A stretch of DNA of 64,000 nucleotides from Pyrinomonadaceae bacterium (GTDB lineage Bacteria > Acidobacteriota > Blastocatellia > Pyrinomonadales > Pyrinomonadaceae): NCBI GenBank assembly GCA_026129865.1, contig JAHCHG010000012.1, positions 1-64,000 of the forward strand. Reading direction: 5' to 3'. The position numbers and the translations under genes are program-made. How positions within the stretch are numbered: the first letter of the stretch is position 1; every line of letters starts with the position of its first letter. Under the pieces are notes generated by a model. That model made no database searches and was not told where the DNA came from. It saw nothing but the letters and a program-made list of their open reading frames with translations. Of this stretch, positions 1 to 64,000 are shown in pieces.

Positions 1-18
1 ATTTTTTTCGCAATTTGC

Positions 19-699
19 CTATTTTGGCACTTCAACGGTTTCTTTCTTCATCGCTGCTTCTATTTGAAGATCGATCCTGACCTCGTCCGAAACCATGGCG
101 ACGCCGTTTTCCATGTTAGAACCCCAGTCAATTCCATAATCGCGCCTGTTGATCGTTGTTTGCGCGGTAACACCCATCTTCATACCGTCTTTTTGCGGCG
201 CAAATCCGGCAACCTCGAACGGAAACGTTATCTGCTTTGTAACGCCTTTCAGAGTAAAGTCGCCGGTTATCATCAGCTGATTTTCCTTTTTTTCCACTTT
301 CGTGCTCTTAAAGGTCATCGTCGGGTATTTATCTACTTCGAAAAAATCTTTCGAACGCAAATGGTTATCGCGCCGTTCAACTCCGGTGTCGATGCTGGTT
401 ACCGTCGCGGAAAATTCGACCGAAGATTTCGCCGCATCCTTTGCATTATAGACCGCCGTTCCGGAAAACGTGCGGAAATAACCCGGCACATCGACCAATC
501 CCATATGCTTTACACGAAATCCGATGGTCGTATGCGATGTGTCAAAGGTGTAAGTTCCACTTTTATCCTCATCGGAAAAATTGGCGTTCTGAAAATTTGT
601 CGAAAATCCTTCAGCCGCAGTTCTGTTGGTAAAACCCGCGATTCCGGCAATTAGAGCGATCGCGAGCGTCGCGAAAGCGATGGTGGCAGTTTTTCTCAT
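19..699 (-). CDS. YceI family periplasmic protein
   Basis: 226 residues with an N-terminal hydrophobic signal segment (about residues 5-22), then a YceI/lipocalin-like domain from about residue 47 to 222. It opens with 'GTYTFDTSHTTIGFRVKHMG' and has the family hallmarks 'HLRSKDFF' and 'GDFTLKGVTKQITFPFEV'. YceI proteins are secreted beta-barrels that bind polyprenyl or other lipophilic chains; the ligand here cannot be read from sequence. An AAAGGAG ribosome site lies just upstream of the ATG. It is a stand-alone gene, divergent from the small membrane protein at 798. Family assignment is firm; substrate is unknown. Confidence 0.93.
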   Translation of the reverse strand: MRKTATIAFATLAIALIAGIAGFTNRTAAEGFSTNFQNANFSDEDKSGTYTFDTSHTTIGFRVKHMGLVDVPGYFRTFSGTAVYNAKDAAKSSVEFSATVTSIDTGVERRDNHLRSKDFFEVDKYPTMTFKSTKVEKKENQLMITGDFTLKGVTKQITFPFEVAGFAPQKDGMKMGVTAQTTINRRDYGIDWGSNMENGVAMVSDEVRIDLQIEAAMKKETVEVPK

Positions 700-797
700 A
701 GTTTGATGTTCTCCTTTTAATTTCTATCAATATATGTCTTTTTGGAATAAAGTTGAAACGTTTTCTGATTATTCCACAAACCGACCGGCAAAGTTTT

Positions 798-1136
798 ATG
801 TTTGATGCGATAACCGAATGGTTCTTTAATCTGGGGGCAAATTACGGTGTTAATCCGTTGATCTTCGGCGCGATCTATGTCGGCGCCATTCCGTTCTTTT
901 CGCTTTCCATCGCCTGGCTTGTCAAAAATTACCGCCGCGGACGGTCGATAATTCTGCCGCTTCTTTTTGCCGGGTTCTTTTTTGTTTCGGCGTATATCTA
1001 TCTGATCGTTGCCGGAAAAAATGTGCCGCTCTGGGTATACGTTTTTCTCGTTTTGTTAATAATATTCGGCGTCTATTCGACGATCAAAAAAGTTCGCAGA
1101 CAGATCGAAGAATCGGAGAACAAATTCCCCTCCTGA
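798..1136 (+). CDS. Small membrane protein, unknown function
   Basis: About 112 residues if started at the ATG at 798; an in-frame upstream start at 753 would add 15 polar residues. Three hydrophobic segments are visible: 'PLIFGAIYVGAIPFFSLSIA', 'IILPLLFAGFFFVSAYIYLI' and 'VPLWVYVFLVLLIIFGVYST'. A short basic/acidic cytoplasmic tail follows. I do not recognise the family. It precedes the flavin disulfide reductase at 1269 on the same strand, and such pairings of a small membrane protein with a MerA-like oxidoreductase are common, but no functional link can be shown here. Confidence 0.7.
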   Translation: MFDAITEWFFNLGANYGVNPLIFGAIYVGAIPFFSLSIAWLVKNYRRGRSIILPLLFAGFFFVSAYIYLIVAGKNVPLWVYVFLVLLIIFGVYSTIKKVRRQIEESENKFPS

Positions 1137-1230
1137 GATCAGGAGGCGTGCCCGAAGGGCGGGGTGGTTGAAACTCCGCGAGTTTTCAGATCAAGCGTCG
1201 CGATCGAACCACCCCGACCCCTCCTTATCC
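1117..1230. repeat. REP-like inverted pair between two genes
   Basis: A palindrome CCTCCTGAGATCAGGAGG overlaps the stop codon of the upstream gene. It is followed by a hairpin GCCC-gaa-GGGC leading into GGGGTGGTT. About 45 bp later the inverted counterpart AACCACCCCG..CCCCTCC appears. The two arms GGAGG..GGGGTGGTT are in opposite orientation, as in bacterial BIMEs. The region contains no convincing coding start and separates the membrane protein from the reductase. Confidence 0.6.
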
Positions 1231-1268
1231 AAGGACGGGAGCTTAGAACTTTGGCGACTCAGAAAATT

Positions 1269-2726
1269 ATGTCTGAAATTTACGATCTGATAGTTATCGG
1301 CGGCGGTTCCGCCGGATTGGTCGCGGCGGGTGGCGCGGGAATACTGGGCGCGCGCGTTGCGCTCGTCGAAAAAAGCAAGCTTGGCGGTGACTGTCTCTAT
1401 ACCGGCTGCGTTCCTTCGAAGACCTTGATCCGTTCGGCTCGCTTTGCCGCCGATATGAAAAGCGCCGAAAAATATGGATTTCAGATCTCAGATCTAAAAT
1501 TTAAGAATGGCTCGTTCGCTTCGATCACAAACCGCATTCAGGAAGTTATAGGCGTGATCGAAGAACACGACGCGCCCGAGGTTTTTGAAGAAATGGGTGC
1601 CGAGATCGTTTTCGGATCGCCGAAATTCGTTTCGAAAAATGAGATCGAAGTCGATCTGAAAGACGGCGGTAAAAGACGGATGAAAGCAAAGCGTTTTTGC
1701 ATTTCGACCGGGTCGTCGCCGTTCGTTCCGCCGATCGAAGGTTTAGAGGAAACGGGCTTCATAACCAACGAAGAAGTTTTTGAGTTAGGGGAATTGCCGG
1801 CGAATTTACTCGTCCTCGGCGGCGGCGCTATCGGCTGCGAACTCGGGCAGTCTTTTCAAAGATTCGGTGCAAGTGTAACGCTCGTGGAAATGGCTGACCG
1901 GATCTTGATCAACGAGGACGCAGCTGTTTCGGAATTTATGAAAGGCGTTTTCGAATCGGAAGGGATGAAGGTTCTGACCGGAACGAAAGCAGTAAAATTT
2001 CACAAAAACCCGAATGGAAAGAAGGTTGTAACGGTCGAAAGTGACGGTAAAACGTTTGAGATCGTTTGCGATGAAATTCTCGCTGCAGTCGGCAGAAAAC
2101 CGAATACAAGCGGATTGGACCTTGAAACCGCGGGCGTGAAGACCGACCAAGGAAAGATCGTCGTCGACGAATATCTGCGGACGACCAACAAAGCGATCTA
2201 CGCCGCGGGCGACGTCAACGGAAAGTTTCAATTCACACACATGGCGGATTACGAAGCGCAGATCGTGCTTCAAAACTGTTTTTTGTTCTATCCGCTGACG
2301 AAAAAGGCAGAGTACAGCGTCGTTCCATGGACGACCTTTACCGAACCCGAGATCGCCCGCGTCGGCATTACGGAAAAGCAAGCAATTGAAAAATTCGGCA
2401 GCGGTGTAAAGGTTTATCAAGTGCCCTTTTCTCACAACGACCGCGCGCAAGCCGAGGGCGATCCCGAGGGATTTGCCAAACTGGTTCTGAAAGGAAAAAG
2501 AATTCTCGGCGTTACGATTGTCGGAATTCACGCCGGCGAACTTTTATCGGAATTCACGGTCGCGATGAAGCACGGGCTTTCCCTCGAAGATCTGAATAAA
2601 GCGATCCACGTCTACCCGACGCTTGCAAAAATAACTCAGGCATTGGGAACCGAAAGGACGATCGAAGGTTTGAAAAAGCCCTGGGTTCAAAAATGGTTTG
2701 CGAGATATCTAAAGCTCTGGCGATAG
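1269..2726 (+). CDS. FAD-dependent pyridine nucleotide-disulfide oxidoreductase, MerA/RclA-like
   Basis: 485 residues from the ATG at 1269, which places the FAD-binding GGGSAG at residue 11; an upstream in-frame start at 1164 runs through REP-like DNA and is rejected. Seen: Rossmann FAD motif, redox-active pair C42-C47 in 'GGDCLYTGCVPSK', a second nucleotide-binding motif 'VLGGGAIGCELGQSF', 'AAGDVNGKFQFTHMADYEA', and a C-terminal dimerisation domain with 'HVYPTLAKITQALG'. The usual HPTxxE dyad of lipoamide dehydrogenase is replaced by this HxYPT form, as in mercuric-reductase-like proteins of unknown substrate. There is no HMA domain and no C-terminal Cys pair, so mercury reduction is unlikely. 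Confidence 0.9.
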   Translation: MSEIYDLIVIGGGSAGLVAAGGAGILGARVALVEKSKLGGDCLYTGCVPSKTLIRSARFAADMKSAEKYGFQISDLKFKNGSFASITNRIQEVIGVIEEHDAPEVFEEMGAEIVFGSPKFVSKNEIEVDLKDGGKRRMKAKRFCISTGSSPFVPPIEGLEETGFITNEEVFELGELPANLLVLGGGAIGCELGQSFQRFGASVTLVEMADRILINEDAAVSEFMKGVFESEGMKVLTGTKAVKFHKNPNGKKVVTVESDGKTFEIVCDEILAAVGRKPNTSGLDLETAGVKTDQGKIVVDEYLRTTNKAIYAAGDVNGKFQFTHMADYEAQIVLQNCFLFYPLTKKAEYSVVPWTTFTEPEIARVGITEKQAIEKFGSGVKVYQVPFSHNDRAQAEGDPEGFAKLVLKGKRILGVTIVGIHAGELLSEFTVAMKHGLSLEDLNKAIHVYPTLAKITQALGTERTIEGLKKPWVQKWFARYLKLWR

Positions 2727-2951
2727 AAGCGGCGAAGCCGCGCTCTGCTGAATACGCTAGACGGAAAAGCACAGCTTTTCCGCACTTCGAAAAACAGAGC
2801 ACGAGATCGGCTTAACAACCCTTTAAAAAGTCGGATCCTAACCTTTGAGAAGTTCCGTCCGATCAAAAAACTCTCAAGCTTCTCCGCCCGCCGAGCGGAA
2901 AAGCTGTGCTTTTCCGAAACGTCCCTATCCGATTCGCGGCTGCGCCGCCTC
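2727..2951. repeat. Intergenic inverted hairpin repeats
   Basis: Two 21-bp palindromes with identical stems CGGAAAAGC/GCTTTTCCG occur at 2762-2782 (loop ACA) and 2896-2916 (loop TGT). They are reverse complements of one another. Outside them lie GCGGC-gaa-GCCGC (2730 region) and GCGGC-tgc-GCCGC (2937 region), also facing each other. The whole spacer therefore looks like a BIME-type inverted pair between convergent genes. Either hairpin could also act as a transcription stop. Confidence 0.7.
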
Positions 2952-4772
2952 TTAAAGCGTCCAGAAAATCGGCAGAAAGATCATAACCACGATAAAAATC
3001 AGCACGGTCAGCGGGACTCCGACTTTTACGTAATTTTTAAAATTGTATCCGCCGGGCGACATAACCATCAGGTTTACGGGATGACCGAGAGGCGTGATGA
3101 ATGCCATTGAGGTCGCGATGGCGACCGCCATGACGAGAGCCCGCGGGTTCATTCCGGCTTGCTGGGCGATGTTTATTGCGATCGGTCCGATTACGGCGGC
3201 GACCGCAGCGCCGTTCATTGCCTGGACGAGAAATGTTGTAAGTAAAAATAATCCCGCCAGAATAGCGATCGACCCCATCGGTCCGAGGACGCCTAAAACA
3301 CCCGACGCCATTATACCCGCGGCGTTGGTTTTCGTCAGCGCAATGCCGAGCGGCAATATACCGGCAACCAGAAAAACGGTTTTCCAGCTGACCGCGGCAT
3401 AAGCCTGCTGAGTCGACAAAATCCCCGTCAGCATCATCGCCAGCGCGCCGCCGAGCATTGCCGCACCGGTGATGTCAGGTTTAACCACGGCAACGATCAG
3501 CGTCGCCAAAACTATCAGCAGCGCAGCGCGCCCTTTGTTCGGCACCGTTACAAACTGCGATTCTTTCGGCATTAAAAGGATCAATTCCGTGCTGTCGGCA
3601 AGGATAGCCATCTTTTCGCGAGTTCCCTGAAGCAGGAGCGCGTCTCCGAATTGCAGCGGAACATCGGCAATGCCGAGCAAAATTTCCTGATCTCCGCGCC
3701 AGATCGCCAAAACGCTCAGACCGTATTTTTCACGAAAATGCGCGGTTCGCAGCGTTTCGTCGATCAAGCGCGAACGAGGCGACAGCATAGCTTCGACCAC
3801 CTCGACCGCTCCCGATTTGAAATGATCTTCCTGCCAGTCGTGCGAAGGCAGAAATTCCATAAACGGCTCGACATCGCGCTGGCGAAAATCCTGTTCGTCG
3901 CCTTCGAGAATTAAAATATCGTCCGTTTTTAGAGTCGTTTCGGGCGAGATCGCCGGAAGGCGTTTTCCTTCACGTTCGATCGCAACGATACTTACTTTAA
4001 AATCGTGCCGCAGTGTAGATTCTGCCAGCGTCTTGCCGTTGAGAAACGAGTTTTCAGGAATTTTCGCGCGGAAAAGTCCTTTTTTCAGGTGATAGGTTTC
4101 GACCAGATCTCTGTCGTGATCGCCGCCGGGAGCAACCGTTTTTTCAAGCGGAGACTCGCCCGGAAGCAGCCGTGAACCGAAAAACGCGATGTAGGCGATG
4201 CCTGCGACAACGATCGGAATTCCGACGGGAGCAAAATCCAGAAGACCAAATCCTTCGATCTCGTGATCGGAAAGCAGCGAACTCAGGACGATGTTCGAGG
4301 TTGTCAAAAGCGTCGCCGTTCCGCCGAGAATTGTGCTGAACGCAAGCGGCATCAACACTTTTGAAAGTTTTACATTCGCTTTTCGCGCCGCGCCCGAAGC
4401 CGCCGGAAGCAAAACCGCCGCCGCCGCGATGTTGTTCATAAACAGCGACAAAAATGCGCCGGAAAGCATGACTGTCACTATCAAATGCATCTCGCTGCGC
4501 CCGCCGACCTTTAACAAAAGATTGCCGACCTGTTCCGTAACGCCGGTTCGCTGAAGCGCTTCGGCGATGATAAAAATTGAAAGAATTGTGATGACAGCCG
4601 AACGGCTGAAACCCGAAAATGCCTCTTGCGGAGTAAGAATTCCGGATAACCCGAGCGATACGACGACGAGCAAAGCAACTAGATCGGCGGGAATCTTGTC
4701 CGTAAAAAACAAGATCATCGCGACGATCAAAATTGCAAAAGTGCCGATCAGCTGGATGTCCATTTCGGTCAA
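2952..4772 (-). CDS. SLC13/DASS-type anion permease with two TrkA-C domains
   Basis: 606 residues. An N-terminal block of membrane segments (about 5-200) contains 'SGAFLSLFMNNIAAAAVLLP', the NN-containing motif of the Na-dependent anion/ArsB-CitM superfamily. Two soluble RCK_C/TrkA-C-like regions follow (about 225-300 and 310-395). A second membrane block (about 410-606) carries 'LTTFLVQAMNGAAVAAVIGP' and 'ATSMAFITPLGHPVNLMVMS'. This is the standard layout of SLC13 family permeases with a central regulatory insert; likely substrates are sulfate or di/tricarboxylates, not decided by sequence. It is convergent with the upstream reductase. Confidence 0.92.
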   Translation of the reverse strand: MTEMDIQLIGTFAILIVAMILFFTDKIPADLVALLVVVSLGLSGILTPQEAFSGFSRSAVITILSIFIIAEALQRTGVTEQVGNLLLKVGGRSEMHLIVTVMLSGAFLSLFMNNIAAAAVLLPAASGAARKANVKLSKVLMPLAFSTILGGTATLLTTSNIVLSSLLSDHEIEGFGLLDFAPVGIPIVVAGIAYIAFFGSRLLPGESPLEKTVAPGGDHDRDLVETYHLKKGLFRAKIPENSFLNGKTLAESTLRHDFKVSIVAIEREGKRLPAISPETTLKTDDILILEGDEQDFRQRDVEPFMEFLPSHDWQEDHFKSGAVEVVEAMLSPRSRLIDETLRTAHFREKYGLSVLAIWRGDQEILLGIADVPLQFGDALLLQGTREKMAILADSTELILLMPKESQFVTVPNKGRAALLIVLATLIVAVVKPDITGAAMLGGALAMMLTGILSTQQAYAAVSWKTVFLVAGILPLGIALTKTNAAGIMASGVLGVLGPMGSIAILAGLFLLTTFLVQAMNGAAVAAVIGPIAINIAQQAGMNPRALVMAVAIATSMAFITPLGHPVNLMVMSPGGYNFKNYVKVGVPLTVLIFIVVMIFLPIFWTL

Positions 4773-5091
4773 ATTTCAAAGTATAGTTTGTAAGATATGG
4801 ACAAGCAATTTCACGCACGAAATTATTTATCGAAATCGGCAAAGCGGCGCCGCACTTTCTTGACAAAACTTGCCGGATTGAATTCTACTAAGCAGGTAAC
4901 CCCTAATTAATTTTGAATCCAAGTCGATCCGACGAAATTTTTTGGTTCAGCAAAACTTTAACAACCCTATTTTCACAGGCGTTCGCCGCCTAACGTAACG
5001 ATGGCGATCGCAAGATCCGCTGCCTGTTAAGGATACTGCTGAAAAAATTGACGCCTTATCGATCCGGATCTAATAAAAGGACTCAGATCTC
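4773..5091. other. Intergenic region between divergent genes
   Basis: About 320 bp without a gene, AT-rich near 4780-4830. Apart from the possible promoter at 4860-4889 and an AAAAGGA ribosome site before the ATG at 5092, no hairpin, repeat or RNA gene is evident. It presumably holds the divergent promoters of the permease and the secreted repeat protein. Confidence 0.5.
4860..4889 (+). promoter_or_regulatory. Possible sigma70-type promoter for the secreted repeat protein
   Basis: TTGACA at 4860-4865 is followed, 18 bp on, by TCTACT (4 of 6 matches to TATAAT). It would leave a 5' leader of about 200 nt before the ATG at 5092. The -10 is weak and no transcript data exist, so this is a candidate only. 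Confidence 0.3.
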
Positions 5092-8000
5092 ATGAAAAAA
5101 AATATCGCTTTTCTTGCCGTCGTTTTTTTATTTTCAACAATTTTTGTCCAGGCTGCAGGCGAACTTGATCCCGGGTTCGGTCATGTCGGATTCAAGACGA
5201 TCTCGTTTACGAATGGGCTCGACCGCGCACGTGCAATTTTGCGTCAGCCTGACGGTAAGATAGTTCTCGTCGGCAACCGCAACGACGAATCCGGTTCGGC
5301 GATAACGCTTGTCAGATTTAATCCGGACGGAACGCTCGATTCTTCGTTCGGTACCGGCGGCAGCGTGCTCGACGAAAACGGACAGGCGAATGCCGCCGTA
5401 CTTCAACCCGACGGCAAGATCGTCGTTACTGGAAAGATCTCGTCGATCACGGGGACATTTTTTGCGGTCATCCGCTACAACCCGAACGGAACGCTCGATT
5501 CGACTTTTGCGACCGGCGGAAAGCTTACCGATACCGTTAATTTTCTTGGAAATTCGATCGCGGTTCAACCGGATGGAAAGATCGTCGTCGGCGGAACCGG
5601 AAAGGGTTCCACCATTTTCGACGATTTTGCAGCTGCGCGAATAAATTCGAACGGAACTTACGACACAAGTTTCGACGGCGATGGTAAAGCATTTACAAAT
5701 GTCGGCGAACAGTCGGCAAATGACGGAAACGACATCGGAACTTCGGTCGCAATTCAAACGGACGGTAAGATTGTCATTGGCGGAATCGCACCGTTTACTG
5801 CGACCGGGCGAGATTTTGCGATAGTTCGATACAATGTCGACGGTTCGCTCGACACTTCGTTTGACGGCGACGGCATTTTCCACACTTCGCTCGCCGGCGC
5901 GTCGCAAATGGAGATCCTTCGATCAATCGAATTGGACGGTTTTGGACGGATCATCGCCGTCGGTTCGGCATCTGAAGCTGTTGCCGAATCGTCTTTTGCC
6001 TTGATCCGTTTGAATTCTGATGGAAATTTAGACACAACCTTCAGCGGCGACGGAAAACTTTTGATCAAGACGCGGGGGAATACGTTCGAAGAGGCGAACG
6101 ATGTAGTGATTCACGCCGGAAACAAGATCCTGATCGCCGGTTCTTCCGGCTATTCGGCGGTCGATCTCGCGCTTGTCCGCTTTAATGACGACGGTTCGCT
6201 CGATAACAGTTTCGGAAGCGGCGGCGTTGTTTACACGCGAATTTCGGAAGAATTGGACGGCATCTTAAACGCGTTAGGGCTTGCGCCGAACGGCGACATC
6301 GTTGCGGGCGGCTCCGCTCAAAACAGCGCGGGCGGCGAAGATTTTGTTTTTGCAAAATACAGCGCTAACGGTGTGCCGACGCCGGCGTTCGGTGTGCCGG
6401 GCTACGTTTTAAAGAATCTTTTCGACAACAATACGACTTCATACGAAGGCAAGTCGGTCGCGCTTCAGGCGGACGGCAGGCTTGTCGTTGCCGGGAATTT
6501 TTATTCTAATACCGGCGCGTCGAACGGGTTCGTTGCACGGCTCGACCGAAACGGTTCGCTCGACCGAAATTTCAATAATCAGAGCGGTTTTCTGACGATA
6601 AATTCGCCATCGGCAGACGAACGCGAGATCACCGCCGTCGCAGTCCAGCCGGACGGAAAGATCGTCGTAGTCGGAAATTACGAAGGTTCAAGCGATTTCG
6701 GCATTTTCGTTTCGCGTTTCAATTCGAACGGAACGCCGGACACGACGTTCGGCAGCAGCGGTGTTGCGGTCATCAGCATTTTTTCCGGCGGCGGATTGGG
6801 ACAGGATATTGCTATTCTACCGAATGGAAAGATCGCGATCGCGGGTGCGTCGGTCAACATTTTCACACAGCTTGCGAAATTTGCGGTTTTTCGACTTACG
6901 GCAAACGGCTCGCTCGATTCGACATTCGGATCGGGCGGTGTTTCGTCGACCAGTTTCAGCGCGAGCAACGACGTTGCGCTTTCGTTAGCGGTTCAAGCGG
7001 ACGGAAAATTGGTCGCGGCTGGTTCGGGAAATTTCGATCTCGGTTCGAACGGACTGCTCGCAGCAGCAAGGTTTAACACGAACGGATCGCTCGACACCTC
7101 TTTCGGAACGGGCGGCAAGATCTCGTCCGACATCGGACCGGCGATCGATCTGGCGGCGGACGTTAAGATCCAAACGGACGGAAAAGTGGTTGTCGGCGGA
7201 GTCACCTGTACCGACGCAAATTGCGGCGGCGGCAACGCGCTGATCTTTCGATATAATTCGAACGGCGCGGCAGATACTTCGTTTAACGGCAATGGACGCG
7301 TTTTTGTCCAACCGGTTAACTCCGGCGCGCCGACGGCAATTTCGGGCATCGCGATTCAGAACGACGGAAAGATCGTGGGCGCCGGCGCCGTTCAAAATTC
7401 CGGTTCGGGAAGCGATGCGCTGATCGTTAGATATCTTTCAAACGGCGCGCCCGACAGCAGCTTTGGTCAAAACGGCATCGTCGAACAGGATATTAATAAT
7501 ACGGAACAGATCGCGTATTCGATCGCCGTTCAGCCGGACGGTAAACTCGTCGCGACGGGCTCGCACCTGGCGGGCACCCAGACGGAACTTGCGGTTTGGC
7601 GGTTTCTCGGCGAGAACCAGCAGGCGCTTTCACCCGTCAAATTTGATTTTGACGGAGACAGAAAGTCGGACGTAGGCATTTTCCGACCGGCGCAGGGCGA
7701 ATGGTGGTATCTGCGTTCGGGCAACGGCGGAAATGCCGCGTTCTCGTTCGGGACGTCGAACGACAAACTCGCTCCGGCGGATTTTACCGGCGACGGAAAG
7801 ACAGACGTCGCGTTTTGGCGTGAATCGACCGGTGAATGGTTTATTCTGCGGTCCGAAAATGGATCGTTTTATTCCTTTGTGTTCGGAACGACCGGCGATA
7901 TCCCGATGCCGGCAGATTACGACGGCGACGGAATTGCCGATCCCGCCATTTTCCGACCTTCAAATGCGACTTGGTACGTTTTGCGTTCGACCGGTGGAAT

Positions 8001-8460
8001 TTTGATAACGCAGTTTGGCGCCGCCGGCGATGAACCCGTCGCAGCTGACTATGACGGCGACGGTAAAGACGACATGGCGATATTTCGACCTTCGACCGGC
8101 GAATGGTGGATTAACCGCTCGACCGCCGGAATTGCCGTTTACAATTTCGGTTTGAGCAGCGATCTGACTGTTCCGGCGGACTTTACCGGCGACGGAAAAG
8201 CCGATGTCGCGTTCTGGCGACCGTCGACCGGCGAATGGTTCGTCTTGCGAAGCGAGGACGGTTCGTTCTACTCGTTTGCGTTCGGAACCGCCGGCGATGT
8301 TCCCGCAGTCGGCGATTTCGACGGTGACGGACGGGCAGACCCGACCGTTTTTCGTCCGTCGAACCGCGTCTGGTACAAACTGCAGTCAACGAACGGATTC
8401 AGCGCGATCACATTTGGAGCGCCGGGCGACATTCCCGTTCACTCGGCTTTTAATCGTTGA
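5092..8460 (+). CDS. Secreted delta-60 / FG-GAP repeat protein
   Basis: 1122 residues. A signal peptide (MKKN then a hydrophobic run ending VQAAG) is followed by about 14 repeats of 55-65 residues carrying 'QPDGKIVV.G', 'ARFN.NGSLDTSFG.GG', the delta-60 repeat. From about residue 860 to the end come seven FG-GAP/VCBS-like repeats of the form 'DFTGDGKTDVAFWRPSTGEW' with 'FGTAGDVP', whose DxDGDG loops are likely Ca2+-binding. Both halves should fold as beta-propellers. The protein is exported; a role in surface adhesion or carbohydrate contact is inference. AAAAGGA precedes the ATG. No sorting domain is visible at the C terminus. Confidence 0.93.
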   Translation: MKKNIAFLAVVFLFSTIFVQAAGELDPGFGHVGFKTISFTNGLDRARAILRQPDGKIVLVGNRNDESGSAITLVRFNPDGTLDSSFGTGGSVLDENGQANAAVLQPDGKIVVTGKISSITGTFFAVIRYNPNGTLDSTFATGGKLTDTVNFLGNSIAVQPDGKIVVGGTGKGSTIFDDFAAARINSNGTYDTSFDGDGKAFTNVGEQSANDGNDIGTSVAIQTDGKIVIGGIAPFTATGRDFAIVRYNVDGSLDTSFDGDGIFHTSLAGASQMEILRSIELDGFGRIIAVGSASEAVAESSFALIRLNSDGNLDTTFSGDGKLLIKTRGNTFEEANDVVIHAGNKILIAGSSGYSAVDLALVRFNDDGSLDNSFGSGGVVYTRISEELDGILNALGLAPNGDIVAGGSAQNSAGGEDFVFAKYSANGVPTPAFGVPGYVLKNLFDNNTTSYEGKSVALQADGRLVVAGNFYSNTGASNGFVARLDRNGSLDRNFNNQSGFLTINSPSADEREITAVAVQPDGKIVVVGNYEGSSDFGIFVSRFNSNGTPDTTFGSSGVAVISIFSGGGLGQDIAILPNGKIAIAGASVNIFTQLAKFAVFRLTANGSLDSTFGSGGVSSTSFSASNDVALSLAVQADGKLVAAGSGNFDLGSNGLLAAARFNTNGSLDTSFGTGGKISSDIGPAIDLAADVKIQTDGKVVVGGVTCTDANCGGGNALIFRYNSNGAADTSFNGNGRVFVQPVNSGAPTAISGIAIQNDGKIVGAGAVQNSGSGSDALIVRYLSNGAPDSSFGQNGIVEQDINNTEQIAYSIAVQPDGKLVATGSHLAGTQTELAVWRFLGENQQALSPVKFDFDGDRKSDVGIFRPAQGEWWYLRSGNGGNAAFSFGTSNDKLAPADFTGDGKTDVAFWRESTGEWFILRSENGSFYSFVFGTTGDIPMPADYDGDGIADPAIFRPSNATWYVLRSTGGILITQFGAAGDEPVAADYDGDGKDDMAIFRPSTGEWWINRSTAGIAVYNFGLSSDLTVPADFTGDGKADVAFWRPSTGEWFVLRSEDGSFYSFAFGTAGDVPAVGDFDGDGRADPTVFRPSNRVWYKLQSTNGFSAITFGAPGDIPVHSAFNR

Positions 8461-8483
8461 TATGACGGCTTAATCCGGCAGGT

Positions 8484-8520
8484 AAGCGGCATCGTTCTTT
8501 CGGGAATTATGCCGCTTTTT
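8484..8520. terminator. Intrinsic terminator between convergent genes
   Basis: Perfect 9-bp stem AAGCGGCAT / ATGCCGCTT with a 16-nt loop, then TTT(TT) on the plus strand. It lies 24 bp after the stop of the repeat protein and directly abuts the end of the minus-strand DUF2585 gene. Confidence 0.8.
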
Positions 8521-9144
8521 CTATGGTGTCTGCCAATGTTTTATTGCTTCGATCGGATAAATGAGCATGACGATGTTGATCAAAAGACTGTCGCGAATTG
8601 TTACGACAAGCAGAATTTCGATCGCGAGAAAAACGATCAGCGCGCGGCGAAATTTGAGTTCAAACGCGATTATGAAACCGATCGCACATCCGATAATGTC
8701 GCCGATAGAATTAGCGACCGAGTCGCCAAAATAATCGAGCGAAGCCGTATTTTCGCGATATTTCTCAATTATCATCGGAGAATTTTCTAAGATCTCCCAC
8801 GCGCTTTCACCGATCACCGCAATTGCAAAAAGCCACGCTTTCGAAATATCCAGCTTCAAAATGCGGTTAAATAACAGATTTGAAAGCCAGAGAAATAGAA
8901 ATCCGTGCAGAACATGTGTGAAAAAATACGGATCGATGAAGTGCTGCGACGTGTGTTTGCTCCACGCATCGAAAGTCCAGAAATGCAGCGGTGTGTCCCA
9001 TTCGCACCACCAGATCCTGCCCATATAATGAAGCTGGAACGCTGCATAAACGATCGCCGCTATTGAAAAAAACCAAGGCAAAATATCCTTCTTTGAATCA
9101 ATTACGAAAAGTTCGTCGCGGCGTTTTGAAGATGGCTCGGTCAT
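8521..9144 (-). CDS. DUF2585/UPF0314 family membrane protein
   Basis: 207 residues with about five hydrophobic segments. The family signature is clear: 'CEWDTPLHFWTFDAWSKHTS', 'DPYFFTHVLHGFLFLWL', 'GESAWEILENSPMIIEKYRE', 'YFGDSVANSIGDI' and 'IRDSLLINIVMLIYPIEAIK'. This matches the UPF0314 proteins known mainly from alphaproteobacteria, of unknown function; conserved His, Glu and Asp in the membrane segments suggest a metal- or substrate-binding site. Single gene, divergent from the glycosyltransferase at 9260. Confidence 0.85.
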   Translation of the reverse strand: MTEPSSKRRDELFVIDSKKDILPWFFSIAAIVYAAFQLHYMGRIWWCEWDTPLHFWTFDAWSKHTSQHFIDPYFFTHVLHGFLFLWLSNLLFNRILKLDISKAWLFAIAVIGESAWEILENSPMIIEKYRENTASLDYFGDSVANSIGDIIGCAIGFIIAFELKFRRALIVFLAIEILLVVTIRDSLLINIVMLIYPIEAIKHWQTP

Positions 9145-9259
9145 CGGAATGGATTATAGCTCAAATCGAATTTTTCCCGCGACCTATTCGCAAAAACGAA
9201 CTTATGATCACATTTTTTCCAAAATCGAGTGTGTGATAACCTTTTCGGCAAAACGAAGA

Positions 9260-9964
9260 ATGATCATTTCCGTAATAATCCCAACATTAAACGAAGCTGC
9301 CGTGATAGAAAAAACGCTCGATGCCTTATCGCGTTTGGTAAATATTTCGGAGATCGTAATCGTCGACGGCGGCAGCGCCGACCGAACCTGCGAGATCGTC
9401 GAAAATTACGTGGGGACAAAGGAGATAAAGCTCATTCGTTCGTCGGATCCGAACCGCGGAAAACAGTTGAACATTGGCGCAGAAAATGCGGTTGGCGACG
9501 TTCTCTGGTTTGTCCATGCCGACACGCGCCCGGTTCAGGGCTGCGGAAAGCAGATCAAAGAATTAATGCGTTACGACGAGATCGTCGGCGGAAATTTTAA
9601 GTTGATCTTCGACGGGAACAGTCGATGGGCGGCTTTTCTGACGAAGCTCTATCCGCAGCTCCGGTCGATCGGTCTTGTATACGGCGATTCGGCAATTTTC
9701 GCGCGGCGCCAAACGTTTGAAGCGATCGGCGGTTACCGCGATCTTCCGCTTTTTGAAGACGTGGATCTTTATAAACGCCTGTTGAAAAAGGGTGATTTTG
9801 TTCAGGTCGATCTTCCGGTTACGACCTCTTCACGCCGTTTTGAAAATCGTTCGTTCCTCTGGACCTTTGTTAAATGGTCTGTTTTTCAAGGACTGTACTG
9901 GCTCGGTTTTCCGCCGAAAATACTCGCACGCGGCTATAAGCCGATTCGAAAACTCTCGCGCTGA
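9260..9964 (+). CDS. Glycosyltransferase family 2, rSAM/selenodomain-associated type 2
   Basis: 234 residues from the ATG at 9260, which starts the GT-A fold directly ('MIISVIIPTLNEAAVIEKTL'); an upstream start at 9149 would add 37 unrelated residues. Seen: 'IVIVDGGSADRTCEIVENY', 'SDPNRGKQLNIGAENAVGDV', metal-binding 'WFVHADTRP', and 'YGDSAIFARRQTFEAIGGYR'. It resembles the TIGR04283 group of glycosyltransferases that co-occurs with the DUF2064 glycosyltransferase and the radical SAM protein ArsS, both present 8-10 kb downstream. It may thus serve arsenosugar or a related sugar-conjugate pathway, though it is not adjacent to that cluster. Confidence 0.85.
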   Translation: MIISVIIPTLNEAAVIEKTLDALSRLVNISEIVIVDGGSADRTCEIVENYVGTKEIKLIRSSDPNRGKQLNIGAENAVGDVLWFVHADTRPVQGCGKQIKELMRYDEIVGGNFKLIFDGNSRWAAFLTKLYPQLRSIGLVYGDSAIFARRQTFEAIGGYRDLPLFEDVDLYKRLLKKGDFVQVDLPVTTSSRRFENRSFLWTFVKWSVFQGLYWLGFPPKILARGYKPIRKLSR

Positions 9965-10074
9965 TTTCGTAATTATTTCCGATCTAATTCTCTGCAAAGT
10001 TACTTGATTCTCGGAAGCTATCTTTCGCGCATTGATCGGTGCTGGCATCGAACTTGCACAAAGATTTATTACAG

Positions 10075-11136
10075 ATGAAAACCAAGAATTTGACGAGGAA
10101 CGCGAAAGGCGGCGGATTTTGGGCAGCGGCGGCGGTAGGTGCCGGAGCGGTCGCCGCTTTTCTGGCGATGAGAAACCGCCGACCGGCGTACGATTTTTTC
10201 GGCAAAACGGTAGTAATTACGGGCGGCTCGCGCGGTTTAGGACTAGTTTTAGCGCGAAGATTCGCAGCAGAAGGCGCAAAGATCGCGATCTGCGCCCGCG
10301 ACGCGGACGAACTGAAACGCGCTGAAAATGACCTGAACGCTCGCGGCGCCGAAGTTTTTCAGAGCGTTTGCGACGTTCGAAATCAAAACGAGGTCGATGA
10401 ATTTATTGAAAATGTTTGTAGCTATTACGGACAAATTGATGTTTTAGTCAACAACGCGGGCGTGATTCAGGTCGGACCTTTGGAAGTTCAGACGAAGGAA
10501 GATTTTGAAGATGCTTTGGCGGTTCATTTTGGGGGACCGTATCACACGATGAGCGCGGTTGCGCCGAAAATGCGCGAACGCGGTGAAGGAAAGATCGTCA
10601 ATATTTCTTCGATCGGCGGAAAAATAAGCGTTCCGCATCTTGCGCCGTATTGCGCGAGCAAATTTGCGCTCGTCGGACTTTCAACCGCAATGCGCGTCGA
10701 ACTTGCCAAAGACAACATTGATGTCACAACGGTTTGTCCGGGTTTGATGAGAACCGGAAGTCATATCAACGCAATCTTTAAGGGAAAGAATCAGCAGGAA
10801 TTCGCATGGTTCAGCATTGCTAACGGTTTTCCGCTCGCTTCGATCAGCGCGGAAAGCGCGGCGAAGGAAATCGTCGAAGCGTGCCGCAAAGGTGAAGCGG
10901 AGAAAATCGTTTCGATCCAAGCCGAACTTGCCGCGAAAATGAACGCTTTGTTTCCTGAATTGGTCGCGGAAATTTCCGGTTTGATCAATCAGGTTTTGCC
11001 TTCAAAGGGCGGAATCGGCGAAGCACACGCGACCGGACTCGAAAGCACTTCGTTTGCGTCGCCTTCATTTTTAACGGCTTTGGTTGACAAGGAATCCTAT
11101 CAAAACAACGAACTCAAACAAGGCGAAACATTATAA
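10075..11136 (+). CDS. Short-chain dehydrogenase/reductase (SDR)
   Basis: About 353 residues from the ATG at 10075 (a GTG at 10039 is possible). A short basic stretch and one hydrophobic segment ('FWAAAAVGAGAVAAFLAMR') suggest membrane anchoring. The classical SDR domain follows: TGGSRGLG cofactor loop, 'DVLVNNAGV', catalytic Ser in 'NISSIGG', 'YCASKFALVG' with the Tyr/Lys pair, and 'VCPGLMRTG'. The substrate is unknown. It runs directly into the SRPBCC protein gene 22 bp later, and with the zinc alcohol dehydrogenase further on forms a redox/stress-type gene group. Confidence 0.88.
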   Translation: MKTKNLTRNAKGGGFWAAAAVGAGAVAAFLAMRNRRPAYDFFGKTVVITGGSRGLGLVLARRFAAEGAKIAICARDADELKRAENDLNARGAEVFQSVCDVRNQNEVDEFIENVCSYYGQIDVLVNNAGVIQVGPLEVQTKEDFEDALAVHFGGPYHTMSAVAPKMRERGEGKIVNISSIGGKISVPHLAPYCASKFALVGLSTAMRVELAKDNIDVTTVCPGLMRTGSHINAIFKGKNQQEFAWFSIANGFPLASISAESAAKEIVEACRKGEAEKIVSIQAELAAKMNALFPELVAEISGLINQVLPSKGGIGEAHATGLESTSFASPSFLTALVDKESYQNNELKQGETL

Positions 11137-11158
11137 ACAAGGAAAGGGAGATTTAATT

Positions 11159-11977
11159 ATGGAAAACACTTTAGAAAACGTAAAAAAAGAAACACAGAAA
11201 AAATTAGAAAATATCGGACAAAATATTGATACGAAAAAGATCAAGGATTTTGTAACAAATACCGAAACGAATATGGGCGACATTGAAAGAATAGTTTCCG
11301 CGGCGGCGGGCGGTGCGCTTATTGTGTATGGAGTTTATAGAAAAGATTTGCTCGGCGCAGTTCTCGGTTTGGTCGGCGGTTCTTTCGCGGTGCGCGGTGC
11401 GACCGGACATTGTATGGCTTTTGACGCGTTCGGCATTGATCACAGCGATCAAAAAATCGGCGTGCAGAAAATGCTTTCAGGGAAGATCAACGTAAAGAAA
11501 GCCGTAACGGTAAATAAATCCGCCGAAGAACTTTACAAATTCTGGCGCGATTTTGAAAATCTGCCGAAATTTATGAATCATCTCGAATCGGTTACAAAAC
11601 GCGATAATTTATATTCGCATTGGAAAGCGAAAGCACCTTTGGGTTACACGGTCGAATGGGACGCGGAAATTACGAATGAAGTTGAAAACCGTCTGATCGA
11701 ATGGAAATCCACCGAAGGCGCGGACATTCCGAACAGCGGAAAGGTCGAGTTTCATCCGACTTCGGATAGAGGAACAGAAATTACGGTTTCGATCAACTAC
11801 GACGCGCCCGGCGGAAAATTGGGATCGCTTTTCGCCAAAATTTTCGGCGAAACACCGGAACAGCAAGTCGAAGATGATCTGCGCCGATTCAAGCGTCTGA
11901 TGGAAGCAGGAATGAATCTGAAGATCGAAGGTCAGCCTTCTGGACGCGCTGAACAAGCGAAAAAAGCGAGTGCCTAA
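11159..11977 (+). CDS. DUF2892/SRPBCC (cyclase/dehydrase-like) protein
   Basis: 272 residues. The start at 11159 is set by a strong GGAAAGGGAG 8 bp upstream. An N-terminal amphipathic helix is followed by a YgaP-like DUF2892 membrane hairpin ('DIERIVSAAAGGALIVYGVY', 'LLGAVLGLVGGSFAVRGATG'). A SRPBCC/polyketide-cyclase fold follows from about residue 115 ('VNKSAEELYKFWRDFENLPK', 'FMNHLESV', 'WDAEI.NEVENRLIEWKS'). Such proteins often sit beside SDR and zinc dehydrogenase genes in stress-linked operons; the bound ligand is unknown. The last helix 'VEDDLRRFKRLMEAG' is typical of the family. Confidence 0.88.
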   Translation: MENTLENVKKETQKKLENIGQNIDTKKIKDFVTNTETNMGDIERIVSAAAGGALIVYGVYRKDLLGAVLGLVGGSFAVRGATGHCMAFDAFGIDHSDQKIGVQKMLSGKINVKKAVTVNKSAEELYKFWRDFENLPKFMNHLESVTKRDNLYSHWKAKAPLGYTVEWDAEITNEVENRLIEWKSTEGADIPNSGKVEFHPTSDRGTEITVSINYDAPGGKLGSLFAKIFGETPEQQVEDDLRRFKRLMEAGMNLKIEGQPSGRAEQAKKASA

Positions 11978-12621
11978 GGATTTTATAATAAAGAACGCGC
12001 CTTGTTGGGGCAGACGATGAATTTTTTATATCCGTTTATATTTTTGTTTCATCGGACAACGGTAGTGAATTAAGAAAAATGCAGAATCAATTGTTTGCTC
12101 CGTAGGAGCTTATGTTAATAGCCACGCGATTTATCGCGTGGGCTGATTTGATAGAAGTTTTAAGTCCCGTAGGGACGAAAGAAACTGTCGACCCTACGGG
12201 ACTTCGACAAAATTTCACATATTCCACGCGATAAATCGCGTGGCTATTAACGAAATGTCCCTACGGGACAGATACTTTCAAAGCATTACTTTTAGTTCAC
12301 TACCTGAACAATTCTCTGGCGCGTTCTCAAACTTTTTAATGATAACGTGAGTTCGACATAAGAATTACGGATTTAGTCGGTGAAACCGACGTTATACTTT
12401 TAGCCCACATCGCAAGATGTGGGGATAATCGTAAAGTGTTTAATAAAGCCATTGAAAATGGCGGCATATAATTTATGTCGCGGTTTTCAACCGCTTAAAT
12501 TCTTGATTCGACTGTTCCCATAACTTGCGCTATGGGCTACAAATATACCACCGTCTTCGACGGCTGATTCCGAGCTCACTTTAATAATAGAAACTTTTTA
12601 AAAGAACAAGGAGGAAATTTA
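11978..12621. repeat. Intergenic array of about twelve short hairpins (REP-like)
   Basis: This 644-bp spacer has no credible gene. It contains perfect or near-perfect hairpins at 12098-12108, 12122-12141, 12164-12176, 12187-12207, 12224-12243, 12257-12269, 12376-12390, 12404-12423, 12448-12462, 12480-12494, 12517-12536 and 12551-12563. The pair at 12122 and 12224 (CCACGCG stem, loops ATTTAT and ATAAAT) is inverted, as are the GTCCCGTAGGGAC-type pair. Several others have a TGAAA/TTTCA loop. The end of the spacer (AAGGAGGAAATTTA) is the ribosome site of the next gene. Confidence 0.8.
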
Positions 12622-13797
12622 ATGAAAGCAATATGCTGGTATGGAAAACACGATGTGCGCTTTATGGACGTGCCTGAGCCCGAAATTCTCAACGATCGGG
12701 ACGCGATAATAAAAGTAACGACAACAGCAATTTGCGGATCCGACCTTCACCTTTACAACGGTGTTATTCCGACAATGCAGTCGGGCGACGTTCTCGGGCA
12801 CGAGTTTATGGGCGAAGTCGTCGAAATCGGCAAAGAAATTAAAAATTTGAAGAAAGGCGACCGCGTTGTCGTTCCATTTACCATCGCCTGCGGAAATTGT
12901 TTTTTCTGCAAACGTGATCTGTGGTCATGCTGCGACAATTCAAATCCGACGCCGGAAACAGCAGAAACGCTTTACGGATTTTCGCCCTCTGCACTTTTCG
13001 GATATTCACATATGATGGGTGGTTTTGCGGGCGGTCAGGCAGAATATGTCCGGGTTCCTTTTGCCGACGTCGGACCGATCAAAGTTCCCGATTCGCTCGA
13101 TGACGAGCAGGTTATTTTTCTTTCGGACATTTTCCCGACCGGTTATCAGGCAGCCGAAAATTGCGGCATCAAAGAAGGCGACACGGTTGCCGTTTGGGGC
13201 GCGGGTCCGGTCGGGCAGTTTGCGATAAAATCCGCGTTAATGCTCGGCGCCGAACGCGTCGTTACTATTGACCATTACGAAGATCGTCTTGATTTAGCTA
13301 AACAAGGAACGGACGGAAAAGTTACGACGATAAACTTTGACGACACGGAAGTTTACGACAAATTAAAAGATCTGACCGGCGGGCGCGGTCCGGACTCGTG
13401 TATCGATGCGGTCGGACTCGAAGCCCACGGCACATCGCCGGACGCTTTGATCGATTATGCGGAAACGAAAGTAATGCTTGCGACCGACCGCGCTCATGCG
13501 TTGAGACAGGCGATCTTTTGCTGCCGCAAGGGCGGAACGGTTTCGATTCCGGGCGTTTACGGCGGACTACTAAATCATGTCAATTTCGGCGCGGCGTTCG
13601 GAAAAGGCTTAACTTTCAAGATGGGACAGACGAACATGCATAAATACTTGAAACCGCTCCTTCAAAAAATCGAAGAAAAAGCGCTCGACCCGACGTTCGT
13701 TATTTCGCACCGGATGAAACTTTCCGAAGCGCCCGAGGCTTACAAACATTTCAACAACGAGAAAAACGCCTGGCGAAAAGTGGTTTTGACGCCCTAA
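12622..13797 (+). CDS. Zinc-dependent alcohol dehydrogenase (MDR family)
   Basis: 391 residues, strong AAGGAGG ribosome site. Catalytic zinc ligands Cys38 ('[10 protein letters not shown]') and '[13 protein letters not shown]'; structural zinc lobe '[15 protein letters not shown]'; Rossmann motif '[20 protein letters not shown]'. The length and the '[20 protein letters not shown]' insertion resemble the glutathione-independent formaldehyde dehydrogenase-like group (FdhA-like). The NAD(P)-dependent reaction on an alcohol or aldehyde is clear, the exact substrate is not. It is followed 5 bp later by a methyltransferase gene on the same strand. Confidence 0.9.
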
Positions 13798-13802
13798 CGA
13801 CA

Positions 13803-14801
13803 ATGAATGAAGAGATGACACATTCGCCGCGCGAATTGCTCGAACTTGCTATCGGATTTCAACGGTCGCAAGTTCTTTTCACGTTTGCCGAATTGGACAT
13901 TGCCAGCCGCCTTGAACATGAACCGCGTTCAGCGCCGCAACTCGCGGAAGATCTGCAGATCGATCCGCTCGCGATGGAACGCTTTCTTCACGCGGCGGTC
14001 GCCGTCGGACTGCTTGAAAAGCGCGGCGTGCAGTTTCAAAATACTCAACTCAGCCGAAAATATTTGATCAAAAATGCGCCGTCATACCTCGGCGGGCAGC
14101 TTCAGCGTTACAAAGCTCGTTCGCGAAAACAATGGATCGATCTAACGGATCACCTCAAAAACTGGGATTACGGAACAAACAACGACGCTGCGCCGGAACC
14201 CGATGATCAAAGCGCCGAGGCGATGGCGGAACAGCATAATTTGGCGATCCTGCACGGTCAGGCGCTGGCGAAAAGTTTCGATTTTTCGGGATTTTCGCAT
14301 TTACTGGATCTTGGCGGCGGGACCGGTGCGATGAGCATCGCGCTCTGCCGCGAGTATCCGAAACTGCGCTCGACGATCTTCGATCTCCCCGAAAACGTAA
14401 AAAAAGCGGAAGAATTTGTGACTTCAAGCGGTGCGGAAGACCGGATCGGAACGATCGGCGGGAATATACTTGAAGATCAAATTCCGGGCGATTTCGACAT
14501 CGCACTTCTCGCTAACCTTTTGGCGGTCTTCGATGCCGAAACGAACATCGCGCTGTTTAAAAAGATCTACGAAAAGCTGCCGCCAGGCGGCGCGATCTTG
14601 ATCAGCGGCTGGATTCTTGACGACGACCGGCTCGCTCCTGAAATCTCCGTTCTTTTCTGCCTTGAAGATATTTGCTGGGGCTCGCCCGATGTCGAGAGAA
14701 ATTTCGGCGTTTATCGATCCTGGCTCGAAGCGGCGGGATTTCGTGAACCGTCAATGAAAACTTATTTTGAACCGACTCGCTTGATCTCGGCACTGAAATG
14801 A
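13803..14801 (+). CDS. SAM-dependent O-methyltransferase-like protein
   Basis: 332 residues with the two-part layout of plant/bacterial O-methyltransferase family 2. The N-terminal winged-helix dimerisation domain (about 1-95, 'LLELAIGFQRSQVLFTFAEL', 'AMERFLHAAVAVGLLEKRG') precedes a Rossmann methyltransferase domain with SAM motif 'HLLDLGGGTGAMSIALCREY' and 'FDLPENVKKAEEFV'. Related to acetylserotonin/hydroxyneurosporene methyltransferases; substrate unknown. It follows the alcohol dehydrogenase by 5 bp, so co-transcription is likely. Confidence 0.88.
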   Translation: MNEEMTHSPRELLELAIGFQRSQVLFTFAELDIASRLEHEPRSAPQLAEDLQIDPLAMERFLHAAVAVGLLEKRGVQFQNTQLSRKYLIKNAPSYLGGQLQRYKARSRKQWIDLTDHLKNWDYGTNNDAAPEPDDQSAEAMAEQHNLAILHGQALAKSFDFSGFSHLLDLGGGTGAMSIALCREYPKLRSTIFDLPENVKKAEEFVTSSGAEDRIGTIGGNILEDQIPGDFDIALLANLLAVFDAETNIALFKKIYEKLPPGGAILISGWILDDDRLAPEISVLFCLEDICWGSPDVERNFGVYRSWLEAAGFREPSMKTYFEPTRLISALK

Positions 14802-14939
14802 TCGGCTTCGAAAACTGAACCTCCGGTTTTTCTTACGCAAAATCTCGTGCTAAGATTTCTCCTTTTCCGGGTTATAAGCAATTTTTAGCAGTTTTACAAA
14901 TATTGCTGATAGTTAAACAACAACAGAAAATAAATTCTT

Positions 14940-16235
14940 ATGGACAAATTTTTAGTTCGCGGGGGCAGAAAACTTAGCGGTCGAATCGAGATCAGCGGCG
15001 CGAAGAATTCAGCGCTCCCGTGTTTGGCGGCGGCGCTTTTAACGGCTGAAACCGTAACGCTGCACAATGTTCCGTATGTACGCGACCTGATCACGCAGCG
15101 GCGGCTTTTGGAAGATCTCGGCGCGACCGTTCTGACGCCGGAGCTTCATACACATAAGATCACCGCGGCGAACATCGAAATTTTCGAAGCGCCGTACGAA
15201 CTCGTGAAAACGATGCGCGCCAGCGTCCTTGCGTTGGGACCGCTGCTCGGACGGTTTGGAAAAGCGAAAGTTTCGCTTCCCGGCGGCTGCGCCATCGGAA
15301 CGCGCCCGATCGATCTACATTTAAAGGCGTTCGAAAAGCTCGGCGCGGAGGTTTCGCTCGAATCGGGCGACGTCGTTGCGCGGGCGCCGAAAGGAAGACT
15401 GGTCGGTGCCGATGTCGATTTTGAATTGGTCAGCGTAACGGGAACCGAAAATGTGATGATGGCGGCGGTTTTAGCTGCCGGAACGACAACTATCCATAAT
15501 GCCGCGCGAGAACCTGAGATCGAAGATCTTGCAGAACTTTTGAACAAAATGGGTGCGAAGATCTCCGGCGCGGGAACGGAAACAATGACGATCGAAGGCG
15601 TTGAAACGCTTCACGGTGCTGAACATTCGATCATCGCCGACCGGATAGAAACGGGAACGTTCATCGTTGCCGCAGCGATCACAAAAGGAGAACTTGAAAT
15701 TGCAAAATGCCGCCCGCAGGATCTTGGAGCCGTTATCGAAACGCTTCGCGAGGTCGGAGTTGAGATCGAGCAGCTCGACGAAACTACCTTAAAGGTAAGA
15801 TGCTGTCCCGACGGTTTGAAGGCTAAGGACGTAACGACCGAACCGCATCCGAAATTTCCGACCGACATGCAGGCGCAATATATGGCGCTGATGACGCAGG
15901 CGGAAGGAGCATCGACGATCACGGAAACGATCTTTGAAAATCGTTTCATGCATGTCGGCGAATTGATCCGCATGGGCGCTGACATTCATATTCACGGCAA
16001 TCAGGCGAAGGTTACGGGCGGAAAGAAATTGATGGGCGCGCCGGTTCAGGCGTCGGATCTTCGCGCGTCGGCATCGCTCGTCCTTGCGGCACTTGCCGCG
16101 GAAGGCGAAACCAGGATCGACCGCGTTTATCATATCGACCGCGGATATGAACGGATCGTTAGAAAACTAAAGTCGGTCGGAGCCGACATCGAACGCGTAA
16201 CCGCGGGAATATCGATGGCAGCCGAAGAAAAGTAG
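14940..16235 (+). CDS. murA: UDP-N-acetylglucosamine 1-carboxyvinyltransferase
   Basis: 431 residues, full length for MurA. The enzyme transfers enolpyruvate from PEP to UDP-GlcNAc, the first committed step of peptidoglycan synthesis. Lys22 and Asn23 lie in 'GAKNSALPCLAAAL'; the fosfomycin-sensitive catalytic Cys117 is in 'LPGGCAIGTRPIDLHL'; 'FPTDMQAQYMAL' and 'FENRFMHVGEL' are conserved. No Shine-Dalgarno is obvious before the ATG. It stands alone, about 140 bp after the methyltransferase. Confidence 0.97.
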   Translation: MDKFLVRGGRKLSGRIEISGAKNSALPCLAAALLTAETVTLHNVPYVRDLITQRRLLEDLGATVLTPELHTHKITAANIEIFEAPYELVKTMRASVLALGPLLGRFGKAKVSLPGGCAIGTRPIDLHLKAFEKLGAEVSLESGDVVARAPKGRLVGADVDFELVSVTGTENVMMAAVLAAGTTTIHNAAREPEIEDLAELLNKMGAKISGAGTETMTIEGVETLHGAEHSIIADRIETGTFIVAAAITKGELEIAKCRPQDLGAVIETLREVGVEIEQLDETTLKVRCCPDGLKAKDVTTEPHPKFPTDMQAQYMALMTQAEGASTITETIFENRFMHVGELIRMGADIHIHGNQAKVTGGKKLMGAPVQASDLRASASLVLAALAAEGETRIDRVYHIDRGYERIVRKLKSVGADIERVTAGISMAAEEK

Positions 16236-16251
16236 ATCTATTTAAATTTTA

Positions 16252-16280
16252 TTGACTTTCGGGCATAATCGCTTTAGAAC
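16252..16280 (+). promoter_or_regulatory. Candidate promoter
   Basis: TTGACT, 17 bp, TAGAAC just downstream of murA. It would start transcription close to 16286, which argues for the ATG at 16305 rather than 16284 as the start of the next gene. Confidence 0.35.
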
Positions 16281-16304
16281 TTAATGGTTCAAACTAAAGC
16301 GCTT

Positions 16305-17594
16305 ATGCCCGAAACTTTTAAATGCCCGTCATGTTCGGCGCCGCTCGATTTTGAAGGAAGCCCGATCCAGAAATGCGTATTTTGCGGCAGCTCGGTGATC
16401 GTTCCCGGTGAGGTTTTCCAGCGCCCCAATGCGCAGGATGTGATTACCATCGATCTTTCCGCATTTACCGGAAAGGCGAGAAAAGCAGCAGAAATTCAGC
16501 GGCTGATTCGCGCCGGGAAGAAGATCGAAGCGATCAAGCTTTACCGTGAAACGTTCGGTGTCGGTCTGAAAGAAGCAAAAGATGCCGTCGATAAAATGCA
16601 GCAAGGCGAAGGCGTCGATCTATCGTCAGCCAAGGGCTGGAATATTCCGGCAGCTCCGACCGAAATTACACACGGAATACGAAATTTTCTTTTAGTAATC
16701 GCGGGTTTGATCATCGTTTTCGGTGGTTTTACATTTCTTGCGATCTTTTTAGCCGGCAAAATTTCAGACGATCCCATTTCCGCGCTTTCCTCGGCAACGA
16801 TGACGGAAGCATCCGAAAAGAACACAGTTAACACGATGCTTAAACTCGGCGGCGAAGGCACCGGCGCCGGCAAATTTAAGGATAACCGTACTGTCGCAGT
16901 CGATGGCGACGGAAATATTTATTCAGGAAACTATGAAGGCGGAAAGATCCAGGTTTTTGACAAGAACGGGAAATTTCTTCGGGAGATCTTTTCCGATAAG
17001 TCCGGATATATCAAATCTTTAGCAGCATCGCGCAGCGGTGTAATTTATGTTGTAAACTCCGACGGCATATTTGCATTTAACGGGAAAACCGGCACCGCGC
17101 TGCGCCAAATAAAGAAAAATCGAATCGAATCTGTGGCGTTGACGCCCGATGGAAAGATAGCCGCGTTGGTCGAAGACGATATTTTTATTTTCGATGATAA
17201 CTTCCGAGAGATATCGAAAATAAAAAAGGCGAACGAACTCGCAAGCGCGGCGTTTGGCTTTGATGCGATCACTGTCGGCGGCGGCGGCGAGATCTATGCG
17301 GTCGATCAAAAAACCGGCGACCTCTGTAAATTTTCGAGCGAAGGAAAATTCCTGAACCGCATTCCCACCGGCTTGCGCCGTCCGCAGGGAATCGCGATAA
17401 ATAGTTCGGGAACGATCTTTTTGAGCGATGTCAGCGCAATTCATGCGATCGATGAATCCGGAAAAGAGTTGTTGAAATTTCGCCCGCCCGACCTTGAAAC
17501 GGCGCAGGCTTTCGGCATTACATTCGACGTTGACGGCGCGCTCTACGTCGCGTCGCGACCATTTGTAATGAAGTACGAATTTGTAAAGAAATAG
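16305..17594 (+). CDS. Zinc-ribbon, L7/L12-like and beta-propeller membrane protein
   Basis: 429 residues from 16305 (ATG at 16284 also in frame). Order: zinc ribbon 'CPSCSAPLDFEGSPIQKC' then 'CGSSV' (two CxxC knuckles); a helical segment 'AAEIQRLIRAGKKIEAIKLY' with 'FGVGLKEAKDAVDKM', like the C-terminal domain of ribosomal protein L7/L12; one membrane helix ('FLLVIAGLIIVFGGFTFLAI'); then an exported NHL-type six-bladed propeller ('VDGDGNIYSGNYEGGKIQVF', 'RRPQGIAINSSGTIFLSDVS'). The fusion of these parts in one polypeptide suggests a membrane sensor or scaffold; function unknown. Confidence 0.8.
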   Translation: MPETFKCPSCSAPLDFEGSPIQKCVFCGSSVIVPGEVFQRPNAQDVITIDLSAFTGKARKAAEIQRLIRAGKKIEAIKLYRETFGVGLKEAKDAVDKMQQGEGVDLSSAKGWNIPAAPTEITHGIRNFLLVIAGLIIVFGGFTFLAIFLAGKISDDPISALSSATMTEASEKNTVNTMLKLGGEGTGAGKFKDNRTVAVDGDGNIYSGNYEGGKIQVFDKNGKFLREIFSDKSGYIKSLAASRSGVIYVVNSDGIFAFNGKTGTALRQIKKNRIESVALTPDGKIAALVEDDIFIFDDNFREISKIKKANELASAAFGFDAITVGGGGEIYAVDQKTGDLCKFSSEGKFLNRIPTGLRRPQGIAINSSGTIFLSDVSAIHAIDESGKELLKFRPPDLETAQAFGITFDVDGALYVASRPFVMKYEFVKK

Positions 17595-17595
17595 C

Positions 17596-18609
17596 TTACG
17601 CGACAGTTCCGCCGCAGCTTGAACCCGCGCCGGCGGTGCAGCCGAAACAATGCGCCGCGGTCATGATCTCTCGGTCAAAAAATTTTTCGGGCGAAAAATC
17701 TTTAATAGTTTTCCCGACGTTCGCCGAGATCGACATTTCCAGCATTTGATTAAAATCACAATCGAACAGGTTGCCGCGCCAATCTACGCTTAAAGTATTT
17801 CTACACATTAAACCGTCGACCGTTCCCGGATTAAAGGCATTGACCAGCTTCTGCATATACGAAACTTCGTTGCCCGAACGGCGAAGCCAATCGAGAAAAC
17901 GCGCGATCGGCATATTTGTGATCGTGTACAAATTATTGAAAACAACATCGAAACGCTGCTTAAGTTCGCGTTTGAAATCCGCTTCGATCGCGGTTTGTTC
18001 GGGCGGCAGAAAGGCGCCGACGGGATTGTAAACCAGATTTAGAACGAGATCTTCATCCGTTCCGTAACCCGCTGCGTTTAATTCCTTTAATGCGTCAACG
18101 GATTTATCAAAAACGCCCGTCCCTCGCTGGGCATCGGTTTGCTGAGACTGAAAATAGGGCAGCGAACAGACGAGTTCGACCCGGTTTTCCGCGTAAAATT
18201 CGGGAAGATCTTCAAAACCGTCTTCGAACATGACGGTCAAATTATGTCGAACAATAACCCGAGCGCCGGTCTTCCGGGCTTCGATTACAAAATATCGAAA
18301 ATCGGGAATCAATTCCGGTGCGCCGCCGGTGATGTCGAGCGTCGGAATCTTGAACTTCTGCAATACTTTCAAACAATCATCGATCGTTTCGCGCTGCATG
18401 ATCTCTGTACGCGTTGGGCTTGCGTCGACATGGCAATGTTTACAGGTTTGATTGCAAAGTTTGCCGACATTGACCTGAAGGATCTCGACTTCAGTCGAGC
18501 GAAGAAAGAGGTTGTTTCCGCCAAGTTTTTCTTCAAACGTAACGGTCGACGCGGGAAACGCAGTCCTGCCGTCGCGTCTTGTTATTTGGATTTGTGCGCT
18601 CGCTGTCAT
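17596..18609 (-). CDS. arsS: Arsenosugar biosynthesis radical SAM protein ArsS
   Basis: 337 residues from the ATG at 18609; an upstream start at 18657 lies in repeat DNA. The radical SAM cluster motif is C52, C56, C59 in 'KLCNQTCKHCHVDASP'; 'LDITGGAPELIPDFRYFV' follows; the Cys-rich tail 'HCFGCTAGAGSSCGG' identifies the rSAM/Cys-rich (formerly rSAM/selenodomain) family. ArsS homologues attach 5'-deoxyadenosine to dimethylarsenite, making the arsenosugar precursor. Here the tail has Cys, not Sec. Downstream member of a minus-strand cluster with the CMD-like gene and the arsM remnant. Confidence 0.93.
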   Translation of the reverse strand: MTASAQIQITRRDGRTAFPASTVTFEEKLGGNNLFLRSTEVEILQVNVGKLCNQTCKHCHVDASPTRTEIMQRETIDDCLKVLQKFKIPTLDITGGAPELIPDFRYFVIEARKTGARVIVRHNLTVMFEDGFEDLPEFYAENRVELVCSLPYFQSQQTDAQRGTGVFDKSVDALKELNAAGYGTDEDLVLNLVYNPVGAFLPPEQTAIEADFKRELKQRFDVVFNNLYTITNMPIARFLDWLRRSGNEVSYMQKLVNAFNPGTVDGLMCRNTLSVDWRGNLFDCDFNQMLEMSISANVGKTIKDFSPEKFFDREIMTAAHCFGCTAGAGSSCGGTVA

Positions 18610-18618
18610 AATTAATTT

Positions 18619-18737
18619 GGAGCGCCGGCAGCTTGCCGGCAGCGAATGCGAAAGCATTCGAAAACACTCGCTGTCATTCTAGTTCGACACGCGTTTTCAT
18701 CGCATCCGCAATGTCGCAGGCAGGCTGCCTGCGCTCC
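18619..18737. repeat. REP-like inverted pair between arsS and the CMD-like gene
   Basis: GGAGCGC at 18619-18625 opens a hairpin GCCGGC-agctt-GCCGGC. At the other end an inverted copy closes with GCGCTCC at 18731-18737 and stem GCAGGC/GCCTGC. A third hairpin GAATGC-gaaa-GCATTC lies between. The outer bases are conserved and the stems differ by paired changes, as in REP/BIME elements. The pair sits inside the minus-strand arsenosugar transcription unit. Confidence 0.7.
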
Positions 18738-18740
18738 GCT

Positions 18741-19070
18741 TTACATCGAAATCTTGTCGTGTGCGTTGTGCGATTGAATACCGTGGATGAGCGACGCGCC
18801 GCCGCGAATTGCCGAAGCAAGGTGCATCGCTTCGGTCATCTGGTCCATATTCGATCCGTTTTCGAGCGAAGAATTTGTAAAAGCTTCGATGCAGTACGGG
18901 CATTGAACCGTCACGGCAACCGCCAAACCGATGAGAGCCTTTTCGCGCTTCGTTAAAGCGCCTTCTTCCTGGCACGCCTGGTACCAAGCCATAAATTTCT
19001 CGAAAAGTTCGGGTTTATTCTTCGCGATATCCCCAAATCTCCCAAGGTCGTCTTCGTTGTAATAGTGCAT
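18741..19070 (-). CDS. Arsenosugar-associated peroxidase-like CMD protein
   Basis: 109 residues, a carboxymuconolactone-decarboxylase/AhpD-like helical domain. The redox motif is 'VQCPYCIEAFTNSSLE' (CxxC followed by an acidic/His-type environment), with 'LTKREKALIGLAVAV' before it and 'HLASAIRGGASLIHG' after it. NCBI families name this type 'arsenosugar biosynthesis-associated peroxidase-like protein' because it accompanies arsS. It presumably handles thiol redox steps on arsenic intermediates; the reaction is not proven. It lies 130 bp upstream of arsS. Confidence 0.85.
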   Translation of the reverse strand: MHYYNEDDLGRFGDIAKNKPELFEKFMAWYQACQEEGALTKREKALIGLAVAVTVQCPYCIEAFTNSSLENGSNMDQMTEAMHLASAIRGGASLIHGIQSHNAHDKISM

Positions 19071-19100
19071 ATGTTTCGAGTTTCAAGTTCAAAGTCGGTT

Positions 19101-19130
19101 ACCCGACTGGAACGCAAGCGGCTCGCTTGC
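19101..19130. repeat. Single REP-like hairpin
   Basis: GGAACGC then stem GCAAGC-ggct-GCTTGC, matching the framework of the pair at 18619-18737 (GGARCGC followed by a 6-bp stem and a downstream GCG) with different stem bases. It marks the broken end of the arsM remnant. Confidence 0.5.
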
Positions 19131-19147
19131 ATGAGCGCAAAGCGCGA

Positions 19148-19341
19148 TCAACTCTTCGCTTTCAATAAACCTGTTTGGAAACGCGTTCCCACAAAAGCCG
19201 AAAGATCGCCGAAGCCGTAGTCGCGCTCGATGATCTAATCGGGCAGAATTTTTAAAAACTGCGGATCGTTTTCGACCGGACAACAGAAAGCTTCTTCCAT
19301 TGCCTGCGAACCGCAGATTCGACGTCCAGATCATAAGCCAT
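19148..19341 (-). pseudogene. arsM: arsM remnant (arsenite methyltransferase N terminus)
   Basis: Reading from an ATG at 19341 (AAGGAG upstream) gives 'MAYDLDVESAVR', then a frame slip, then 'QAMEEAFCCPVENDPQFLKI', an in-frame TAG, and 'IIERDYGFGDLSAFVG'. This is the beginning of an ArsM-type methyltransferase: the Cys pair CCPVE and the ERDYGxGD motif normally come just before the SAM-binding GxGxG. The rest of the domain is missing; the sequence ends at a hairpin repeat near 19101. It has a frameshift, a stop and a truncation, so it cannot make a methyltransferase. It lies exactly where arsM would be expected, upstream of the CMD gene and arsS. Confidence 0.7.
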
Positions 19342-19404
19342 TCGCTATTTTCTCCTTAAATTATCTAACTGTTAATATCGATGAACGAGCCGATTATTCC
19401 AAAC

Positions 19405-20070
19405 ATGAAACGGACAATTATCATAATGGCAAAGGTTCCGGCGCCCGGTACGGTGAAAACGAGACTGCAGCCCGCGTTGACGCCGAAACAGTCGGCGGAC
19501 TTTGCGGCGTGCCTACTGCGCGACGCAATAAACAAGGCGGCAGGTGAGCGCTGCCGCCTTGTAATCGCTTATTCTCCAGCCGGTCGAGCTGATTTTTTTG
19601 AAGAATTTTCCGATCATGATCTTGTTCTGATCCCGCAAAAGGGCGACGATCTTGGCGAGCGCATGGCGAATGCTTTTAAGTTCGCCTTTTCGCAGAATGC
19701 GGATTCAGCCGTAATGATCGGAACGGATAGTCCGACTTTTTCAAAGGACTTTTTCGAGATCGCTTTTGAAAAATTGCACGACTCGGACGCCGTGATGGGA
19801 CGATCGGAAGACGGCGGATTTTACCTGATCGGGCTTCGAACGCTGCATGATTCGATCTTCAACGGAGTTGAATGGAGTTCGGGTTCGGAGTTTGAGCAAA
19901 CCGCGCGGAACATTCGTTCCGCGGGATTAAATTTAGGAGAAGCGCCCGCCTGGTACGATGTCGACACTTTGGACGACCTCGAACGGTTGCGCATAGAACT
20001 TAAAAATTTTCCGGACCGAGCCCCGGCGACGGCGCGATGGCTAAAAGAATATGACGAAGATCGATCTTAA
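19405..20070 (+). CDS. DUF2064/TIGR04282-type glycosyltransferase (arsenosugar-associated)
   Basis: 221 residues from the ATG at 19405 (ATG at 19381 also possible). The nucleotide-sugar site 'IMAKVPAPGTVKTRLQPALT' and 'IGTDSPTFSKDFFEIAFEKL', then 'DAVMGRSEDGGFYLIGL' and 'YDVDTLDDLERL', are hallmarks of the DUF2064 family (transferase 1, rSAM/selenodomain-associated). It is divergent from the arsM-CMD-arsS unit and fits a role in adding a sugar to the arsenic nucleoside; the reaction is inferred from context. It overlaps the next gene by 20 bp. Confidence 0.9.
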   Translation: MKRTIIIMAKVPAPGTVKTRLQPALTPKQSADFAACLLRDAINKAAGERCRLVIAYSPAGRADFFEEFSDHDLVLIPQKGDDLGERMANAFKFAFSQNADSAVMIGTDSPTFSKDFFEIAFEKLHDSDAVMGRSEDGGFYLIGLRTLHDSIFNGVEWSSGSEFEQTARNIRSAGLNLGEAPAWYDVDTLDDLERLRIELKNFPDRAPATARWLKEYDEDRS

Positions 20071-20413
20071 TAACAAGCGGTTCGCAGCGGTTTCAAATTC
20101 AGAAACGGGCGAAGTTTCGGGCGAAACAGTTTTTTACTATCAGCAGCGAGGAAACCTCGTCTCGGCGGAATATTACGGCGGCGATATCGTTTTCGGAACG
20201 CTGATAGCGAAAGTTTTGGACGATGAACGGCTCGATATGCGTTATCAGCATTTGAACAAAAGCGGCGATCTGATGACGGGAAAATGCATTTCCACTCCGC
20301 AATTACTTGCGGACGGGAGAATCAGGCTTTACGAACGCTGGCAATGGACTTCCGGCGATCTTTCAACCGGCGTATCCGTTCTCGAGGAGATTCCGCACCC
20401 GGCAGGGCGTTGA
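20051..20413 (+). CDS. Conserved small protein, often labelled N-acetylglutamate synthase
   Basis: 120 residues, rich in beta strands: 'LNNKRFAAVSNSETGEVSGE', 'VFYYQQRGNLVSAEYYGGDI', 'MRYQHLNKSGDLMTGKCIS', 'LYERWQWTSGDLSTGVSVLE'. Databases commonly call homologues 'n-acetylglutamate synthase', but no GNAT or ArgJ motif is visible, so I regard that label as unsupported. The fold looks lipocalin-like. It overlaps the DUF2064 gene by 20 bp, suggesting translational coupling. Confidence 0.75.
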   Translation: MTKIDLNNKRFAAVSNSETGEVSGETVFYYQQRGNLVSAEYYGGDIVFGTLIAKVLDDERLDMRYQHLNKSGDLMTGKCISTPQLLADGRIRLYERWQWTSGDLSTGVSVLEEIPHPAGR

Positions 20414-20462
20414 GCGCTTAGTTTAACTCCTGATGGCGTGATAAAATTTCCCTTCTTATTTT

Positions 20463-21353
20463 ATGGCAGTTAACGAATTTATTATGACAGGCAACGAGAT
20501 CAGACGAAGATTTTTAGAATATTTCGAAAAAAACGGGCATAAGGTCGTTCGATCATCGCCGCTCCTTCCGGCGAACGATCCCACATTATTGTTTATAAAT
20601 GCCGGAATGAACCAGTTTAAGGACGTTTTTACCGGTCAGGAAAAGCGCGATTACACCCGCGCGGTCTCATCGCAAAAATGCATCCGCGCGGGCGGCAAGC
20701 ATAACGATCTGGACGAGGTCGGAAAAACGGCGCGGCATCATACGTTTTTTGAAATGCTTGGGAATTTCTCTTTTGGCGATTATTTCAAAGAAGACGCGAT
20801 CCGTTTTGCCTGGGATTTTCTCGTAAATGAGCTTGGACTCGAGAAAAACCGCCTCTGGTTTTCCGTTTTCGAAGGCGATGAAGAGGTCGGCGCCGACACC
20901 GAAGCCGAAGAGCTTTGGATAAAAGCCGGAGCGCCGCCTGAGCGTGTATTGCGATTCGGTCGAAAAGATAATTTCTGGCAGATGGGCGACACGGGACCAT
21001 GCGGACCATGTTCGGAAATACACTATTACATGGGCGACGATCCGGACGATCCGGAAAAAAATCATCCAAAATACGTAAACGGCGAAGGCGACACGACGAT
21101 GGAGATCTGGAATCTCGTCTTTATGCAATTCGAGCGTATCTGTGTTGAAACTAGAGAGATTAAAAGGGCAGATGGATTATTCGATCACGAGTGCATCAAA
21201 TATAAATTAGAACCTCTGCCCGCGCCTTCGGTCGACACCGGCATGGGTTTAGAACGAATCGCCGCGGTCCTTCAGGGTGTTTCGACAAATTACGAAACCG
21301 ATCTGATCAAACCGATCGTGGAATTTACGGCGGAATTGGCACGGGCGAAATAA
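20463..21353 (+). CDS. alaS: Alanyl-tRNA synthetase, N-terminal catalytic fragment
   Basis: 296 residues ending at a TAA that is absent from normal AlaRS. It holds the whole class II catalytic core: N-terminal '[20 protein letters not shown]', motif 2 region '[20 protein letters not shown]', '[18 protein letters not shown]', and motif 3 '[14 protein letters not shown]'. It stops after '[12 protein letters not shown]', where AlaRS normally continues into the helical tRNA-recognition domain. An unusual insert of about 22 residues precedes the PAPSVDTG motif. The remainder of the enzyme is encoded from 22152 in the same reading frame, after a 795-bp insertion. Known fragments of E. coli AlaRS of similar size make alanyl-adenylate but need the following domain for tRNA charging. 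Confidence 0.92.
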
Positions 21354-21360
21354 TTTATGG
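21348..21360 (+). repeat. Left direct repeat of the alaS insertion
   Basis: AAATAATTTATGG. In alaS frame it reads AAA TAA TTT ATG G; the TAA ends the N-terminal alaS fragment and the ATG (21357) starts the toxin gene. It differs from the right copy by one base. Confidence 0.75.
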
Positions 21361-21653
21361 ATATCGAATATCTGCTGAACGACATCTTGTTTGAATGGGA
21401 AACGGGAAAGGCTTCGGCAAATTTGAAAAAGCATTCGATTTCATTTGAAAGTGCCTGCGAGATTTTTTTCGACCCGTTTCTGAAAGTCGCTGAAATAGAA
21501 GTTGTTGACGGTGAAAAGAGAGAAACGGTCATCGGATTAAATTTGGAATGGAAAACTTTGTTTGTCGTTTATGTGATGCGCGAAGAATCGATCAGGTTAA
21601 TTTCGGCAAGAATCGCAATGAAAGGGGAAAAAGTAGATTATGAAAATCAATGA
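21357..21653 (+). CDS. BrnT-type toxin
   Basis: 98 residues. The opening 'FEWETGKASANLKKHSISFE' and 'EIFFDPFL' followed by 'GEKRETVIG' and 'IRLISARIAMKGEKVDYEN' are the BrnT pattern (FEWDxxKAxxNxxKHGVSF ... RxISARxAxxxExxxYE). BrnT toxins are RelE-fold ribonucleases that arrest translation. The ATG lies 3 bp after the alaS fragment stop and in the same frame; no separate promoter is evident, so it may be expressed with alaS. The 3' end overlaps the antitoxin gene by 14 bp. Confidence 0.88.
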   Translation: MDIEYLLNDILFEWETGKASANLKKHSISFESACEIFFDPFLKVAEIEVVDGEKRETVIGLNLEWKTLFVVYVMREESIRLISARIAMKGEKVDYENQ

Positions 21654-21927
21654 ATTGAAAAAACGTCTTCAAAAAGATCGCCCAACGCGCGAAGTCGTTT
21701 TAAATATTCCCGAAGACGTGGCTGAAGATTTGGCGAAAATCGCGGCGAAATTAGGATTTTCAAACCCGGAAAGTTTGATGCGGGCGTATATCGGACAAGG
21801 TTTGCGCGTTGACCTCAAACGCTTTGAAAGCAAGGAAATGTCGAATTTGGTTGAAAGCCTGCGTCGTCACGGCGTAAAAGACGAAATCATCGCGTCGGCT
21901 TTATCGGATTTGAAAAAGGTCGCCTGA
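21640..21927 (+). CDS. Ribbon-helix-helix antitoxin, partner of the BrnT-type toxin
   Basis: 95 residues. A ribbon-helix-helix-like core 'REVVLNIPEDVAEDLAKIAA' with 'LGFSNPESLMRAYIGQGLRV' is followed by a helical tail 'VESLRRHGVKDEIIASALSD'. It is not a canonical BrnA (no WRPPGxGYQxRxN motif) but occupies the antitoxin position directly downstream, overlapping the toxin gene by 14 bp. GAAAGGGGAAAAAG just upstream of its ATG serves as the ribosome site. Likely binds both the toxin and the operon DNA, by analogy. Confidence 0.8.
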   Translation: MKINELKKRLQKDRPTREVVLNIPEDVAEDLAKIAAKLGFSNPESLMRAYIGQGLRVDLKRFESKEMSNLVESLRRHGVKDEIIASALSDLKKVA

Positions 21928-21929
21928 AT

Positions 21930-22142
21930 CAATGTATCGCGGAGCGATTAGGTGAATTTAGCCGTGTGATTTATCGCACGGTTATTTGACAGAAAAGATT
22001 TATGGTCGCGTCAGTGACAATTGAAAATTAGACGAAATTCAATCGTTGCTGACGCAACGAGAAATAATTTGCTTGATTTTTCCGTGCGTTGAAACACACG
22101 GCTAAATTCGATTTGTCGCTACGCGGCATAAGCAAATACTCA
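21930..22142. repeat. Hairpin (REP-like) inverted pair at the right end of the insertion
   Basis: GAATTTAGCCGTGTG at 21954-21968 is repeated exactly in reverse complement at 22095-22109. Inside are hairpins CCGTGTG-atttat-CGCACGG, CGTTG-ctgacg-CAACG and CCGTG..CACGG. The first has the same ATTTAT loop and flanks (TAGCC..) as the hairpin at 12122 but different stem bases. No credible gene is present here. Confidence 0.75.
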
Positions 22143-22155
22143 AAATATTTTATGG
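22143..22155 (+). repeat. Right direct repeat of the alaS insertion
   Basis: AAATATTTTATGG. In frame: AAA TAT TTT ATG G (K Y F M). Its ATG at 22152 is the most plausible start codon for the C-terminal alaS fragment, though no Shine-Dalgarno precedes it. Confidence 0.75.
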
Positions 22156-24137
22156 GAATTTACGAAGATATTGACGAACAAAAACAATTTGCCTGCCGCG
22201 TTATCGCGGATCATGCGCGGACGACGGCGTTTGCGATTGCGGACGGCATTTTGCCGGGCAATGAGGGCAGAAATTACGTTCTTCGAAAGATAATGCGGCG
22301 TGCTATCTATCACGGGCGCGAGCACCTCGGCTTTAACGATTTGTTCTTTCACAAGGTTTGCGATTTTGTCGTCGGCGAAATGAAGGAAGCGTATCCGGAA
22401 CTCGAAGTTCAACGCGATTTCATCGGAAAAATGGTCCGGCTCGAAGAACAGCGTTTCGGAACGACGATGACGGTCGGGCTGCAGAAATTAAATGAATATT
22501 TTGCGTCGAACAAAGAAGCCGATTTTATTGAATTTGCGAAACTTTACGACACGTTCGGAACGCCGCGCGATCTCGTCCGGATCAAACTCGAAGACAACGG
22601 CATCGAGATCGGCGAAAGTGATTTTAACGCGAAGTTTGACGCCGCGCTGCAGGAACTTCAGCAGCAAAGCGACATCGGAAAAACCGAGCGAAAGTCTGCG
22701 ATCAGCCCTATTTATCAAGAGATCGCGGAAAAAACGGGTGCGAGCGTCTTCCACGGTTATGATTTGACTGCGGTCGAAAATGCAAAGGTCGTCGCCATTG
22801 TCAAAGGCGATAAAACGGCGGACGCATTAAGCGAAGGCGAAGAAGGCTTGATCGTTTTAAACGAAACGCCGTTTTACGCCGAAGCCGGCGGTCAGGTCGG
22901 TGATACGGGACAAATTGTCAGAACCGCCTGCGGTAGCGGGCGGTTGAACGGCGACGGTTCGGGCGATAGGAAGGTATCAAATGAATTAGGAGTGGAAGTT
23001 AAACCATCCTCTACCGCAGATGGTACTGACAGTTCGGCGAACATTCGTGTTTTAGACACCTTTGCGCCTACTCCCGGGCTTATTCTTCACAAATCGAAAG
23101 TTCAAAGCGGTTCGATCAAGGTTGGAGATGTTGTTACAGCGACCGTCGATGTCGCGAAACGCGACGCAACGCGGCGGAATCATACGGCGACGCATCTTGT
23201 TCATGCTGCTTTGAAGGAAGTTTTGGGAACGCATGTAAAGCAGGGCGGTTCGGTCGTTGCACCCAATTATCTGCGGTTCGATTACACGCATTATCAACCC
23301 TTAACGCCAGACGAGATCCGCGAGATCGAAGATCTTGTCAACCGATATATCTTGCAGAATGAACCCGTTACGACCAGCGTAATGGCGATCGAAGAAGCGA
23401 TGCGTTGCGGCGCGGTCGCTTTGTTCGGCGAAAAATACGGTTCGGATGTGCGGGTCTTGTCGGTCGGCGGCGGCGAGTTTTCGAAAGAACTTTGCGGCGG
23501 AACGCATGTTCGCGCAACGGGCGACATCGGTTCGTTTAAGATCACTTCCGACGAATCGGTCGCTTCGGGTTTACGGCGAATTCGCGCAATCACCGGTTTA
23601 GACGCGTTTGAGCGTTTTCGTGAAGACGAAAAACTGATCGACGAAGCGCTCGGACATTTGAAAACGCAGCGCGATCAACTTCCGAACGCCGTCGAAAAAC
23701 TGCAGGAAGAGCTGAAAAAAATTCGCAAAGAAAACGACGAACTAAAGATGAAGATCGCCACCGGCACGATCGGTTCGGCTTCTTCAAACGGCGACGAAGC
23801 GAAGGAAATAAAAGGAGTTAAGGTCGTCGCCAAGATCGTCGACGGTCTGGACAAAGGCGGCATGCGGCATCTTTCGGACACGCTTTTAGCAAAGATGAAA
23901 TCGGGTGTGGTTGTTCTGGCTCGAACGGAAAACGACAAGGTTTCATTTATTGTCAGAGTTTCTGATGATCTAACAGATCGTGTGAAAGCCGGAAAGATCG
24001 TCCAGGAGATCGCGCCGATCGTCGGGGGTCGCGGCGGCGGCAAACCCGACATGGCGGAAGGCGGCGGAACGGATGCTTCGAAACTCAACGACGCGCTTGA
24101 CGCAAGTTATAATTCCGTCGAAACAATGCTTGGATGA
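22152..24137 (+). CDS. alaS: Alanyl-tRNA synthetase, C-terminal fragment (tRNA-binding, editing, C-Ala)
   Basis: 661 residues if started at ATG 22152 (a TTG at 22089 lies in repeat DNA). It begins at 'FACRVIADHARTTAFAIADG' of the tRNA-recognition domain with 'NEGRNYVLRKIMRRAIYHGR'. Editing domain motifs follow: 'ETPFYAEAGGQVGDTGQ', 'RNHTATHLVHAAL' (HxxxH zinc site) and 'CGGTHV'. Then come a coiled coil ('KLQEELKKIRKENDELKMKI') and the C-Ala domain ('GRGGGKPDMAEGGG'). About 40 extra residues around 22922-23030 derive from an inverted hairpin repeat. It is in the same frame as the N-terminal fragment. Either the two halves assemble, or the locus is inactive and another alaS exists. Confidence 0.9.
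   Translation: MGIYEDIDEQKQFACRVIADHARTTAFAIADGILPGNEGRNYVLRKIMRRAIYHGREHLGFNDLFFHKVCDFVVGEMKEAYPELEVQRDFIGKMVRLEEQRFGTTMTVGLQKLNEYFASNKEADFIEFAKLYDTFGTPRDLVRIKLEDNGIEIGESDFNAKFDAALQELQQQSDIGKTERKSAISPIYQEIAEKTGASVFHGYDLTAVENAKVVAIVKGDKTADALSEGEEGLIVLNETPFYAEAGGQVGDTGQIVRTACGSGRLNGDGSGDRKVSNELGVEVKPSSTADGTDSSANIRVLDTFAPTPGLILHKSKVQSGSIKVGDVVTATVDVAKRDATRRNHTATHLVHAALKEVLGTHVKQGGSVVAPNYLRFDYTHYQPLTPDEIREIEDLVNRYILQNEPVTTSVMAIEEAMRCGAVALFGEKYGSDVRVLSVGGGEFSKELCGGTHVRATGDIGSFKITSDESVASGLRRIRAITGLDAFERFREDEKLIDEALGHLKTQRDQLPNAVEKLQEELKKIRKENDELKMKIATGTIGSASSNGDEAKEIKGVKVVAKIVDGLDKGGMRHLSDTLLAKMKSGVVVLARTENDKVSFIVRVSDDLTDRVKAGKIVQEIAPIVGGRGGGKPDMAEGGGTDASKLNDALDASYNSVETMLG
22922..23026. repeat. 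In-frame REP-like inverted pair inside alaS
   Basis: Copy A (22922-22945) has stem ACCGC/GCGGT around CTGCGGTAGCGG. Copy B, inverted (about 23002-23025), has stem ACCAT/ATGGT around CTGCGGTAGAGG. The core CTGCGGTAG is invariant and the stems differ by paired substitutions. The segment is translated without a stop into a Gly/Ser/Asp-rich insert in the editing domain. Confidence 0.75.
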
Positions 24138-24159
24138 TCGTAATTTGATCGAAAAAGAG

Positions 24160-24195
24160 AGCGGCTTCGTTTATTATGCGAAGCCGCTTTTTTTT
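24160..24195. terminator. Bidirectional intrinsic terminator
   Basis: Perfect 10-bp stem AGCGGCTTCG / CGAAGCCGCT with a 9-nt loop and eight T on the plus strand; GAAAAAGAGA precedes it, giving a T-rich run for the minus strand. Lies between convergent alaS and the EamA exporter. Confidence 0.9.
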
Positions 24196-25210
24196 AAGCA
24201 GAAACAGAAGCGCGCCGGAATTTATTGATCTTTGACGAAGGCAATTGCGGCGGAACGCTCATTCCGGGCGTCTGCGAATCGTCTTTTTTATTCGATGTTA
24301 TCAATGCAACCGAGCCGACGATGATCGCTGCACCGACGAGCATCTGCGCTGAAAAGGTCTCACCTGCAATGAGCCAGCCGAGAAAAACCGCGACGACCGG
24401 ATTGATATACGCGTAAGTCGAAACCCTCGCCGGCTGCGCGTTTTTCAGCAGCCAGCTGTACGCCGTAAACCCTAAAAGCGACCCGAAAATTACCAAATAA
24501 ACAACTCCCAAAAATGAATTTCGCGAAACCTGCGCGATGTCGAATTTGAACATTTCGCCCGTCGTCAAACTGACAACGAGCAAAACCAGACCGCCTGAAA
24601 ACATCTGCATTCCCGCCGTCAGAATTGATGATTTCGGCGTCGAAGCGCGGATGCCGTAAAGCGATCCGACCGCCCACGACAGCGCAGCCACGATAATGGC
24701 GAACGAGCCTAAGACCTGCATCGATTCGGATCCCGCGGCAACGTTAGAATTTCCCTTTATCAAAAGCCAGACACCGATAAATCCTACGAAAAGTCCCGCG
24801 ACGACCTTCAAATTCGGACGCGATTTTTTAAGCCAGAGCCAGCTTAAAAGAACTATCCAAAACGGCTCCGTAGCAACGAGCAGTGCTGCCAGACTCGATG
24901 AAATATATTTCTGCGCAAAAACCACGCCGCCGTTGCCGCCCAGCAGCAAGAGCGTTCCGACGATGAAGCTCGTTTTCCAATGTTTCAGCGACGGCTTTTC
25001 ATAATCCTTCGCAAAATATCGCGCGATAACGAGTAAAATGACGCCGGCGACTAAGAATCTTCCGCCCGCCATTAAAAAAGGCGGCAGCGTTTCGATCGCA
25101 TATTTGATCGCCAGATAGGTCGAGCCCCAAAAGACATAAACTGCTGTAAACGCAGCAATTAAAATAAACAACCGTCTTTTATCGACGGTCTCACTTCCCT
25201 GAAAATTCAT
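24194..25210 (-). CDS. EamA/DMT family exporter
   Basis: 338 residues with ten hydrophobic segments in two EamA repeats of about 130 residues. 'VYVFWGSTYLAIKYAIETLP' opens repeat 1, as in YedA/RhaT-type drug/metabolite exporters; 'LSWAVGSLYGIRAS' opens repeat 2, and 'AYINPVVAVFLGWLIAGETF' is the conserved late motif. A polar tail of about 35 residues follows. It lies 18 bp downstream of an Lrp/AsnC regulator on the same strand, the typical arrangement for an amino-acid or metabolite exporter controlled by its own regulator. Confidence 0.92.
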   Translation of the reverse strand: MNFQGSETVDKRRLFILIAAFTAVYVFWGSTYLAIKYAIETLPPFLMAGGRFLVAGVILLVIARYFAKDYEKPSLKHWKTSFIVGTLLLLGGNGGVVFAQKYISSSLAALLVATEPFWIVLLSWLWLKKSRPNLKVVAGLFVGFIGVWLLIKGNSNVAAGSESMQVLGSFAIIVAALSWAVGSLYGIRASTPKSSILTAGMQMFSGGLVLLVVSLTTGEMFKFDIAQVSRNSFLGVVYLVIFGSLLGFTAYSWLLKNAQPARVSTYAYINPVVAVFLGWLIAGETFSAQMLVGAAIIVGSVALITSNKKDDSQTPGMSVPPQLPSSKINKFRRASVSA

Positions 25211-25228
25211 ATCAAACCCCGCTGAATA

Positions 25229-25684
25229 TCAATCCTCGTTCGCGATCGGCAATTCGATCGTCTCTTTTATCGTCTGCAAAACCACTGTCGTTTTTGTGGA
25301 GGCAACATTCGGTACATTTTTCAATTCGTCGCGAAGCAATTTCGAAAGCGCTTCCGTATCTTTAACGCGTACTTTCAAAAAATATGAATCTTCGCCCGCG
25401 ACGTCGTGAACTTCCAAAACTTCCGGAATTGCAGCAAGAAATTTATCCGTTTCACCGCAGCATTCATGAGTTCGCACGGCGATAAATGCCGTTAACCCGA
25501 AACCGACCGCGGACGGATCGATCTCAGCCGTATAGCCGGAAATTATCTTTCGCTCCTCAAGTTTTCTTATTCTTTCAAGCGTCGCCGACGGAGCAAGCCC
25601 GATCTGACGGGCGATCTCGGCGTTGCTCATTCTTGCGTCTTGCTGAAGATAATTCAGTATTTGCTTGTCAATTGCATCAATCAT
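25229..25684 (-). CDS. Lrp/AsnC family transcriptional regulator
   Basis: 151 residues. N-terminal helix-turn-helix ('DKQILNYLQQDARMSNAEIA', 'IGLAPSATLERIRKLEERKI') and C-terminal RAM/AsnC ligand domain ('GFGLTAFIAVRTHE', 'VHDVAGEDSYFLKVRVKDTE'). Lrp-type regulators sense small metabolites, usually amino acids. First gene of a two-gene unit with the EamA exporter, so it probably controls export; it may also act on the divergent aldehyde dehydrogenase gene at 25832. Confidence 0.95.
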   Translation of the reverse strand: MIDAIDKQILNYLQQDARMSNAEIARQIGLAPSATLERIRKLEERKIISGYTAEIDPSAVGFGLTAFIAVRTHECCGETDKFLAAIPEVLEVHDVAGEDSYFLKVRVKDTEALSKLLRDELKNVPNVASTKTTVVLQTIKETIELPIANED

Positions 25685-25831
25685 TCGCTATTTCCTCTCT
25701 TTGCGAGAATAATCAACGTATAAAATGATGTCAAGTATTTTTTACACTCCTTTCCGATTTGAACAATTTTTCCCAAAGGGCATACATTTATCGGATAATT
25801 TAGGATAATCTAGAATACGAGGTCACTTAAG

Positions 25832-27409
25832 ATGAGCGCAGTCCTGGAATTTCCGATTAAAAAAGACGAATTTACGACTTTTAACCCCGCGACGGGCAAA
25901 GAGATCGCGCGAATAAAGACTTTTTCGCCGGCGGAAGTTTTGGCAGCGGTGGAAGCTTCGCGCGCCGTTTGGCAGGTTTGGCGAATTACGCCTTTTGCCG
26001 AGCGCAGCCGGATCGTGATGCGGGCGCGGGAAATAATCCTTGAAGAAATGGACGAGATCGCGCGGCTGATCTCGGACGAAATGGGCAAACCGGTCGCCGA
26101 AGGGTATTCCGCCGAGATAGTGCCCGTGCTCGACCTGATGCAGTATTTTGCCCGAAAAACCGAAAAGCTTTTGAAACCGCGAAAGGTTGATATCGGTCTG
26201 CTTGGATTAATGGGGCGAACATCGAAGATCGTTTACCAGCCGCTCGGCGTTGTAGCAATCATTTCGCCTTGGAATTTCCCGTTTTCTATTCCGCTCGGCG
26301 AGGTCGTAATGGCGCTGATGGCTGGAAACACGGTCGTGTTAAAGCCGTCGGAGCTAACGCCGCTTGTCGGCAAAAAGATCGCTGAGATCTTCGAAAAAGC
26401 CGGTTTGCCGAAGGATGTTCTGCAGGTCGTAACCGGAGACGGGCGAACCGGCGCGGCGCTTGTCGACGCGGCGCCGGACAAAATTATGTTCACCGGAAGC
26501 GTTGAAACAGGCAAAAAGATCGCCGAAAATGCCGCGAAAAGTCTTACTCCGGTCGTTTTGGAACTCGGCGGCAAAGATCCGATGATCGTTTTCGCCGATG
26601 CCGATCTCGAAAAAGCTTCAAGCGCGGCGGTCTGGGGCGCGTTCACAAATTCCGGGCAGGCATGCTCTTCGGTTGAACGGCTTTATGTCGAACAAACGGT
26701 TGCAGCAAAATTTACCGAACTTGTTGTCAAAAAAACTCAAGCGCTGCGGCAAAGCGTCGGCAGCGAAGAAACCACGGACGTCGGTTCGATGATCACGGAA
26801 GATCAGCTTAAGATCGTCGAAGACCATGTGCGAGATTTTTTACTAAGCGGTGCCGAAATTTTGACCGGCGGAGAGCGCAATTCGAAGTTCGAAGGAACAT
26901 TTTTCGAACCGACCGTCATTACCGGCGCAGACAACTCGATGCGCGGAATGCGCGAAGAGACATTCGGTCCGACATTGCCGATAGCGGTTTTTGAAGATGA
27001 AAAAGAAGCGGTTTCGCTTGCGAACGACACTGATTTCGGTTTAACGGCGAGCGTCTGGACAGGCGACATTTCAAAAGGAAAGCGCGTCGCCGAAAAAATT
27101 CGCGCGGGAACGGTTACGGTCAACGAAGTGCTTTACACGCACGGGATCGGGCAAACGCCCTGGGGCGGATTTAAGAACTCGGGTTACGGTCGAACGCACG
27201 GGCTGGAAGGTTTGATGGAACTCGTCGCGCCGCAGCATATTCACGTGAACCGTTTCACTTTTGTCCCGGACGTTTGGTGGTTCGGATATTCAAAAAATGC
27301 GATAGAAACTTTCCGAACGATGGCGCGGACGTTTTCGAGCGGTTCCGTATTAAAATCAATAAAAATGATCCCGACGTTCCTGCGCCGTCTTCGTGAATTG
27401 ATGAAATAG
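25832..27409 (+). CDS. NAD(P)-dependent aldehyde dehydrogenase
   Basis: 525 residues, ALDH superfamily. 'PWNFPFSIPLGEVVMALMAG' and 'NTVVLKPSE' bind the cofactor; 'VMFTGSVETGKKI' type motif; catalytic Glu in 'LELGGKDPMIVFADAD' and catalytic Cys in 'FTNSGQACSSVERLYV'; 'EETFGPTLPIAVF' and 'PWGGFKNSGYGRTHG' near the end. It is closest in style to the succinate-semialdehyde/aliphatic ALDH group; the substrate is not determined. The C-terminal tail of about 60 residues ('WWFGYSKNAIETF...') extends beyond the standard domain and contains a short hydrophobic/basic stretch. Confidence 0.93.
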   Translation: MSAVLEFPIKKDEFTTFNPATGKEIARIKTFSPAEVLAAVEASRAVWQVWRITPFAERSRIVMRAREIILEEMDEIARLISDEMGKPVAEGYSAEIVPVLDLMQYFARKTEKLLKPRKVDIGLLGLMGRTSKIVYQPLGVVAIISPWNFPFSIPLGEVVMALMAGNTVVLKPSELTPLVGKKIAEIFEKAGLPKDVLQVVTGDGRTGAALVDAAPDKIMFTGSVETGKKIAENAAKSLTPVVLELGGKDPMIVFADADLEKASSAAVWGAFTNSGQACSSVERLYVEQTVAAKFTELVVKKTQALRQSVGSEETTDVGSMITEDQLKIVEDHVRDFLLSGAEILTGGERNSKFEGTFFEPTVITGADNSMRGMREETFGPTLPIAVFEDEKEAVSLANDTDFGLTASVWTGDISKGKRVAEKIRAGTVTVNEVLYTHGIGQTPWGGFKNSGYGRTHGLEGLMELVAPQHIHVNRFTFVPDVWWFGYSKNAIETFRTMARTFSSGSVLKSIKMIPTFLRRLRELMK

Positions 27410-27433
27410 TTAACTTTATATCCCCATTAAAAG

Positions 27434-28174
27434 ATGAAACGATGCCCAAAATGCAATAACACGTACACGGACGATTCTTTGAAGTTTTGTCTCACGGACG
27501 GAACGCCGCTCGATTCGATATTGGACGGCGATAAAACGATAGCATTTCCCGATGCGAGAACGATCGAAATGCCGGCGCCGGAACCAACGGCGCGCGGACG
27601 ATTTGCGGTTCCGACGCACGCTGCTGACGATTCCGTTCCCACCGTTTTTTCACCGGTAAAACAAGCCGCGGAACCCAAATCAGGCTCGAACAGGTTGATC
27701 GCCGGATTATTGATCTTGCTGATAATTGTTATACTGGCGGGCTTTACCGCGATCGGTGCCTATTTTTGGATGAAACCCGAGCCGGAACCAAATATTTCTG
27801 CAAAAGCGACACCGACCGTTTCGCCGACGCCGAACGAAGCTGAAGAATTAAAAAGAAAGCTTGCCGAACTCGAAAAACAAATAGCAGAACAAAAAAGCAC
27901 CAAAACGGAGACCACAACCCAGCCGAAAACGGTTATCGACAACGCCGGACGAACGGCACGGGCAAATTCGCCTGCGGACGGTTTTCTCGCGCTCAGAAGC
28001 GAACCGAACACGGAAACGGGAGTACGCCTCGCAAAGATCCCGCATGGAACTTCATTTACGGTAGTCGGCTGCCCGCGTCCGACGAATCCCGGAAAAATGC
28101 GCGGAAAATGGTGCCGCGTCATTTACGACGGCATTGACGGCTGGGCTTTCGATGCCTATATGAAGTTTGAATGA
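27434..28174 (+). CDS. Zinc-ribbon membrane protein with SH3-like domain
   Basis: 246 residues. Order: zinc ribbon 'MKRCPKCNNTYTDDSLKFCL' (two CxxC-type knuckles, the second degenerate), Pro/Ala-rich linker, one membrane helix (about 95-118, 'LILLIIVILAGFTAIGAYFW'), a short coiled coil ('EELKRKLAELEKQIAEQK'), then a bacterial SH3 domain ('FLALRSEPNTETGVRLAKIP' to 'GIDGWAFDAYM'). The SH3 part should lie outside the membrane and may bind peptidoglycan peptides. It follows the aldehyde dehydrogenase by 24 bp. Confidence 0.82.
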   Translation: MKRCPKCNNTYTDDSLKFCLTDGTPLDSILDGDKTIAFPDARTIEMPAPEPTARGRFAVPTHAADDSVPTVFSPVKQAAEPKSGSNRLIAGLLILLIIVILAGFTAIGAYFWMKPEPEPNISAKATPTVSPTPNEAEELKRKLAELEKQIAEQKSTKTETTTQPKTVIDNAGRTARANSPADGFLALRSEPNTETGVRLAKIPHGTSFTVVGCPRPTNPGKMRGKWCRVIYDGIDGWAFDAYMKFE

Positions 28175-28298
28175 TCGCGCCGGCGCAGATAAATTTACGT
28201 TTCATTTATCTTCAACTTGCGCATTAAATTATGCGGCTGAGCCGGTGTTTCTTCGAGTAAGCCGAGTTGTGCTAAGACTCTGCCGGAAGAGACTATCT

Positions 28299-29402
28299 TT
28301 AAAGTGATTGGTAGATATTTTTCAGGTTTTGCAAATGCGCCTTGATGCTGAAATTTTCCATAGCAAATTTGTAAGCCCGCTGCGAAAGTTCATTTCGCAA
28401 TTCCGCGGACTTCAACAGATACAGAATTTTTTCAGCGAGGATTTTGAAGTCCGTAACCGGAAAAGCCAGGGAATATTCGCCTCCGCCGGTCGCTTCGAGC
28501 AGCGGTTCGATATCGGACACGATCATCGGAACGCGCGCCAGCATTGCTTCAGAAACGGCGACGGGTAATCCTTCCTGCAGGGACGAAAAAACAAAGATGT
28601 CCATTGCGGCTAAAACGTCCGGAATATCTTTGCGTGCGCCGAGAAAATGAACGCGGTCGGCGATCCCGGCTGTTTTGCAAAAATTCACACATTCTTCAAA
28701 CCGATTTTCAGCGCCGGGCAGAACAGCGCCCGCGAAAATGCAGTGAACATTGTCCAATTCTGAAAAAACTTGGGGCAATGCGCGACAGAGCGTCATTTGA
28801 TCCTTTCTCGGGTCCGGATAAAAATTGCCGATCATTCCAACTATTAAATTGTCTTCCGCGATCCCAAGTTCTCCGTGAAGCGATCGCCCGGTCGGTTTCA
28901 GCCGTTCGGGATCAGCACCGTTATACAAAATTTGGAAAGACGAAGTGTCGAAACCGTCATTTTCTGCGTGCCATTTTTTCAAGCCGCGGCTGACCACGAG
29001 ATTTGCGTTCATACGCGGGATCAGAAAGTTAATCGCCCGCCGCGTTCGACGGTTCGGTGCCATTCCGCCTTGAAAACTCAACACGGTTTTTACATTTTTC
29101 AGTCCGAACGCAGCTGCATAAAGGTGAAGTCCGTCAACCGGCTGATAGCCGTGACAGATCTCAATTTGTTTTTCAATAATAATTTTGCGAAGTTTTATTG
29201 CGAAAAAGAGATCGAACGGAAGTCTTCGTCTAAGTTTGACAAAATCGACTCCCGACGCCTGAAATTCATTTTCCAAAGTTCCTCCGGCTGCGGTCGCAAG
29301 CGTCATTTCAAAACCTGCCGCCGCCGAATTTCGACAAACGTCGAGCGCCTGCATTTCCGCACCGCCGCGGCTCAAGCTGTCTAAAAGATGCAATACCTTC
29401 AC
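28299..29402 (-). CDS. Glycosyltransferase family 4
   Basis: 367 residues, GT-B fold. N-terminal 'VLHLLDSLSRGGAEMQALDV' is the acceptor-side glycine motif of GT4 enzymes; the C-terminal donor site shows 'VGMIGNFYPDPRKDQMTLCR', 'VHFLGARKDIPDVLAAMDIF' and 'VFSSLQEGLPVAVSEAMLA' (EGLPxxxxEAMA). Nucleotide-sugar dependent, cytoplasmic face. It is divergent from the GT2 gene at 29483 and marks one end of a surface polysaccharide cluster. Confidence 0.92.
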   Translation of the reverse strand: MKVLHLLDSLSRGGAEMQALDVCRNSAAAGFEMTLATAAGGTLENEFQASGVDFVKLRRRLPFDLFFAIKLRKIIIEKQIEICHGYQPVDGLHLYAAAFGLKNVKTVLSFQGGMAPNRRTRRAINFLIPRMNANLVVSRGLKKWHAENDGFDTSSFQILYNGADPERLKPTGRSLHGELGIAEDNLIVGMIGNFYPDPRKDQMTLCRALPQVFSELDNVHCIFAGAVLPGAENRFEECVNFCKTAGIADRVHFLGARKDIPDVLAAMDIFVFSSLQEGLPVAVSEAMLARVPMIVSDIEPLLEATGGGEYSLAFPVTDFKILAEKILYLLKSAELRNELSQRAYKFAMENFSIKAHLQNLKNIYQSL

Positions 29403-29482
29403 GCGTTAATAGTAATTCTTAATTGGTAAATGGTAGATTAATGGATAATTTGGATTTTTAGTTCTCCGTACTCCATTAAATC

Positions 29483-30424
29483 GTGTCTGAAATTTCCGTA
29501 CTGGTTCCGTCTTACAATCACGCAAAATTCGTCGAAGGAACGCTTCGATCGATCTTTGCACAAACGCGTAAACCGAAAAAACTGATTGTAATTGACGACG
29601 GTTCAAAAGACGAATCGGTCGCCGTGATCGAAAAAACTCTTTCCGATTGCCCTTTTGACTGTCAATTGATCGCGCGCGAGAACCGCGGTCTTTGCGCTAC
29701 GTTGAACGAGGGATTTTCGCTCGCTGAAGGTGAATTTTTCGCGTATCTGGGGTCGGACGATCTGTGGCTGAAAACGTTTTTGCAGGATAGAGTAGAACTT
29801 CTCGAAACCCGCCCCGGAGCTGCGCTCGCTTTTGGGCACGCGTTCGTCATCGACGAAAACGACGACATTACAGATAGAACCGACAATTGGACCGATTTTC
29901 CGGACGGCGACTTACTGCCGTCGCTGCTTCAAGGTGAGATCTTTTCAAGTCCGACGGTCGTTTACCGGCGATCGGCGCTGGAAAAATTCCGGTGGAATGA
30001 ACGATCGAAACTCGAGGATTACGAGATGTATCTGCAGCTTGCAACCCGTGGCGAGTTTGCGAAAAGCGACGCCGTTCTTTCCGCGTGGCGGCGGCACGGA
30101 GCAAATACAAGCGATAATTTTACCGAAATGATCGAAGAACAGATCGCCGCGCAGGAGCGGCATTCCGATGAATTGAATATCGATCGCGCCCAATTGAAAA
30201 AATACCGAGCGTCGCTTCTCTCCAACGCCGTATTTGAATTGATCAGAACCGGCAAGCGCGACCAGGCGCGCGAGATGTTGGCGAAAGCGCGCGAACTCGG
30301 ACTTTCGCCGCGCCAATCTGCTAAAATGCTTTTTCGTTTAGCCGTACCGGAGCGTTTGTTTCAATGGAACCGCCGGCGAAAGCGTCGAAACGCGGTTGAA
30401 AGATTCGGCAAACTCAATATCTGA
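29483..30424 (+). CDS. Glycosyltransferase family 2
   Basis: 313 residues, starting with GTG ('MSEISVLVPSYNHAKFVEGT'). GT-A fold: 'LIVIDDGSKDESVAVIEK', 'ENRGLCATLNEGFSLAEGEF', DxD-like 'YLGSDDLWL', and the late 'YEMYLQLATRGEFAKSDAVL'. The C-terminal 90 residues are helical and basic, as in O-antigen-type family 2 transferases. Its stop codon overlaps the start of the ABC permease (TGATG type), so it is translationally coupled to the exporter. Confidence 0.92.
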   Translation: MSEISVLVPSYNHAKFVEGTLRSIFAQTRKPKKLIVIDDGSKDESVAVIEKTLSDCPFDCQLIARENRGLCATLNEGFSLAEGEFFAYLGSDDLWLKTFLQDRVELLETRPGAALAFGHAFVIDENDDITDRTDNWTDFPDGDLLPSLLQGEIFSSPTVVYRRSALEKFRWNERSKLEDYEMYLQLATRGEFAKSDAVLSAWRRHGANTSDNFTEMIEEQIAAQERHSDELNIDRAQLKKYRASLLSNAVFELIRTGKRDQAREMLAKARELGLSPRQSAKMLFRLAVPERLFQWNRRRKRRNAVERFGKLNI

Positions 30425-31242
30425 TGCAGGAAATTACGATCATCAAACCCGAAACCTCGAGGTTTCAAATAGGTCTTAAAGATCTCTGGATCTATCGCGA
30501 ATTGCTTTATTTTATGACGCTTCGCGATCTGAAGATCCGTTACAAGCAAACGGCGATCGGCGTTTTTTGGGCGATACTGCAGCCGGTTTTAACGACCGCG
30601 ATCTTTACCGCTATCTTCACAAGCATTGCCCGGTTCGAATCGATCACAGTTCCTTATCCGCTTTTTGCATTGAGCGGAATTCTTATCTGGCTTTACGTCA
30701 ACACCTCGATCACGATGGCGAGCAACAGCCTTGTCGGCAATGCAAATCTCGTAACCAAGATCTATTTTCCGCGATTGATAGTGCCGCTGGCAGCGACGCT
30801 TTCCGGGCTTCTCGATCTGCTGATCGGCGTTTTTCTGCTTGTTCTTTTAATGCTCTGGTACGGCGCTGCGTTTTCGGCTCAAATGCTTCTCGCGCCTGTT
30901 TTTATTGGGCTCGGCGTAATTCTGGCGACGGCGATCGGGACATTTTTCGCCGCCGTAAATGTAAAATTTCGCGATGTAAAATTTGCGCTGCCGTTTGCGC
31001 TGCAGATCTGGATGTTTCTTTCGCCCGTTTTTTATCCGCTCGAGATCTTAAGCGAAAAATGGCGGCTTGTTTTTGCTTTCAATCCGTTGACCGGAATTCT
31101 ACTAGGCTTTCGTTCGTCGATGTTCGGAACGCCGTATGACTGGTTCGCGATCGGGATTTCGGCGGCGTTTACACTGATCCTTTTGATGTTCGGATTTTTC
31201 GTTTTCAAGAAAATGGAGAACGATTTTGCCGATCTGATCTGA
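30424..31242 (+). CDS. Polysaccharide ABC exporter permease (Wzm-like)
   Basis: 272 residues with six membrane helices. The N-terminal amphipathic 'IGLKDLWIYRELLYFMTLRD' and 'LKIRYKQTAIGVFWAILQPV' are the ABC-2 polysaccharide exporter signature; 'VNVKFRDVKFALPFALQIWM' and 'FLSPVFYPLEIL' are also typical. It overlaps the GT2 gene by 1 bp and is followed 19 bp later by the ATPase gene. Exports lipid-linked O-antigen or teichoic-acid-like glycans. Confidence 0.94.
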   Translation: MQEITIIKPETSRFQIGLKDLWIYRELLYFMTLRDLKIRYKQTAIGVFWAILQPVLTTAIFTAIFTSIARFESITVPYPLFALSGILIWLYVNTSITMASNSLVGNANLVTKIYFPRLIVPLAATLSGLLDLLIGVFLLVLLMLWYGAAFSAQMLLAPVFIGLGVILATAIGTFFAAVNVKFRDVKFALPFALQIWMFLSPVFYPLEILSEKWRLVFAFNPLTGILLGFRSSMFGTPYDWFAIGISAAFTLILLMFGFFVFKKMENDFADLI

Positions 31243-31261
31243 TCGGCGCGATCGTTAAATT

Positions 31262-32509
31262 ATGACCGTAATCAAGGTCGACAACGTTTCAAAGGTCTAT
31301 AAACTCGGCGGTCCGTCGCATAATTCGCTGCGCGACGCGCTCGCGTCGTTTGTCCGCAGCCCGCTCTCGCGCGGGGCTCGCGAGTCGATCGACGCGCTCA
31401 AAAGCGTCAGTTTCGACGTTTCCGAAGGCGAAACGCTCGGCATAATCGGCAACAACGGCGCGGGAAAATCGACGCTGTTGAAGATCCTTTCGCGAATAAC
31501 AAAACCGTCGGCGGGCGAGATAGAACTCCGCGGGCGAGTCGGTTCGCTGCTCGAGGTCGGGACGGGCTTTCACAGCGAACTTTCCGGACGCGAGAACATT
31601 TTTCTAAACGGCGCGATCCTCGGAATGAAACGTGCGGAGATCGAACAAAAATTTGACGAGATAGTCGCGTTTTCCGAAATCGGAAAGTTTCTTGACACTG
31701 CCGTAAAACATTACTCCAGCGGAATGTATATGCGGCTCGCATTTGCGGTTGCGGCGCATCTCGAGCCCGAAATTCTTATCGTCGATGAAGTTTTGGCGGT
31801 TGGCGACATGGCGTTTCAGAAAAAATGCCTGCGAAAAATGCGCGATATCGGCGAAACCGGTCGAACGGTTCTTTTTGTTTCGCACGATATGCAGTCGATC
31901 GGTCGCCTGTGCAGCCGGGTTATCTGGCTAAAGGACGGCGAGATCGTGCTCGACGGCGAAACGAACGAAGTGATCAGCGCTTATCGCACCGAACAATCCG
32001 AAACAGGTTCCGAGCGAATCTGGAGCGAAGGATCAAAACGTCCCGGAAATGATCTTGCAAAATTGTCAGCAGTGCGCGTGCTCGATAAAAACGGTGTTCC
32101 GGCGTCCGCGATCGATATTCGCGAACCGCTTTTCATAGAAATGGAGTACGAGATCTTGTCGGGCGAAAAGGTCGTCGTGCCGAATATTCATCTTTACAAC
32201 GATTTCGGCGTCTGCGTTTTTGTCAGTCACGATTGGCAAAGCGAATGGCGAACGAAACCGCGACCGCGCGGAACATATGTCAGCCGAATGAAGATTCCCG
32301 GCAATTTTCTCGCCGAAGGCGCATTTCTCGTTACCGTTGCCGCGTCGACCTATACGCCGATGGAAGTTCATTTTGTCGTCCGCGATGCGGTCTTGTTTCA
32401 CGTTGTCGATTCGATCGACGGCGAAACCGCCCGCGGCGATTATGCCGGCGTTTTGCCCGGCATCGTTCGTCCGATCCTCGAATGGGAAACGGAAATTTTA
32501 AACTCCTAG
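31262..32509 (+). CDS. Polysaccharide ABC exporter ATPase (Wzt-like) with carbohydrate-binding domain
   Basis: 415 residues. The ATPase domain has Walker A 'GIIGNNGAGKSTLLKILSRI', signature 'YSSGMYMRLAFAVAAHLEPE' and Walker B 'ILIVDEVLAVGD'. From about residue 245 a beta-sandwich C-terminal domain ('AVRVLDKNGVPASAIDIREP', 'HLYNDFGVCVFVSHDWQSEW') resembles the Wzt C-terminal domain that recognises the finished glycan chain end. The presence of this domain argues for chain-end-dependent export. It ends tail-to-tail with the methyltransferase gene (4-bp overlap). Confidence 0.94.
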   Translation: MTVIKVDNVSKVYKLGGPSHNSLRDALASFVRSPLSRGARESIDALKSVSFDVSEGETLGIIGNNGAGKSTLLKILSRITKPSAGEIELRGRVGSLLEVGTGFHSELSGRENIFLNGAILGMKRAEIEQKFDEIVAFSEIGKFLDTAVKHYSSGMYMRLAFAVAAHLEPEILIVDEVLAVGDMAFQKKCLRKMRDIGETGRTVLFVSHDMQSIGRLCSRVIWLKDGEIVLDGETNEVISAYRTEQSETGSERIWSEGSKRPGNDLAKLSAVRVLDKNGVPASAIDIREPLFIEMEYEILSGEKVVVPNIHLYNDFGVCVFVSHDWQSEWRTKPRPRGTYVSRMKIPGNFLAEGAFLVTVAASTYTPMEVHFVVRDAVLFHVVDSIDGETARGDYAGVLPGIVRPILEWETEILNS

Positions 32510-33489
32510 CTCTCCGATCTTTGAAGATAAAAGCACGCCTGGTCGCCCAGACCGGCATTATTTAGACGTTCTGCTTCGCGCTTCCAATTTTCAAACTGTT
32601 CGCGAGTGAAGATCGCGTTGTCAAAATTTTGGTCGAACCATTCCGGTTCGTTCATGGCAATGTCGCGTTTGTAATATTCGCTCGCCCAAAATTGAAACTC
32701 GGTCGAATCGTAAACGATCTTGCGCAGCTCAAAACCCGCGTCGCGCGCGATCGTCGAAAAACTCTTTTCCGTGTAAAGGAAGAGATGCCGCGGCGCGTCG
32801 AGCTGAACCCAATCTATTCCGTATTCTTCCCAAGCGGTGTTTACGACGGGAATGCGAATCAAACAGAATTTTCCCGGTTTAACAAGACGAAAAGCTTCCG
32901 CCAGCGAGGTACGCGGAACGGGCAGATGCTCGAACGAATGATGAAACATAACGAGGTCAAAGCCCGCGTCGATCTGGGCGAGATCCCTTTTCAACACACG
33001 AACTCCGTCCGGATAAACGATATCGCTGTCGATAAATGCATCGGCTCCGGTCAGGTTGCGAAAGCCGAAATAGCGCAGTACGCGAAGAAGACGACCGCCG
33101 CCGCAGCCGAAATCAAGTATTGCAGAATCAAAAGAAAGCCCGAGCAGCTCTTCGCGCAGCGACGCGGGAAAATGATCGTGAATCCACGATCTATTCTCGG
33201 AAACATATTTTCCGATCGGATCTTTGCCGTAAACCAGATACTTTCCGGCAAAACGCGCGGCGAGCCGGCGTTTGAAACTTGCAGCAAAATCAATATCTTC
33301 TGCGTTCCCGAGCGAGTAATATTCCGGCGGATAATATTTTGACAAATTCGGGATCTCGACGATCTGCAGGGTTCCGCAACTCGCGCATTCAACATAATCA
33401 AACCGGTCGCGCGTTCCAAACATCATTTCGCGAGCTTGATGAAGGCGATTTTTTTTGCTGTTTTTGCAAATTCGACACGATGACAGCAT
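32506..33489 (-). CDS. SAM-dependent methyltransferase with N-terminal zinc motif
   Basis: 327 residues from the ATG at 33489 (33510 possible). N-terminal Cys knuckles 'CRICKNS' and 'YVECASCGTLQIVEIP' as in sugar C-methyltransferases of the methyltransf_13/23 type; SAM site 'AILDFGCGGGRLLRVLRYFG'; 'FDLVMFHHSFEHLPVP'; 'APRHLFLYTEKSFSTIARDA'. Likely modifies a sugar of the polysaccharide made by the surrounding genes. It is on the opposite strand to the exporter. Confidence 0.87.
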   Translation of the reverse strand: MLSSCRICKNSKKNRLHQAREMMFGTRDRFDYVECASCGTLQIVEIPNLSKYYPPEYYSLGNAEDIDFAASFKRRLAARFAGKYLVYGKDPIGKYVSENRSWIHDHFPASLREELLGLSFDSAILDFGCGGGRLLRVLRYFGFRNLTGADAFIDSDIVYPDGVRVLKRDLAQIDAGFDLVMFHHSFEHLPVPRTSLAEAFRLVKPGKFCLIRIPVVNTAWEEYGIDWVQLDAPRHLFLYTEKSFSTIARDAGFELRKIVYDSTEFQFWASEYYKRDIAMNEPEWFDQNFDNAIFTREQFENWKREAERLNNAGLGDQACFYLQRSES

Positions 33490-33624
33490 ATTTATGAAAG
33501 GGTAGAACAATCTTCGTTTTTAGACGAATGCAGAACGATCGAGTTTTTTTCCGAACCGGGTTTGCCGCCGCCGGTCAATTACCGAAAATCATCGGTCGTC
33601 GACCAATTTTCTTACATTTCAATT

Positions 33625-34857
33625 ATGACGCGAAAATTTTTGTTTCATTTATTGGCGTCGCTCGCGGCTTTCCTGCTAATCGTCAGCCGCCGTCCGGATG
33701 CAATTCTGAACGCGCAATTTTGGGCGGAAGACGGTTTCAGATGGTTTGCCGACGCTTATAATCGCGGCGCGATCTATTCGCTGACAACGCCGGAAGCGGG
33801 CTATTTTCAGACAATTTCGCGAATAGTTGCGATCGTCGCCCAGCTTTTTCCGATGGAGCTAGCGCCGCTTATATTTAATCTTGCCGCGATCGCCGTCATG
33901 CTCGCGGTCGTAAATTTCATAATATCTTCGCGTTTGAGCGAAGCGGTCCCGAGCAGGTCTGTCCGCTGTTTGCTGGCTTTTATTTATATCGCGCTGCCGC
34001 ATAGTTTCGAAGTTCACGCCAATCTGACAAACGCGCAATGGCATCTGGCACTGCTGTCTGTTTTAATAATCATCGCGCCGCCGCCGGTAAGACGATCATG
34101 GAAATTCTTTGATATTTCGGCAATCGCACTGTCGTCCATCAGCGGTCCGTTTTGCCTGCTGCTGCTTCCCGTCGCGCTGATAAAAGCGGTGCTCCGACGG
34201 GATCTCCATTTTTTCACGATCGCAGGAATTTTAGCTGCGGGCGCGGCGATCCAAATTTTCGCACTTTTGACGAGCCATCGACCTACGTCGCAGCCGCTCG
34301 GCGCCGGGATCGGATTGTTCTTTAAGATTTTGGGCGGTCATCTCTTTGCCGGAGCGGTTATCGGCGAGCGAAATCTCTACCGGCTGATCGACCGCAATAT
34401 CTGGACGGTACTTCCTGCCGCGATCGCGGCGTTCGCAGGTACCGCGCTGATGATCTACGCGTTTATACAAGCACGGTTAAATCTTCGTCTTTTGATTTTT
34501 TTCTCGGCAATGATAGCGGCAGCGGCGCTTATTTCACCGGCTGCGTCGCGCGACGTTCCGCAATGGACAGTTTTATGGATGCCGGGAACCGGTGTTCGTT
34601 ATTGGATGATCCCGATCTTTACATTTTTCATTTGTTTGATATTTCTCGCGAAAAACGCGAATGTCAAAACGGTTCGATATCTTGCGTTCGCCTTGCTCTT
34701 TTTTTCGACCGTTGCGTTCGTTTCGGATTGGCGGCATCGTCCGTACAAAGATCTGAATTTTAGCGAATCTCTGCGCGAATTTGAAAAGCTTCCGTCAGGC
34801 GAAAAAATGGTGTTCCCGCTTAATCCCGAAGGAGAAATGGTTTTGGAGAAACGTTAA
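33625..34857 (+). CDS. Multi-spanning membrane protein of the polysaccharide cluster
   Basis: 410 residues from the ATG at 33625; an upstream start at 33562 adds polar residues. About ten to eleven hydrophobic segments. The first periplasmic loop 'ILNAQFWAEDGFRWFADAYN' followed by 'YFQTISRIVA' resembles the acidic 'WAEDG' loop of GT-C-type glycosyltransferases and related family proteins. No specific family assigned. It is directly adjacent to the next gene (ATG immediately after its stop), so it is part of the same transcript. Confidence 0.75.
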   Translation: MTRKFLFHLLASLAAFLLIVSRRPDAILNAQFWAEDGFRWFADAYNRGAIYSLTTPEAGYFQTISRIVAIVAQLFPMELAPLIFNLAAIAVMLAVVNFIISSRLSEAVPSRSVRCLLAFIYIALPHSFEVHANLTNAQWHLALLSVLIIIAPPPVRRSWKFFDISAIALSSISGPFCLLLLPVALIKAVLRRDLHFFTIAGILAAGAAIQIFALLTSHRPTSQPLGAGIGLFFKILGGHLFAGAVIGERNLYRLIDRNIWTVLPAAIAAFAGTALMIYAFIQARLNLRLLIFFSAMIAAAALISPAASRDVPQWTVLWMPGTGVRYWMIPIFTFFICLIFLAKNANVKTVRYLAFALLFFSTVAFVSDWRHRPYKDLNFSESLREFEKLPSGEKMVFPLNPEGEMVLEKR

Positions 34858-36714
34858 ATGAGCCTTTCAAAGAAATTTCAAAAATTGGTGCGAAGCTGGA
34901 AGCAGGACGGATTTGAAGGCGTTTTTCACGCATTAGAATTTGCTTATAAAGAAGTTCGCGACAAGGCAAGCTATCGGCAGTTTGTTCGAAATGAGAGTCT
35001 TTCTAAAGATGTTTATCGACGTCTTATCGGACAGTTTTCTTCCGATCCGCTGATATCGGTGATCTTGCCGGTTTACAACGTCGAGGAAAAATACCTTCGA
35101 CTGTGTCTGGACAGCGTTTTGAACCAGTTTTATGAAAACTGGGAACTGTGCATAGCGGACGATAAAAGCCCTTCGCCGCATATTAAGCGTGTTTTGGACG
35201 AATACGCATCGCGCGATGAGCGGATAAAGGTCGTTTACCGCGAGAAAAACGGGCATATTTCGGCGGCTTCAAATTCAGCGCTGGAAATGGCTTCAGGTGA
35301 ATTTTGCGTACTTCTCGACCACGATGACGAACTGGCGCCGCACGCGCTTTTTCATGTCGCGAAAGTTTTGAACGAACGTCCGGATACGGCGATGATCTAT
35401 TCGGACGAAGATCTGATCGACAAAAACGGTCGCCGCTTTGACCCGAAATTCAAGCCCGATTTCGCCCGCGATCTGTTTTACTCAGGCAATCTAGTGACGC
35501 ATTTGTCGGCGTACAGAACCTCGCTCCTTCGCGAGATCGGCGGATTTCGCGTCGGAATGGAAGGCAGCCAGGATTACGATCTGGCGCTCCGCGTGATCGA
35601 ACGGATCGACAACGGGCAGATCGTTCATATTCCCGAAATTCTTTATCACTGGCGGGTAATAGAAGGTTCTGTCGCGCTAAGCGGCGACGAAAAACCGTAC
35701 GCCCACGATGCCGCGCGCCGCGCGATCGGCGAACATCTCGCGCGAATAGGAAAAAAAGCGCGGGTCGAACCGACCGAATACAATCTTCACCGCGTTAGAT
35801 ATGAATTGCCGGAAAACCTTCCGAAAGTAGCACTTATCATCAGCGGAAGCCGAACGATCGAATGTTCGGAAAAAACTATCGAACATCTGATCGATAGGAC
35901 CGATTACCCAAATCTGGAGATCATTTCCATCGACGCGACCAAGGCAGAAACGCCACCGCCAGGGAGCGTGCCAGACACCTCGCTTTCAAACCCAATCGCC
36001 CCGCAGGCAGAAACGCGACCGCTAGGGAGCGTGCCAGACACCTCGCCTTCAAACCCAACCGCCCCGCAGGCAGAAACGCGACCGCTAGGGAGCGTGCCAA
36101 ACACGTCGCCACAAGACTACGATTCACATGCGGAATACCTTAACCGAGCAGCCACCCAAACGGATGCCGAGATTCTCTGTTTTTTCAAAAGCGGACTTAA
36201 ACCGCTGAACAAAGACTGGCTTAAGGAAATGGTCAGTTTCGCGATTCAGGAGGAAACGGGAGCGGTTGGGGCAAAAATTCTCGATAGAGCCGGAACGATT
36301 GCGCACGGCGGGCTTATTATCGGCGGAAAACACGGCGTTTCGATCGCGCATCATCGGCATCCGTCGGATCAGCCTGGAAACATTTCGCGCGCCCAGCTAA
36401 TCGGAAATTTTTCCGCCGTTTCCGCGGCTTGTATGGCTATAAAACGCAAAGATTTTGAAGAACTTAAGGGATTTAACGGGGAAGATTTCCCGGAGAATTT
36501 ATTCGATGCCGACCTTTGCCTGAGATTACTGAACGCGGGAAAGCGAAATATGTTTACCCCGTACGCTGAGATCGAGGGAGAACTGATTCTTGGTTCAACG
36601 GAAAGGGAGCGTTTACGATTTCATGAGGTCTGGGGAGAACAGGCGAAACGCGACCGGTTTTATAGCGAGCATCTTTCACCCGAAAGCGGATCAATAAGGC
36701 TCAAATCCATTTAA
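34858..36714 (+). CDS. Large glycosyltransferase family 2 with internal tandem repeats
   Basis: 618 residues. A helical lead (1-60) is followed by a GT-A domain: 'ISVILPVYNVEEKYLRLCLD', 'ADDKSPSPHIKRVLDEY', 'ENGHISAASNSALEMASGEF', 'VLLDHDDELAPHAL', 'IYSDEDLIDKNGRRFDPKFK' and 'GSQDYDLALRVIERI'. A second GT2-like half from about residue 322 ('VALIISGSRTIECSEKTIEH') is interrupted by a low-complexity stretch of three 21-residue repeats (about 362-418, 'AETRPLGSVPDTS') encoded by 63-bp DNA repeats. The C-terminal 'NAGKRNMFTPYAEIEGEL' is typical of this O-antigen glycosyltransferase type. It ends tail-to-tail with the next gene (4-bp overlap). Confidence 0.88.
   Translation: MSLSKKFQKLVRSWKQDGFEGVFHALEFAYKEVRDKASYRQFVRNESLSKDVYRRLIGQFSSDPLISVILPVYNVEEKYLRLCLDSVLNQFYENWELCIADDKSPSPHIKRVLDEYASRDERIKVVYREKNGHISAASNSALEMASGEFCVLLDHDDELAPHALFHVAKVLNERPDTAMIYSDEDLIDKNGRRFDPKFKPDFARDLFYSGNLVTHLSAYRTSLLREIGGFRVGMEGSQDYDLALRVIERIDNGQIVHIPEILYHWRVIEGSVALSGDEKPYAHDAARRAIGEHLARIGKKARVEPTEYNLHRVRYELPENLPKVALIISGSRTIECSEKTIEHLIDRTDYPNLEIISIDATKAETPPPGSVPDTSLSNPIAPQAETRPLGSVPDTSPSNPTAPQAETRPLGSVPNTSPQDYDSHAEYLNRAATQTDAEILCFFKSGLKPLNKDWLKEMVSFAIQEETGAVGAKILDRAGTIAHGGLIIGGKHGVSIAHHRHPSDQPGNISRAQLIGNFSAVSAACMAIKRKDFEELKGFNGEDFPENLFDADLCLRLLNAGKRNMFTPYAEIEGELILGSTERERLRFHEVWGEQAKRDRFYSEHLSPESGSIRLKSI
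35943..36110 (+). repeat. 63-bp in-frame tandem repeats
   Basis: Units begin at 35943, 36006 and 36069 (last one partial). Each carries GGCAGAAACGC, then CGCT/CGCC-aggg-AGCG and TGCCAGACACC or close variants. Units 2 and 3 are nearly identical. The length is a multiple of three and the repeats are read in frame inside the glycosyltransferase. Confidence 0.85.
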
Positions 36715-37379
36715 TTAAGATCGAGATATATTTTTTCGCAGTCGCCCATCTCCGGAACATCGGCACCATCGGGCACTGTCCAATGAATCGTCAGACTTTC
36801 GTCGACCGCGCAAACGTCAAAAAAGATCAAATTTCGATTGAATTTGCGCCTATCTACATGGTCAAACAATTCGTTGATCCTTTTGCTGACTTTATTGATG
36901 TCGTCAGTGCGTTTTACGTAAAATTGTATATAACCTCTCGAATTCGGGTCGTTTGAGAGTCTGAAAATTAAACTGTCCATGTAACTAAATTCATCCTGCC
37001 ACGAAACCTCGCTAAAAGTTCTTAGCGGTTCAAGGGTTGGTATTGATTTAATGATAACCGTTTCAGAAGCTGTTGAAACGCAGTTTGATGGCAGTCCAGT
37101 CACGCGCAGCGTCGCGACAAGATTCGAACCCTCCATATCTTTTGTAGTGATCACTCGAATTTGAGTCGTTCCGTCGCCATCGTACGATTTCCCCTGATTG
37201 ACCGACCATTCTAACGACAAGTTCTTTAGTGAAAAATTGTCAGGAAATACGGCAGCAAATGTGACGGTCTCTCCGGCATCAATCATCCCCGAATTTTCAA
37301 CCACCTTAAATTCCGGGCATTGTGAAAAAGCTGTGAATGATAACGCGGCTGATATTAAGATCGAGTAAATGAGTTTCAT
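36711..37379 (-). CDS. Secreted protein with PKD-like and OmpA-like portions, unknown function
   Basis: 222 residues from the ATG at 37379 (37412 also open). A signal peptide ('MKLIYSILISAALSFTAFSQ') is followed by a beta-rich domain ('AGETVTFAAVFPDNFSLKNL', 'EWSVNQGKSYDGDGTTQIRV') reminiscent of PKD/Ig folds. The C-terminal region 'SLIFRLSNDPNSRGYIQFYV' with 'KVSKRINELFDHVDRRK' resembles a domain repeatedly found in secreted Acidobacteriota proteins. No enzyme motif. The name of the family is not known to me. Confidence 0.7.
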   Translation of the reverse strand: MKLIYSILISAALSFTAFSQCPEFKVVENSGMIDAGETVTFAAVFPDNFSLKNLSLEWSVNQGKSYDGDGTTQIRVITTKDMEGSNLVATLRVTGLPSNCVSTASETVIIKSIPTLEPLRTFSEVSWQDEFSYMDSLIFRLSNDPNSRGYIQFYVKRTDDINKVSKRINELFDHVDRRKFNRNLIFFDVCAVDESLTIHWTVPDGADVPEMGDCEKIYLDLN

Positions 37380-37415
37380 CGAAAATCCCCTTGAGCCCCG
37401 ATCATACTCCAATTG

Positions 37416-37949
37416 TTAACATTTGGAAATAATTTTTTTGAGCGCAACCGGGATCGGCAGTTGCACCTCTCCTGCGTCGTAAATTCGCGAGTTTAACCGA
37501 TCTATCTTGTTTTCGTTATCGCTCAAAAGCTCATCCGGCGGCAGGTCTGCTCTTCGCTCATAACAGGCGTGGTTAATACAAGGAGCGGGTTTGGCGGTCT
37601 GATGGACAAGACAGCCGATATCTTTCTCAAAAAGCGGGCAGGCGTAGGTTTTTGCAAAACTGTCGCCGTCTTCGTCTAAACGATATTTTAAGATCGAGCT
37701 TTCGATCCGTTCGAATACGCGGGTTTTTAGATCTTTCGGCAGATCGTCGAGAGCATTTTTGATCGCAACCGCTTCAAGCCTGGAAACATGAACGTTGACG
37801 AAATGTTCGTCGAGACAGCACGCGCCTTTTGTCTCGCAGGTTTCGCAGGATTTCGCGCGATGTTCGAAATCGCGGGCGATCTTTGCGCGAAAGTCGCTTC
37901 TTAACTTTTCCAAACGCTCCAAGCCTTGTTTTTCGGTCAGCCTTTTCAT
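37416..37949 (-). CDS. YkgJ-like cysteine cluster protein
   Basis: 177 residues. Conserved Cys-rich core '[20 protein letters not shown]', then '[20 protein letters not shown]' and '[10 protein letters not shown]', which fits the YkgJ/UPF0153 family thought to bind zinc or an iron-sulfur cluster. Helical ends. It is divergent from the peroxiredoxin gene, with about 70 bp between the two starts. Function unknown. Confidence 0.8.
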
Positions 37950-38022
37950 CCGGGTTGAATCCGCGTGTTACAATTTTGCGAAACTCAAATTTATCATAAT
38001 TTTAGAAAATTTTTGGAGGCTT

Positions 38023-38481
38023 ATGTTACAAGAAGGAGATAAGGCGCCGGATTTCACATCGAAGGATCAGAACGGCGAAAAGGTAAAATTATCGGATTAT
38101 AAAGGTCAAAAAGTTGTTTTGTATTTTTATCCGAAGGACGACACGCCGGGCTGCACGAAACAGGCTTGTTCGCTCCGCGACGGTTTTTCGGAACTAAAGA
38201 AGAACAATATTACCGTGCTGGGTGTTTCGGTCGATGACGAAAAATCGCATCAAAAGTTCATCGCAAAGTACGATCTGCCGTTTACGCTGATAGCCGACAC
38301 GGACAAAGACATCGTCGAAAAATACGGCGTCTGGGGCGAGAAAAATATGTACGGACGAAAATATATGGGCACGAATCGTCATACGTATTTGATAAATGAA
38401 GACGGAACGATCAGAAAGATCATGAAAAAGGTAAAGGTCGGCGAACACTCCGATGAGGTTTTGAAGTTCTTTGCGGAATAA
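38023..38481 (+). CDS. bcp: Thioredoxin-dependent peroxiredoxin, Bcp/PrxQ type
   Basis: 152 residues from the ATG at 38023, set by a GGAGG 8 bp upstream. Peroxidatic Cys44 lies in '[19 protein letters not shown]' and Cys49 five residues later is the usual PrxQ resolving Cys. '[20 protein letters not shown]' and '[10 protein letters not shown]' complete the fold. It reduces hydroperoxides in the cytoplasm using thioredoxin. Single gene. Confidence 0.96.
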
Positions 38482-38517
38482 TTTTTAAGATTTTCCGCTG
38501 AAGAAGTTGAACGGTTA

Positions 38518-38691
38518 GAGTTCCGCCGTCAGAGTTCCAACGCCAGAGTTCCGCCGCCAGAGTTCCGCCTTCAGAGTTCCGCCTTCAGGCGGGAGATGAG
38601 TCACGGATTTCGGATCTTTCGAGCCGCCGAGGAAAATATCGCCTAAAGGCGATACTCTGAACTTGTATCGCCTAAAGGCGATACTCTGAAC
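38518..38691. repeat. Tandem and direct hairpin repeats upstream of ssrA
   Basis: Five 14-bp units of the form GAGTTCCGCCnnCA run from 38518 to 38587, the last leading into CCGCC-ttca-GGCGG. Then a 26-bp sequence with hairpin ATCGCC-taaa-GGCGAT followed by ACTCTGAAC occurs twice, at 38637-38662 and 38666-38691. ACTCTGAA is close to the reverse complement of the CAGAGTTC in the 14-bp units, so both parts belong to one repeat type. Confidence 0.8.
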
Positions 38692-38754
38692 GACACACAA
38701 TCCAACTTCTGCGTATCTTTTTGCGTCCAAATCCTGTAAACTAGGCAATCCTTT

Positions 38755-39131
38755 GGGGGCGACAGGCTTCGACAGGGGTTTGTACAGATCTTTGAATGCA
38801 CGTCGGGCGATCTTTCTATAGCTCGTTATAAATTTTGAAAGAAACACAAATGCTAATCAAGAATTAGCTCTCGCTGCCTAACGCAAGTTAGCTACAGCGA
38901 TGCTTCGCCGGAAGTCAGCTTGAAGCGACCGAACGAAGTATCACAATAGTTCAAGCTAGGGCTCGTCCACCGCCTGCGGACGAACCCGAAATTTAAGCCG
39001 GGCTAGCTTTTCAAGAGGTTTTGTCGGGATTGCATACTTTTGAAAGGCGAATTTTAAGCAAACCGACTAAACGTGTAGATTTCACAGGTCGCAGCTCTTG
39101 GATGCGGGTTCGATTCCCGCCGCCTCCACCA
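38755..39131 (+). ncRNA. ssrA: Transfer-messenger RNA (tmRNA)
   Basis: The 5' end GGGGGCGACAGGCTTCGACA and 3' end GGTTCGATTCCCGCCGCCTC plus CACCA are the classic tmRNA termini; GGGGGCG pairs with CGCCTCC to form the acceptor stem. The tag reading frame ends GCT AAT CAA GAA TTA GCT CTC GCT GCC TAA at 38881, giving a peptide ending ANQELALAA; the resume codon is not certain. tmRNA rescues stalled ribosomes with SmpB. The encoded CCA is present. Confidence 0.97.
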
Positions 39132-39352
39132 AAATTTTATTTTTATTGCGTTTCGTTTCAACCCCATTCAGCTTTCGCTGCTTGATCCAAAGTTAGACAA
39201 AACTAATTAACGACTCCGAGTTATCCAACGGATCTGTTCGGCGTCGGTCGGATTGCTCCAAACTCGCGCCCGTTTCAAAAGTTAAAAACCTAAAACCTTG
39301 ACCCGCTTCGGCATCGCGATTGCGTTTTATCCTTCTCAGCGAGGTAAAACGT
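39132..39352. other. Intergenic region after ssrA
   Basis: About 220 bp with AT-rich sequence directly after the tmRNA (AAAATTTTATTTTTATTG, probably the termination zone) and no other clear feature. Confidence 0.4.
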
Positions 39353-39931
39353 ATGAGAGCCGTAATAAATCATTACATCCTATGCATTGCGACCGTCGTT
39401 TGCGCTTTTTCCGGTGTTCAAATGGTCAGCGGGCAAACTCCGTATCCAGACAGCGACATCGCGATCGAAAAGGCATTCCGTAAACAGGTCGATGAATATG
39501 TTGCTCTGCGCAATCGTCTCGAAAGCACGTTGCCCGCGCTCTCAACGAAAGCGACACCAGAGGAGATCGACGCCCACGAATTAAAACTTCGCATTCTGGT
39601 TCAAAACGCGAGGGCGGAATTTAAGCGCGGATCGATCTTTGATTCGCGAACTGCGGCGTATTTCCTTCGACTTATAAAACAGAATTACCCCCGAAAAAAG
39701 CGAGCCGAACTTAAAACTGCGGCGTTAACCGCCGATACAAACGAGGTTCTGCTGAAAGTTAATTTTCCGTATCCCGACGACCAGGAATTGTTGGAGATGC
39801 CGCCGAAACTTTTGCTTGCCCTGCCGGAACTTCCTGCCGAACTTCGTTATCGTTTTGTTCGAAAGGCGCTTTTGATAGTCGACCGTGAAAATCGTGTTAT
39901 CGTCGATTTTATGCCCGACGCCATCCCGTAG
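39353..39931 (+). CDS. Secreted protein, unknown function
   Basis: 192 residues from the ATG at 39353 (a TTG at 39320 is possible). Hydrophobic export signal 'NHYILCIATVVCAFSGVQMV'; then mainly charged helices ('AFRKQVDEYVALRNRLESTL', 'DAHELKLRILVQNARAEFKR') and a C-terminal part 'LPELPAELRYRFVRKALLIV' with 'NRVIVDFMPDAIP'. No known motif. Followed after 24 bp by a metallophosphoesterase on the same strand. Confidence 0.7.
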   Translation: MRAVINHYILCIATVVCAFSGVQMVSGQTPYPDSDIAIEKAFRKQVDEYVALRNRLESTLPALSTKATPEEIDAHELKLRILVQNARAEFKRGSIFDSRTAAYFLRLIKQNYPRKKRAELKTAALTADTNEVLLKVNFPYPDDQELLEMPPKLLLALPELPAELRYRFVRKALLIVDRENRVIVDFMPDAIP

Positions 39932-39955
39932 TTCGGCATTTTTTCGGAGGTTTTT

Positions 39956-40846
39956 ATGAAGAGCCAGTCTAAGTTTTTATCTATCGTTTCATTAATATTT
40001 TTTCTTTTGTCGAGCAGTCCGGCGCAGGCTCAAATGTCGGAAATCACGCTTCCGCTTAAGGACGGGTCGGTCAGATTTCTTGCTGTCGGAGACACCGGTC
40101 GCGGAAATGACGATCAATACGAGCTCGGGCGCGTCATGGCTGAATATCATAAAAAATTTCCTTTTGAATTTGCCATTTTGACCGGCGACAACATTTACGG
40201 CAAGGAAAAGGCACGGGACATGAAGGAAAAGTTTGAAGATGTTTACCGCCCTCTGCTCGATCAAGGCGTTAAGTTTTACGCTTCGCTCGGAAACCACGAC
40301 GAGTCGAACCAGCGTTTTTACGAACTTTTCAACATGAACGGAAACGAGTACTTCAATTTTAAGAAAGACTGTGTTTCGTTCTATTCGTTGAACAGCAATT
40401 ATATGGACCGCCGCCAGCTTGAATGGTTGAATAATACTCTGGCGACCGACGATTCAAAATGGAAGATCGCGTTTTTCCATCATCCGCCGTATTCTTCGGG
40501 CAAGCGCCATGGTTCGTCCGAAGATATTAGAGAAGCGCTCGAACCGATCTTCGTTAAATATGGAGTTAACGTGGTCTTCACCGGGCACGAACATTTTTAC
40601 GAGCGAATAAAACCGCAAAAAGGAATATTTTATTTTATTACCGGAGCGGGCGGAAAGATCAGGTCGGGCGGCATTAAGAAGGATTCCGATTTCACCGCCA
40701 AGGGTTTCGACACCGATCTTTCATTTATGCTGGTCGAAATTGCCGGCGACGAGATGTTTTTCCAGGTGATCGCCAAATCCGGCGCGACGGTCGATTCGGG
40801 AAAGATCGCACTTCCGCAAAAAGCTTTGACCAAAGCCGCAAAATAA
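39956..40846 (+). CDS. Secreted metallophosphoesterase, purple-acid-phosphatase-like
   Basis: 296 residues, strong GGAGG ribosome site, signal peptide ending 'SSPAQAQ'. Calcineurin-like metal motifs in order: 'AVGDTGRGNDDQ' (GDxG), 'LTGDNIY' (GDN), 'SLGNHDESNQ' (GNHD), 'FFHHPPYSSG' and 'FTGHEHFYER' (GHxH). All ligands are present, so a dimetal phosphatase is expected, acting outside the cytoplasm on phosphomonoesters. Probably co-transcribed with the upstream secreted protein. Confidence 0.93.
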   Translation: MKSQSKFLSIVSLIFFLLSSSPAQAQMSEITLPLKDGSVRFLAVGDTGRGNDDQYELGRVMAEYHKKFPFEFAILTGDNIYGKEKARDMKEKFEDVYRPLLDQGVKFYASLGNHDESNQRFYELFNMNGNEYFNFKKDCVSFYSLNSNYMDRRQLEWLNNTLATDDSKWKIAFFHHPPYSSGKRHGSSEDIREALEPIFVKYGVNVVFTGHEHFYERIKPQKGIFYFITGAGGKIRSGGIKKDSDFTAKGFDTDLSFMLVEIAGDEMFFQVIAKSGATVDSGKIALPQKALTKAAK

Positions 40847-40858
40847 CGAACCGAATGG

Positions 40859-40889
40859 CGCCGCCGAAATTTTATTCGGCGGCGTTTTT
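40859..40889. terminator. Intrinsic terminator between convergent genes
   Basis: Perfect 10-bp stem CGCCGCCGAA / TTCGGCGGCG with a 6-nt loop followed by TTTTT. The hairpin overlaps the last codons of the minus-strand lipase gene. Confidence 0.88.
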
Positions 40890-43235
40890 AGCATTTATTT
40901 CCAGGTTTTTCGCCGACCAGCTGAAAGCCAGCAACATCTGTTCAAGATCGGACGAGTTTTCGATCTTTAGTTTCCAAACGCCTTTTTCGACTGCTTTTTT
41001 ATAAAAAAGCGTTCGAAAAACCGCAAATGAAAGCGGAGAGTTTGCCGGATTTTCCGCCGCGACCTTTCCGGCAGGGTCGATCAGCGAGACCGAAACGTCG
41101 CTTCCCGCAAGAAATGTAACGCCCAGATTTTGCGCAGCTTCGACCGGCACATCGACTTCAAGTTTTTGCTTCGGCGCAAGCTTTACTTCAGTTGAAAAAT
41201 TTTGCGGGTCGCTTCCCTTGTTCGAATCGTCAACCGGAACGAACGATGCATTTATAAAGAAATTATTTTCAAAAAGGCTCGAACCGATCTTCCAACGGTC
41301 GATATCGTTCGGATCCGAACGTACCGGACGCGGATATGTACCCTTTGGTCCCGTTAAAAGATGCGGTAATACAAAATTTCCAAAGTTTCGCGCGTCGGTC
41401 AGATCGGTGTGAAGATCGTTTGAATAGGCGAAATCTTCGATGCCGTGTTTCGCCGAATCCACGGAAACGACACCGTCGTTCCAGAAATATCCGCCGCACA
41501 TGACCGGAACGGGATTTCCCGCCAATGCGGAAAATTTTACGCCTTTGCGTTCGCGGACATATTGGTTAAACAACGCAACATTCTCCGGTTTCAGGTCCTT
41601 AACAGCCTGAACATTTTCGTTGAACAGGCGAAATTTCATATCTATCGTGTCGGCGCACGGACTTCCGGCGTTCGGTGTTCCGAGCATCACCAGATGTTTT
41701 ACCAGCGGTTCGTCGTCCGGCATTATCGGCATCGACTTATGTATGTACAGCCGCGAGATCAGCCCGCCGAGCGAATGCGCGACAATGTCGACATGCCACG
41801 CGTTCGATTCTTCCTGTGCGTAATCTATGTATTTTTTCAGCTGGTCCGCGTTGTCATAGATCGAATTTGTTTTATCGCTCGAAAGAAAAGAACCGCCGGT
41901 GTTCAATTTGCCGTGCTGCGGTCTTTCGCCGACGGGATATGCCTTCCAACCGTAACTATGCGAAGTAGTTAAAAGATTCTGATAAAGCGGTATCCACGCC
42001 GCGGCGCTCGACCAGAGTCCGTGAACCAGAACGACCGGCTTCGGAGCAAGACGAAGATTTTTTGTCATTTCGTCTTTCAACTGGTTGTTTTCCCAAGCTT
42101 CAGCCTTTATGCGCAGCAGATCGCGCGGGCGCCCGTCGTCGAACCACGAATAACCGCTCGAGTTCCATTCAATATCGACTTCGCGCTCCTCGCCGGGATC
42201 GAGACGTATACTGACCGCGCTGTTCTTGAGCGGAAGGTCGGGAAGCGATCCGTTCCATCTGTCGCCTTTGTACGTTTCCTTAAACGAGATCTCGGCAAAT
42301 TTGGCTTCCGCAGAAAGATTCAAAACCTTTGCTTTGATCTTTACAGGATTTCCGTCGGTCGTGCCTCTGAGCTCTTCGATCTCTTTCCAATCTTCCCAAT
42401 TCGGAAAATCGGGATGCTCGAACCGAAGATCGGTGATCAGCAGCTTTTGCGGGCATCGGGTAAACGACCAGGTCGCTTGATATACAAAACTGCGGACAGC
42501 TCCCGTGCCGTCGTCGCCCCAGGTCTTGCTTCCGGAAATCTTGTCCGGCTGGTTCGGATCGATCTTTTCGCCGTAAATGGAAAAGCTTTCACCTTTGATC
42601 TTCGTCGCTTCGTTATCGGTTTTATTGTATGGTTCGTTATTCTTCGCCTGGCAATGACCGCTGCGGTTGGTCTGCTGAACGCGGTTGTAAGTGCCGTTTG
42701 CCTCGGGAAAGGCGATGTTGAAATTGTATGTTCCATTCGATTCGTCGACCGAAAGGTAAAAATCGCGTGCCGAACCCGTTGCCTGCGCGGTTGTTTGACG
42801 ATTGTCGATTCCTTCGATAATAAACCAATGACCGCTTTCGCGTGAGTTGCACGTATCCCACACGCGTTCCTCGCCCCAGTTGAGGTCCTTGTCCGAAAAC
42901 GCGACCTGCGCCTTCACATTTACGTTCGGCGGCGCGCTGCCGTCGACAACCGCTTTCGCAGTGTAATTGTAATCACGCGAGGTTTTGTGTTTTATCCGGT
43001 CTTTCGCCTTTCTGATGCCGGGTTCGTCCGATTCCAGCGAATCTTTTAGAGTTTTGGTCAATGTCACGACACCGCTCCAACCGCCGATGCAGCCCGCCTT
43101 TTTTGAATTTTTCACCGGTTGATTCGCCGGCGTTCTTGGAGCGCGGCGGTTCTGACCGGGGGCGAATGAAACATTGAACAGGACCGACGCCGTTATCAAA
43201 AGACTGAAGAGTTTGCGGTTTCTATGATTTCTCAT
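40872..43235 (-). CDS. Secreted alpha/beta-hydrolase (lipase/PGAP1-like), paralog 1
   Basis: 787 residues. Signal peptide ('LFSLLITASVLFNVSFAPGQ'); an N-terminal region of about 370 residues with a Ig-like sandwich ('VKAKVLNLSAEAKFAEISFK' style) of unknown role; then an alpha/beta hydrolase: oxyanion 'KPVVLVHGLWSSAAAWIPLY', nucleophile 'VDIVAHSLGGLISRLYIHKS', 'LVMLGTPNAGSPCADTIDMK', and a later 'DGVVSVDSAKHG' region with the catalytic acid/His candidates. The C-terminal 120 residues look like a PPC-type beta domain. It probably cleaves ester bonds in exported lipids. About 5 kb away lies a paralog at 48544. Confidence 0.88.
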   Translation of the reverse strand: MRNHRNRKLFSLLITASVLFNVSFAPGQNRRAPRTPANQPVKNSKKAGCIGGWSGVVTLTKTLKDSLESDEPGIRKAKDRIKHKTSRDYNYTAKAVVDGSAPPNVNVKAQVAFSDKDLNWGEERVWDTCNSRESGHWFIIEGIDNRQTTAQATGSARDFYLSVDESNGTYNFNIAFPEANGTYNRVQQTNRSGHCQAKNNEPYNKTDNEATKIKGESFSIYGEKIDPNQPDKISGSKTWGDDGTGAVRSFVYQATWSFTRCPQKLLITDLRFEHPDFPNWEDWKEIEELRGTTDGNPVKIKAKVLNLSAEAKFAEISFKETYKGDRWNGSLPDLPLKNSAVSIRLDPGEEREVDIEWNSSGYSWFDDGRPRDLLRIKAEAWENNQLKDEMTKNLRLAPKPVVLVHGLWSSAAAWIPLYQNLLTTSHSYGWKAYPVGERPQHGKLNTGGSFLSSDKTNSIYDNADQLKKYIDYAQEESNAWHVDIVAHSLGGLISRLYIHKSMPIMPDDEPLVKHLVMLGTPNAGSPCADTIDMKFRLFNENVQAVKDLKPENVALFNQYVRERKGVKFSALAGNPVPVMCGGYFWNDGVVSVDSAKHGIEDFAYSNDLHTDLTDARNFGNFVLPHLLTGPKGTYPRPVRSDPNDIDRWKIGSSLFENNFFINASFVPVDDSNKGSDPQNFSTEVKLAPKQKLEVDVPVEAAQNLGVTFLAGSDVSVSLIDPAGKVAAENPANSPLSFAVFRTLFYKKAVEKGVWKLKIENSSDLEQMLLAFSWSAKNLEINAKNAAE

Positions 43236-43316
43236 TTAAGTTCACCTATCAAAATAATTTCGTTGATTAACGCGCTAAAAGTTAAAAGATCGAATCGTTC
43301 TGTCAGATCATTTGCA

Positions 43317-43343
43317 AAAGAAAAGCCGGCGGAAATGCCGGCT
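43317..43343 (-). terminator. Intrinsic terminator, minus strand
   Basis: Minus-strand stem AGCCGGC-attcc-GCCGGCT followed by TTTCTTTT, 8 bp after the stop of the small membrane protein gene. Confidence 0.75.
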
Positions 43344-43350
43344 GGTTCGA

Positions 43351-43668
43351 TTACGTTCGTCTGAATGCGCCGCGAGAGCGAGGCACGTTCCAGTTATTTA
43401 TCGCGATGAGAAAAAAGATCATCGCGACCATTGAAAGAAACAGCGTCAGTTCGAATCCGACCTCTTCATCCGGTGCCGTTTCTACGACAGTGCTTTTTTG
43501 TTTTTCGACAATGGTATATTCCTTTCCGATCGATCCGGAACCATTGTGCGATTCCAACGTTTGCGTATGTCGTGCATGCAAAAACTCTGCTCTGTCCGCA
43601 GTTCCAAAGATCTCGGAATTTGAGCTGACGATGAAAAAAGTGATCATAAAAATAGCTAAATATCTCAA
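43351..43668 (-). CDS. Small membrane protein, unknown function
   Basis: 105 residues. N-terminal hydrophobic segment ('YLAIFMITFFIVSSNSEIFG'), a polar middle rich in Glu, Ser and Thr ('EYTIVEKQKSTVVETAPDEE'), and a C-terminal membrane helix ('LTLFLSMVAMIFFLIAINNW') with a basic end. No known family. AGGAGG lies upstream of the ATG. A true small gene is likely because of the good ribosome site and terminator. Confidence 0.6.
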   Translation of the reverse strand: MRYLAIFMITFFIVSSNSEIFGTADRAEFLHARHTQTLESHNGSGSIGKEYTIVEKQKSTVVETAPDEEVGFELTLFLSMVAMIFFLIAINNWNVPRSRGAFRRT

Positions 43669-43732
43669 CTCTTTGTCCTCCTTTTTGAATTGATCTGTGA
43701 ATTACGGATAGCAGAGCCGGCTGCGGCGGAAA

Positions 43733-44206
43733 TCAATCTTTCCGGTAACAGGTTTCGCCTTTTTCGTTTGCCAGGCAAATAAATTGCTTTCCGTATTCGT
43801 CTTCAGTTAAGCGCCATGTAAACGTTTCGTTTTCAAGCACGTGATTCTTCTCTTTATTCGAGCGCGGCGAACAGCTGTATGTGTTGCGCCAAAAATTCTT
43901 CGACGGAACAAGCGTTATCTGGTCGCCGTCGACCGTGACCTTTCCGCGTTTATCGTTGAACAGATCGGTCGTGCATCCGTACATTGTCGATTTCATATAA
44001 CCGATAAATTCGAACCGTCCGTCCGCGAAAAACTTATAAGTAAACGTCGAACCGTTGCTCGCCGTCGTTTGTCCCGTCGTCGTATTTTTCTCCTGCAGCA
44101 TTGAAACGTTTCCGGTTTTCCATTCGCCGGTTAAACTTTCCGGAACCGATTGTCCATACGCGCCGACGCCGGCAGCAAGGAATATAGTTAATACCAAGAT
44201 CTTCAT
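43733..44206 (-). CDS. Secreted small beta-rich protein, unknown function
   Basis: 157 residues from the ATG at 44206 (preceded by GAGGAG). Signal peptide 'KILVLTIFLAAGVGAYGQ'; mature part begins 'PESLTGEWKTGNVSM' and resembles lipocalin-like secreted proteins ('FKFFADGRFEFIGYMKSTMY' style, with 'KVTVDGDQITLVPSKN'). Four or more Cys residues suggest disulfides. No catalytic motif. Family not recognised. Confidence 0.7.
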   Translation of the reverse strand: MKILVLTIFLAAGVGAYGQSVPESLTGEWKTGNVSMLQEKNTTTGQTTASNGSTFTYKFFADGRFEFIGYMKSTMYGCTTDLFNDKRGKVTVDGDQITLVPSKNFWRNTYSCSPRSNKEKNHVLENETFTWRLTEDEYGKQFICLANEKGETCYRKD

Positions 44207-44376
44207 AACGTTCTCCTCGAAAATTAGTGCGGCAATTGCCTTCAAAAAGTAACGCGCAGAATTTTCCGCCATCAGATCAACAAAATCAGCGCAAAAATGT
44301 AATTTCGGTTAAATTCTTTGCTTCGTGGTGCTATTATTAGTCTCTAATTTTTTTCGAATGTTGAACGATCCTCCGG

Positions 44377-47300
44377 ATGAAAAGCGAAAGTGAAACAAAA
44401 TCTGATCCTCTGATCGGTCGTCGTGTCGGTGTTTACGAACTTAAACGTAAACTCGGCGGCGGCGCTGAAACTGCGGTTTATCTCGCTCATCGGGCGGACG
44501 GCGAATTTCGCCAAACCGCAGCTGTAAAGTTGATGCACAGCGCGGACGAATCTTCGATCGAACGATTTCGCCGCGAAAGACAGATCATTGCATCGCTCGA
44601 CCATCCGAACATCGCATTTTTCCTGACCGGCGGATCAACCGCGGACGAAATTCCATATTTCGTAATGGAATTTGTCGACGGATCGCCGCTTATCGAATTT
44701 TGTTCGAAGGATGAAGTCGGACTTCGCGACATCATTTCGCTGACGACCCGGATCTGCGACGCGGTCGAAGCAGTTCACCGGCAGAACATCGTCCATGGCG
44801 ATCTGAATCCCGAAAATATAATTGTAAAACCGGGCGGCTCACCCAAACTTCTCGATTTTGGAAGCGCTGTTCAGCAGGGAACCCGAAGCGAAAGGCGCTC
44901 TGACCGCGAATATGCTTCTCCGGAACAGATTGCCGGAAAAGAGCTTACGACCGCGTCTGATGTCTATTCGCTCGGTCTGATCTTTTACCGGCTTGCTACG
45001 GGACATTCTCCTTCACCTGCGAATCAAGGCGAAAACGGCATTTCCATACCCGTCGAGCTGTCCATGTCAAATGAGCCGCTCGCCGCCGATCTGAAAAAGA
45101 TAATTCTCAAATCTCTTCGCAAAGATCCCGGCGAACGATATGCCTCGGCAGCAAAATTGGCGGATGATCTTCGGCATTTTCTCGCAGGCGAACCGATCGA
45201 CGCTGAAGTTTTTCCGCAAAAACCGCGTGCGGTGCGAAAGATCAATGAAAATTCGGTTGCTATTCTTCCGTTTAGAATGATCAGTCCTGATGCTTCAGCG
45301 CTGTCCGACGAACAGTTTCTCGGCGTCGGACTGGCAGACGCGCTTGTTTCACGACTTAGCGGCACCGCGCGGCTCGTTGTCCGTCCGACCAGTTCGGTGC
45401 TGCCGTTTGCCGGAACCGATCCGGTCGCAGCCGGCAAAAAGATCGGCGTCAGACATATTCTCGACGGTTCGATCCGGCGCGCCGGCGACCGCATCCGCGT
45501 TACGGTTCAGCTGCTTGATGTTAAGAAAAACGCGTCCGTTTGGGCAGAAAAGTTTGACGAGGATTTCTCCGATGTTCTGGAACTTGAGGATCGGATAGCA
45601 GAAAAAGCTGCGGAGATCTTGCTTCCGCATTTGACCGGGAAAGAACGGAAACGTCTCGAAAAACGAAGCACGAACGAACCGCGCGCGTATCAGGCTTACT
45701 TGCGCGGGCGTTATTTTGCTAACCAATTTTCGGATGAAGCACTTGCAAAAGCATTCGCCGGGTTCGAACGCGCTATCGAGTTAGATCCGGGCTATTCACT
45801 TCCTTATATCGGCATTGCGGATCTGTACGTCTGGTCTGTTATCTTCGGCGAAATTCCGAGCCGTGAGGGTTTTCCGAACGCGAAAATGGCGATCGAAAGA
45901 GCGCTGGAACTAGACGAATCGCTCGGCGAAGCATATGCGATCCTTGCATTTATCACGCTTCTTTACGAATGGGATTGGAGTGAAGCGGAAAAATTGATCG
46001 AAACCGCCATTGAATTGAACCCTAATTATTTTTTCGCACACGAAGCCCGCGCAGCGATCCTTGCTTCGCAGGGAATTTCGAAATCTGCGCGCGTTGAGAT
46101 CGTTCTGGCAGAACAGCTCGACCCGATGTCGCCGCGTGCGAAATTGATGACAAGCTGGATCATGTATCAGACGCGTAATCACGCCGCGGCGGTTTCTAAG
46201 GCGCGCCAGGCTAATGAAATGCAGGAAGAATTTGCCCAGGGTTTGCTGCATCTTGGCAATGCACTTTCATCTAACGAAAATTTGGAAGAGGCGGTTAAGG
46301 TACTTAGAAGATCTGTCGAACTCTGGCAAAATCCGGGAATGCCGCTGTATCTGCTCTGCTTTGCACTGGCTGCAGATGGTCAGCCGAATGCGGCGCGCGA
46401 AGCTTTGAATGATATCTTGAAGCTTTCGGAAGAGCGGTTCGTTATGCCGTATTTTATCGCGATGGCGTATGCGGCGGTCGGCGAAAATGATCTGGCGTTC
46501 GATTGGTTCGAAAAGGCGGTTCAAGACCGCAATGTTTGGATGATCTGGTTCGGCACCGATCCGAAACTCGATGATCTTCGACGCGATCCGCGGTTCGAAG
46601 CAATTTTTGCGAAAACCAACAATCCGCTTTCACGGGGAAACAAACACCGCGCCGGCGATCAGCCGGGAAGAAAAAGATCGATCGCAGTGCTGCCGTTTCA
46701 AATATTAAATCCTGCGACAGCGCCGGACCCGGATGACGATTATTTGAGCATCGGTCTGGCGGACGCGCTGACAATGCGGCTTTCAAACGTTCGCCGCTTT
46801 ATCGTACGACCGACCAGTTCGGTGCTGTCTTTTGCAGATTCGGATTCGCTTAGGTCCGGGCAGCGCCTGAATGTCGATTTCGTTCTCGAAGGAAATATTC
46901 GCCGCTTGAACAAGAGAATTCGTGTTACTGCGCAGGTACTGAATGTTCAAAGAAACTCGACGCTCTGGGCGGAGCGCTTTGACGAGAATGTAACGGATGT
47001 ATTAACGCTGGAAGATCGAATTTCCGAGCGGGTTGCCAAATGCCTGCTTCCGCGGCTTTCCGGTGAGGAAATACGTCGGCTCGGCAAGCGCGGAACCGAT
47101 TCGCCGGAAGCCTACGAAGCGTATATGCGCGGGCGTTATTTCTGGAACCAGTTCACATCTGAATCGTTTTTGAAAACCATCAGAGAGCTCGAAAAAGCGG
47201 TAACGATCGACCCGAACTACGCAAAAGCACACGCTGCGATCGCAGATTTTTACAATTGGTCGACGATCTACGGGCTTTTTCCATCAAATGAAACCGCGCC

Positions 47301-48075
47301 GCTGGTCTATAAGAGTGCGAACCGTGCTCTCGAGATAGACAATTCGCTTGCCGAAGCTTATTCGGCGATCGGTCTTTATTATTCTGGCAGATGCGCACAT
47401 GAAAAAGCCGAGGAAAATTATCGCCGTTCCGTTAAACTTTCGCCGAATTATTCTCTCGCTCACGAATGGCTGGCGGCGACGCTCGTCGGAACCGGTCGAT
47501 TCGACGAAGGACTTCGCGAGATCGACCTGGCTGAGCGGCTCGATCCGCTTTCGCTCCGCGCCAAAACTTTGACCGCCTGGACGAAATATCAGGCGCGGCG
47601 TTATCAAGATTCATTAAAAAAAGCCTGCGAGATAATTTCGCTCGACCCGAATAATCCGCAAGGCTATCTGCAGCTTTCAAATGTTCAGATCCAACTTGGG
47701 ATGTATCCCGACGCGGTAGAAAATTCAAAAAAAGCCGTGGAAATGATGCAGCCTTCGCCGATGCCGGTTTATACATATTGTTTCGCCCTTGCCGGAGCGG
47801 GAGATATGACCGGGGCGAGATCATTCGCTGACGAACTTCTCACTAGATCTAAGTCTTCTTATGTTATGCCGTATTTTATTGCCATGGCACATGTTGCGGT
47901 GAAAAATTTCGACGTTGCTTTTGAATTTTTTGAACGATCGCTTGCTGAAAATAATCAGTGGTTGCTCTGGTTTGCGACCGAACCCAAACTCGATATCATT
48001 CGCAACGACCAACGTTATCCGGCGCTCCTCGAAAAGATCAATCCGCCGATGTTCAAAATGCTGGCGGCGTCCTAA
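44377..48075 (+). CDS. Serine/threonine protein kinase with duplicated TolB-like/TPR modules
   Basis: 1232 residues. Kinase domain about 18-275: Gly loop 'LGGGAETAVY', Lys51 in 'AAVKLM', catalytic Asp142 in 'VHGDLNPENIIV' (HGD instead of HRD), Asp160 in 'LLDFGSA', and 'YASPEQIAGKELTTASDVYS'. Then two copies of a module of about 470 residues (about 288-755 and 770-1225). Each has a TolB-N/adenylate-cyclase-associated part ('SVAILPF', 'GLADALVSRL', 'VRPTSSVLPFAG', 'SVWAEKFDE') and TPR repeats. No membrane helix is visible, so it is likely cytoplasmic and assembles partners through the TPRs. The tandem duplication is unusual; single-module versions are common in Acidobacteriota. Confidence 0.93.
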   Translation: MKSESETKSDPLIGRRVGVYELKRKLGGGAETAVYLAHRADGEFRQTAAVKLMHSADESSIERFRRERQIIASLDHPNIAFFLTGGSTADEIPYFVMEFVDGSPLIEFCSKDEVGLRDIISLTTRICDAVEAVHRQNIVHGDLNPENIIVKPGGSPKLLDFGSAVQQGTRSERRSDREYASPEQIAGKELTTASDVYSLGLIFYRLATGHSPSPANQGENGISIPVELSMSNEPLAADLKKIILKSLRKDPGERYASAAKLADDLRHFLAGEPIDAEVFPQKPRAVRKINENSVAILPFRMISPDASALSDEQFLGVGLADALVSRLSGTARLVVRPTSSVLPFAGTDPVAAGKKIGVRHILDGSIRRAGDRIRVTVQLLDVKKNASVWAEKFDEDFSDVLELEDRIAEKAAEILLPHLTGKERKRLEKRSTNEPRAYQAYLRGRYFANQFSDEALAKAFAGFERAIELDPGYSLPYIGIADLYVWSVIFGEIPSREGFPNAKMAIERALELDESLGEAYAILAFITLLYEWDWSEAEKLIETAIELNPNYFFAHEARAAILASQGISKSARVEIVLAEQLDPMSPRAKLMTSWIMYQTRNHAAAVSKARQANEMQEEFAQGLLHLGNALSSNENLEEAVKVLRRSVELWQNPGMPLYLLCFALAADGQPNAAREALNDILKLSEERFVMPYFIAMAYAAVGENDLAFDWFEKAVQDRNVWMIWFGTDPKLDDLRRDPRFEAIFAKTNNPLSRGNKHRAGDQPGRKRSIAVLPFQILNPATAPDPDDDYLSIGLADALTMRLSNVRRFIVRPTSSVLSFADSDSLRSGQRLNVDFVLEGNIRRLNKRIRVTAQVLNVQRNSTLWAERFDENVTDVLTLEDRISERVAKCLLPRLSGEEIRRLGKRGTDSPEAYEAYMRGRYFWNQFTSESFLKTIRELEKAVTIDPNYAKAHAAIADFYNWSTIYGLFPSNETAPLVYKSANRALEIDNSLAEAYSAIGLYYSGRCAHEKAEENYRRSVKLSPNYSLAHEWLAATLVGTGRFDEGLREIDLAERLDPLSLRAKTLTAWTKYQARRYQDSLKKACEIISLDPNNPQGYLQLSNVQIQLGMYPDAVENSKKAVEMMQPSPMPVYTYCFALAGAGDMTGARSFADELLTRSKSSYVMPYFIAMAHVAVKNFDVAFEFFERSLAENNQWLLWFATEPKLDIIRNDQRYPALLEKINPPMFKMLAAS

Positions 48076-48086
48076 ACTACTTGAAT

Positions 48087-48530
48087 TTAAGGAATTTCGC
48101 CGATCTCCTCATATCCGTAACCTTTGTTAAGAACCCATTTTCCGCTGGTAAACTTCTGCAAATTTGCAACGATATGTTTCTCAGCCCATTCCTGCGGAAA
48201 GTCAATGTCGGTTCGACCGATGCTCATTCCTTTTGCGTAATTGATATATTCGCGCAAACCGGATTCATCATCGACGAAAATGAGATGCGACTCGGGTTCC
48301 GATCTGTGAATCTCGGCTGCCAGAGCGAGAAGTTCGTCGCGCGAAAGTCCTTGCGGAACAAGGTAATATGAAAAATTTAGTCCCTTAAACGAATAGCTTT
48401 CGATCTTTTCGGGCTTTCGCACGTTGTCCCCGCTGCCTTTTAGATCTAACCAGCCGCATCCGGAAACGATAAATATCAGGAGCGCTGCTGCGATCGGGAA
48501 AGACCCGGCTTTCGAAATTCGAATTTTCAT
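48087..48530 (-). CDS. Putative lipoprotein, unknown function
   Basis: 147 residues. Signal with lipobox 'LLIFIVSGCGWLDLKG' (Cys of VSGC), so it is probably membrane anchored. The remainder is alpha/beta ('SYSFKGLNFSYYLVPQGLSR', 'HLIFVDDESGLREYINYAKG') without a known motif. It lies 13 bp downstream of the second lipase gene on the same strand and may belong to the same transcript. Confidence 0.7.
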   Translation of the reverse strand: MKIRISKAGSFPIAAALLIFIVSGCGWLDLKGSGDNVRKPEKIESYSFKGLNFSYYLVPQGLSRDELLALAAEIHRSEPESHLIFVDDESGLREYINYAKGMSIGRTDIDFPQEWAEKHIVANLQKFTSGKWVLNKGYGYEEIGEIP

Positions 48531-48543
48531 AATTTAGATCTCC

Positions 48544-50847
48544 TTAAATCGCATTCATCCATGACGCGACGATCGCTTCCAGTTCTCTTTCCGACGTATT
48601 TACAAGCCGGAGTTTCCAGGTTCCGGTTTCCACGGGTCTATTTACCATCATCGACCGAAACCAAGCGTTCGCGTCCGGCGTTTTCGCGAGATTCTTCGCC
48701 TCGACCGCACCGTTTGGACCGATCAGAGTCGCCGAAATGTCGCTCGAAGCCATGAAGGTCAGTCCGAAATTCGCCGCCTTTTCTACCGGAATTTCTATCT
48801 CGATCGTCTGTTTCGCCGGCAGCTTGACCGCTTTCGCAAAACTTGGTCGCAGATCTCCATCGAGGTTTTCACGATTTGCCGACAGGTCGATCGCCGGCGA
48901 GTCGGTATTGTCAGAACTCGGACCGCGACCGGTGCCGGAAAAAGCGAATTGCGAAGCAAAACTCTGTCCGATCGTTCCCGGATAATTCGGCAGATCGGGA
49001 ACCGCCGGATTGTGGTCGCCTTTCGGACCGATCGCCAGCCGCGGTTTAACAAAGCTTGAAAAATCGGCTGTTCCGGTCAGATCCGTATGAATATTTTTTG
49101 ATTCGGCATTGTCCTTGATCTTCCATTTCGCCGACGGAACAGGCACGACACCGTCATTCCAGACGACCGTTTTACACATCGTCGGCAGGGGATTTCCGGC
49201 AAGGACCGAGAATTTTACGCCTTTCCGGTTTACGTTTACGCGATTAAAGTCTCCGACGACATCCTGGCGCAGCTGGCGGACCGCTTCGACATTTTTCCCC
49301 AGAGACTCGAACGCAAAATTCATTACATCGGCGCACGGGCTTCCCATATTCGGCGTGCCGAGCATTACAAGATGCGCGATCTGCGGGCGACCGTCTTCAT
49401 AATTGGGCGGCATAAATTGATGAATATAGTGCCGCGAGATCAAACCGCCCATCGAATGCGCGACGATGTCGACATGCCACGCGTTTCTGTCTTCCTGCGC
49501 ATAGCGAATATATTTCCCGAGCTGCTGCGAGTTTTCGAAGATGGAATTTGTCGGATCGGTCGACAGAAATGCACCGCCCGTGTTCATAATTCCCTTATCC
49601 GGCTTTTCGCCGACCGGAAAAGCCTTCCAGTCGTACGAATGCGTCATGGTCAAAATATTTTGCCATGGTTCCCAGGCGAGCCAGCTGCTCCATAATCCGT
49701 GAACCAGAACGACCGGTTTCGGCGCGACCTTCAGATTTTTCGTCAGTTCGTCAACTTTTTTGCCGTTTTCTTCGAGTTCCACTTTTATTCGCTGAAGCAT
49801 TCGCGGACGACCGTCGTCAAACCATGCATAGCCGCTGGAGTCCCAGACAATTTCGACCTCTTTCTCTTCGCCGGCTTCGATCATTACCGAAGCTTCGCCG
49901 TTTTCGAGCAGTCCGTCCGGTCGTCCGCCGTCCCATTTATCTCCTTTATAGGTTTCCTTAAATTTGAGGTCAGCGTATTTCGTTTCGCCCGAGGCATTTA
50001 AGATTTTTGCTTTGATCTTTACAAAATTTCCGTCGACCGTACCTTTTTGTTCCGAGATCTCTTTCCAATCGTTCCAGTTCGGAAATTTCATGTCCTCAAA
50101 ATCCAGCGCGATCAAACGCAGGGGCGCGCCGCATTTTTGCAGATTCCACGTGATAGTTTCAGTTACATTTTGAAAAGTCTGCGAAAAGGTGCCCGAGATC
50201 CGGTTCGGATCTGATGGATTAATGCGATGCGAGCCGTCGCTTACCAGCGAATTCCCTTCGATCGTAGTTTCCGTCGGCGGCATTGAGAGATTCTTGCCTT
50301 CCTTCGGCTTACATTGACCGCTGTAACTCGAACTTTGCGATCCCGATGTCTTGCCTTTGATCGGCGGAATTCCGACGCTGACCGAATATGTTCCGTCGCT
50401 GTTCACTCCGACCGTGACGTTTGCGTCGTCGGCGCCGGAACCGCTTGTTTCGGTACGCGAGATCGATTCGCCCCGCATATCGCGCCAGGTTTTGCCCTGA
50501 TCACAAGAGTTTCGTTCGACCGCCGAAATTTTTTCAATCGATGTAAATGAATGATTTATTCGTGCTTTGCCGATGCTGCTTCCGTTTCGTTCGGGCGATT
50601 CGACGACCGACACGCTGGCTTTGTAATCGTATTTCATCTGCCAATCGGTCGTATCGCGTCCTCGACCCGAAACGCGTTCGACGGTTTTGTTGTCGGACAT
50701 GTTCTGCGTGCGCGTGTATGTTACAACCCCGGTCCAGGCACCCGAACATTTTTGCGCCGAAGTTTTAGATTTTGTCTGGGCAGCGGCAGGCAAATTTCCG
50801 AAGGCAAGTGTGAAAACGATTAAGAATATATATACTGATCGACGCAT
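48544..50847 (-). CDS. Secreted alpha/beta-hydrolase (lipase/PGAP1-like), paralog 2
   Basis: 767 residues, same domain order as the paralog at 40872: signal peptide ('VYIFLIVFTLAFGNLPAAAQ'), long N-terminal region, Ig-like part ('VKIKAKILNASGETKYADLK'), hydrolase with 'KPVVLVHGLWSSWLAWEPWQ', nucleophile 'VDIVAHSMGGLISRHYIHQF', 'LVMLGTPNMGSPCADVM', then a PPC-like C-terminal domain ('TIEIEIPVEKAANFGLTFMA'). AHSMGG replaces AHSLGG. The two paralogs align over their full length, indicating local gene duplication. Confidence 0.88.
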   Translation of the reverse strand: MRRSVYIFLIVFTLAFGNLPAAAQTKSKTSAQKCSGAWTGVVTYTRTQNMSDNKTVERVSGRGRDTTDWQMKYDYKASVSVVESPERNGSSIGKARINHSFTSIEKISAVERNSCDQGKTWRDMRGESISRTETSGSGADDANVTVGVNSDGTYSVSVGIPPIKGKTSGSQSSSYSGQCKPKEGKNLSMPPTETTIEGNSLVSDGSHRINPSDPNRISGTFSQTFQNVTETITWNLQKCGAPLRLIALDFEDMKFPNWNDWKEISEQKGTVDGNFVKIKAKILNASGETKYADLKFKETYKGDKWDGGRPDGLLENGEASVMIEAGEEKEVEIVWDSSGYAWFDDGRPRMLQRIKVELEENGKKVDELTKNLKVAPKPVVLVHGLWSSWLAWEPWQNILTMTHSYDWKAFPVGEKPDKGIMNTGGAFLSTDPTNSIFENSQQLGKYIRYAQEDRNAWHVDIVAHSMGGLISRHYIHQFMPPNYEDGRPQIAHLVMLGTPNMGSPCADVMNFAFESLGKNVEAVRQLRQDVVGDFNRVNVNRKGVKFSVLAGNPLPTMCKTVVWNDGVVPVPSAKWKIKDNAESKNIHTDLTGTADFSSFVKPRLAIGPKGDHNPAVPDLPNYPGTIGQSFASQFAFSGTGRGPSSDNTDSPAIDLSANRENLDGDLRPSFAKAVKLPAKQTIEIEIPVEKAANFGLTFMASSDISATLIGPNGAVEAKNLAKTPDANAWFRSMMVNRPVETGTWKLRLVNTSERELEAIVASWMNAI

Positions 50848-51031
50848 AATTACTCTCCAAAAGATTACGCGAAAAATTTGTGTGGATCAGATCAATCGAA
50901 TCGATAAATTTCAGGAGCAAATCTTGAAAGTATATGACTTAGCTCAGCACATATTTCGACTGTCGAACCTGGCGAAATTTGTATCTTTTAGAACGGCAGC
51001 GGCTGACTTGCACAGCCGGTCTCGATATGAA

Positions 51032-51418
51032 TTACTTGATAGAAATCTCTAGCGTATATTTTGCGGATCTGTCGGTTCCGATAAGTATCGAATATTCACC
51101 GCTTTCCGGCAGTTTTCCGGTCCAGCGCAGGACGCCGTCGGCATTTTCGAGAATTCCTTCAGTCGGTGAAAAGATAGTAAAGGAGGTCGCGTTGCCGGTC
51201 GTCAAAGTTACCCTCATTGTTTGACCTTTTTTTGCCGCAAAAGAATAGTTGTGACTTGTACCGAGTTCAATTCTCCGGGCGATCGATGTCGAGGTTTTGC
51301 CTCGTCCAAAACGCACGCTGTAATTTATTTCCTGGTCTTGTTCGCGCTCCTGGGCGCTTACGTTGATCGATCCGAACGCCGCAAATGTTAGAAATAAAAT
51401 GAATACAAATTTATGCAT
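51032..51418 (-). CDS. Secreted PPC-like domain protein
   Basis: 128 residues. Signal peptide ('FVFILFLTFAAFGSINVSAQ'), then a single beta domain resembling the bacterial pre-peptidase C-terminal (PPC) domain ('YSFAAKKGQTMRVTLTTGNA', 'WTGKLPESGEYSILIGTDRS', 'YTLEISIK'). Stand-alone PPC-like proteins of this kind are common in Blastocatellia. Its start overlaps the end of the upstream membrane protein gene by 8 bp. Confidence 0.78.
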   Translation of the reverse strand: MHKFVFILFLTFAAFGSINVSAQEREQDQEINYSVRFGRGKTSTSIARRIELGTSHNYSFAAKKGQTMRVTLTTGNATSFTIFSPTEGILENADGVLRWTGKLPESGEYSILIGTDRSAKYTLEISIK

Positions 51419-51788
51419 GTTTAACTCCCGATGTTTTCAAAAATGCCGCGGCAAACAGGACACCAAGTGCTAGATCCATCATTCCGAAGACAAGTACGGC
51501 TGCCGCAAGCCTGCCGGCGTTGAATAAAATCACGGTCGCCAGAGAAAAGCTGAGCTTTTCCAGAACGGCGGCGATCATGAACAAGCGATATCTCACGGGA
51601 TCGAGCGCGATCGTTAAAAACACAACCTGAAATGCCGCCGCGACGCCGATAAACCCGTAGAAATATTCCGGATGCGTGATCGCCGGCGGAAAATCGCGGT
51701 TTAAGCTTGATTCCATAAAATACTGCGGAAGAAGCATTAACAATCCCGTAATTCCTGCAAACGCAAAGACTAATCTTGCAAATTTCAT
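51411..51788 (-). CDS. Four-TM membrane protein, unknown function
   Basis: 125 residues with four hydrophobic segments ('VFAFAGITGLLMLLPQYFME', 'YFYGFIGVAAAFQVVFLTIA', 'LFMIAAVLEKLSFSLATVIL', 'LAAAVLVFGMMDLALGVLFA'). The layout resembles DoxX-like or related small membrane proteins but no defining motif is present. It overlaps the upstream metallopeptidase gene by 4 bp (ATGA) and the downstream gene by 8 bp, so the three form a tight operon. Confidence 0.75.
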   Translation of the reverse strand: MKFARLVFAFAGITGLLMLLPQYFMESSLNRDFPPAITHPEYFYGFIGVAAAFQVVFLTIALDPVRYRLFMIAAVLEKLSFSLATVILFNAGRLAAAVLVFGMMDLALGVLFAAAFLKTSGVKHA

Positions 51789-52735
51789 TTGAATTTCTCC
51801 TCATAACCGCTGTCCGCGAGAAACTTTTTGAAATCTTTTATTTCCAGGATCTGTTTGACCGCCGCTTTTTTATCGCTGCTTCTTTCATAAAAGCTCTGCG
51901 CGATCTTGTACCCGATGTAATAACCCAGATCAGCAGGTCTGTCTTTAGCCTCGTTTCCCTGATAAAGCCAGTTGCTGACATCATTGCCGTTCATCTCCGT
52001 CTTGAATTCCTTCCAAAGCTCCGCCTCTATCGGATCGCCGTACTCGTGCAGTTTGCCGTTTATATGTCCGCCCGCGATCAGCGACGCGATAAAATCTGCC
52101 GCCCCTTCACTGATCGAACGGCGGAGCAAAGTCTGATCGTCTGCCGGGTGATCTTGTTGATAATGAACAAGTTCATGCGCAACGATAAAAGGGATTCGTT
52201 CCATGCTGTCCAGAACCGCTTTGTGCCAATCCGAAAAGTTGCTCATGTTCGTTTCGCCGGTTTTCGCGTACATTTCAATTCCGATCAGCAGCCCGGTTTT
52301 GGTCAATGTTCCGCCTGAATTCATTCGCCCGACGAGAAAATAAACGTCCGGGAAAACCGCTTCAGGATAAATTTCCTTCAGATTTTGAAACGACTTTCTG
52401 ATCTTGGGCTCAAACGAATCAAGCTTTGCGCTTTGTCCCCGCATTGCGGAGTAGTATTTCGGAGCGTAATTGATCGTATTGACCAGTTCGCATGAGTTTC
52501 CGATTCGAACACGCCAGAATTCCTTCAACCCGGCGCTTCCCTTTTTCAGATATTCGTCGCGATAGACGACGAGGTCGTTTTCGGCGGTAGCTTTGTCGTA
52601 CGCTTTCCAAAACAGAGCGATGTCGGAAGTTACGATCTTTGCCGCTGCGGGATCACGATTAACTTCCGCATTTTCGCTTTGCGCCGAAACGTTTATGGAA
52701 AGCGTAAGAACGAATAATAAAAGTAGAGCTTTCAT
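51785..52735 (-). CDS. Secreted zinc metallopeptidase-like protein (DUF2268/GldB-like)
   Basis: 316 residues from the ATG at 52735, which begins the signal peptide 'KALLLLFVLTLSINVSAQ'. The zinc motif 'IPFIVAHELVHYQQDH' (HExxH) and, downstream, 'SISEGAADFIASLIAGGHIN' (Glu as probable third ligand) fit predicted Zn-dependent proteases. 'FLVGRMNSGGTLTKTGLLIG' is also seen in this family. Expected to act in the periplasm or outside. First gene of a three-gene overlapping operon. Confidence 0.85.
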   Translation of the reverse strand: MKALLLLFVLTLSINVSAQSENAEVNRDPAAAKIVTSDIALFWKAYDKATAENDLVVYRDEYLKKGSAGLKEFWRVRIGNSCELVNTINYAPKYYSAMRGQSAKLDSFEPKIRKSFQNLKEIYPEAVFPDVYFLVGRMNSGGTLTKTGLLIGIEMYAKTGETNMSNFSDWHKAVLDSMERIPFIVAHELVHYQQDHPADDQTLLRRSISEGAADFIASLIAGGHINGKLHEYGDPIEAELWKEFKTEMNGNDVSNWLYQGNEAKDRPADLGYYIGYKIAQSFYERSSDKKAAVKQILEIKDFKKFLADSGYEEKFK

Positions 52736-52743
52736 TGTCTTTG

Positions 52744-52781
52744 TTAAAAAGAAGGGGCTGAACCCGCACGCGAATTCAGCC
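52744..52781 (-). terminator. Possible intrinsic terminator, minus strand
   Basis: Minus-strand stem GGCTGAA / TTCAGCC with a 12-nt loop, then CCTTCTTTTT. Sits 10 bp after the stop of the gene at 52791. Confidence 0.55.
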
Positions 52782-52790
52782 GGAAATAGA

Positions 52791-54263
52791 CTATTTTCCA
52801 ATGGTTTGAACAATTGCTTCCGCCGCTTGTTCGATCATCGGCGAGATGATGTCGTCGCCGTCCGATTTCGCTTTTCCGCTGAGCTTTTTCGTTAGCGCCG
52901 CTTTTCCGTCGATCGTTTGAAGTACAATGTCGAGCGATATCTGATCTTTCGATTTAACATTAGCGGACATTGAACCTGCAGAAACGATCGCGGTCGTCGC
53001 AACCTGCCCTGCGATGTTGCCCGCAACGCTGCCGGTATGTCCGATTCCGGTCTGTCCTATCGCCGGAGCAATTACTTTTCCGAACATTCCGCCGAAACCA
53101 CCGCCGCCGCCTTTTTTATGCGAAGCGTTGGCGAGAATTATGTAATCGCATTGTTTTTCTTTCGCCTCGGCGGTTATCGCAGATGAAAGCTTTGCGTCGA
53201 TCGTAACGACCTCAAGTCCCGGAACTTTTAGATATTCGATCAACGAATTTTGGATCGCCGTCGCCAGTTCGGCAGCGTTTAATCCTTCGCCGACCGAACC
53301 GGTTTTGACATTCGCCAACCCGATCCGGATAACGCCGGCTTTTTTGTCGCCGATATCCGACGTGCCGCCGGGCGTGTTCTGCGACATGTTTTTGATGTTT
53401 TGGGATACGCCGGAATTTCCCGAAGTTGAGCCGAGCGATCCGGAATTGTTCAAAGAACCGGAATTCGTATTTGCAGCCAGAGTCGACGCCGCCGAATACA
53501 TTTCCGATGAATCGGAGACCTCACGATAATCAGCCGGAATTTCGAACAAACTCGCGTTCAAAGTTGCTTTGGAAAGTTCGACGACTTCGGTGACCATTGA
53601 GTAACTTTCCTTGCCCTTGTCGTCAAACATCGTCATTTTTTCATAGACCGGATATCCGCGTTTCGCGGTTCCATTCTGTTTGAAATTATATTTGTCGCGG
53701 CACCCCGTGGATTTAGCGGTTTTATAATCGCGATATTTGACGGTCTGTTCGCAATCGAGGACAAATTCCGCATCGATATACCAGCCGTCAAATTCCATCT
53801 TCGAATTAGTCACGGCGCAAGCATCAGGCGAGGAAGCGGTTTCCATTGTCGTTATTAAATGTCTGGCGGTAAATCCGAACATTTGCTTGCGCTCGCCGGT
53901 GTCGCGCGTAGTAACGGTCGTTGTTACCGTTCCGCCGGCGCGAACCATTCCGCCGTCGTTAATTTTCTGATCGGAATTTTGAACATCCGTCTGCCCGTCG
54001 TTAAACGGATCGATGACGTATGTTTTCGTATTCGGATTGATCTGAACGCCGCGCCGCAGATCGCACTGCGTTAGATTGATCATCATGCCGCCCATCGTTT
54101 CAGAGCGCTGACGTTTTCCTTTGATATAAGTTGTATTTTCGTACGATTGCCCCGACATCGTCTGGCGAGCTTTGATCTTGACGTCCGCAAAGGCGGAAAC
54201 TGCAGAGGCTAACAAAACTGAAGTTAAAATTGCGAATTTTATGATCTTTGACAGATTTTTCAT
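52791..54263 (-). CDS. Secreted protein with GDP/Ser-rich linker, unknown function
   Basis: 490 residues. Signal peptide ('FAILTSVLLASAVSAFADVK'). Residues 25-230 form a DUF4412-like region: 'ARQTMSGQSYENTTYIKGKR' and 'CDLRRGVQINPNTKTYVID'. A low-complexity Ser/Asn/Gly linker (about 255-300) follows. The C-terminal part resembles a CsgG/curli-type or DUF-type alpha/beta domain ('RIGLANVKTGSVGEGLNAAE', 'CDYIILANASHKKGGGGGFG', 'SLDIVLQTIDGKAALTKKLS'). No enzyme motif; likely periplasmic. Confidence 0.75.
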   Translation of the reverse strand: MKNLSKIIKFAILTSVLLASAVSAFADVKIKARQTMSGQSYENTTYIKGKRQRSETMGGMMINLTQCDLRRGVQINPNTKTYVIDPFNDGQTDVQNSDQKINDGGMVRAGGTVTTTVTTRDTGERKQMFGFTARHLITTMETASSPDACAVTNSKMEFDGWYIDAEFVLDCEQTVKYRDYKTAKSTGCRDKYNFKQNGTAKRGYPVYEKMTMFDDKGKESYSMVTEVVELSKATLNASLFEIPADYREVSDSSEMYSAASTLAANTNSGSLNNSGSLGSTSGNSGVSQNIKNMSQNTPGGTSDIGDKKAGVIRIGLANVKTGSVGEGLNAAELATAIQNSLIEYLKVPGLEVVTIDAKLSSAITAEAKEKQCDYIILANASHKKGGGGGFGGMFGKVIAPAIGQTGIGHTGSVAGNIAGQVATTAIVSAGSMSANVKSKDQISLDIVLQTIDGKAALTKKLSGKAKSDGDDIISPMIEQAAEAIVQTIGK

Positions 54264-54399
54264 GATGTTTCTCCTAATTACCGGGCGGTAAAATTTCTTT
54301 CCCGCAAACTAACGCGAAGAAATTTGGAAAAACGTGTCGCTTGTGAAAAATTTTTTGTATGAAACGAGTTTGAAGCGCAGATTTTGGTTGTTAGCAACA

Positions 54400-54428
54400 A
54401 AAAGGACGCACCGAAATGCGTCCCTTTT
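54400..54428 (-). terminator. Intrinsic terminator, minus strand
   Basis: Stem GGACGCA / TGCGTCC with a 6-nt loop; on the minus strand it is followed by TTTTTGTT. Lies 23 bp after the stop of the DUF4242 gene. Confidence 0.8.
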
Positions 54429-54450
54429 GATTTCATCTTCAAGTTTACGA

Positions 54451-54726
54451 TCAGCCTTCCGCCGTGGTCGGATCGATCACGGATCGTACCTCGGAAACGC
54501 TGTTCGCGGGAAATCCGCCTTTCGACGCATGTTCGCGAACCGCATCTTCATCGGGAGCGATGTAAATGCAGTAAACTTTATCGTCAGTTACAAAACTCTG
54601 AACCCACTGGATCTGTGGTCCCATTTCTCGAAGCACACCGCAGGAAGTTTGAGAAATTCCCCGGAGTTCGTCTCCTGAAAGATTTCCGGCGCCCGGAATC
54701 TCGCGTTCGATAACAAATTTAGGCAT
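54451..54726 (-). CDS. DUF4242 family protein
   Basis: 91 residues from the ATG at 54726 (a longer reading to 54786 overlaps the PDH gene and is rejected; GGAGGAAACGG lies upstream). The ferredoxin-like fold motif 'KFVIEREIPGAGNLSGDELR' and 'VQSFVTDDKVYCIYIAPDED' with 'AVREHASKGGFPAN' identify DUF4242/SCO4226-like small proteins, some of which bind nickel; function here unknown. Immediately downstream of the E1 beta gene on the same strand. Confidence 0.88.
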   Translation of the reverse strand: MPKFVIEREIPGAGNLSGDELRGISQTSCGVLREMGPQIQWVQSFVTDDKVYCIYIAPDEDAVREHASKGGFPANSVSEVRSVIDPTTAEG

Positions 54727-54772
54727 AGCCGTTTCCTCCGTTCTATTTGTAATTCGCAAATTAGCCGCTTTT

Positions 54773-55780
54773 CTAATAGTTCGCAAGCTTTCGGCAAGCT
54801 TCTGTGATCTCGCTCAAGCTCGGCAAAAAGTAATCTTCCATCTGCGGGGCGAACGGCACGGGTGCATCTATTGAAGCAACACGAATTACGGGAGCATCGA
54901 GCCATTCAAAGGCTTCTTCGGCGATGATCGCGGAAAGTTCGCCGCCGATTCCGCCCGTCAAAGACGATTCGTGCAAGATCATTACACGGTTCGTCTTTTT
55001 AACCGTCGCCAGAATCGCCTCTTTATCGAGCGGCGCTAAGCTTCGAAGATCAATTACCTCAACCGAAAGTCCATCTTCTTTTTCAAGATGCTCGGCGGCG
55101 TCTAAAGCATTTAAAACCTGCGCACCGAAAGTGATGATCGAAAGATCTTTGCCTTCGCGAGCTGTGCGCGCCTTGCCGATCTCGACGATGTAATCGTCTT
55201 CAGGCAATTCTTCTCTCAGTCGCGGCAGACGATAAAGTTTTTTATGTTCGAAAAACAAAACCGGATCGCGATCACGGATCGCCGCTTTGATCAAACCTTT
55301 AGCGTCGTAAGCCGTCGAAGGCTCGACCATTTTGAGTCCCGCCGTGTTTAAGAAAAACGATTCCGCATTCAACGAATGAAACGGTCCGCCGCGAACACCG
55401 CTGCCGCACGGACCTCGGAATACGGCTTGAATCCCCCCGCATCCGCGGTAACGCGATTTCGCCGCGTAATTCGTCAGCATATCGAATCCGCACGAGATAA
55501 AATCGATAAACTGAAATTCGGCGACCGGCTTCATTCCCATCAACGCCGCCCCGCACGCCGCCCCGACAATTGCCGCTTCACTAATCGGCGTATCGATCAT
55601 CCGTTCCGCACCGAATTCGTCGATAAATCCCTCGGTCAATTTAAACGCGCCGCCGTACGCGCCGATGTCTTCGCCGATAACAAACACGCTCTCGTCGCGC
55701 GTCATCTCTTCGTGAATTCCTTGCCTGATCGCTTCGATAAGCGTCAATCCTTTTGTTTCTTGTTTTGCTGTTGATGTCAT
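54773..55780 (-). CDS. pdhB: Pyruvate/2-oxoacid dehydrogenase E1 component, beta subunit
   Basis: 335 residues. Transketolase-type pyrimidine domain ('EAIRQGIHEEMTRDESVFVI', 'GEDIGAYGGAFKLTEGFIDE', 'DTPISEAAIVGAACGAALMG', 'AVFRGPCGSGVRGGPFHSLN') and C-terminal domain ('DLSIITFGAQVLNALDAAE', 'DLRSLAPLDKEAILATVKK', 'GGIGGELSAIIAEEAFEWLD'). With the alpha subunit it decarboxylates pyruvate or a branched-chain oxoacid using TPP. The alpha gene is not adjacent but lies 6 kb upstream on the same strand at 61914. Confidence 0.95.
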   Translation of the reverse strand: MTSTAKQETKGLTLIEAIRQGIHEEMTRDESVFVIGEDIGAYGGAFKLTEGFIDEFGAERMIDTPISEAAIVGAACGAALMGMKPVAEFQFIDFISCGFDMLTNYAAKSRYRGCGGIQAVFRGPCGSGVRGGPFHSLNAESFFLNTAGLKMVEPSTAYDAKGLIKAAIRDRDPVLFFEHKKLYRLPRLREELPEDDYIVEIGKARTAREGKDLSIITFGAQVLNALDAAEHLEKEDGLSVEVIDLRSLAPLDKEAILATVKKTNRVMILHESSLTGGIGGELSAIIAEEAFEWLDAPVIRVASIDAPVPFAPQMEDYFLPSLSEITEACRKLANY

Positions 55781-55811
55781 TTAACTTGTAATCTTAAATC
55801 CCGCTTCTCAA

Positions 55812-55846
55812 GTCGCCAAAGGCGACAAACAATATAGCCTAGGGTG
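55812..55846 (+). repeat. Left inverted repeat of the RAYT element
   Basis: Hairpin GTCGCC-aaa-GGCGAC followed by ATATAGCCTAGGGTG. One mismatch against the reverse complement of 56421-56455. Confidence 0.85.
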
Positions 55847-55913
55847 CAGGCGTTTCGCCGAAACCCTAGGTCTTGATAATCAAATCGCCGCTCGCTGAAG
55901 GCGAGCAATAATT

Positions 55914-56366
55914 TCAATCCCAAACATACCGCTCGTCGTAATCAATCTCGTATTTTTTCAACAAAGCCCTGAATTCGTCCTTGAAATCCTGTTTTTCATG
56001 ATGCTGTTTTTGATTTTTGATATATCTGATAACCGTTTCAACCTGCGACTGCCCGATTGAAAACGCTCCGTAACCTTTTTGCCAATAAAATTCGGAGAAT
56101 TTTGCGTGTTGTTTTTTAATCCACGTCGAACTATCGCGTTTGATGTCGCCGATGAGTTCGGAAACGTCAATTTTGCGCGGTAATGAAACGAGCAAATGGA
56201 TATGATTCGCCGTTCCGCCCGCGATAATCAATTTCGCGCCGTTGTTTTCGACGATGCCGTGAATGTATTTGTAAAGTTCGGCTTCGATTTCCGGCGCGAT
56301 CAAATCACGGCGGTTTTTCGTCGAGAAAATGATGTGAGCCAAAAATTTGAACAACGATTGCGGCAT
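55914..56366 (-). CDS. REP-associated tyrosine transposase (Y1, IS200/IS605-like)
   Basis: 150 residues, full length for the family. The HUH motif is His55-Ile-His57 in 'GGTANHIHLLVSLPRKIDVS', and the catalytic Tyr115 is in 'QVETVIRYIKNQKQHHEKQD'. 'HIIFSTKNRRDLIAPEIEAE' is the usual beginning. These enzymes cut single-stranded DNA next to hairpins and mobilise REP sequences. All catalytic residues are present, so it may be active. The gene is flanked by its own hairpins within the element. Confidence 0.95.
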   Translation of the reverse strand: MPQSLFKFLAHIIFSTKNRRDLIAPEIEAELYKYIHGIVENNGAKLIIAGGTANHIHLLVSLPRKIDVSELIGDIKRDSSTWIKKQHAKFSEFYWQKGYGAFSIGQSQVETVIRYIKNQKQHHEKQDFKDEFRALLKKYEIDYDERYVWD

Positions 56367-56420
56367 CCGTTTATTCGTCGCCTTCAGCGACGGTTCTGTT
56401 TCGTCATTTTCCTAGGGTTT

Positions 56421-56455
56421 CACCCTAGGCTATATTATTTGTCGCCTTTGGCGAC
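56421..56455 (-). repeat. Right inverted repeat of the RAYT element
   Basis: Reverse complement of 55812-55846 with a single mismatch, ending in hairpin GTCGCC-ttt-GGCGAC. Confidence 0.85.
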
Positions 56456-56478
56456 CTGTCGAAATTGAAATTCCAGAA

Positions 56479-58272
56479 TCATTTCATAATCGTCTGATCC
56501 AATTTCTCGACAATCCGCCCGACCGGATAGAGTCCAATTTTTTTGTCGAAGTACGGCGAGCGTTCGTAAAAGAAATTTAAACGCGCTCTTGGGTTTTTCG
56601 CAAACGCTTCGTCTTTTAGTTTCTCTTCAAATTCCTTTCTTAATTCAGGGTTTTTCTCTAACATCTCCGCGGCGATCTTTTCCAGGATATAGCTCTCGGC
56701 ATATTCCTTTTGCTCGAATATCGGATTGAAAAATCCCCAGTACATGAACGAATCCGGCGCTTCTGGTTCCAGCAAATGTATCGCTGCATCCGCTGCCGTT
56801 TGGTCGAGCGGGATGATTATCGAATTTGCCGGAAACATCCGCGTTTCCTTGATCGGAACGGTTTTGAAATTCAGGGTTACGCGACCTTCGAACGACTGGT
56901 TTGCCCATTTTACGTCTTCAAAACGGTAGCTTTCGACTTCCGTTTCAAGCGGTTTTTCGATTGTTTGAAATTTAATTCCGTGCGCTTTTATTACTTCGAT
57001 TACATCTTGCCATTGCGGCGGGATGATGTAGTAAAGCGGCGGCGCGACGGATGCAGAAATTCTTGCGTCATCGTATTTTTTGATCGTTATTTCCATCGGT
57101 TTTGTTCCGTAAATCAACCGCTCTGCGCCGGAAATTTCGCTTTTTTCTTTGTTCCATTCGACGGCTTTTAAATTAAAATCGGTCGCCTTGTCGGTCAGTT
57201 CTAATCGTAAAGGAAATTTACGGTTCGGATCGTAAGTTTTGCCGCGTTCGATAGTCGCTTCGTCTGCATTTTGGTTTGCTTCAAAAAGGCTTTTCTTTGA
57301 TCGGTTAATTTCCTCGATTGTGTGGCGCAAAATGTCGTAAGTTCCGCGAACGCGAGATTTATAGGGTTTAAGACTGTGTGTTTCGATCAATAATCCGGCG
57401 CGGTTTCTGAGCGGCGTGTAACCCGTCGCAAATCTCGGCGTGGCGATGAACGTGTAGATTCCGCTCGTTACTTCGCGTCCGCCGAATGAAAGATAATGAG
57501 TTACTAGATTTCCTTCCGATTCGACTTTCGGCGCGATCTTGCCGTCGAAATATTCGTCCATCCAATTTTTGATAAACGGCGAAACCTCCGCGTGGTGCGC
57601 GTATTCGTAGGTCAAATTATATTGAAAATCCGCGCCGTCGGTTACATGGCAATCTATGAAAAAATCGGGTTTCCAATCGTTCCAAAGCCGCAGCCAGGCG
57701 CGTGTTTCGGGCGCATCGGCTTTCATATAATCGCGGTTAAGGTTCAGTCCCGCAGAAGTTGCGCGAAAGCCCATTTCTTCTGGACCGTTTTGATTGATGC
57801 GGTTGTAAGGCGAGCGGAGTTCGTGTCCGTCAACATTGTAGATCGGGACAAAAAGAATAATCGTGTCTTTAAGAAGTTCGGCGCGTGTTTTCGTGATCGC
57901 AATATCGCGCAGGAGCGCAAATCCCGCGTCTTTTCCGTCAATTTCGCCGCTGTGAATTCCGGCTTGAATAAAAACGATCGCTTTGCCGCTTTTTTTCGCA
58001 GCCTCGGGCGTAAAATGTTTACCGCTCGAAACAATAAGCAGCGGCATTTCTCTCCCTTCGCCCGATCTGCCGAAGGATTTATATTCGATCAGATCGGACG
58101 CTTTCGCCAGTTTTTGTGCGAAAGAAATCGTGTCGGCGTAAGTCCAGCTCTTTCGATAATCGGTTTGTTCCGCTAAGGTCTGCCATTCTTTCGGCACATT
58201 TTTCGAATCGCTTTGGGCATTTATGGTCATAATGAAAATCGATATTAAAAAAACAAAAACGGTAAATTTCAT
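56479..58272 (-). CDS. Secreted M14 family zinc carboxypeptidase-like protein
   Basis: 597 residues from the ATG at 58272; the signal peptide 'KFTVFVFLISIFIMTINAQ' begins there. M14 motifs: 'FIQAGIHSGEIDGKDAGFAL' (HxxE zinc ligands), 'PIYNVDGHELRSPYNRINQN' (substrate Arg/Asn region), 'FFIDCHVTDGADFQYNLTYE' (third ligand His), and 'GLLIETHSLKPYKSRVRGTY' (candidate catalytic Glu). The C-terminal 200 residues have no named domain. It should trim peptides or peptidoglycan fragments outside the cell. Confidence 0.9.
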   Translation of the reverse strand: MKFTVFVFLISIFIMTINAQSDSKNVPKEWQTLAEQTDYRKSWTYADTISFAQKLAKASDLIEYKSFGRSGEGREMPLLIVSSGKHFTPEAAKKSGKAIVFIQAGIHSGEIDGKDAGFALLRDIAITKTRAELLKDTIILFVPIYNVDGHELRSPYNRINQNGPEEMGFRATSAGLNLNRDYMKADAPETRAWLRLWNDWKPDFFIDCHVTDGADFQYNLTYEYAHHAEVSPFIKNWMDEYFDGKIAPKVESEGNLVTHYLSFGGREVTSGIYTFIATPRFATGYTPLRNRAGLLIETHSLKPYKSRVRGTYDILRHTIEEINRSKKSLFEANQNADEATIERGKTYDPNRKFPLRLELTDKATDFNLKAVEWNKEKSEISGAERLIYGTKPMEITIKKYDDARISASVAPPLYYIIPPQWQDVIEVIKAHGIKFQTIEKPLETEVESYRFEDVKWANQSFEGRVTLNFKTVPIKETRMFPANSIIIPLDQTAADAAIHLLEPEAPDSFMYWGFFNPIFEQKEYAESYILEKIAAEMLEKNPELRKEFEEKLKDEAFAKNPRARLNFFYERSPYFDKKIGLYPVGRIVEKLDQTIMK

Positions 58273-58382
58273 AAGATTTCTATTTTGATCCGCTGGGTCG
58301 AAAATGTTCCTTTCCGGATAGATCATAGATGTTAGTTAAAAGATCGTTGATCTTTCATCTATCATTTATTTCGAACATTATT

Positions 58383-59489
58383 TTAGTCACCGCGGGTTTC
58401 AAAGATTAAACTTTCATATACGTCGAGCGGTTTTAGACGATCGGATAAATTCGCTTTTTCGACATTTTCCTTCAAACGCCGCAGCGGTTCGCCCGGCGGT
58501 TCATCGGTCATATTAAATGTGGCGTAATGCATTGGAACAAGAAATTTTGCTTTTGAATCGATAAAGGCTTTTACGGCGTCGTCCGGGTCGTTATGATTCG
58601 GCTGCATAAACCAGCGCGGGGCGTATGAACCGATTCCGATAATGAAATAATCGATTTCAGGGAAAACATCCGCCATCTCCGCGTAATGCGAACCGTAGCC
58701 GGAATCGCCGCCGTGATAAATGGTCTTATCCGAACACTGGATAATAAATCCGCCCCAAAGCCTCTCATTGGTATCATTTAGCCCGCGCCGCGACCAATGC
58801 CGGACAGGAATGAACGTGATCTTAATTTCCTTCGTTTCGATCGAAAATTGCTGATACCACCCGGCTGTTTGAATTTTCGTTTCACCGCCGACCCAATCCT
58901 TTAAAAGATCTTCCGAACCGAGTCCGAGCAGAAATTTCGCATCCGGAAACCTTTCTGCGATCGAACGGATCGTCGGTTCATCCATATGATCGCGGTGATC
59001 GTGAGTTATCAAAACATAATCGACACGTTTTATTTTTTCTAGCGGCGACGGGAGTTCAAAATACCGATCGATAAACGAAGGGTCGCCAAAAACCGGATCG
59101 ATTAAAATTACTTTTCCTTCCAGCCGGATCATCACCGATGCGTGCCCGAGCCAGATAATTCCGTCTTCTTTGCTTTCCAAAAAGCGCGACGGATCCTGAA
59201 TTTTCAACTGAAACGGATCGGTCTCTTTTTCCTTTTCCTGGGGATTTGTCCCGAGCTTCCATTTGAGCAGTCCGATCGTCGAAGGCAGAAACGGGTATTC
59301 GATATTTACGAACCTGTCTTTTTGATCGACGGGAGTGCCTTTCCACTGCTTTTTGACCGTTTTAAGGGCTTCGTTCTTTGTATAATTCACCGGTTTTGCA
59401 GCGTCGATCTCGCCGAAAAACACGAAAATAGCGGTCGCCGAGAACGTTGCGGCGACTATTCCGAAAAAACCGAAGAGGAATTTCTTCAT
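58383..59489 (-). CDS. MBL-fold metallohydrolase, NAPE-PLD-like
   Basis: 368 residues. An N-terminal hydrophobic segment ('FGFFGIVAATFSATAIFVFF') anchors or exports it. Metal-binding motif 'VLITHDHRDHMDEPTI' (HxHxDH), 'FIPVRHWSRRGLNDTNERLW' , 'TIYHGGDSGYGSHYAEMADV', and 'AKFLVPMHYATFNMTDEP'. The combination is typical of N-acyl-phosphatidylethanolamine phospholipase D-like/RomA proteins. A phospholipase role is inferred, not proven. Confidence 0.9.
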   Translation of the reverse strand: MKKFLFGFFGIVAATFSATAIFVFFGEIDAAKPVNYTKNEALKTVKKQWKGTPVDQKDRFVNIEYPFLPSTIGLLKWKLGTNPQEKEKETDPFQLKIQDPSRFLESKEDGIIWLGHASVMIRLEGKVILIDPVFGDPSFIDRYFELPSPLEKIKRVDYVLITHDHRDHMDEPTIRSIAERFPDAKFLLGLGSEDLLKDWVGGETKIQTAGWYQQFSIETKEIKITFIPVRHWSRRGLNDTNERLWGGFIIQCSDKTIYHGGDSGYGSHYAEMADVFPEIDYFIIGIGSYAPRWFMQPNHNDPDDAVKAFIDSKAKFLVPMHYATFNMTDEPPGEPLRRLKENVEKANLSDRLKPLDVYESLIFETRGD

Positions 59490-59601
59490 TCGTGAAAATT
59501 ACCAAAAAACTCTGTAAACGATCCGGAATAATGCGTTTGGGAGGTTCGCCCAGTCAACCGGCAAATTCCGTCTAAACGCAGGATCTCCGTCAAAAATATC
59601 A

Positions 59602-60069
59602 TCAATCCGAACTTCCCAATTTATTCGTGTCCAAATCATCGCCTTCAAACAGGCTTCGAACCGGAGTTTGCGGCGGAGGCAGCGAGGCATTGTGCTCCTG
59701 CAAACTTTTGGATAAAAGTTCAACCGCCACTTTTGCTTCCGCGTGATGATCGCGCGGTATTCGCAAAATTATCTTTCCGTCCTGATTTGGAACCTCGTTC
59801 AAGATCAAAAACGACTGCATTCTTATCTCGATCTTTGCAAAATATTTGAAGAATCCCTTTTTAAATCTGATCGCGAGAATTTCCTCAAGCGGAAGCCGAA
59901 CGTCCTTCGTTCCCGTTTTTACAAGCCCGATGATCTTCATTTCAAATTCCAGGACAATTCCCGCAGGCGAAAACTTTGCAATGCCGTCACCCGACGTCAA
60001 ACCGTGTTCTGATTCGATCTTAAACGGAATGCTGATGAAATTTACTCGTTTCATTTTTGCTTTAGACAT
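59602..60069 (-). CDS. Conserved small protein, unknown function
   Basis: About 155 residues from the ATG at 60069 (the ATG at 60054 gives 'MKRVNFISIPFKIES'; a start at 60138 lies inside the upstream gene). The protein is beta-rich, like a PH/PilZ-type domain: 'GDGIAKFSPAGIVLEFEMKI', 'VRLPLEEILAIRFKKGFFKY', 'AKIEIRMQSFLILNEVPNQD' and 'KIILRIPRDHHAEAKVAVEL'. Family not recognised. It overlaps the YqhA gene by 8 bp, so the pair is probably translated together. Confidence 0.72.
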   Translation of the reverse strand: MSKAKMKRVNFISIPFKIESEHGLTSGDGIAKFSPAGIVLEFEMKIIGLVKTGTKDVRLPLEEILAIRFKKGFFKYFAKIEIRMQSFLILNEVPNQDGKIILRIPRDHHAEAKVAVELLSKSLQEHNASLPPPQTPVRSLFEGDDLDTNKLGSSD

Positions 60070-60577
60070 CCTCGGCGCGCTTTTCCGGGCGGTCTTCTTT
60101 TTCCCGCATCTCAAGTTCCGCGACCTTTTCTTTTTCACCGACGTAGTTGAACACCGTCAGCGAAACTGACACCAGCGCAACGGCTATTCCGTAATATAGC
60201 GTGTCGAGCGCGCTTTCGGACGCAAGAAGTTTCTGGAGAAACTTTACGGCGATGACCGGAATTATAACAAAACCGAATTTCGCTTTTAACTCGCTCAAAT
60301 TATGAACGAGCATCCAGTCCGGAACGTTCAGATCGCCGATAAATAATTCGTATAAACTTGTCGAAATTACAAGCAGCGCAACGGCAACAAGAAAAATATC
60401 CAAAACATCGAACAGCGCGATCAATTTGTAGTCTTCACTGGCGTAGTTCAGGACGGTTTCGTGAAACAGATTTAACGTTTTATAAGCGCCGAAAAAAAAT
60501 GCGAGAAGTGAACCCGCGAGCAATCCGAAAACTCCGATCAGGGAAAGATACCTCGATTTTTCTATGAGCCATTTCAT
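60062..60577 (-). CDS. YqhA family (UPF0114) membrane protein
   Basis: 171 residues with four hydrophobic helices: 'YLSLIGVFGLLAGSLLAFFF', 'ALFDVLDIFLVAVALLVIST' (with the acidic residues typical of UPF0114), 'FGFVIIPVIAVKFLQKLLAS', 'TLYYGIAVALVSVSLTVFNY'. 'SLYELFIGDLNVPDWMLVHN' is the family's hallmark. Function unknown. Coupled to the next gene downstream by an 8-bp overlap. Confidence 0.9.
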   Translation of the reverse strand: MKWLIEKSRYLSLIGVFGLLAGSLLAFFFGAYKTLNLFHETVLNYASEDYKLIALFDVLDIFLVAVALLVISTSLYELFIGDLNVPDWMLVHNLSELKAKFGFVIIPVIAVKFLQKLLASESALDTLYYGIAVALVSVSLTVFNYVGEKEKVAELEMREKEDRPEKRAEDV

Positions 60578-60640
60578 ATTCCGCAGTTGCAGCGGCAGAG
60601 TGATTTCAGGCGATCCTAATCGGAACTTTTGAAAATCAGA

Positions 60641-61846
60641 TCAATCGTCTTCCTCGAAATCCATTGCGTCCATATCATCGTCAAAATCCTCTGGCTGTCC
60701 GAAAAGTTTGAGAAATGTAAATCCTAAAATTCCCGCAAGCAGGGACGCAACAAGGATAGCCATCTTTGAACCCGTTATTTCGGCGACATTGCCGACGAAG
60801 GCGAGATTCGTAATAAAGATCGACATTGTAAAACCGATTCCGCCGAGTAATCCTGCACCGAAAACGTGTTTCCAGTTGAGGTCAAGCGGCAGCCGGCAAA
60901 TACCCAGCATTACGACCGTGAAACTCAGAAGAAAAATTCCGAACGGTTTACCTAAGATCAATCCGCCGATAATGCCAAGCTCATTCGGGTTCAAAAGCGC
61001 CGCAAATGCACCCGCACCGATAACGATTCCGGTATTGGCAAGTGCAAACAGCGGTAGAATGCCGAATGCGACCGGTCGATGAAGAAAATGTTCAAGTTTG
61101 TATGACGGCGATGTTTCGTCGTCTTCAACAGGCGTAAACGGAATGGTAAAAGCCAAAAGCACGCCGGCGATCGTCGCGTGGACGCCCGATTTCAGCATGA
61201 AATACCACATCAGCGCACCGCCGATCATATACGGCACAAGCGACATCACCTTTGCTTTGTTCAATAGGCTCAGCACCCCGAAAACGATCATTGCAGCAAA
61301 AAGATAGCCGGTCGAGATCTCTGCTGTGTAGAAAACGGCGATAACGACGATCGCACCGAGGTCGTCCATCACCGCGACCGCCGTCAGAAATACTTTTAAC
61401 GATGCAGGAACACGCTTGCCCAAAAGCGCCAGAACTCCAAGCGCAAAAGCGATGTCCGTCGCCATCGGAATTCCGATTCCCGGCTGGGTCGTCAGACCTC
61501 GGTTTAACAAATAATGAAAAAGCGCAGGTGTTGCCAAGCCGCCGATCGCAGCAAATATCGGCAGCATCGCGTTTTTAAAGTTTGATAATTCACCCTTATA
61601 AAGTTCGCGTTTGAGTTCGAGACCGATCAGCAAAAAGAATATCGCCATCAACCCATCGTTGATCCAATGTTCAATGCTTAGCCCGCCTACGTACGTCAAC
61701 CAAAATTTCGGATATTGCTCGCCGAGTATAAGATTGGCGAGCGCCAGAGAAATGACCGTGCAGACGATGAGGATAATACCGCTTGCTTTTTCGGAATCGA
61801 AAAACTCGTTAAACGTTTTTGTAAGTCTCTTTTTTACTATGCTCAT
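60641..61846 (-). CDS. nhaA: Na+/H+ antiporter NhaA
   Basis: 401 residues from the ATG at 61846 (61894 also open). Twelve membrane helices; key pieces 'SLALANLILGEQYPKFWLTY', 'GLMAIFFLLIGLELKRELYK', 'GIGIPMATDIAFALGVLALL', and the ion-binding Asp pair in 'AVAVMDDLGAIVVIAVFYTA'. A short acidic tail 'DDDMDAMDFEEDD' ends the protein. Exchanges sodium for protons to control pH and salt. It lies between the two PDH subunit genes, on the same strand, about 70 bp downstream of E1 alpha. Confidence 0.95.
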   Translation of the reverse strand: MSIVKKRLTKTFNEFFDSEKASGIILIVCTVISLALANLILGEQYPKFWLTYVGGLSIEHWINDGLMAIFFLLIGLELKRELYKGELSNFKNAMLPIFAAIGGLATPALFHYLLNRGLTTQPGIGIPMATDIAFALGVLALLGKRVPASLKVFLTAVAVMDDLGAIVVIAVFYTAEISTGYLFAAMIVFGVLSLLNKAKVMSLVPYMIGGALMWYFMLKSGVHATIAGVLLAFTIPFTPVEDDETSPSYKLEHFLHRPVAFGILPLFALANTGIVIGAGAFAALLNPNELGIIGGLILGKPFGIFLLSFTVVMLGICRLPLDLNWKHVFGAGLLGGIGFTMSIFITNLAFVGNVAEITGSKMAILVASLLAGILGFTFLKLFGQPEDFDDDMDAMDFEEDD

Positions 61847-61913
61847 TTGATCAGTAGAATAATGTACCGCCTCGTCGGCGATCAGTCGAAACACGACAAA
61901 TTTTCTTCGATTT

Positions 61914-62978
61914 TTATTTTTCTAACACTTTTTTCTTAAAGGCAGGGGGCATTACGCTGTTGTCAAAAACATCATAAGCCGCCGAAACCGGATCCGGCAG
62001 TCCCGCTTCTTCGGCAACCGCAAGTTCACTTTCAAGATAATTCGAAACATCTTCTACTACCTTGTCCATTTCCTCCTTGGATAAAATTTTCTCTTCAGTT
62101 AGATAATGTTCAAAACGCGCTATCGGATCGTTATTTTTTGCCCAATGTTCGATCTCGCCTTTTGGAACGTAAGATTGATTGTCATGTTCGGCGTGACCTT
62201 TTCGGCGATATGTCAGAGCTTCGATCAAAACCGAACCGTTTCCGCCGCGGGCATGTTCGACGGCTGTTTTCATCGTTTCATAACAAGCGACGATATCGTT
62301 TCCGTCAACCTGAAGTCCTAAAATTCCGTAACCGACGGCTTTATCGACGAATGCTTCACAATTTGCCTGGTTGCGCGTCGGCGTGGAATAGGCATAACCG
62401 TTGTTTTCAATGACAGTTATCAACGGCAGCTTTTGAACCGCTCCGAAATTAACGCCTTCATGAAAAGCACCGGTCGAACTCGCGCCTTCGCCAAGATACG
62501 CGACCGCGACACGGTTTTCTTTCTTCATCCGTGCGGCGAGCAAAATTCCGGTCATGACCGGTATCATATCGCCAAGGTGCGAGATCGGACCGACAAAACC
62601 CTTCTCAAGATCGGCAAAATGAAACTGCACATCTGTCGCCCGGCTCGGCGCATTTGCTTTGCCGAGATACTGTGCGAAGATCGTGCGCGGTAATATTCCT
62701 TTAACAAAAACAGCGCCGATATCACGGATCAGCGGAGCGATGAAGTCCTGCGGTTCAAGCGCAAACGCCGTTCCGACAGCCGTCGCTTCCTGCCCCAAAC
62801 TCGTAAAAACGCCGCCGGTCAGCTTTGATTGCCGTTTAAGACGCACTGTTATCTCGTCGAACATCCGCGTCATTTTCAAATAACGGTAGAGTTCGGCGAC
62901 CTGATCTTTACTCAGCGAAGTTTCCGTCGTACAGCTGAGCGGTTTCTTAAAGTTCTTTAATCCCGATTTCGAAGTCAT
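61914..62978 (-). CDS. pdhA: Pyruvate/2-oxoacid dehydrogenase E1 component, alpha subunit
   Basis: 354 residues from the ATG at 62978 (63059 also open). TPP-binding motif 'VAVAYLGEGASSTGAFHEGV' to 'VIENNGYAYSTPTRNQA' (GDG-type variant GEG, ending in NN), 'YRYLKMTRMFDEITVRLKRQ', 'GQEATAVGTAFALEPQDFIA', 'ALTYRRKGHAEHDNQSYVPK'. The alpha subunit holds TPP and works with the beta subunit encoded at 54773. The wide separation from beta is unusual. Confidence 0.93.
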   Translation of the reverse strand: MTSKSGLKNFKKPLSCTTETSLSKDQVAELYRYLKMTRMFDEITVRLKRQSKLTGGVFTSLGQEATAVGTAFALEPQDFIAPLIRDIGAVFVKGILPRTIFAQYLGKANAPSRATDVQFHFADLEKGFVGPISHLGDMIPVMTGILLAARMKKENRVAVAYLGEGASSTGAFHEGVNFGAVQKLPLITVIENNGYAYSTPTRNQANCEAFVDKAVGYGILGLQVDGNDIVACYETMKTAVEHARGGNGSVLIEALTYRRKGHAEHDNQSYVPKGEIEHWAKNNDPIARFEHYLTEEKILSKEEMDKVVEDVSNYLESELAVAEEAGLPDPVSAAYDVFDNSVMPPAFKKKVLEK

Positions 62979-63085
62979 GTGTAAATAATCTATCAAAAAT
63001 ATGCGACCGAATAAACGCCGATTTTGCGGATATTTAGAACGAACGAGACGCCCGAGCACATAAGTCGCGCAGCTGTTTTCTTCAG

Positions 63086-63337
63086 CTAACCGATTTTTCG
63101 TACGAAATATTTCCCGATTCCGTAAAGACTGATCAAGAACCAGAGAACCTCGACGATGAACGCCGCAAGGTTAAAGGCATATAGAAGCGAGAATGCGATC
63201 ATGCCGGCACCGGCGGCATTTAGGACGGAATAGATCAATTGTTCGCTTCGTATTTTAGCGGATTGAAGGAGAACGTAAGTAATGATGATCGTTGCGACTC
63301 CGAGTGTGCCGATGATGTCGTACCATGCAATTTGCAT
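63086..63337 (-). CDS. CBU_0592-like small membrane protein
   Basis: 83 residues, three hydrophobic segments: 'WYDIIGTLGVATIIITYVLL', 'LIYSVLNAAGAGMIAFSLLY', 'AAFIVEVLWFLISLYGIGKY'. 'NAAGAGMIAFSLLYAFNLAA' with 'EVLWFLIS' is typical of the small CBU_0592-type membrane domain. Function unknown; sometimes linked to transporters. Single small gene. Confidence 0.8.
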   Translation of the reverse strand: MQIAWYDIIGTLGVATIIITYVLLQSAKIRSEQLIYSVLNAAGAGMIAFSLLYAFNLAAFIVEVLWFLISLYGIGKYFVRKIG

Positions 63338-63456
63338 AAAAATAGCGGTCGTCGCGTGAGCGCCCGCGGCGCATCCATCAGGACGCGAAAAAACTCGGTG
63401 AGCGAAGGCATTTGGGAATAATCAGACCGCAGTAAACCGAATATGTCCCCAGGCTA

Positions 63457-64000
63457 TTAACGATTTTCCGAAACTTGCAGCTTCGCAACGTACCCCTTCG
63501 GTCCAACCGCCCAGACCGCGGCTTTTCCAAACGCGCGGACGGCATTGTAATTTTCCGAGTCTAAATTTTTCCACGTCTTTCCGCCGTCAAGCGAAATGTC
63601 CGAACCGCTCGAACCGACGGCGACGATCGTTTTTTTATCGATAAAATCGACTGCGGAACGATACCCGTTTAAGCCCGTCGCAGATTTCCAGGTCTTTCCG
63701 CCATCCGATGTAAAAGCCAGATTGTTACCGCGTTCTTTGTCCTTTTCGTAGTTTCCGCCGACGATGACTCCGTTTTTCGCGTCGCGCATCGCGATCGAAA
63801 AGATGCCGCTGCCCGGAGTTCCTTTGACGACCGGCGTGTCGGCGACAAACCAGGTCAGCCCGCGATTATTCGAGCGAAAAACGCGCGTATCGTTTCCGCC
63901 CGAAACCAGAAAGACGTCATTCTTGCCGTTTACGATCAAACATGTTCCGCTCGCTGCAAACGCGGCTTCGCCTTCTTTTGCGCGCGGCATTTTGTCCTCG
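63457..64000 (-). CDS. YCF48/BNR-type beta-propeller protein (C-terminal part)
   Basis: At least 181 residues; the frame is open to the window edge (it reads E-D-K before 'MPRAKEGEAAFAASGTCLIV'), so the N-terminal part lies beyond 64000. Repeats with 'FRSNNRGLTWFVADTPVV', 'FTSDGGKTWKSATGLNGYRS' and 'SLDGGKTWKNLDSEN' carry the SxDGGxTW Asp-box of BNR/sialidase-like and Ycf48-like propellers. Known homologues are extracytoplasmic 'oxidoreductase'-named propeller proteins without proven activity. Confidence 0.85.
   Translation of the reverse strand, partial: EDKMPRAKEGEAAFAASGTCLIVNGKNDVFLVSGGNDTRVFRSNNRGLTWFVADTPVVKGTPGSGIFSIAMRDAKNGVIVGGNYEKDKERGNNLAFTSDGGKTWKSATGLNGYRSAVDFIDKKTIVAVGSSGSDISLDGGKTWKNLDSENYNAVRAFGKAAVWAVGPKGYVAKLQVSENR

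Follow-up and report, generated by a model that had tools for sequence, protein, structure and literature searches.

Inverted REP doublets with a spacer that form one long hairpin, the REPINs, have been described for Pseudomonas, where they are extragenic and tied to RAYT (PMC3116915). Intragenic GTAG/CGTC REPs are found as dimers coding for 20–30 residues in genes of several genera, tRNA synthetases included, and different REPs are located at about the same recB site in two Xanthomonas species (Di Nocera 2013; PMC3733652). Rickettsia palindromic elements (RPEs) are, according to the part of PMC10969869 that cites Ogata 2000 and 2002, mobile palindromes in frame within many unrelated proteins, including core enzymes. 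A split alanyl-tRNA synthetase (AlaRS) is known from Nanoarchaeum equitans (NEQ211/547; PMC3655853). Thus, the occurrence of in-frame palindromes in proteins of Rickettsia and of intragenic REPs is established; what looks new is a split bacterial AlaRS and the recurrent capture of REP families that are unrelated to each other by a single AlaRS loop. In the open-licence literature, no description of repeated AlaRS-loop capture, of a high intragenic REP share or of a bacterial split AlaRS was found, and nothing was found on Pyrinomonadaceae in combination with alanyl-tRNA synthetase.

The 64-kb stretch of Pyrinomonadaceae DNA analyzed here (the window) harbors alaS with an inverted pair of palindromes in the editing domain (Table 1). 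As stated in a preliminary description of this DNA, the core CTGCGGTAG is present there in two inverted copies, 22928–22936 (+) and 23011–23019 (−). These are its only exact copies in the window, for which 0.06 are expected by chance, and two copies were reached by 0 of 100 shuffles. The inverted arms around the core span 22913–22949 and 22998–23034, and the reported stem swap between the copies was found again (ACCGCC/GGCGGT versus ACCATC/GATGGT). The insert had been placed at 22922–23026 with about 40 residues; it is indeed in frame, with 38 residues, but the true element is slightly longer. Comparison with other genomic copies set its limits at GTCAG (22917) and CTGAC (23030), i.e., 114 bp or 38 codons. 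The alaS frame passes through this segment without a stop and gives VRTACGSGRLNGDGSGDRKVSNELGVEVKPSSTADGTD, and the peptide of the insert region, VRTACGSGRLNGDGSGDR..., is rich in Gly, Ser and Asp. The element strand folds into one long hairpin, much more strongly than shuffled sequences (RNA z −5.7, DNA z −3.1). With its pair of inverted REP units, short spacer and capacity to fold into a single long hairpin, the element shares the architecture of Pseudomonas REPINs. An Rfam search of the window returned tmRNA only.

Table 1. Features of the alaS region and a further gene of the window.
Feature	Position	Strand	Basis
alaS N-half ORF, AlaRS catalytic part, 296 aa	20463..21353	+	PF01411 positions 1-259, 374 bits
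brnT-like toxin gene in split alaS	21357..21653	+	PF04365 BrnT_toxin, 75.9 bits
brnA-position antitoxin candidate	21640..21927	+	ORF overlapping brnT; no Pfam match; named by position only
Second, different inverted repeated element in alaS split	21938..22125	.	15-bp exact arms 21954-21968 / 22095-22109
alaS C-half ORF, tRNA-recognition, editing and C-terminal domains	22152..24137	+	PF01411 positions 262-511, PF07973, PF02272
Expanded editing-domain beta-hairpin loop, 52 residues	22911..23066	+	loop lengths, coding DNA, predicted structure
REPIN-like element, inverted pair of REP units, 114 bp, in-frame 38 residues	22917..23030	.	pattern and copy comparison
Left REP unit GTCAGAACCGCCTGCGGTAGCGGGCGGTT	22917..22945	+	exact match to genome-wide pattern
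Right REP unit GTCAGTACCATCTGCGGTAGAGGATGGTT	23002..23030	-	exact match to genome-wide pattern
Y1_Tnp gene (IS200-like or RAYT)	56010..56351	-	best Pfam match of the genome's 13

A genome-wide search, which had been proposed as a check, revealed a dispersed repeat. The pattern as first given matched exactly 30 times, and a longer pattern with one mismatch allowed detected 56 REP units in 31 loci of the 4.4-Mb genome; the reversed controls gave 0 matches in both cases. Most loci are inverted pairs with fixed GTCAG/CTGAC ends and spacers varying in length and sequence, and unpaired single REP units are also present. The two variable stem pairs covary over the 56 units (AT/AT in 23, GC/GC in 17, GT/AC in 4, AC/GT in 3, and wobble GT/GC in 5), and the stem pairing of the 37 distinct sequences was matched by 0 of 10,000 shuffles. 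Paired substitutions thus keep the hairpin, as had been suggested. The designation as a REP stands as far as the architecture is concerned, on which the label rests since no REP-associated transposase flanks the repeat. In GTAG-tagged REPs the tag is located at the palindrome end, whereas here GTAG occupies the loop of the hairpin, with GCAG, TAAG and TCAG as variants. The window-type REP pattern was present in 14 of the 60 genomes searched, the window's own counted.

A survey based on pattern matches and retrieved loci placed 14 of the 31 loci in frame within 12 ORFs, with the other 17 being intergenic or at gene edges. This intragenic share is far above that of described REPIN genomes, and it also sets the repeat apart from the GTAG/CGTC REPs, which are mostly extragenic. 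Since 14 loci are in frame within 12 protein genes, the phenomenon is genome-wide. Besides AlaRS, ten hosts are backed by Pfam: SufD, a ThrA-type aspartokinase/homoserine dehydrogenase, methionine synthase (MetH), a xanthine-dehydrogenase-type subunit, a UvrD-like helicase, a PurL-type (AIRS domain) protein, a GH15/esterase, a dihydropyrimidine-dehydrogenase-type reductase, kynureninase, and an FAD monooxygenase that may be read as kynurenine monooxygenase. The twelfth host appears from its sequence to be an M1-type peptidase. Nearly all hosts use the frame that gives SEPSAVADGL...(K/Q)P(P/S)ATA(D/G)GSD. AlaRS is the exception, its left REP being read as VRTACGSGRL; the usual frame would meet TGA there. 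As in Rickettsia, palindromic mobile repeats thus lie in frame inside unrelated proteins across the genome, and in the case of AlaRS the repeat is absent from homologues. The sequence, the phylum (Acidobacteriota) and the paired REP architecture differ from those of the RPEs. This shows that mobile palindromes serve as raw material for the protein sequence of core enzymes outside Rickettsia as well. As a separate observation, an M1-peptidase-like ORF (G000:C5:91874-94219) next to a window-type REPIN contains a tandem array of four peptide copies; this peptide, with ITPKGVTL at its end, resembles a translated REP of the type found in genome G008.

Comparison with the AlaRS of relatives and a structure prediction, both suggested at the outset, located the insert within the protein. 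The loop between the GGQVGDxG motif and the P..G...H motif comprises 52 residues here, as compared to about 16 in the majority of the family and in less closely related Acidobacteriota; thus, the insert is absent from these relatives. In the AlphaFold2 model, confident beta strands at residues 274–278 and 318–328 flank residues 282–313, for which the pLDDT is below 50, and the insert is therefore predicted to be located in a flexible, disordered beta-hairpin surface loop. Each of the three proposed checks thus supports the interpretation in the preliminary description.

In several Pyrinomonadaceae relatives the loop is enlarged too, with different DNA. The G008 loop contains a pair of GTAAGAGTGACGC... 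palindromes, of which there are 40 copies in G008 and none in G000, G005 and G032, and the loop of G005 contains a pair of GTCAGTAGCCC... palindromes (8 copies in G005). Both are REP families, as proven by copy number, and are unrelated to that of the window. The loops of G009, G028, G029 and G033, which possibly share an older insertion, contain REPs related to that of the window, complete or in part, with GGTACTGAC ends, and tandem-like repeats were found in those of G015 and L106. On the AlaRS tree, which was built without sparsely filled columns, loop enlargement requires at least 10 changes when the small enlargements in G002 and L166 are counted as enlarged, and close sisters such as G031 and G005 differ in the loop insert. 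Since the inserts of the window, G008 and G005 are mutually unrelated, one AlaRS loop has been entered by three or more unrelated repeat families. As the inserts come from different repeat families, one insertion in a common ancestor of all lineages was not retained as an explanation. Different REPs at one site and REP dimers within genes, tRNA synthetases included, are also known for the GTAG/CGTC REPs; the entry of several unrelated repeat families into one loop of one enzyme distinguishes this case from the RPEs. The loop thus amounts to a natural replicate experiment, having been struck by several unrelated repeats.

With high confidence, we regard 22917–23030 as a translated REPIN-like mobile element that inserted into alaS and was kept because the frame was preserved and the loop tolerates added residues, with the same loop being struck independently in other genera. 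A copy of the dispersed inverted REP pair would have entered alaS and would have been retained with the reading frame intact at a beta-hairpin loop on the surface of the editing domain. Stem pairing would be selected for the DNA element and not for the protein, on which the likely filter is purifying selection against harmful insertions; the peptide would then be neutral, and a positive function of the insert is not indicated. The element probably spreads by RAYT/Y1-type single-strand copying, which is favored by the inverted hairpin doublet, the lack of an apparent target duplication and the presence of Y1 transposases. No Y1_Tnp gene flanked by the window's REP was found, and no copy of this REP lies within 1.5 kb of the 13 Y1_Tnp matches. 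Since the genome is 95.8% complete, this absence of a REP-flanked RAYT is not final. The name REPIN-like was chosen instead of REPIN because no RAYT with the same REP was found; the link to RAYT is a further difference from the Pseudomonas REPINs.

The lack of such a RAYT would also be explained if a conventional DDE transposase mobilized the element as a MITE whose terminal inverted repeats are 29 bp long, and the fixed GTCAG/CTGAC ends of the inverted paired units and the variable GTAG within the hairpin loop, unlike that of GTAG-tagged REPs, fit this idea. However, a target-site duplication was not apparent in the flanks on inspection, every unit forms a hairpin of its own whose stem covaries, single unpaired units exist, and Y1 transposases are abundant (13 matches), so that a MITE appears unlikely, if still worth considering. 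We give much less credit to an adaptive extension of the editing domain, or an RNA hairpin regulating alaS, kept by selection on alaS. The strong RNA hairpin and the enlargement of the same loop in many relatives could be read in this way, but the inserts differ completely in sequence and length between genera, the same peptide is present in a dozen unrelated enzymes, and G031 and G005 differ in having an insert although they are close sisters. It is even more improbable that alaS, being split in two and carrying the insert, is a pseudogene in decay that mobile DNA has disrupted: it is single-copy, with no other alaS found in the 95.8% complete genome, the two ORFs are intact and retain conserved motifs, and a whole related genus has the split as well. 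An ordinary loop expansion resembling REPs by chance, for which the Gly/Ser/Asp-rich composition might speak, is refuted by the exact DNA match to a repeat with 56 copies and has next to no probability.

The REPIN-like element is not the only repeat DNA in alaS, and the earlier claim that the gene was hit at least twice holds. The two alaS ORFs are separated by about 800 bp (21354–22151) containing brnT, an overlapping ORF and then a second inverted element. Besides matching itself in inverted orientation, the latter recurs on contigs C9, C15 and C19, in one case next to a Y1_Tnp gene. The catalytic, editing (tRNA_SAD) and DHHA1 domains of AlaRS are all present, spread over the two ORFs, and judged by the sequence the two-ORF enzyme is probably active.

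In G005, G022, G023 and G029, alaS is likewise split at this linker, with different cassettes filling the gap. The cassette is a Y1 transposase in G005 (Pfam-tested; L048/L096) and in G022 (by sequence likeness; L053/L079); in G023 (L077) and G029 (L056/L090) it appears to be a nucleotidyltransferase-like ORF. In G032 the halves are on opposite strands, separated by about 120 kb, and in G008 they are on different contigs. In L112, L116 and L126 a C-half ORF is present, with no N-half within roughly 6 kb upstream. In the related genus g9, the N-half ORF has only 273–371 aa in all 39 genomes with a full N-half match, the C-halves having been read for G008 and G032. A two-ORF AlaRS thus occurs across g9 and scattered in other genera (records L081, L084, L059, L049, L112, L116 and L126). 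On the AlaRS tree the split requires at least five changes, and split genomes can have unsplit sisters (G031 with G005, G002 with G029).

The window and its relatives therefore look like a case of bacterial split alanyl-tRNA synthetase. As in N. equitans, AlaRS is encoded by two separate genes, but the hosts are bacteria whose genomes measure about 2.5–5.7 Mb, and in several genomes with adjacent halves selfish genes occupy the gap. The split provides a system in bacteria for studying how an essential synthetase passes from one chain to two. On balance, Pyrinomonadaceae alaS probably has two fixed sites that act as hot spots for selfish DNA. The editing loop would take up unrelated REPs in frame, and the linker after the catalytic core would be opened repeatedly by toxin, Y1-transposase or nucleotidyltransferase-like cassettes, yielding a working two-polypeptide bacterial AlaRS with halves able to drift far apart.

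Two further observations concern the linker. The split C-halves (G000, G005, G008, G022, G023, G029 and G032) share the start M(S/G)xYExxxExxxFxCRVIADHAR, while most unsplit sisters lack it and have YE-xETxxGFAMRVIADHAR instead, which suggests convergence or transfer of the C-half. L058 (G016) and L110 encode an unsplit AlaRS with an in-frame insert at the linker where others are split, with GGTPSVSEGAGSEATE repeats in G016.

Follow-up and report, generated by a model that had tools for sequence, protein, structure and literature searches.

The window, by which we mean the whole 64-kb stretch of DNA that was analysed, contains an intact gene for a Y1 (HUH) transposase of 150 amino acids at positions 55914-56366 on the minus strand. 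Judged by eye from the sequence, one neighbour of the gene (54773-55780) presumably encodes a dehydrogenase of the E1-beta type, and the other (56479-58326) is what we take to be an M14-type peptidase gene. The open reading frame was matched by Pfam Y1_Tnp with an E-value of 2.9e-29. The HUH and Tyr residues on which an earlier note on this DNA had based its reading of an intact Y1 transposase were found as NHIH (H55 and H57) and Tyr115, together with W95-Q96.

By its motifs and length the protein fits subclass 1.2 of TnpA-Y1, which forms a side branch of the IS200 transposases. The Y---Q--HH motif of the subclass is present as YIKNQKQHH and WQ is present as well, and in the HUH motif the D of DH[IV]H is replaced by N. 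After Q119 of the Y motif another 31 residues follow, which with the total of 150 aa fits a protein of approx. 148 aa carrying a C-terminal extension of approx. 30. The most similar homologues in named genomes were found in Pyrinomonadaceae (Acidobacteriota). The earlier note had called the locus a RAYT element. That name suits the REPtron-like layout and the relatives with dispersed copies of their own stems, both described below, but by its sequence the protein falls outside the class 2 RAYTs: the Y---NP motif was not present in it, and it reached 27.2 bits with the NCBIfam model REP_Tyr_transpos (NF047646), for which the cut-off is 80.

The protein scored above the cut-off of the NCBIfam IS200/IS605 model, and the solved structures related to it by sequence are IS200-type transposases. 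In a comparison of its AlphaFold model (mean pLDDT 88.5) the predicted fold was matched best by ISDra2 and IS608, with the TnpA-REP structure 4er8 lower. The locus could thus be a plain low-copy insertion sequence of the IS200 type, in which the hairpins are the ends and the whole unit including the gene moves, and exactly one gene is indeed bracketed by symmetrical ends. Against this, the own genome (4.4 Mb in 21 contigs) yielded six transposase matches, of which the five besides the window protein were 31-63% identical and none near-identical, and no tnpB-like open reading frame was seen alongside among those of the locus. The relatives described below add that gene-less pairs multiply there and the gene does not; taken together we consider a plain insertion sequence unlikely.

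On both sides the gene is bounded by long inverted repeats. The core arms at 55812-55846 and 56421-56455 match in 34 of 35 positions, as had been noted before, and could be extended to 36 of 38 (left arm 55809-55846, plus strand, on the 3' side of the gene; right arm 56421-56458, minus strand, on the 5' side). Among the pairs listed for the window they rank second in length. Hairpins had also been claimed for both ends, and the predicted folding of the single-stranded DNA gave three per end, with an additional weak hairpin at one of them; none of 200 shuffled sequences folded as well (z of -7.5 and -5.5). The outer hairpin, GTCGCC-AAA-GGCGAC, lies at 55812-55826 on the left and at 56441-56455 on the right. 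The second hairpin, CCTAGGGT/ACCCTAGG, is the tagged one: on the left an ATAG tag (55834-55837) precedes a hairpin with an enlarged loop, the unit covering 55834-55870 on the plus strand, and on the right the hairpin (56411-56429) and its ATAG tag (56430-56433) cover 56411-56433 on the minus strand. Closest to the gene stand GCTCGC...GCGAGC at 55890-55906 and CGTCGC...GCGACG at 56376-56392. The gene sits between two hairpins in inverted orientation, and the tag at both ends is ATAG, not the GT[AG]G of class 2 RAYTs. No Rfam family was found at gathering score over 55600-56600.

Tagged hairpins at homologous loci

To the 35 loci collected from the own genome and its relatives 80 loci from named genomes were added, and after two duplicates had been dropped 113 of the 115 subclass 1.2-like loci, from several phyla, were used. 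The Y---Q--HH motif occurred in 108 of these and Y[IV]--NP in none; the HUH motif was most often DHVH (54) or DHIH (27), followed by NHVH (11) and NHIH (7). Hairpins were counted up to 300 nt from the gene. AG stood on the outward foot, the one away from the gene, of 110 out of 237 hairpins, usually as TAG, and on the inward foot of 11 out of 237, a difference for which Fisher's test gave 1e-27, which is not a true probability because the sequences are related. On control feet AG was found in 15 of 174 cases at 600-1500 nt from the gene and in 7 of 78 at pdhB loci.

Tagged hairpins are concentrated approx. 60-80 nt before the gene and 45-60 nt after it. In the named genomes, 24 of 78 loci carried outward-tagged hairpins at both ends and none carried inward-tagged ones at both ends. 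Divided into groups that were assigned by hand, the outward-tagged loci were 1 of 10 in Acidobacteriota, 8 of 33 in Bacteroidota, 11 of 23 in the PVC group and 4 of 12 among the others. Many subclass 1.2-like loci have no tagged hairpin. The closest homologue of the window protein (79% identity, L014, G022:C18) has an in-frame stop in the gene, yet its tagged end hairpins are retained.

The stems of the two ends were compared at 111 of the 115 loci (four were dropped), taking the hairpin nearest the gene. Tagged hairpins at both ends were present at 37 loci, and 28 of these had an identical 8-bp stem at both ends, compared with a mean of 2.8 and a maximum of 10 out of 37 when the ends were shuffled among loci. 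In nine close homologues, 17 of 18 ends contained an end module made up of a 15-nt outer hairpin, a spacer ending in the tag and the tagged hairpin, with a spacer of 11 nt in 14 of the 17. The stems of the module remain paired despite base changes; the search accepted tagged stems with no fewer than 7 of 8 bases paired, and since its pattern fixes several positions of the outer hairpin, pairing in the outer stem is freely tested at position 4 only.

Terminators are common just outside genes. The hairpins are positioned just there and would be transcribed, so we considered whether they are transcription terminators or mRNA-stability hairpins of an ordinary gene, unconnected to the enzyme. For such hairpins neither the outward AG tag nor the identical end stems would be expected, nor the dispersed pairs of fixed spacing found in other genomes, and the stems at the window element are not followed by a run of T. 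We regard this explanation as disfavoured and highly improbable.

Copies in the own genome and position in relatives

A 13-mer of the inner hairpin was found at two sites of the 4.4-Mb genome with at most one mismatch, both within the window element, and the genome held no dispersed copies of the element's own stem. The outer hairpin GTCGCCNNNGGCGAC had seven sites: two at the window element, four beside the 63% identical paralogue and one elsewhere. The further genome copies whose absence would, by the earlier note, refute its reading failed to appear for the inner hairpin, and for the outer one five of the seven sites lie away from the element, four of them at the paralogue. In a 464-kb sample of the own genome TAG stood on 7 of 330 hairpin feet, which is no enrichment. 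The earlier suggestion that the element was the source of the other hairpins of the window was rejected, because the stems differ and the inner hairpin is found only at the element's own two ends.

Several of these other hairpins were described in their own right. At 12105-12260 lies a REPIN-like unit, AATAG-CCACGCGATTTATCGCGTGG, whose inverted pair comprises both inner and outer hairpins and whose stem is unlike that of the window element; a second copy in the own genome, at G000:C15 81560-81990 (L255), is 93% identical over 227 bp, and the stem was found again in the relative G007. Two more inverted pairs of hairpins with a TAG tag, again differing in their stems, lie at 12401-12539 and 21938-22125, the latter with arms of 88 nt at 72%. 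The hairpins CGGAAAAGC/GCTTTTCCG at 2762-2782 and 2896-2916 form an inverted pair approx. 110 nt apart and carry no TAG tag. The regions 5237-8374 and 35942-36130 are repeat arrays with a spacing mostly in multiples of 3, containing copies of 37-41 nt and of 81 nt plus three tandem copies of 63 nt. Around another subclass 1.2-like gene of the own genome (L003, G000:C19) several copies of TTAG-CCGTGGGTTTTAACCCACGG were seen, and by the one stem pattern searched this stem occurs in the genome only there.

The position of the element was compared using 30 pdhB loci including that of the window. Neither the transposase nor the M14 gene was matched at any of the other 29, in agreement with the expectation that the element would not be at the same place in all relatives. 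As the adjacency of pdhB and M14 is not common to the fetched loci, no clean empty site is readable from them. In another genus (L015) a homologue lies near the same M14 gene, with a differing downstream side; owing to an extra open reading frame between the two, this insertion cannot clearly be equated with that of the window, nor clearly be taken as an independent one. Of 60 relatives, 42 had a transposase match and 18 had none.

A transposase that has been domesticated for a host role at the hairpins, in repair, chromosome structure or gene regulation, would leave the hairpins fixed and not mobile. The low copy number and divergence of the gene, the homologue that lies near this M14 gene in a different genus and the lack of dispersed copies in the own genome all speak for such a role, but the gene's absence from the 29 other pdhB loci and from nearly a third of the relatives speaks against it, as do the fixed-spacing dispersed pairs of other genomes, which resemble copies of a unit. 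We judge domestication to be improbable, slightly more so than the plain insertion sequence.

Dispersed repeats in other genomes and the proposed activity

The stem search took in 50 loci out of the 80 from named genomes. Of these, 43 had been chosen for the hairpins seen beside the gene (mostly GGG-type) and 7 were without them; any stem match was obtained in 34 of the 50 genomes. For several of the genome searches the counts given here comprise all matches, and the positions are those among the matches listed. In the complete genome of the planctomycete Pan216 (CP036279.1) 38 stem matches were found against 3 for the control, and the stem flanking one tnpA gene repeats along the chromosome. 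Among the matches listed, 8 of the 9 neighbouring inverted pairs had a spacing of 119 nt, while the remaining one (578 nt) spans the tnpA gene. A second genome (G083) gave 47 matches against 0, and among those listed 10 of 18 pairs had a spacing of exactly 126 nt and one pair (589 nt) spans a tnpA gene. A third (G081) gave 43 against 0.

In a genome of the window's own family (G007) two stem searches gave 116 and 74 matches, each against 0 for the control. Of four stem families sampled there, two dispersed ones have the stems that flank two tnpA genes of this genome and two had no match to a gene, with six of the nine tnpA genes read. The largest population was seen in the genome of L110 (G077, Candidatus Parabeggiatoa), with 355 tagged GGG-type hairpins against 0 for the control and one tnpA match. 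Over the 60 relatives, 640 stem matches fell in the 42 genomes with tnpA and 3 in the 18 without, a contrast that is partly built in and thus supporting, not independent, because the patterns were taken from stems beside tnpA and the genomes are related. Dispersed inverted pairs that share a stem and keep a fixed spacing are, to judge from the sequences, REPIN behaviour.

At the level of sequence, the anatomy of the locus, the outward tag, the matched stems of the ends, their kept pairing and, elsewhere, dispersed fixed-spacing pairs with the stem of a local gene are all established. The window copy itself has an intact gene, matched ends and no dispersed copies in its own genome. We conclude, with a probability of roughly 0.75, that the window locus is REPtron-like, with a subclass 1.2 enzyme that acts on its own tagged hairpins and in favourable genomes mobilises REPINs. 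Most likely the enzyme would recognise its tagged hairpin, (A/T)TAG followed by the 8-bp stem, in single-stranded DNA, and Tyr115 would cut nearby, after which the strands would be joined. Known TnpA-REP proteins cut single-stranded REPs at CT, and in two systems out of three it was the last two letters of the tag that had the greatest influence on cleavage or on where it occurs (PMC8266576); by analogy, the AG of the tag may select cleavage at CT here. The REPINs mobilised in favourable genomes would be gene-less inverted pairs of the same tagged hairpins.

Our best reading of subclass 1.2 is that its enzymes are REPIN-mobilising, RAYT-like transposases that belong to the IS200 part of the family and use TAG in place of GTAG as the tag. 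We also lean, with somewhat better than even odds, towards the wider view that a REPIN-RAYT system exists on the IS200 (class 1) side as well, with subclass 1.2 enzymes serving a separate superfamily of REPs, tagged (T/C)AG, in Acidobacteriota, Bacteroidota, Planctomycetota, Verrucomicrobiota and others. The two ends would evolve in concert, new stems arising at both together. The system would represent an IS200-like element that was domesticated independently, or else a state near the ancestral one proposed by Bertels and Rainey (2011), whose article includes the proposal that REPINs may stem from the ends of an IS200-like ancestor (PMC3116915). If this is true, an HUH enzyme class that the literature describes as lacking a REP partner gains a DNA substrate open to testing, and hairpin repeats in several phyla gain a probable maker. 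Class 1 would also gain an example of a transposase that sustains gene-less repeats, with consequences for the question of a single or multiple origin of REPINs from IS200-like ends, and the subclass 1.2 loci are a natural place to test the derivation from such ends.

Comparison with known systems

With the IS200/IS605 elements IS608 and ISDra2 the window element shares the protein fold, the HUH and Tyr motifs and hairpin ends. It differs from them in its symmetrical ends, the lack of a visible tnpB and its single, divergent copies.

The extended symmetrical ends had been taken as unusual, but Y1 genes enclosed by long terminal inverted repeats are the mark of the TIRtrons (TIRYTs), which Di Nocera et al. 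described in 2013 and reported from Acidobacteria as well (PMC3733652). Most TIRYTs were later assigned to subclass 2.1, with HTH extensions, in the 2018 survey (PMC6006769). Compared with the TIRtrons as characterised there (PMC3733652), the window protein belongs to another class and the repeat contains a tagged hairpin.

Class 2 RAYT/TnpA-REP genes with GTAG REPs and REPINs (PMC2817692, PMC3116915) likewise have a Y1 gene between inverted tagged hairpins and a tag ending in AG, and the relatives of the window protein have dispersed inverted pairs of fixed spacing as they do. In contrast to class 2, the window protein lacks Y---NP, the tag usually reads TAG and lacks a constant G ahead of it, an outer hairpin is found at near-fixed spacing and the window copy has no dispersed repeats.

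Closest of all is subclass 1.2 as set out by Quentin et al. (2018), who place it mainly in Cyanobacteria and Bacteroidetes with a median length of 148 aa, tabulate it as 'no' for REP and describe it as generally having no terminal secondary structures (PMC6006769). The window protein agrees with this description in Y---Q--HH, WQ, the I in the HUH motif, its length and C-terminal extension, and its low copy number with divergent copies. It differs in having NHIH and not DH[IV]H, in the tagged hairpins that flank its gene and in the nearest named relatives of its genome, which are Acidobacteriota. Going by the search procedure given in the survey, the automatic search for REPs demanded GTAG or GTGG, so TAG hairpins would escape it; a manual search also found none (PMC6006769). 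Within the PMC open-access literature searched, we found no earlier report of a link between subclass 1.2 and REPs, and the link is new within that scope. We read the tagged hairpins at this locus and at many homologues as a correction of the description of subclass 1.2, and not as a bar to membership in it.
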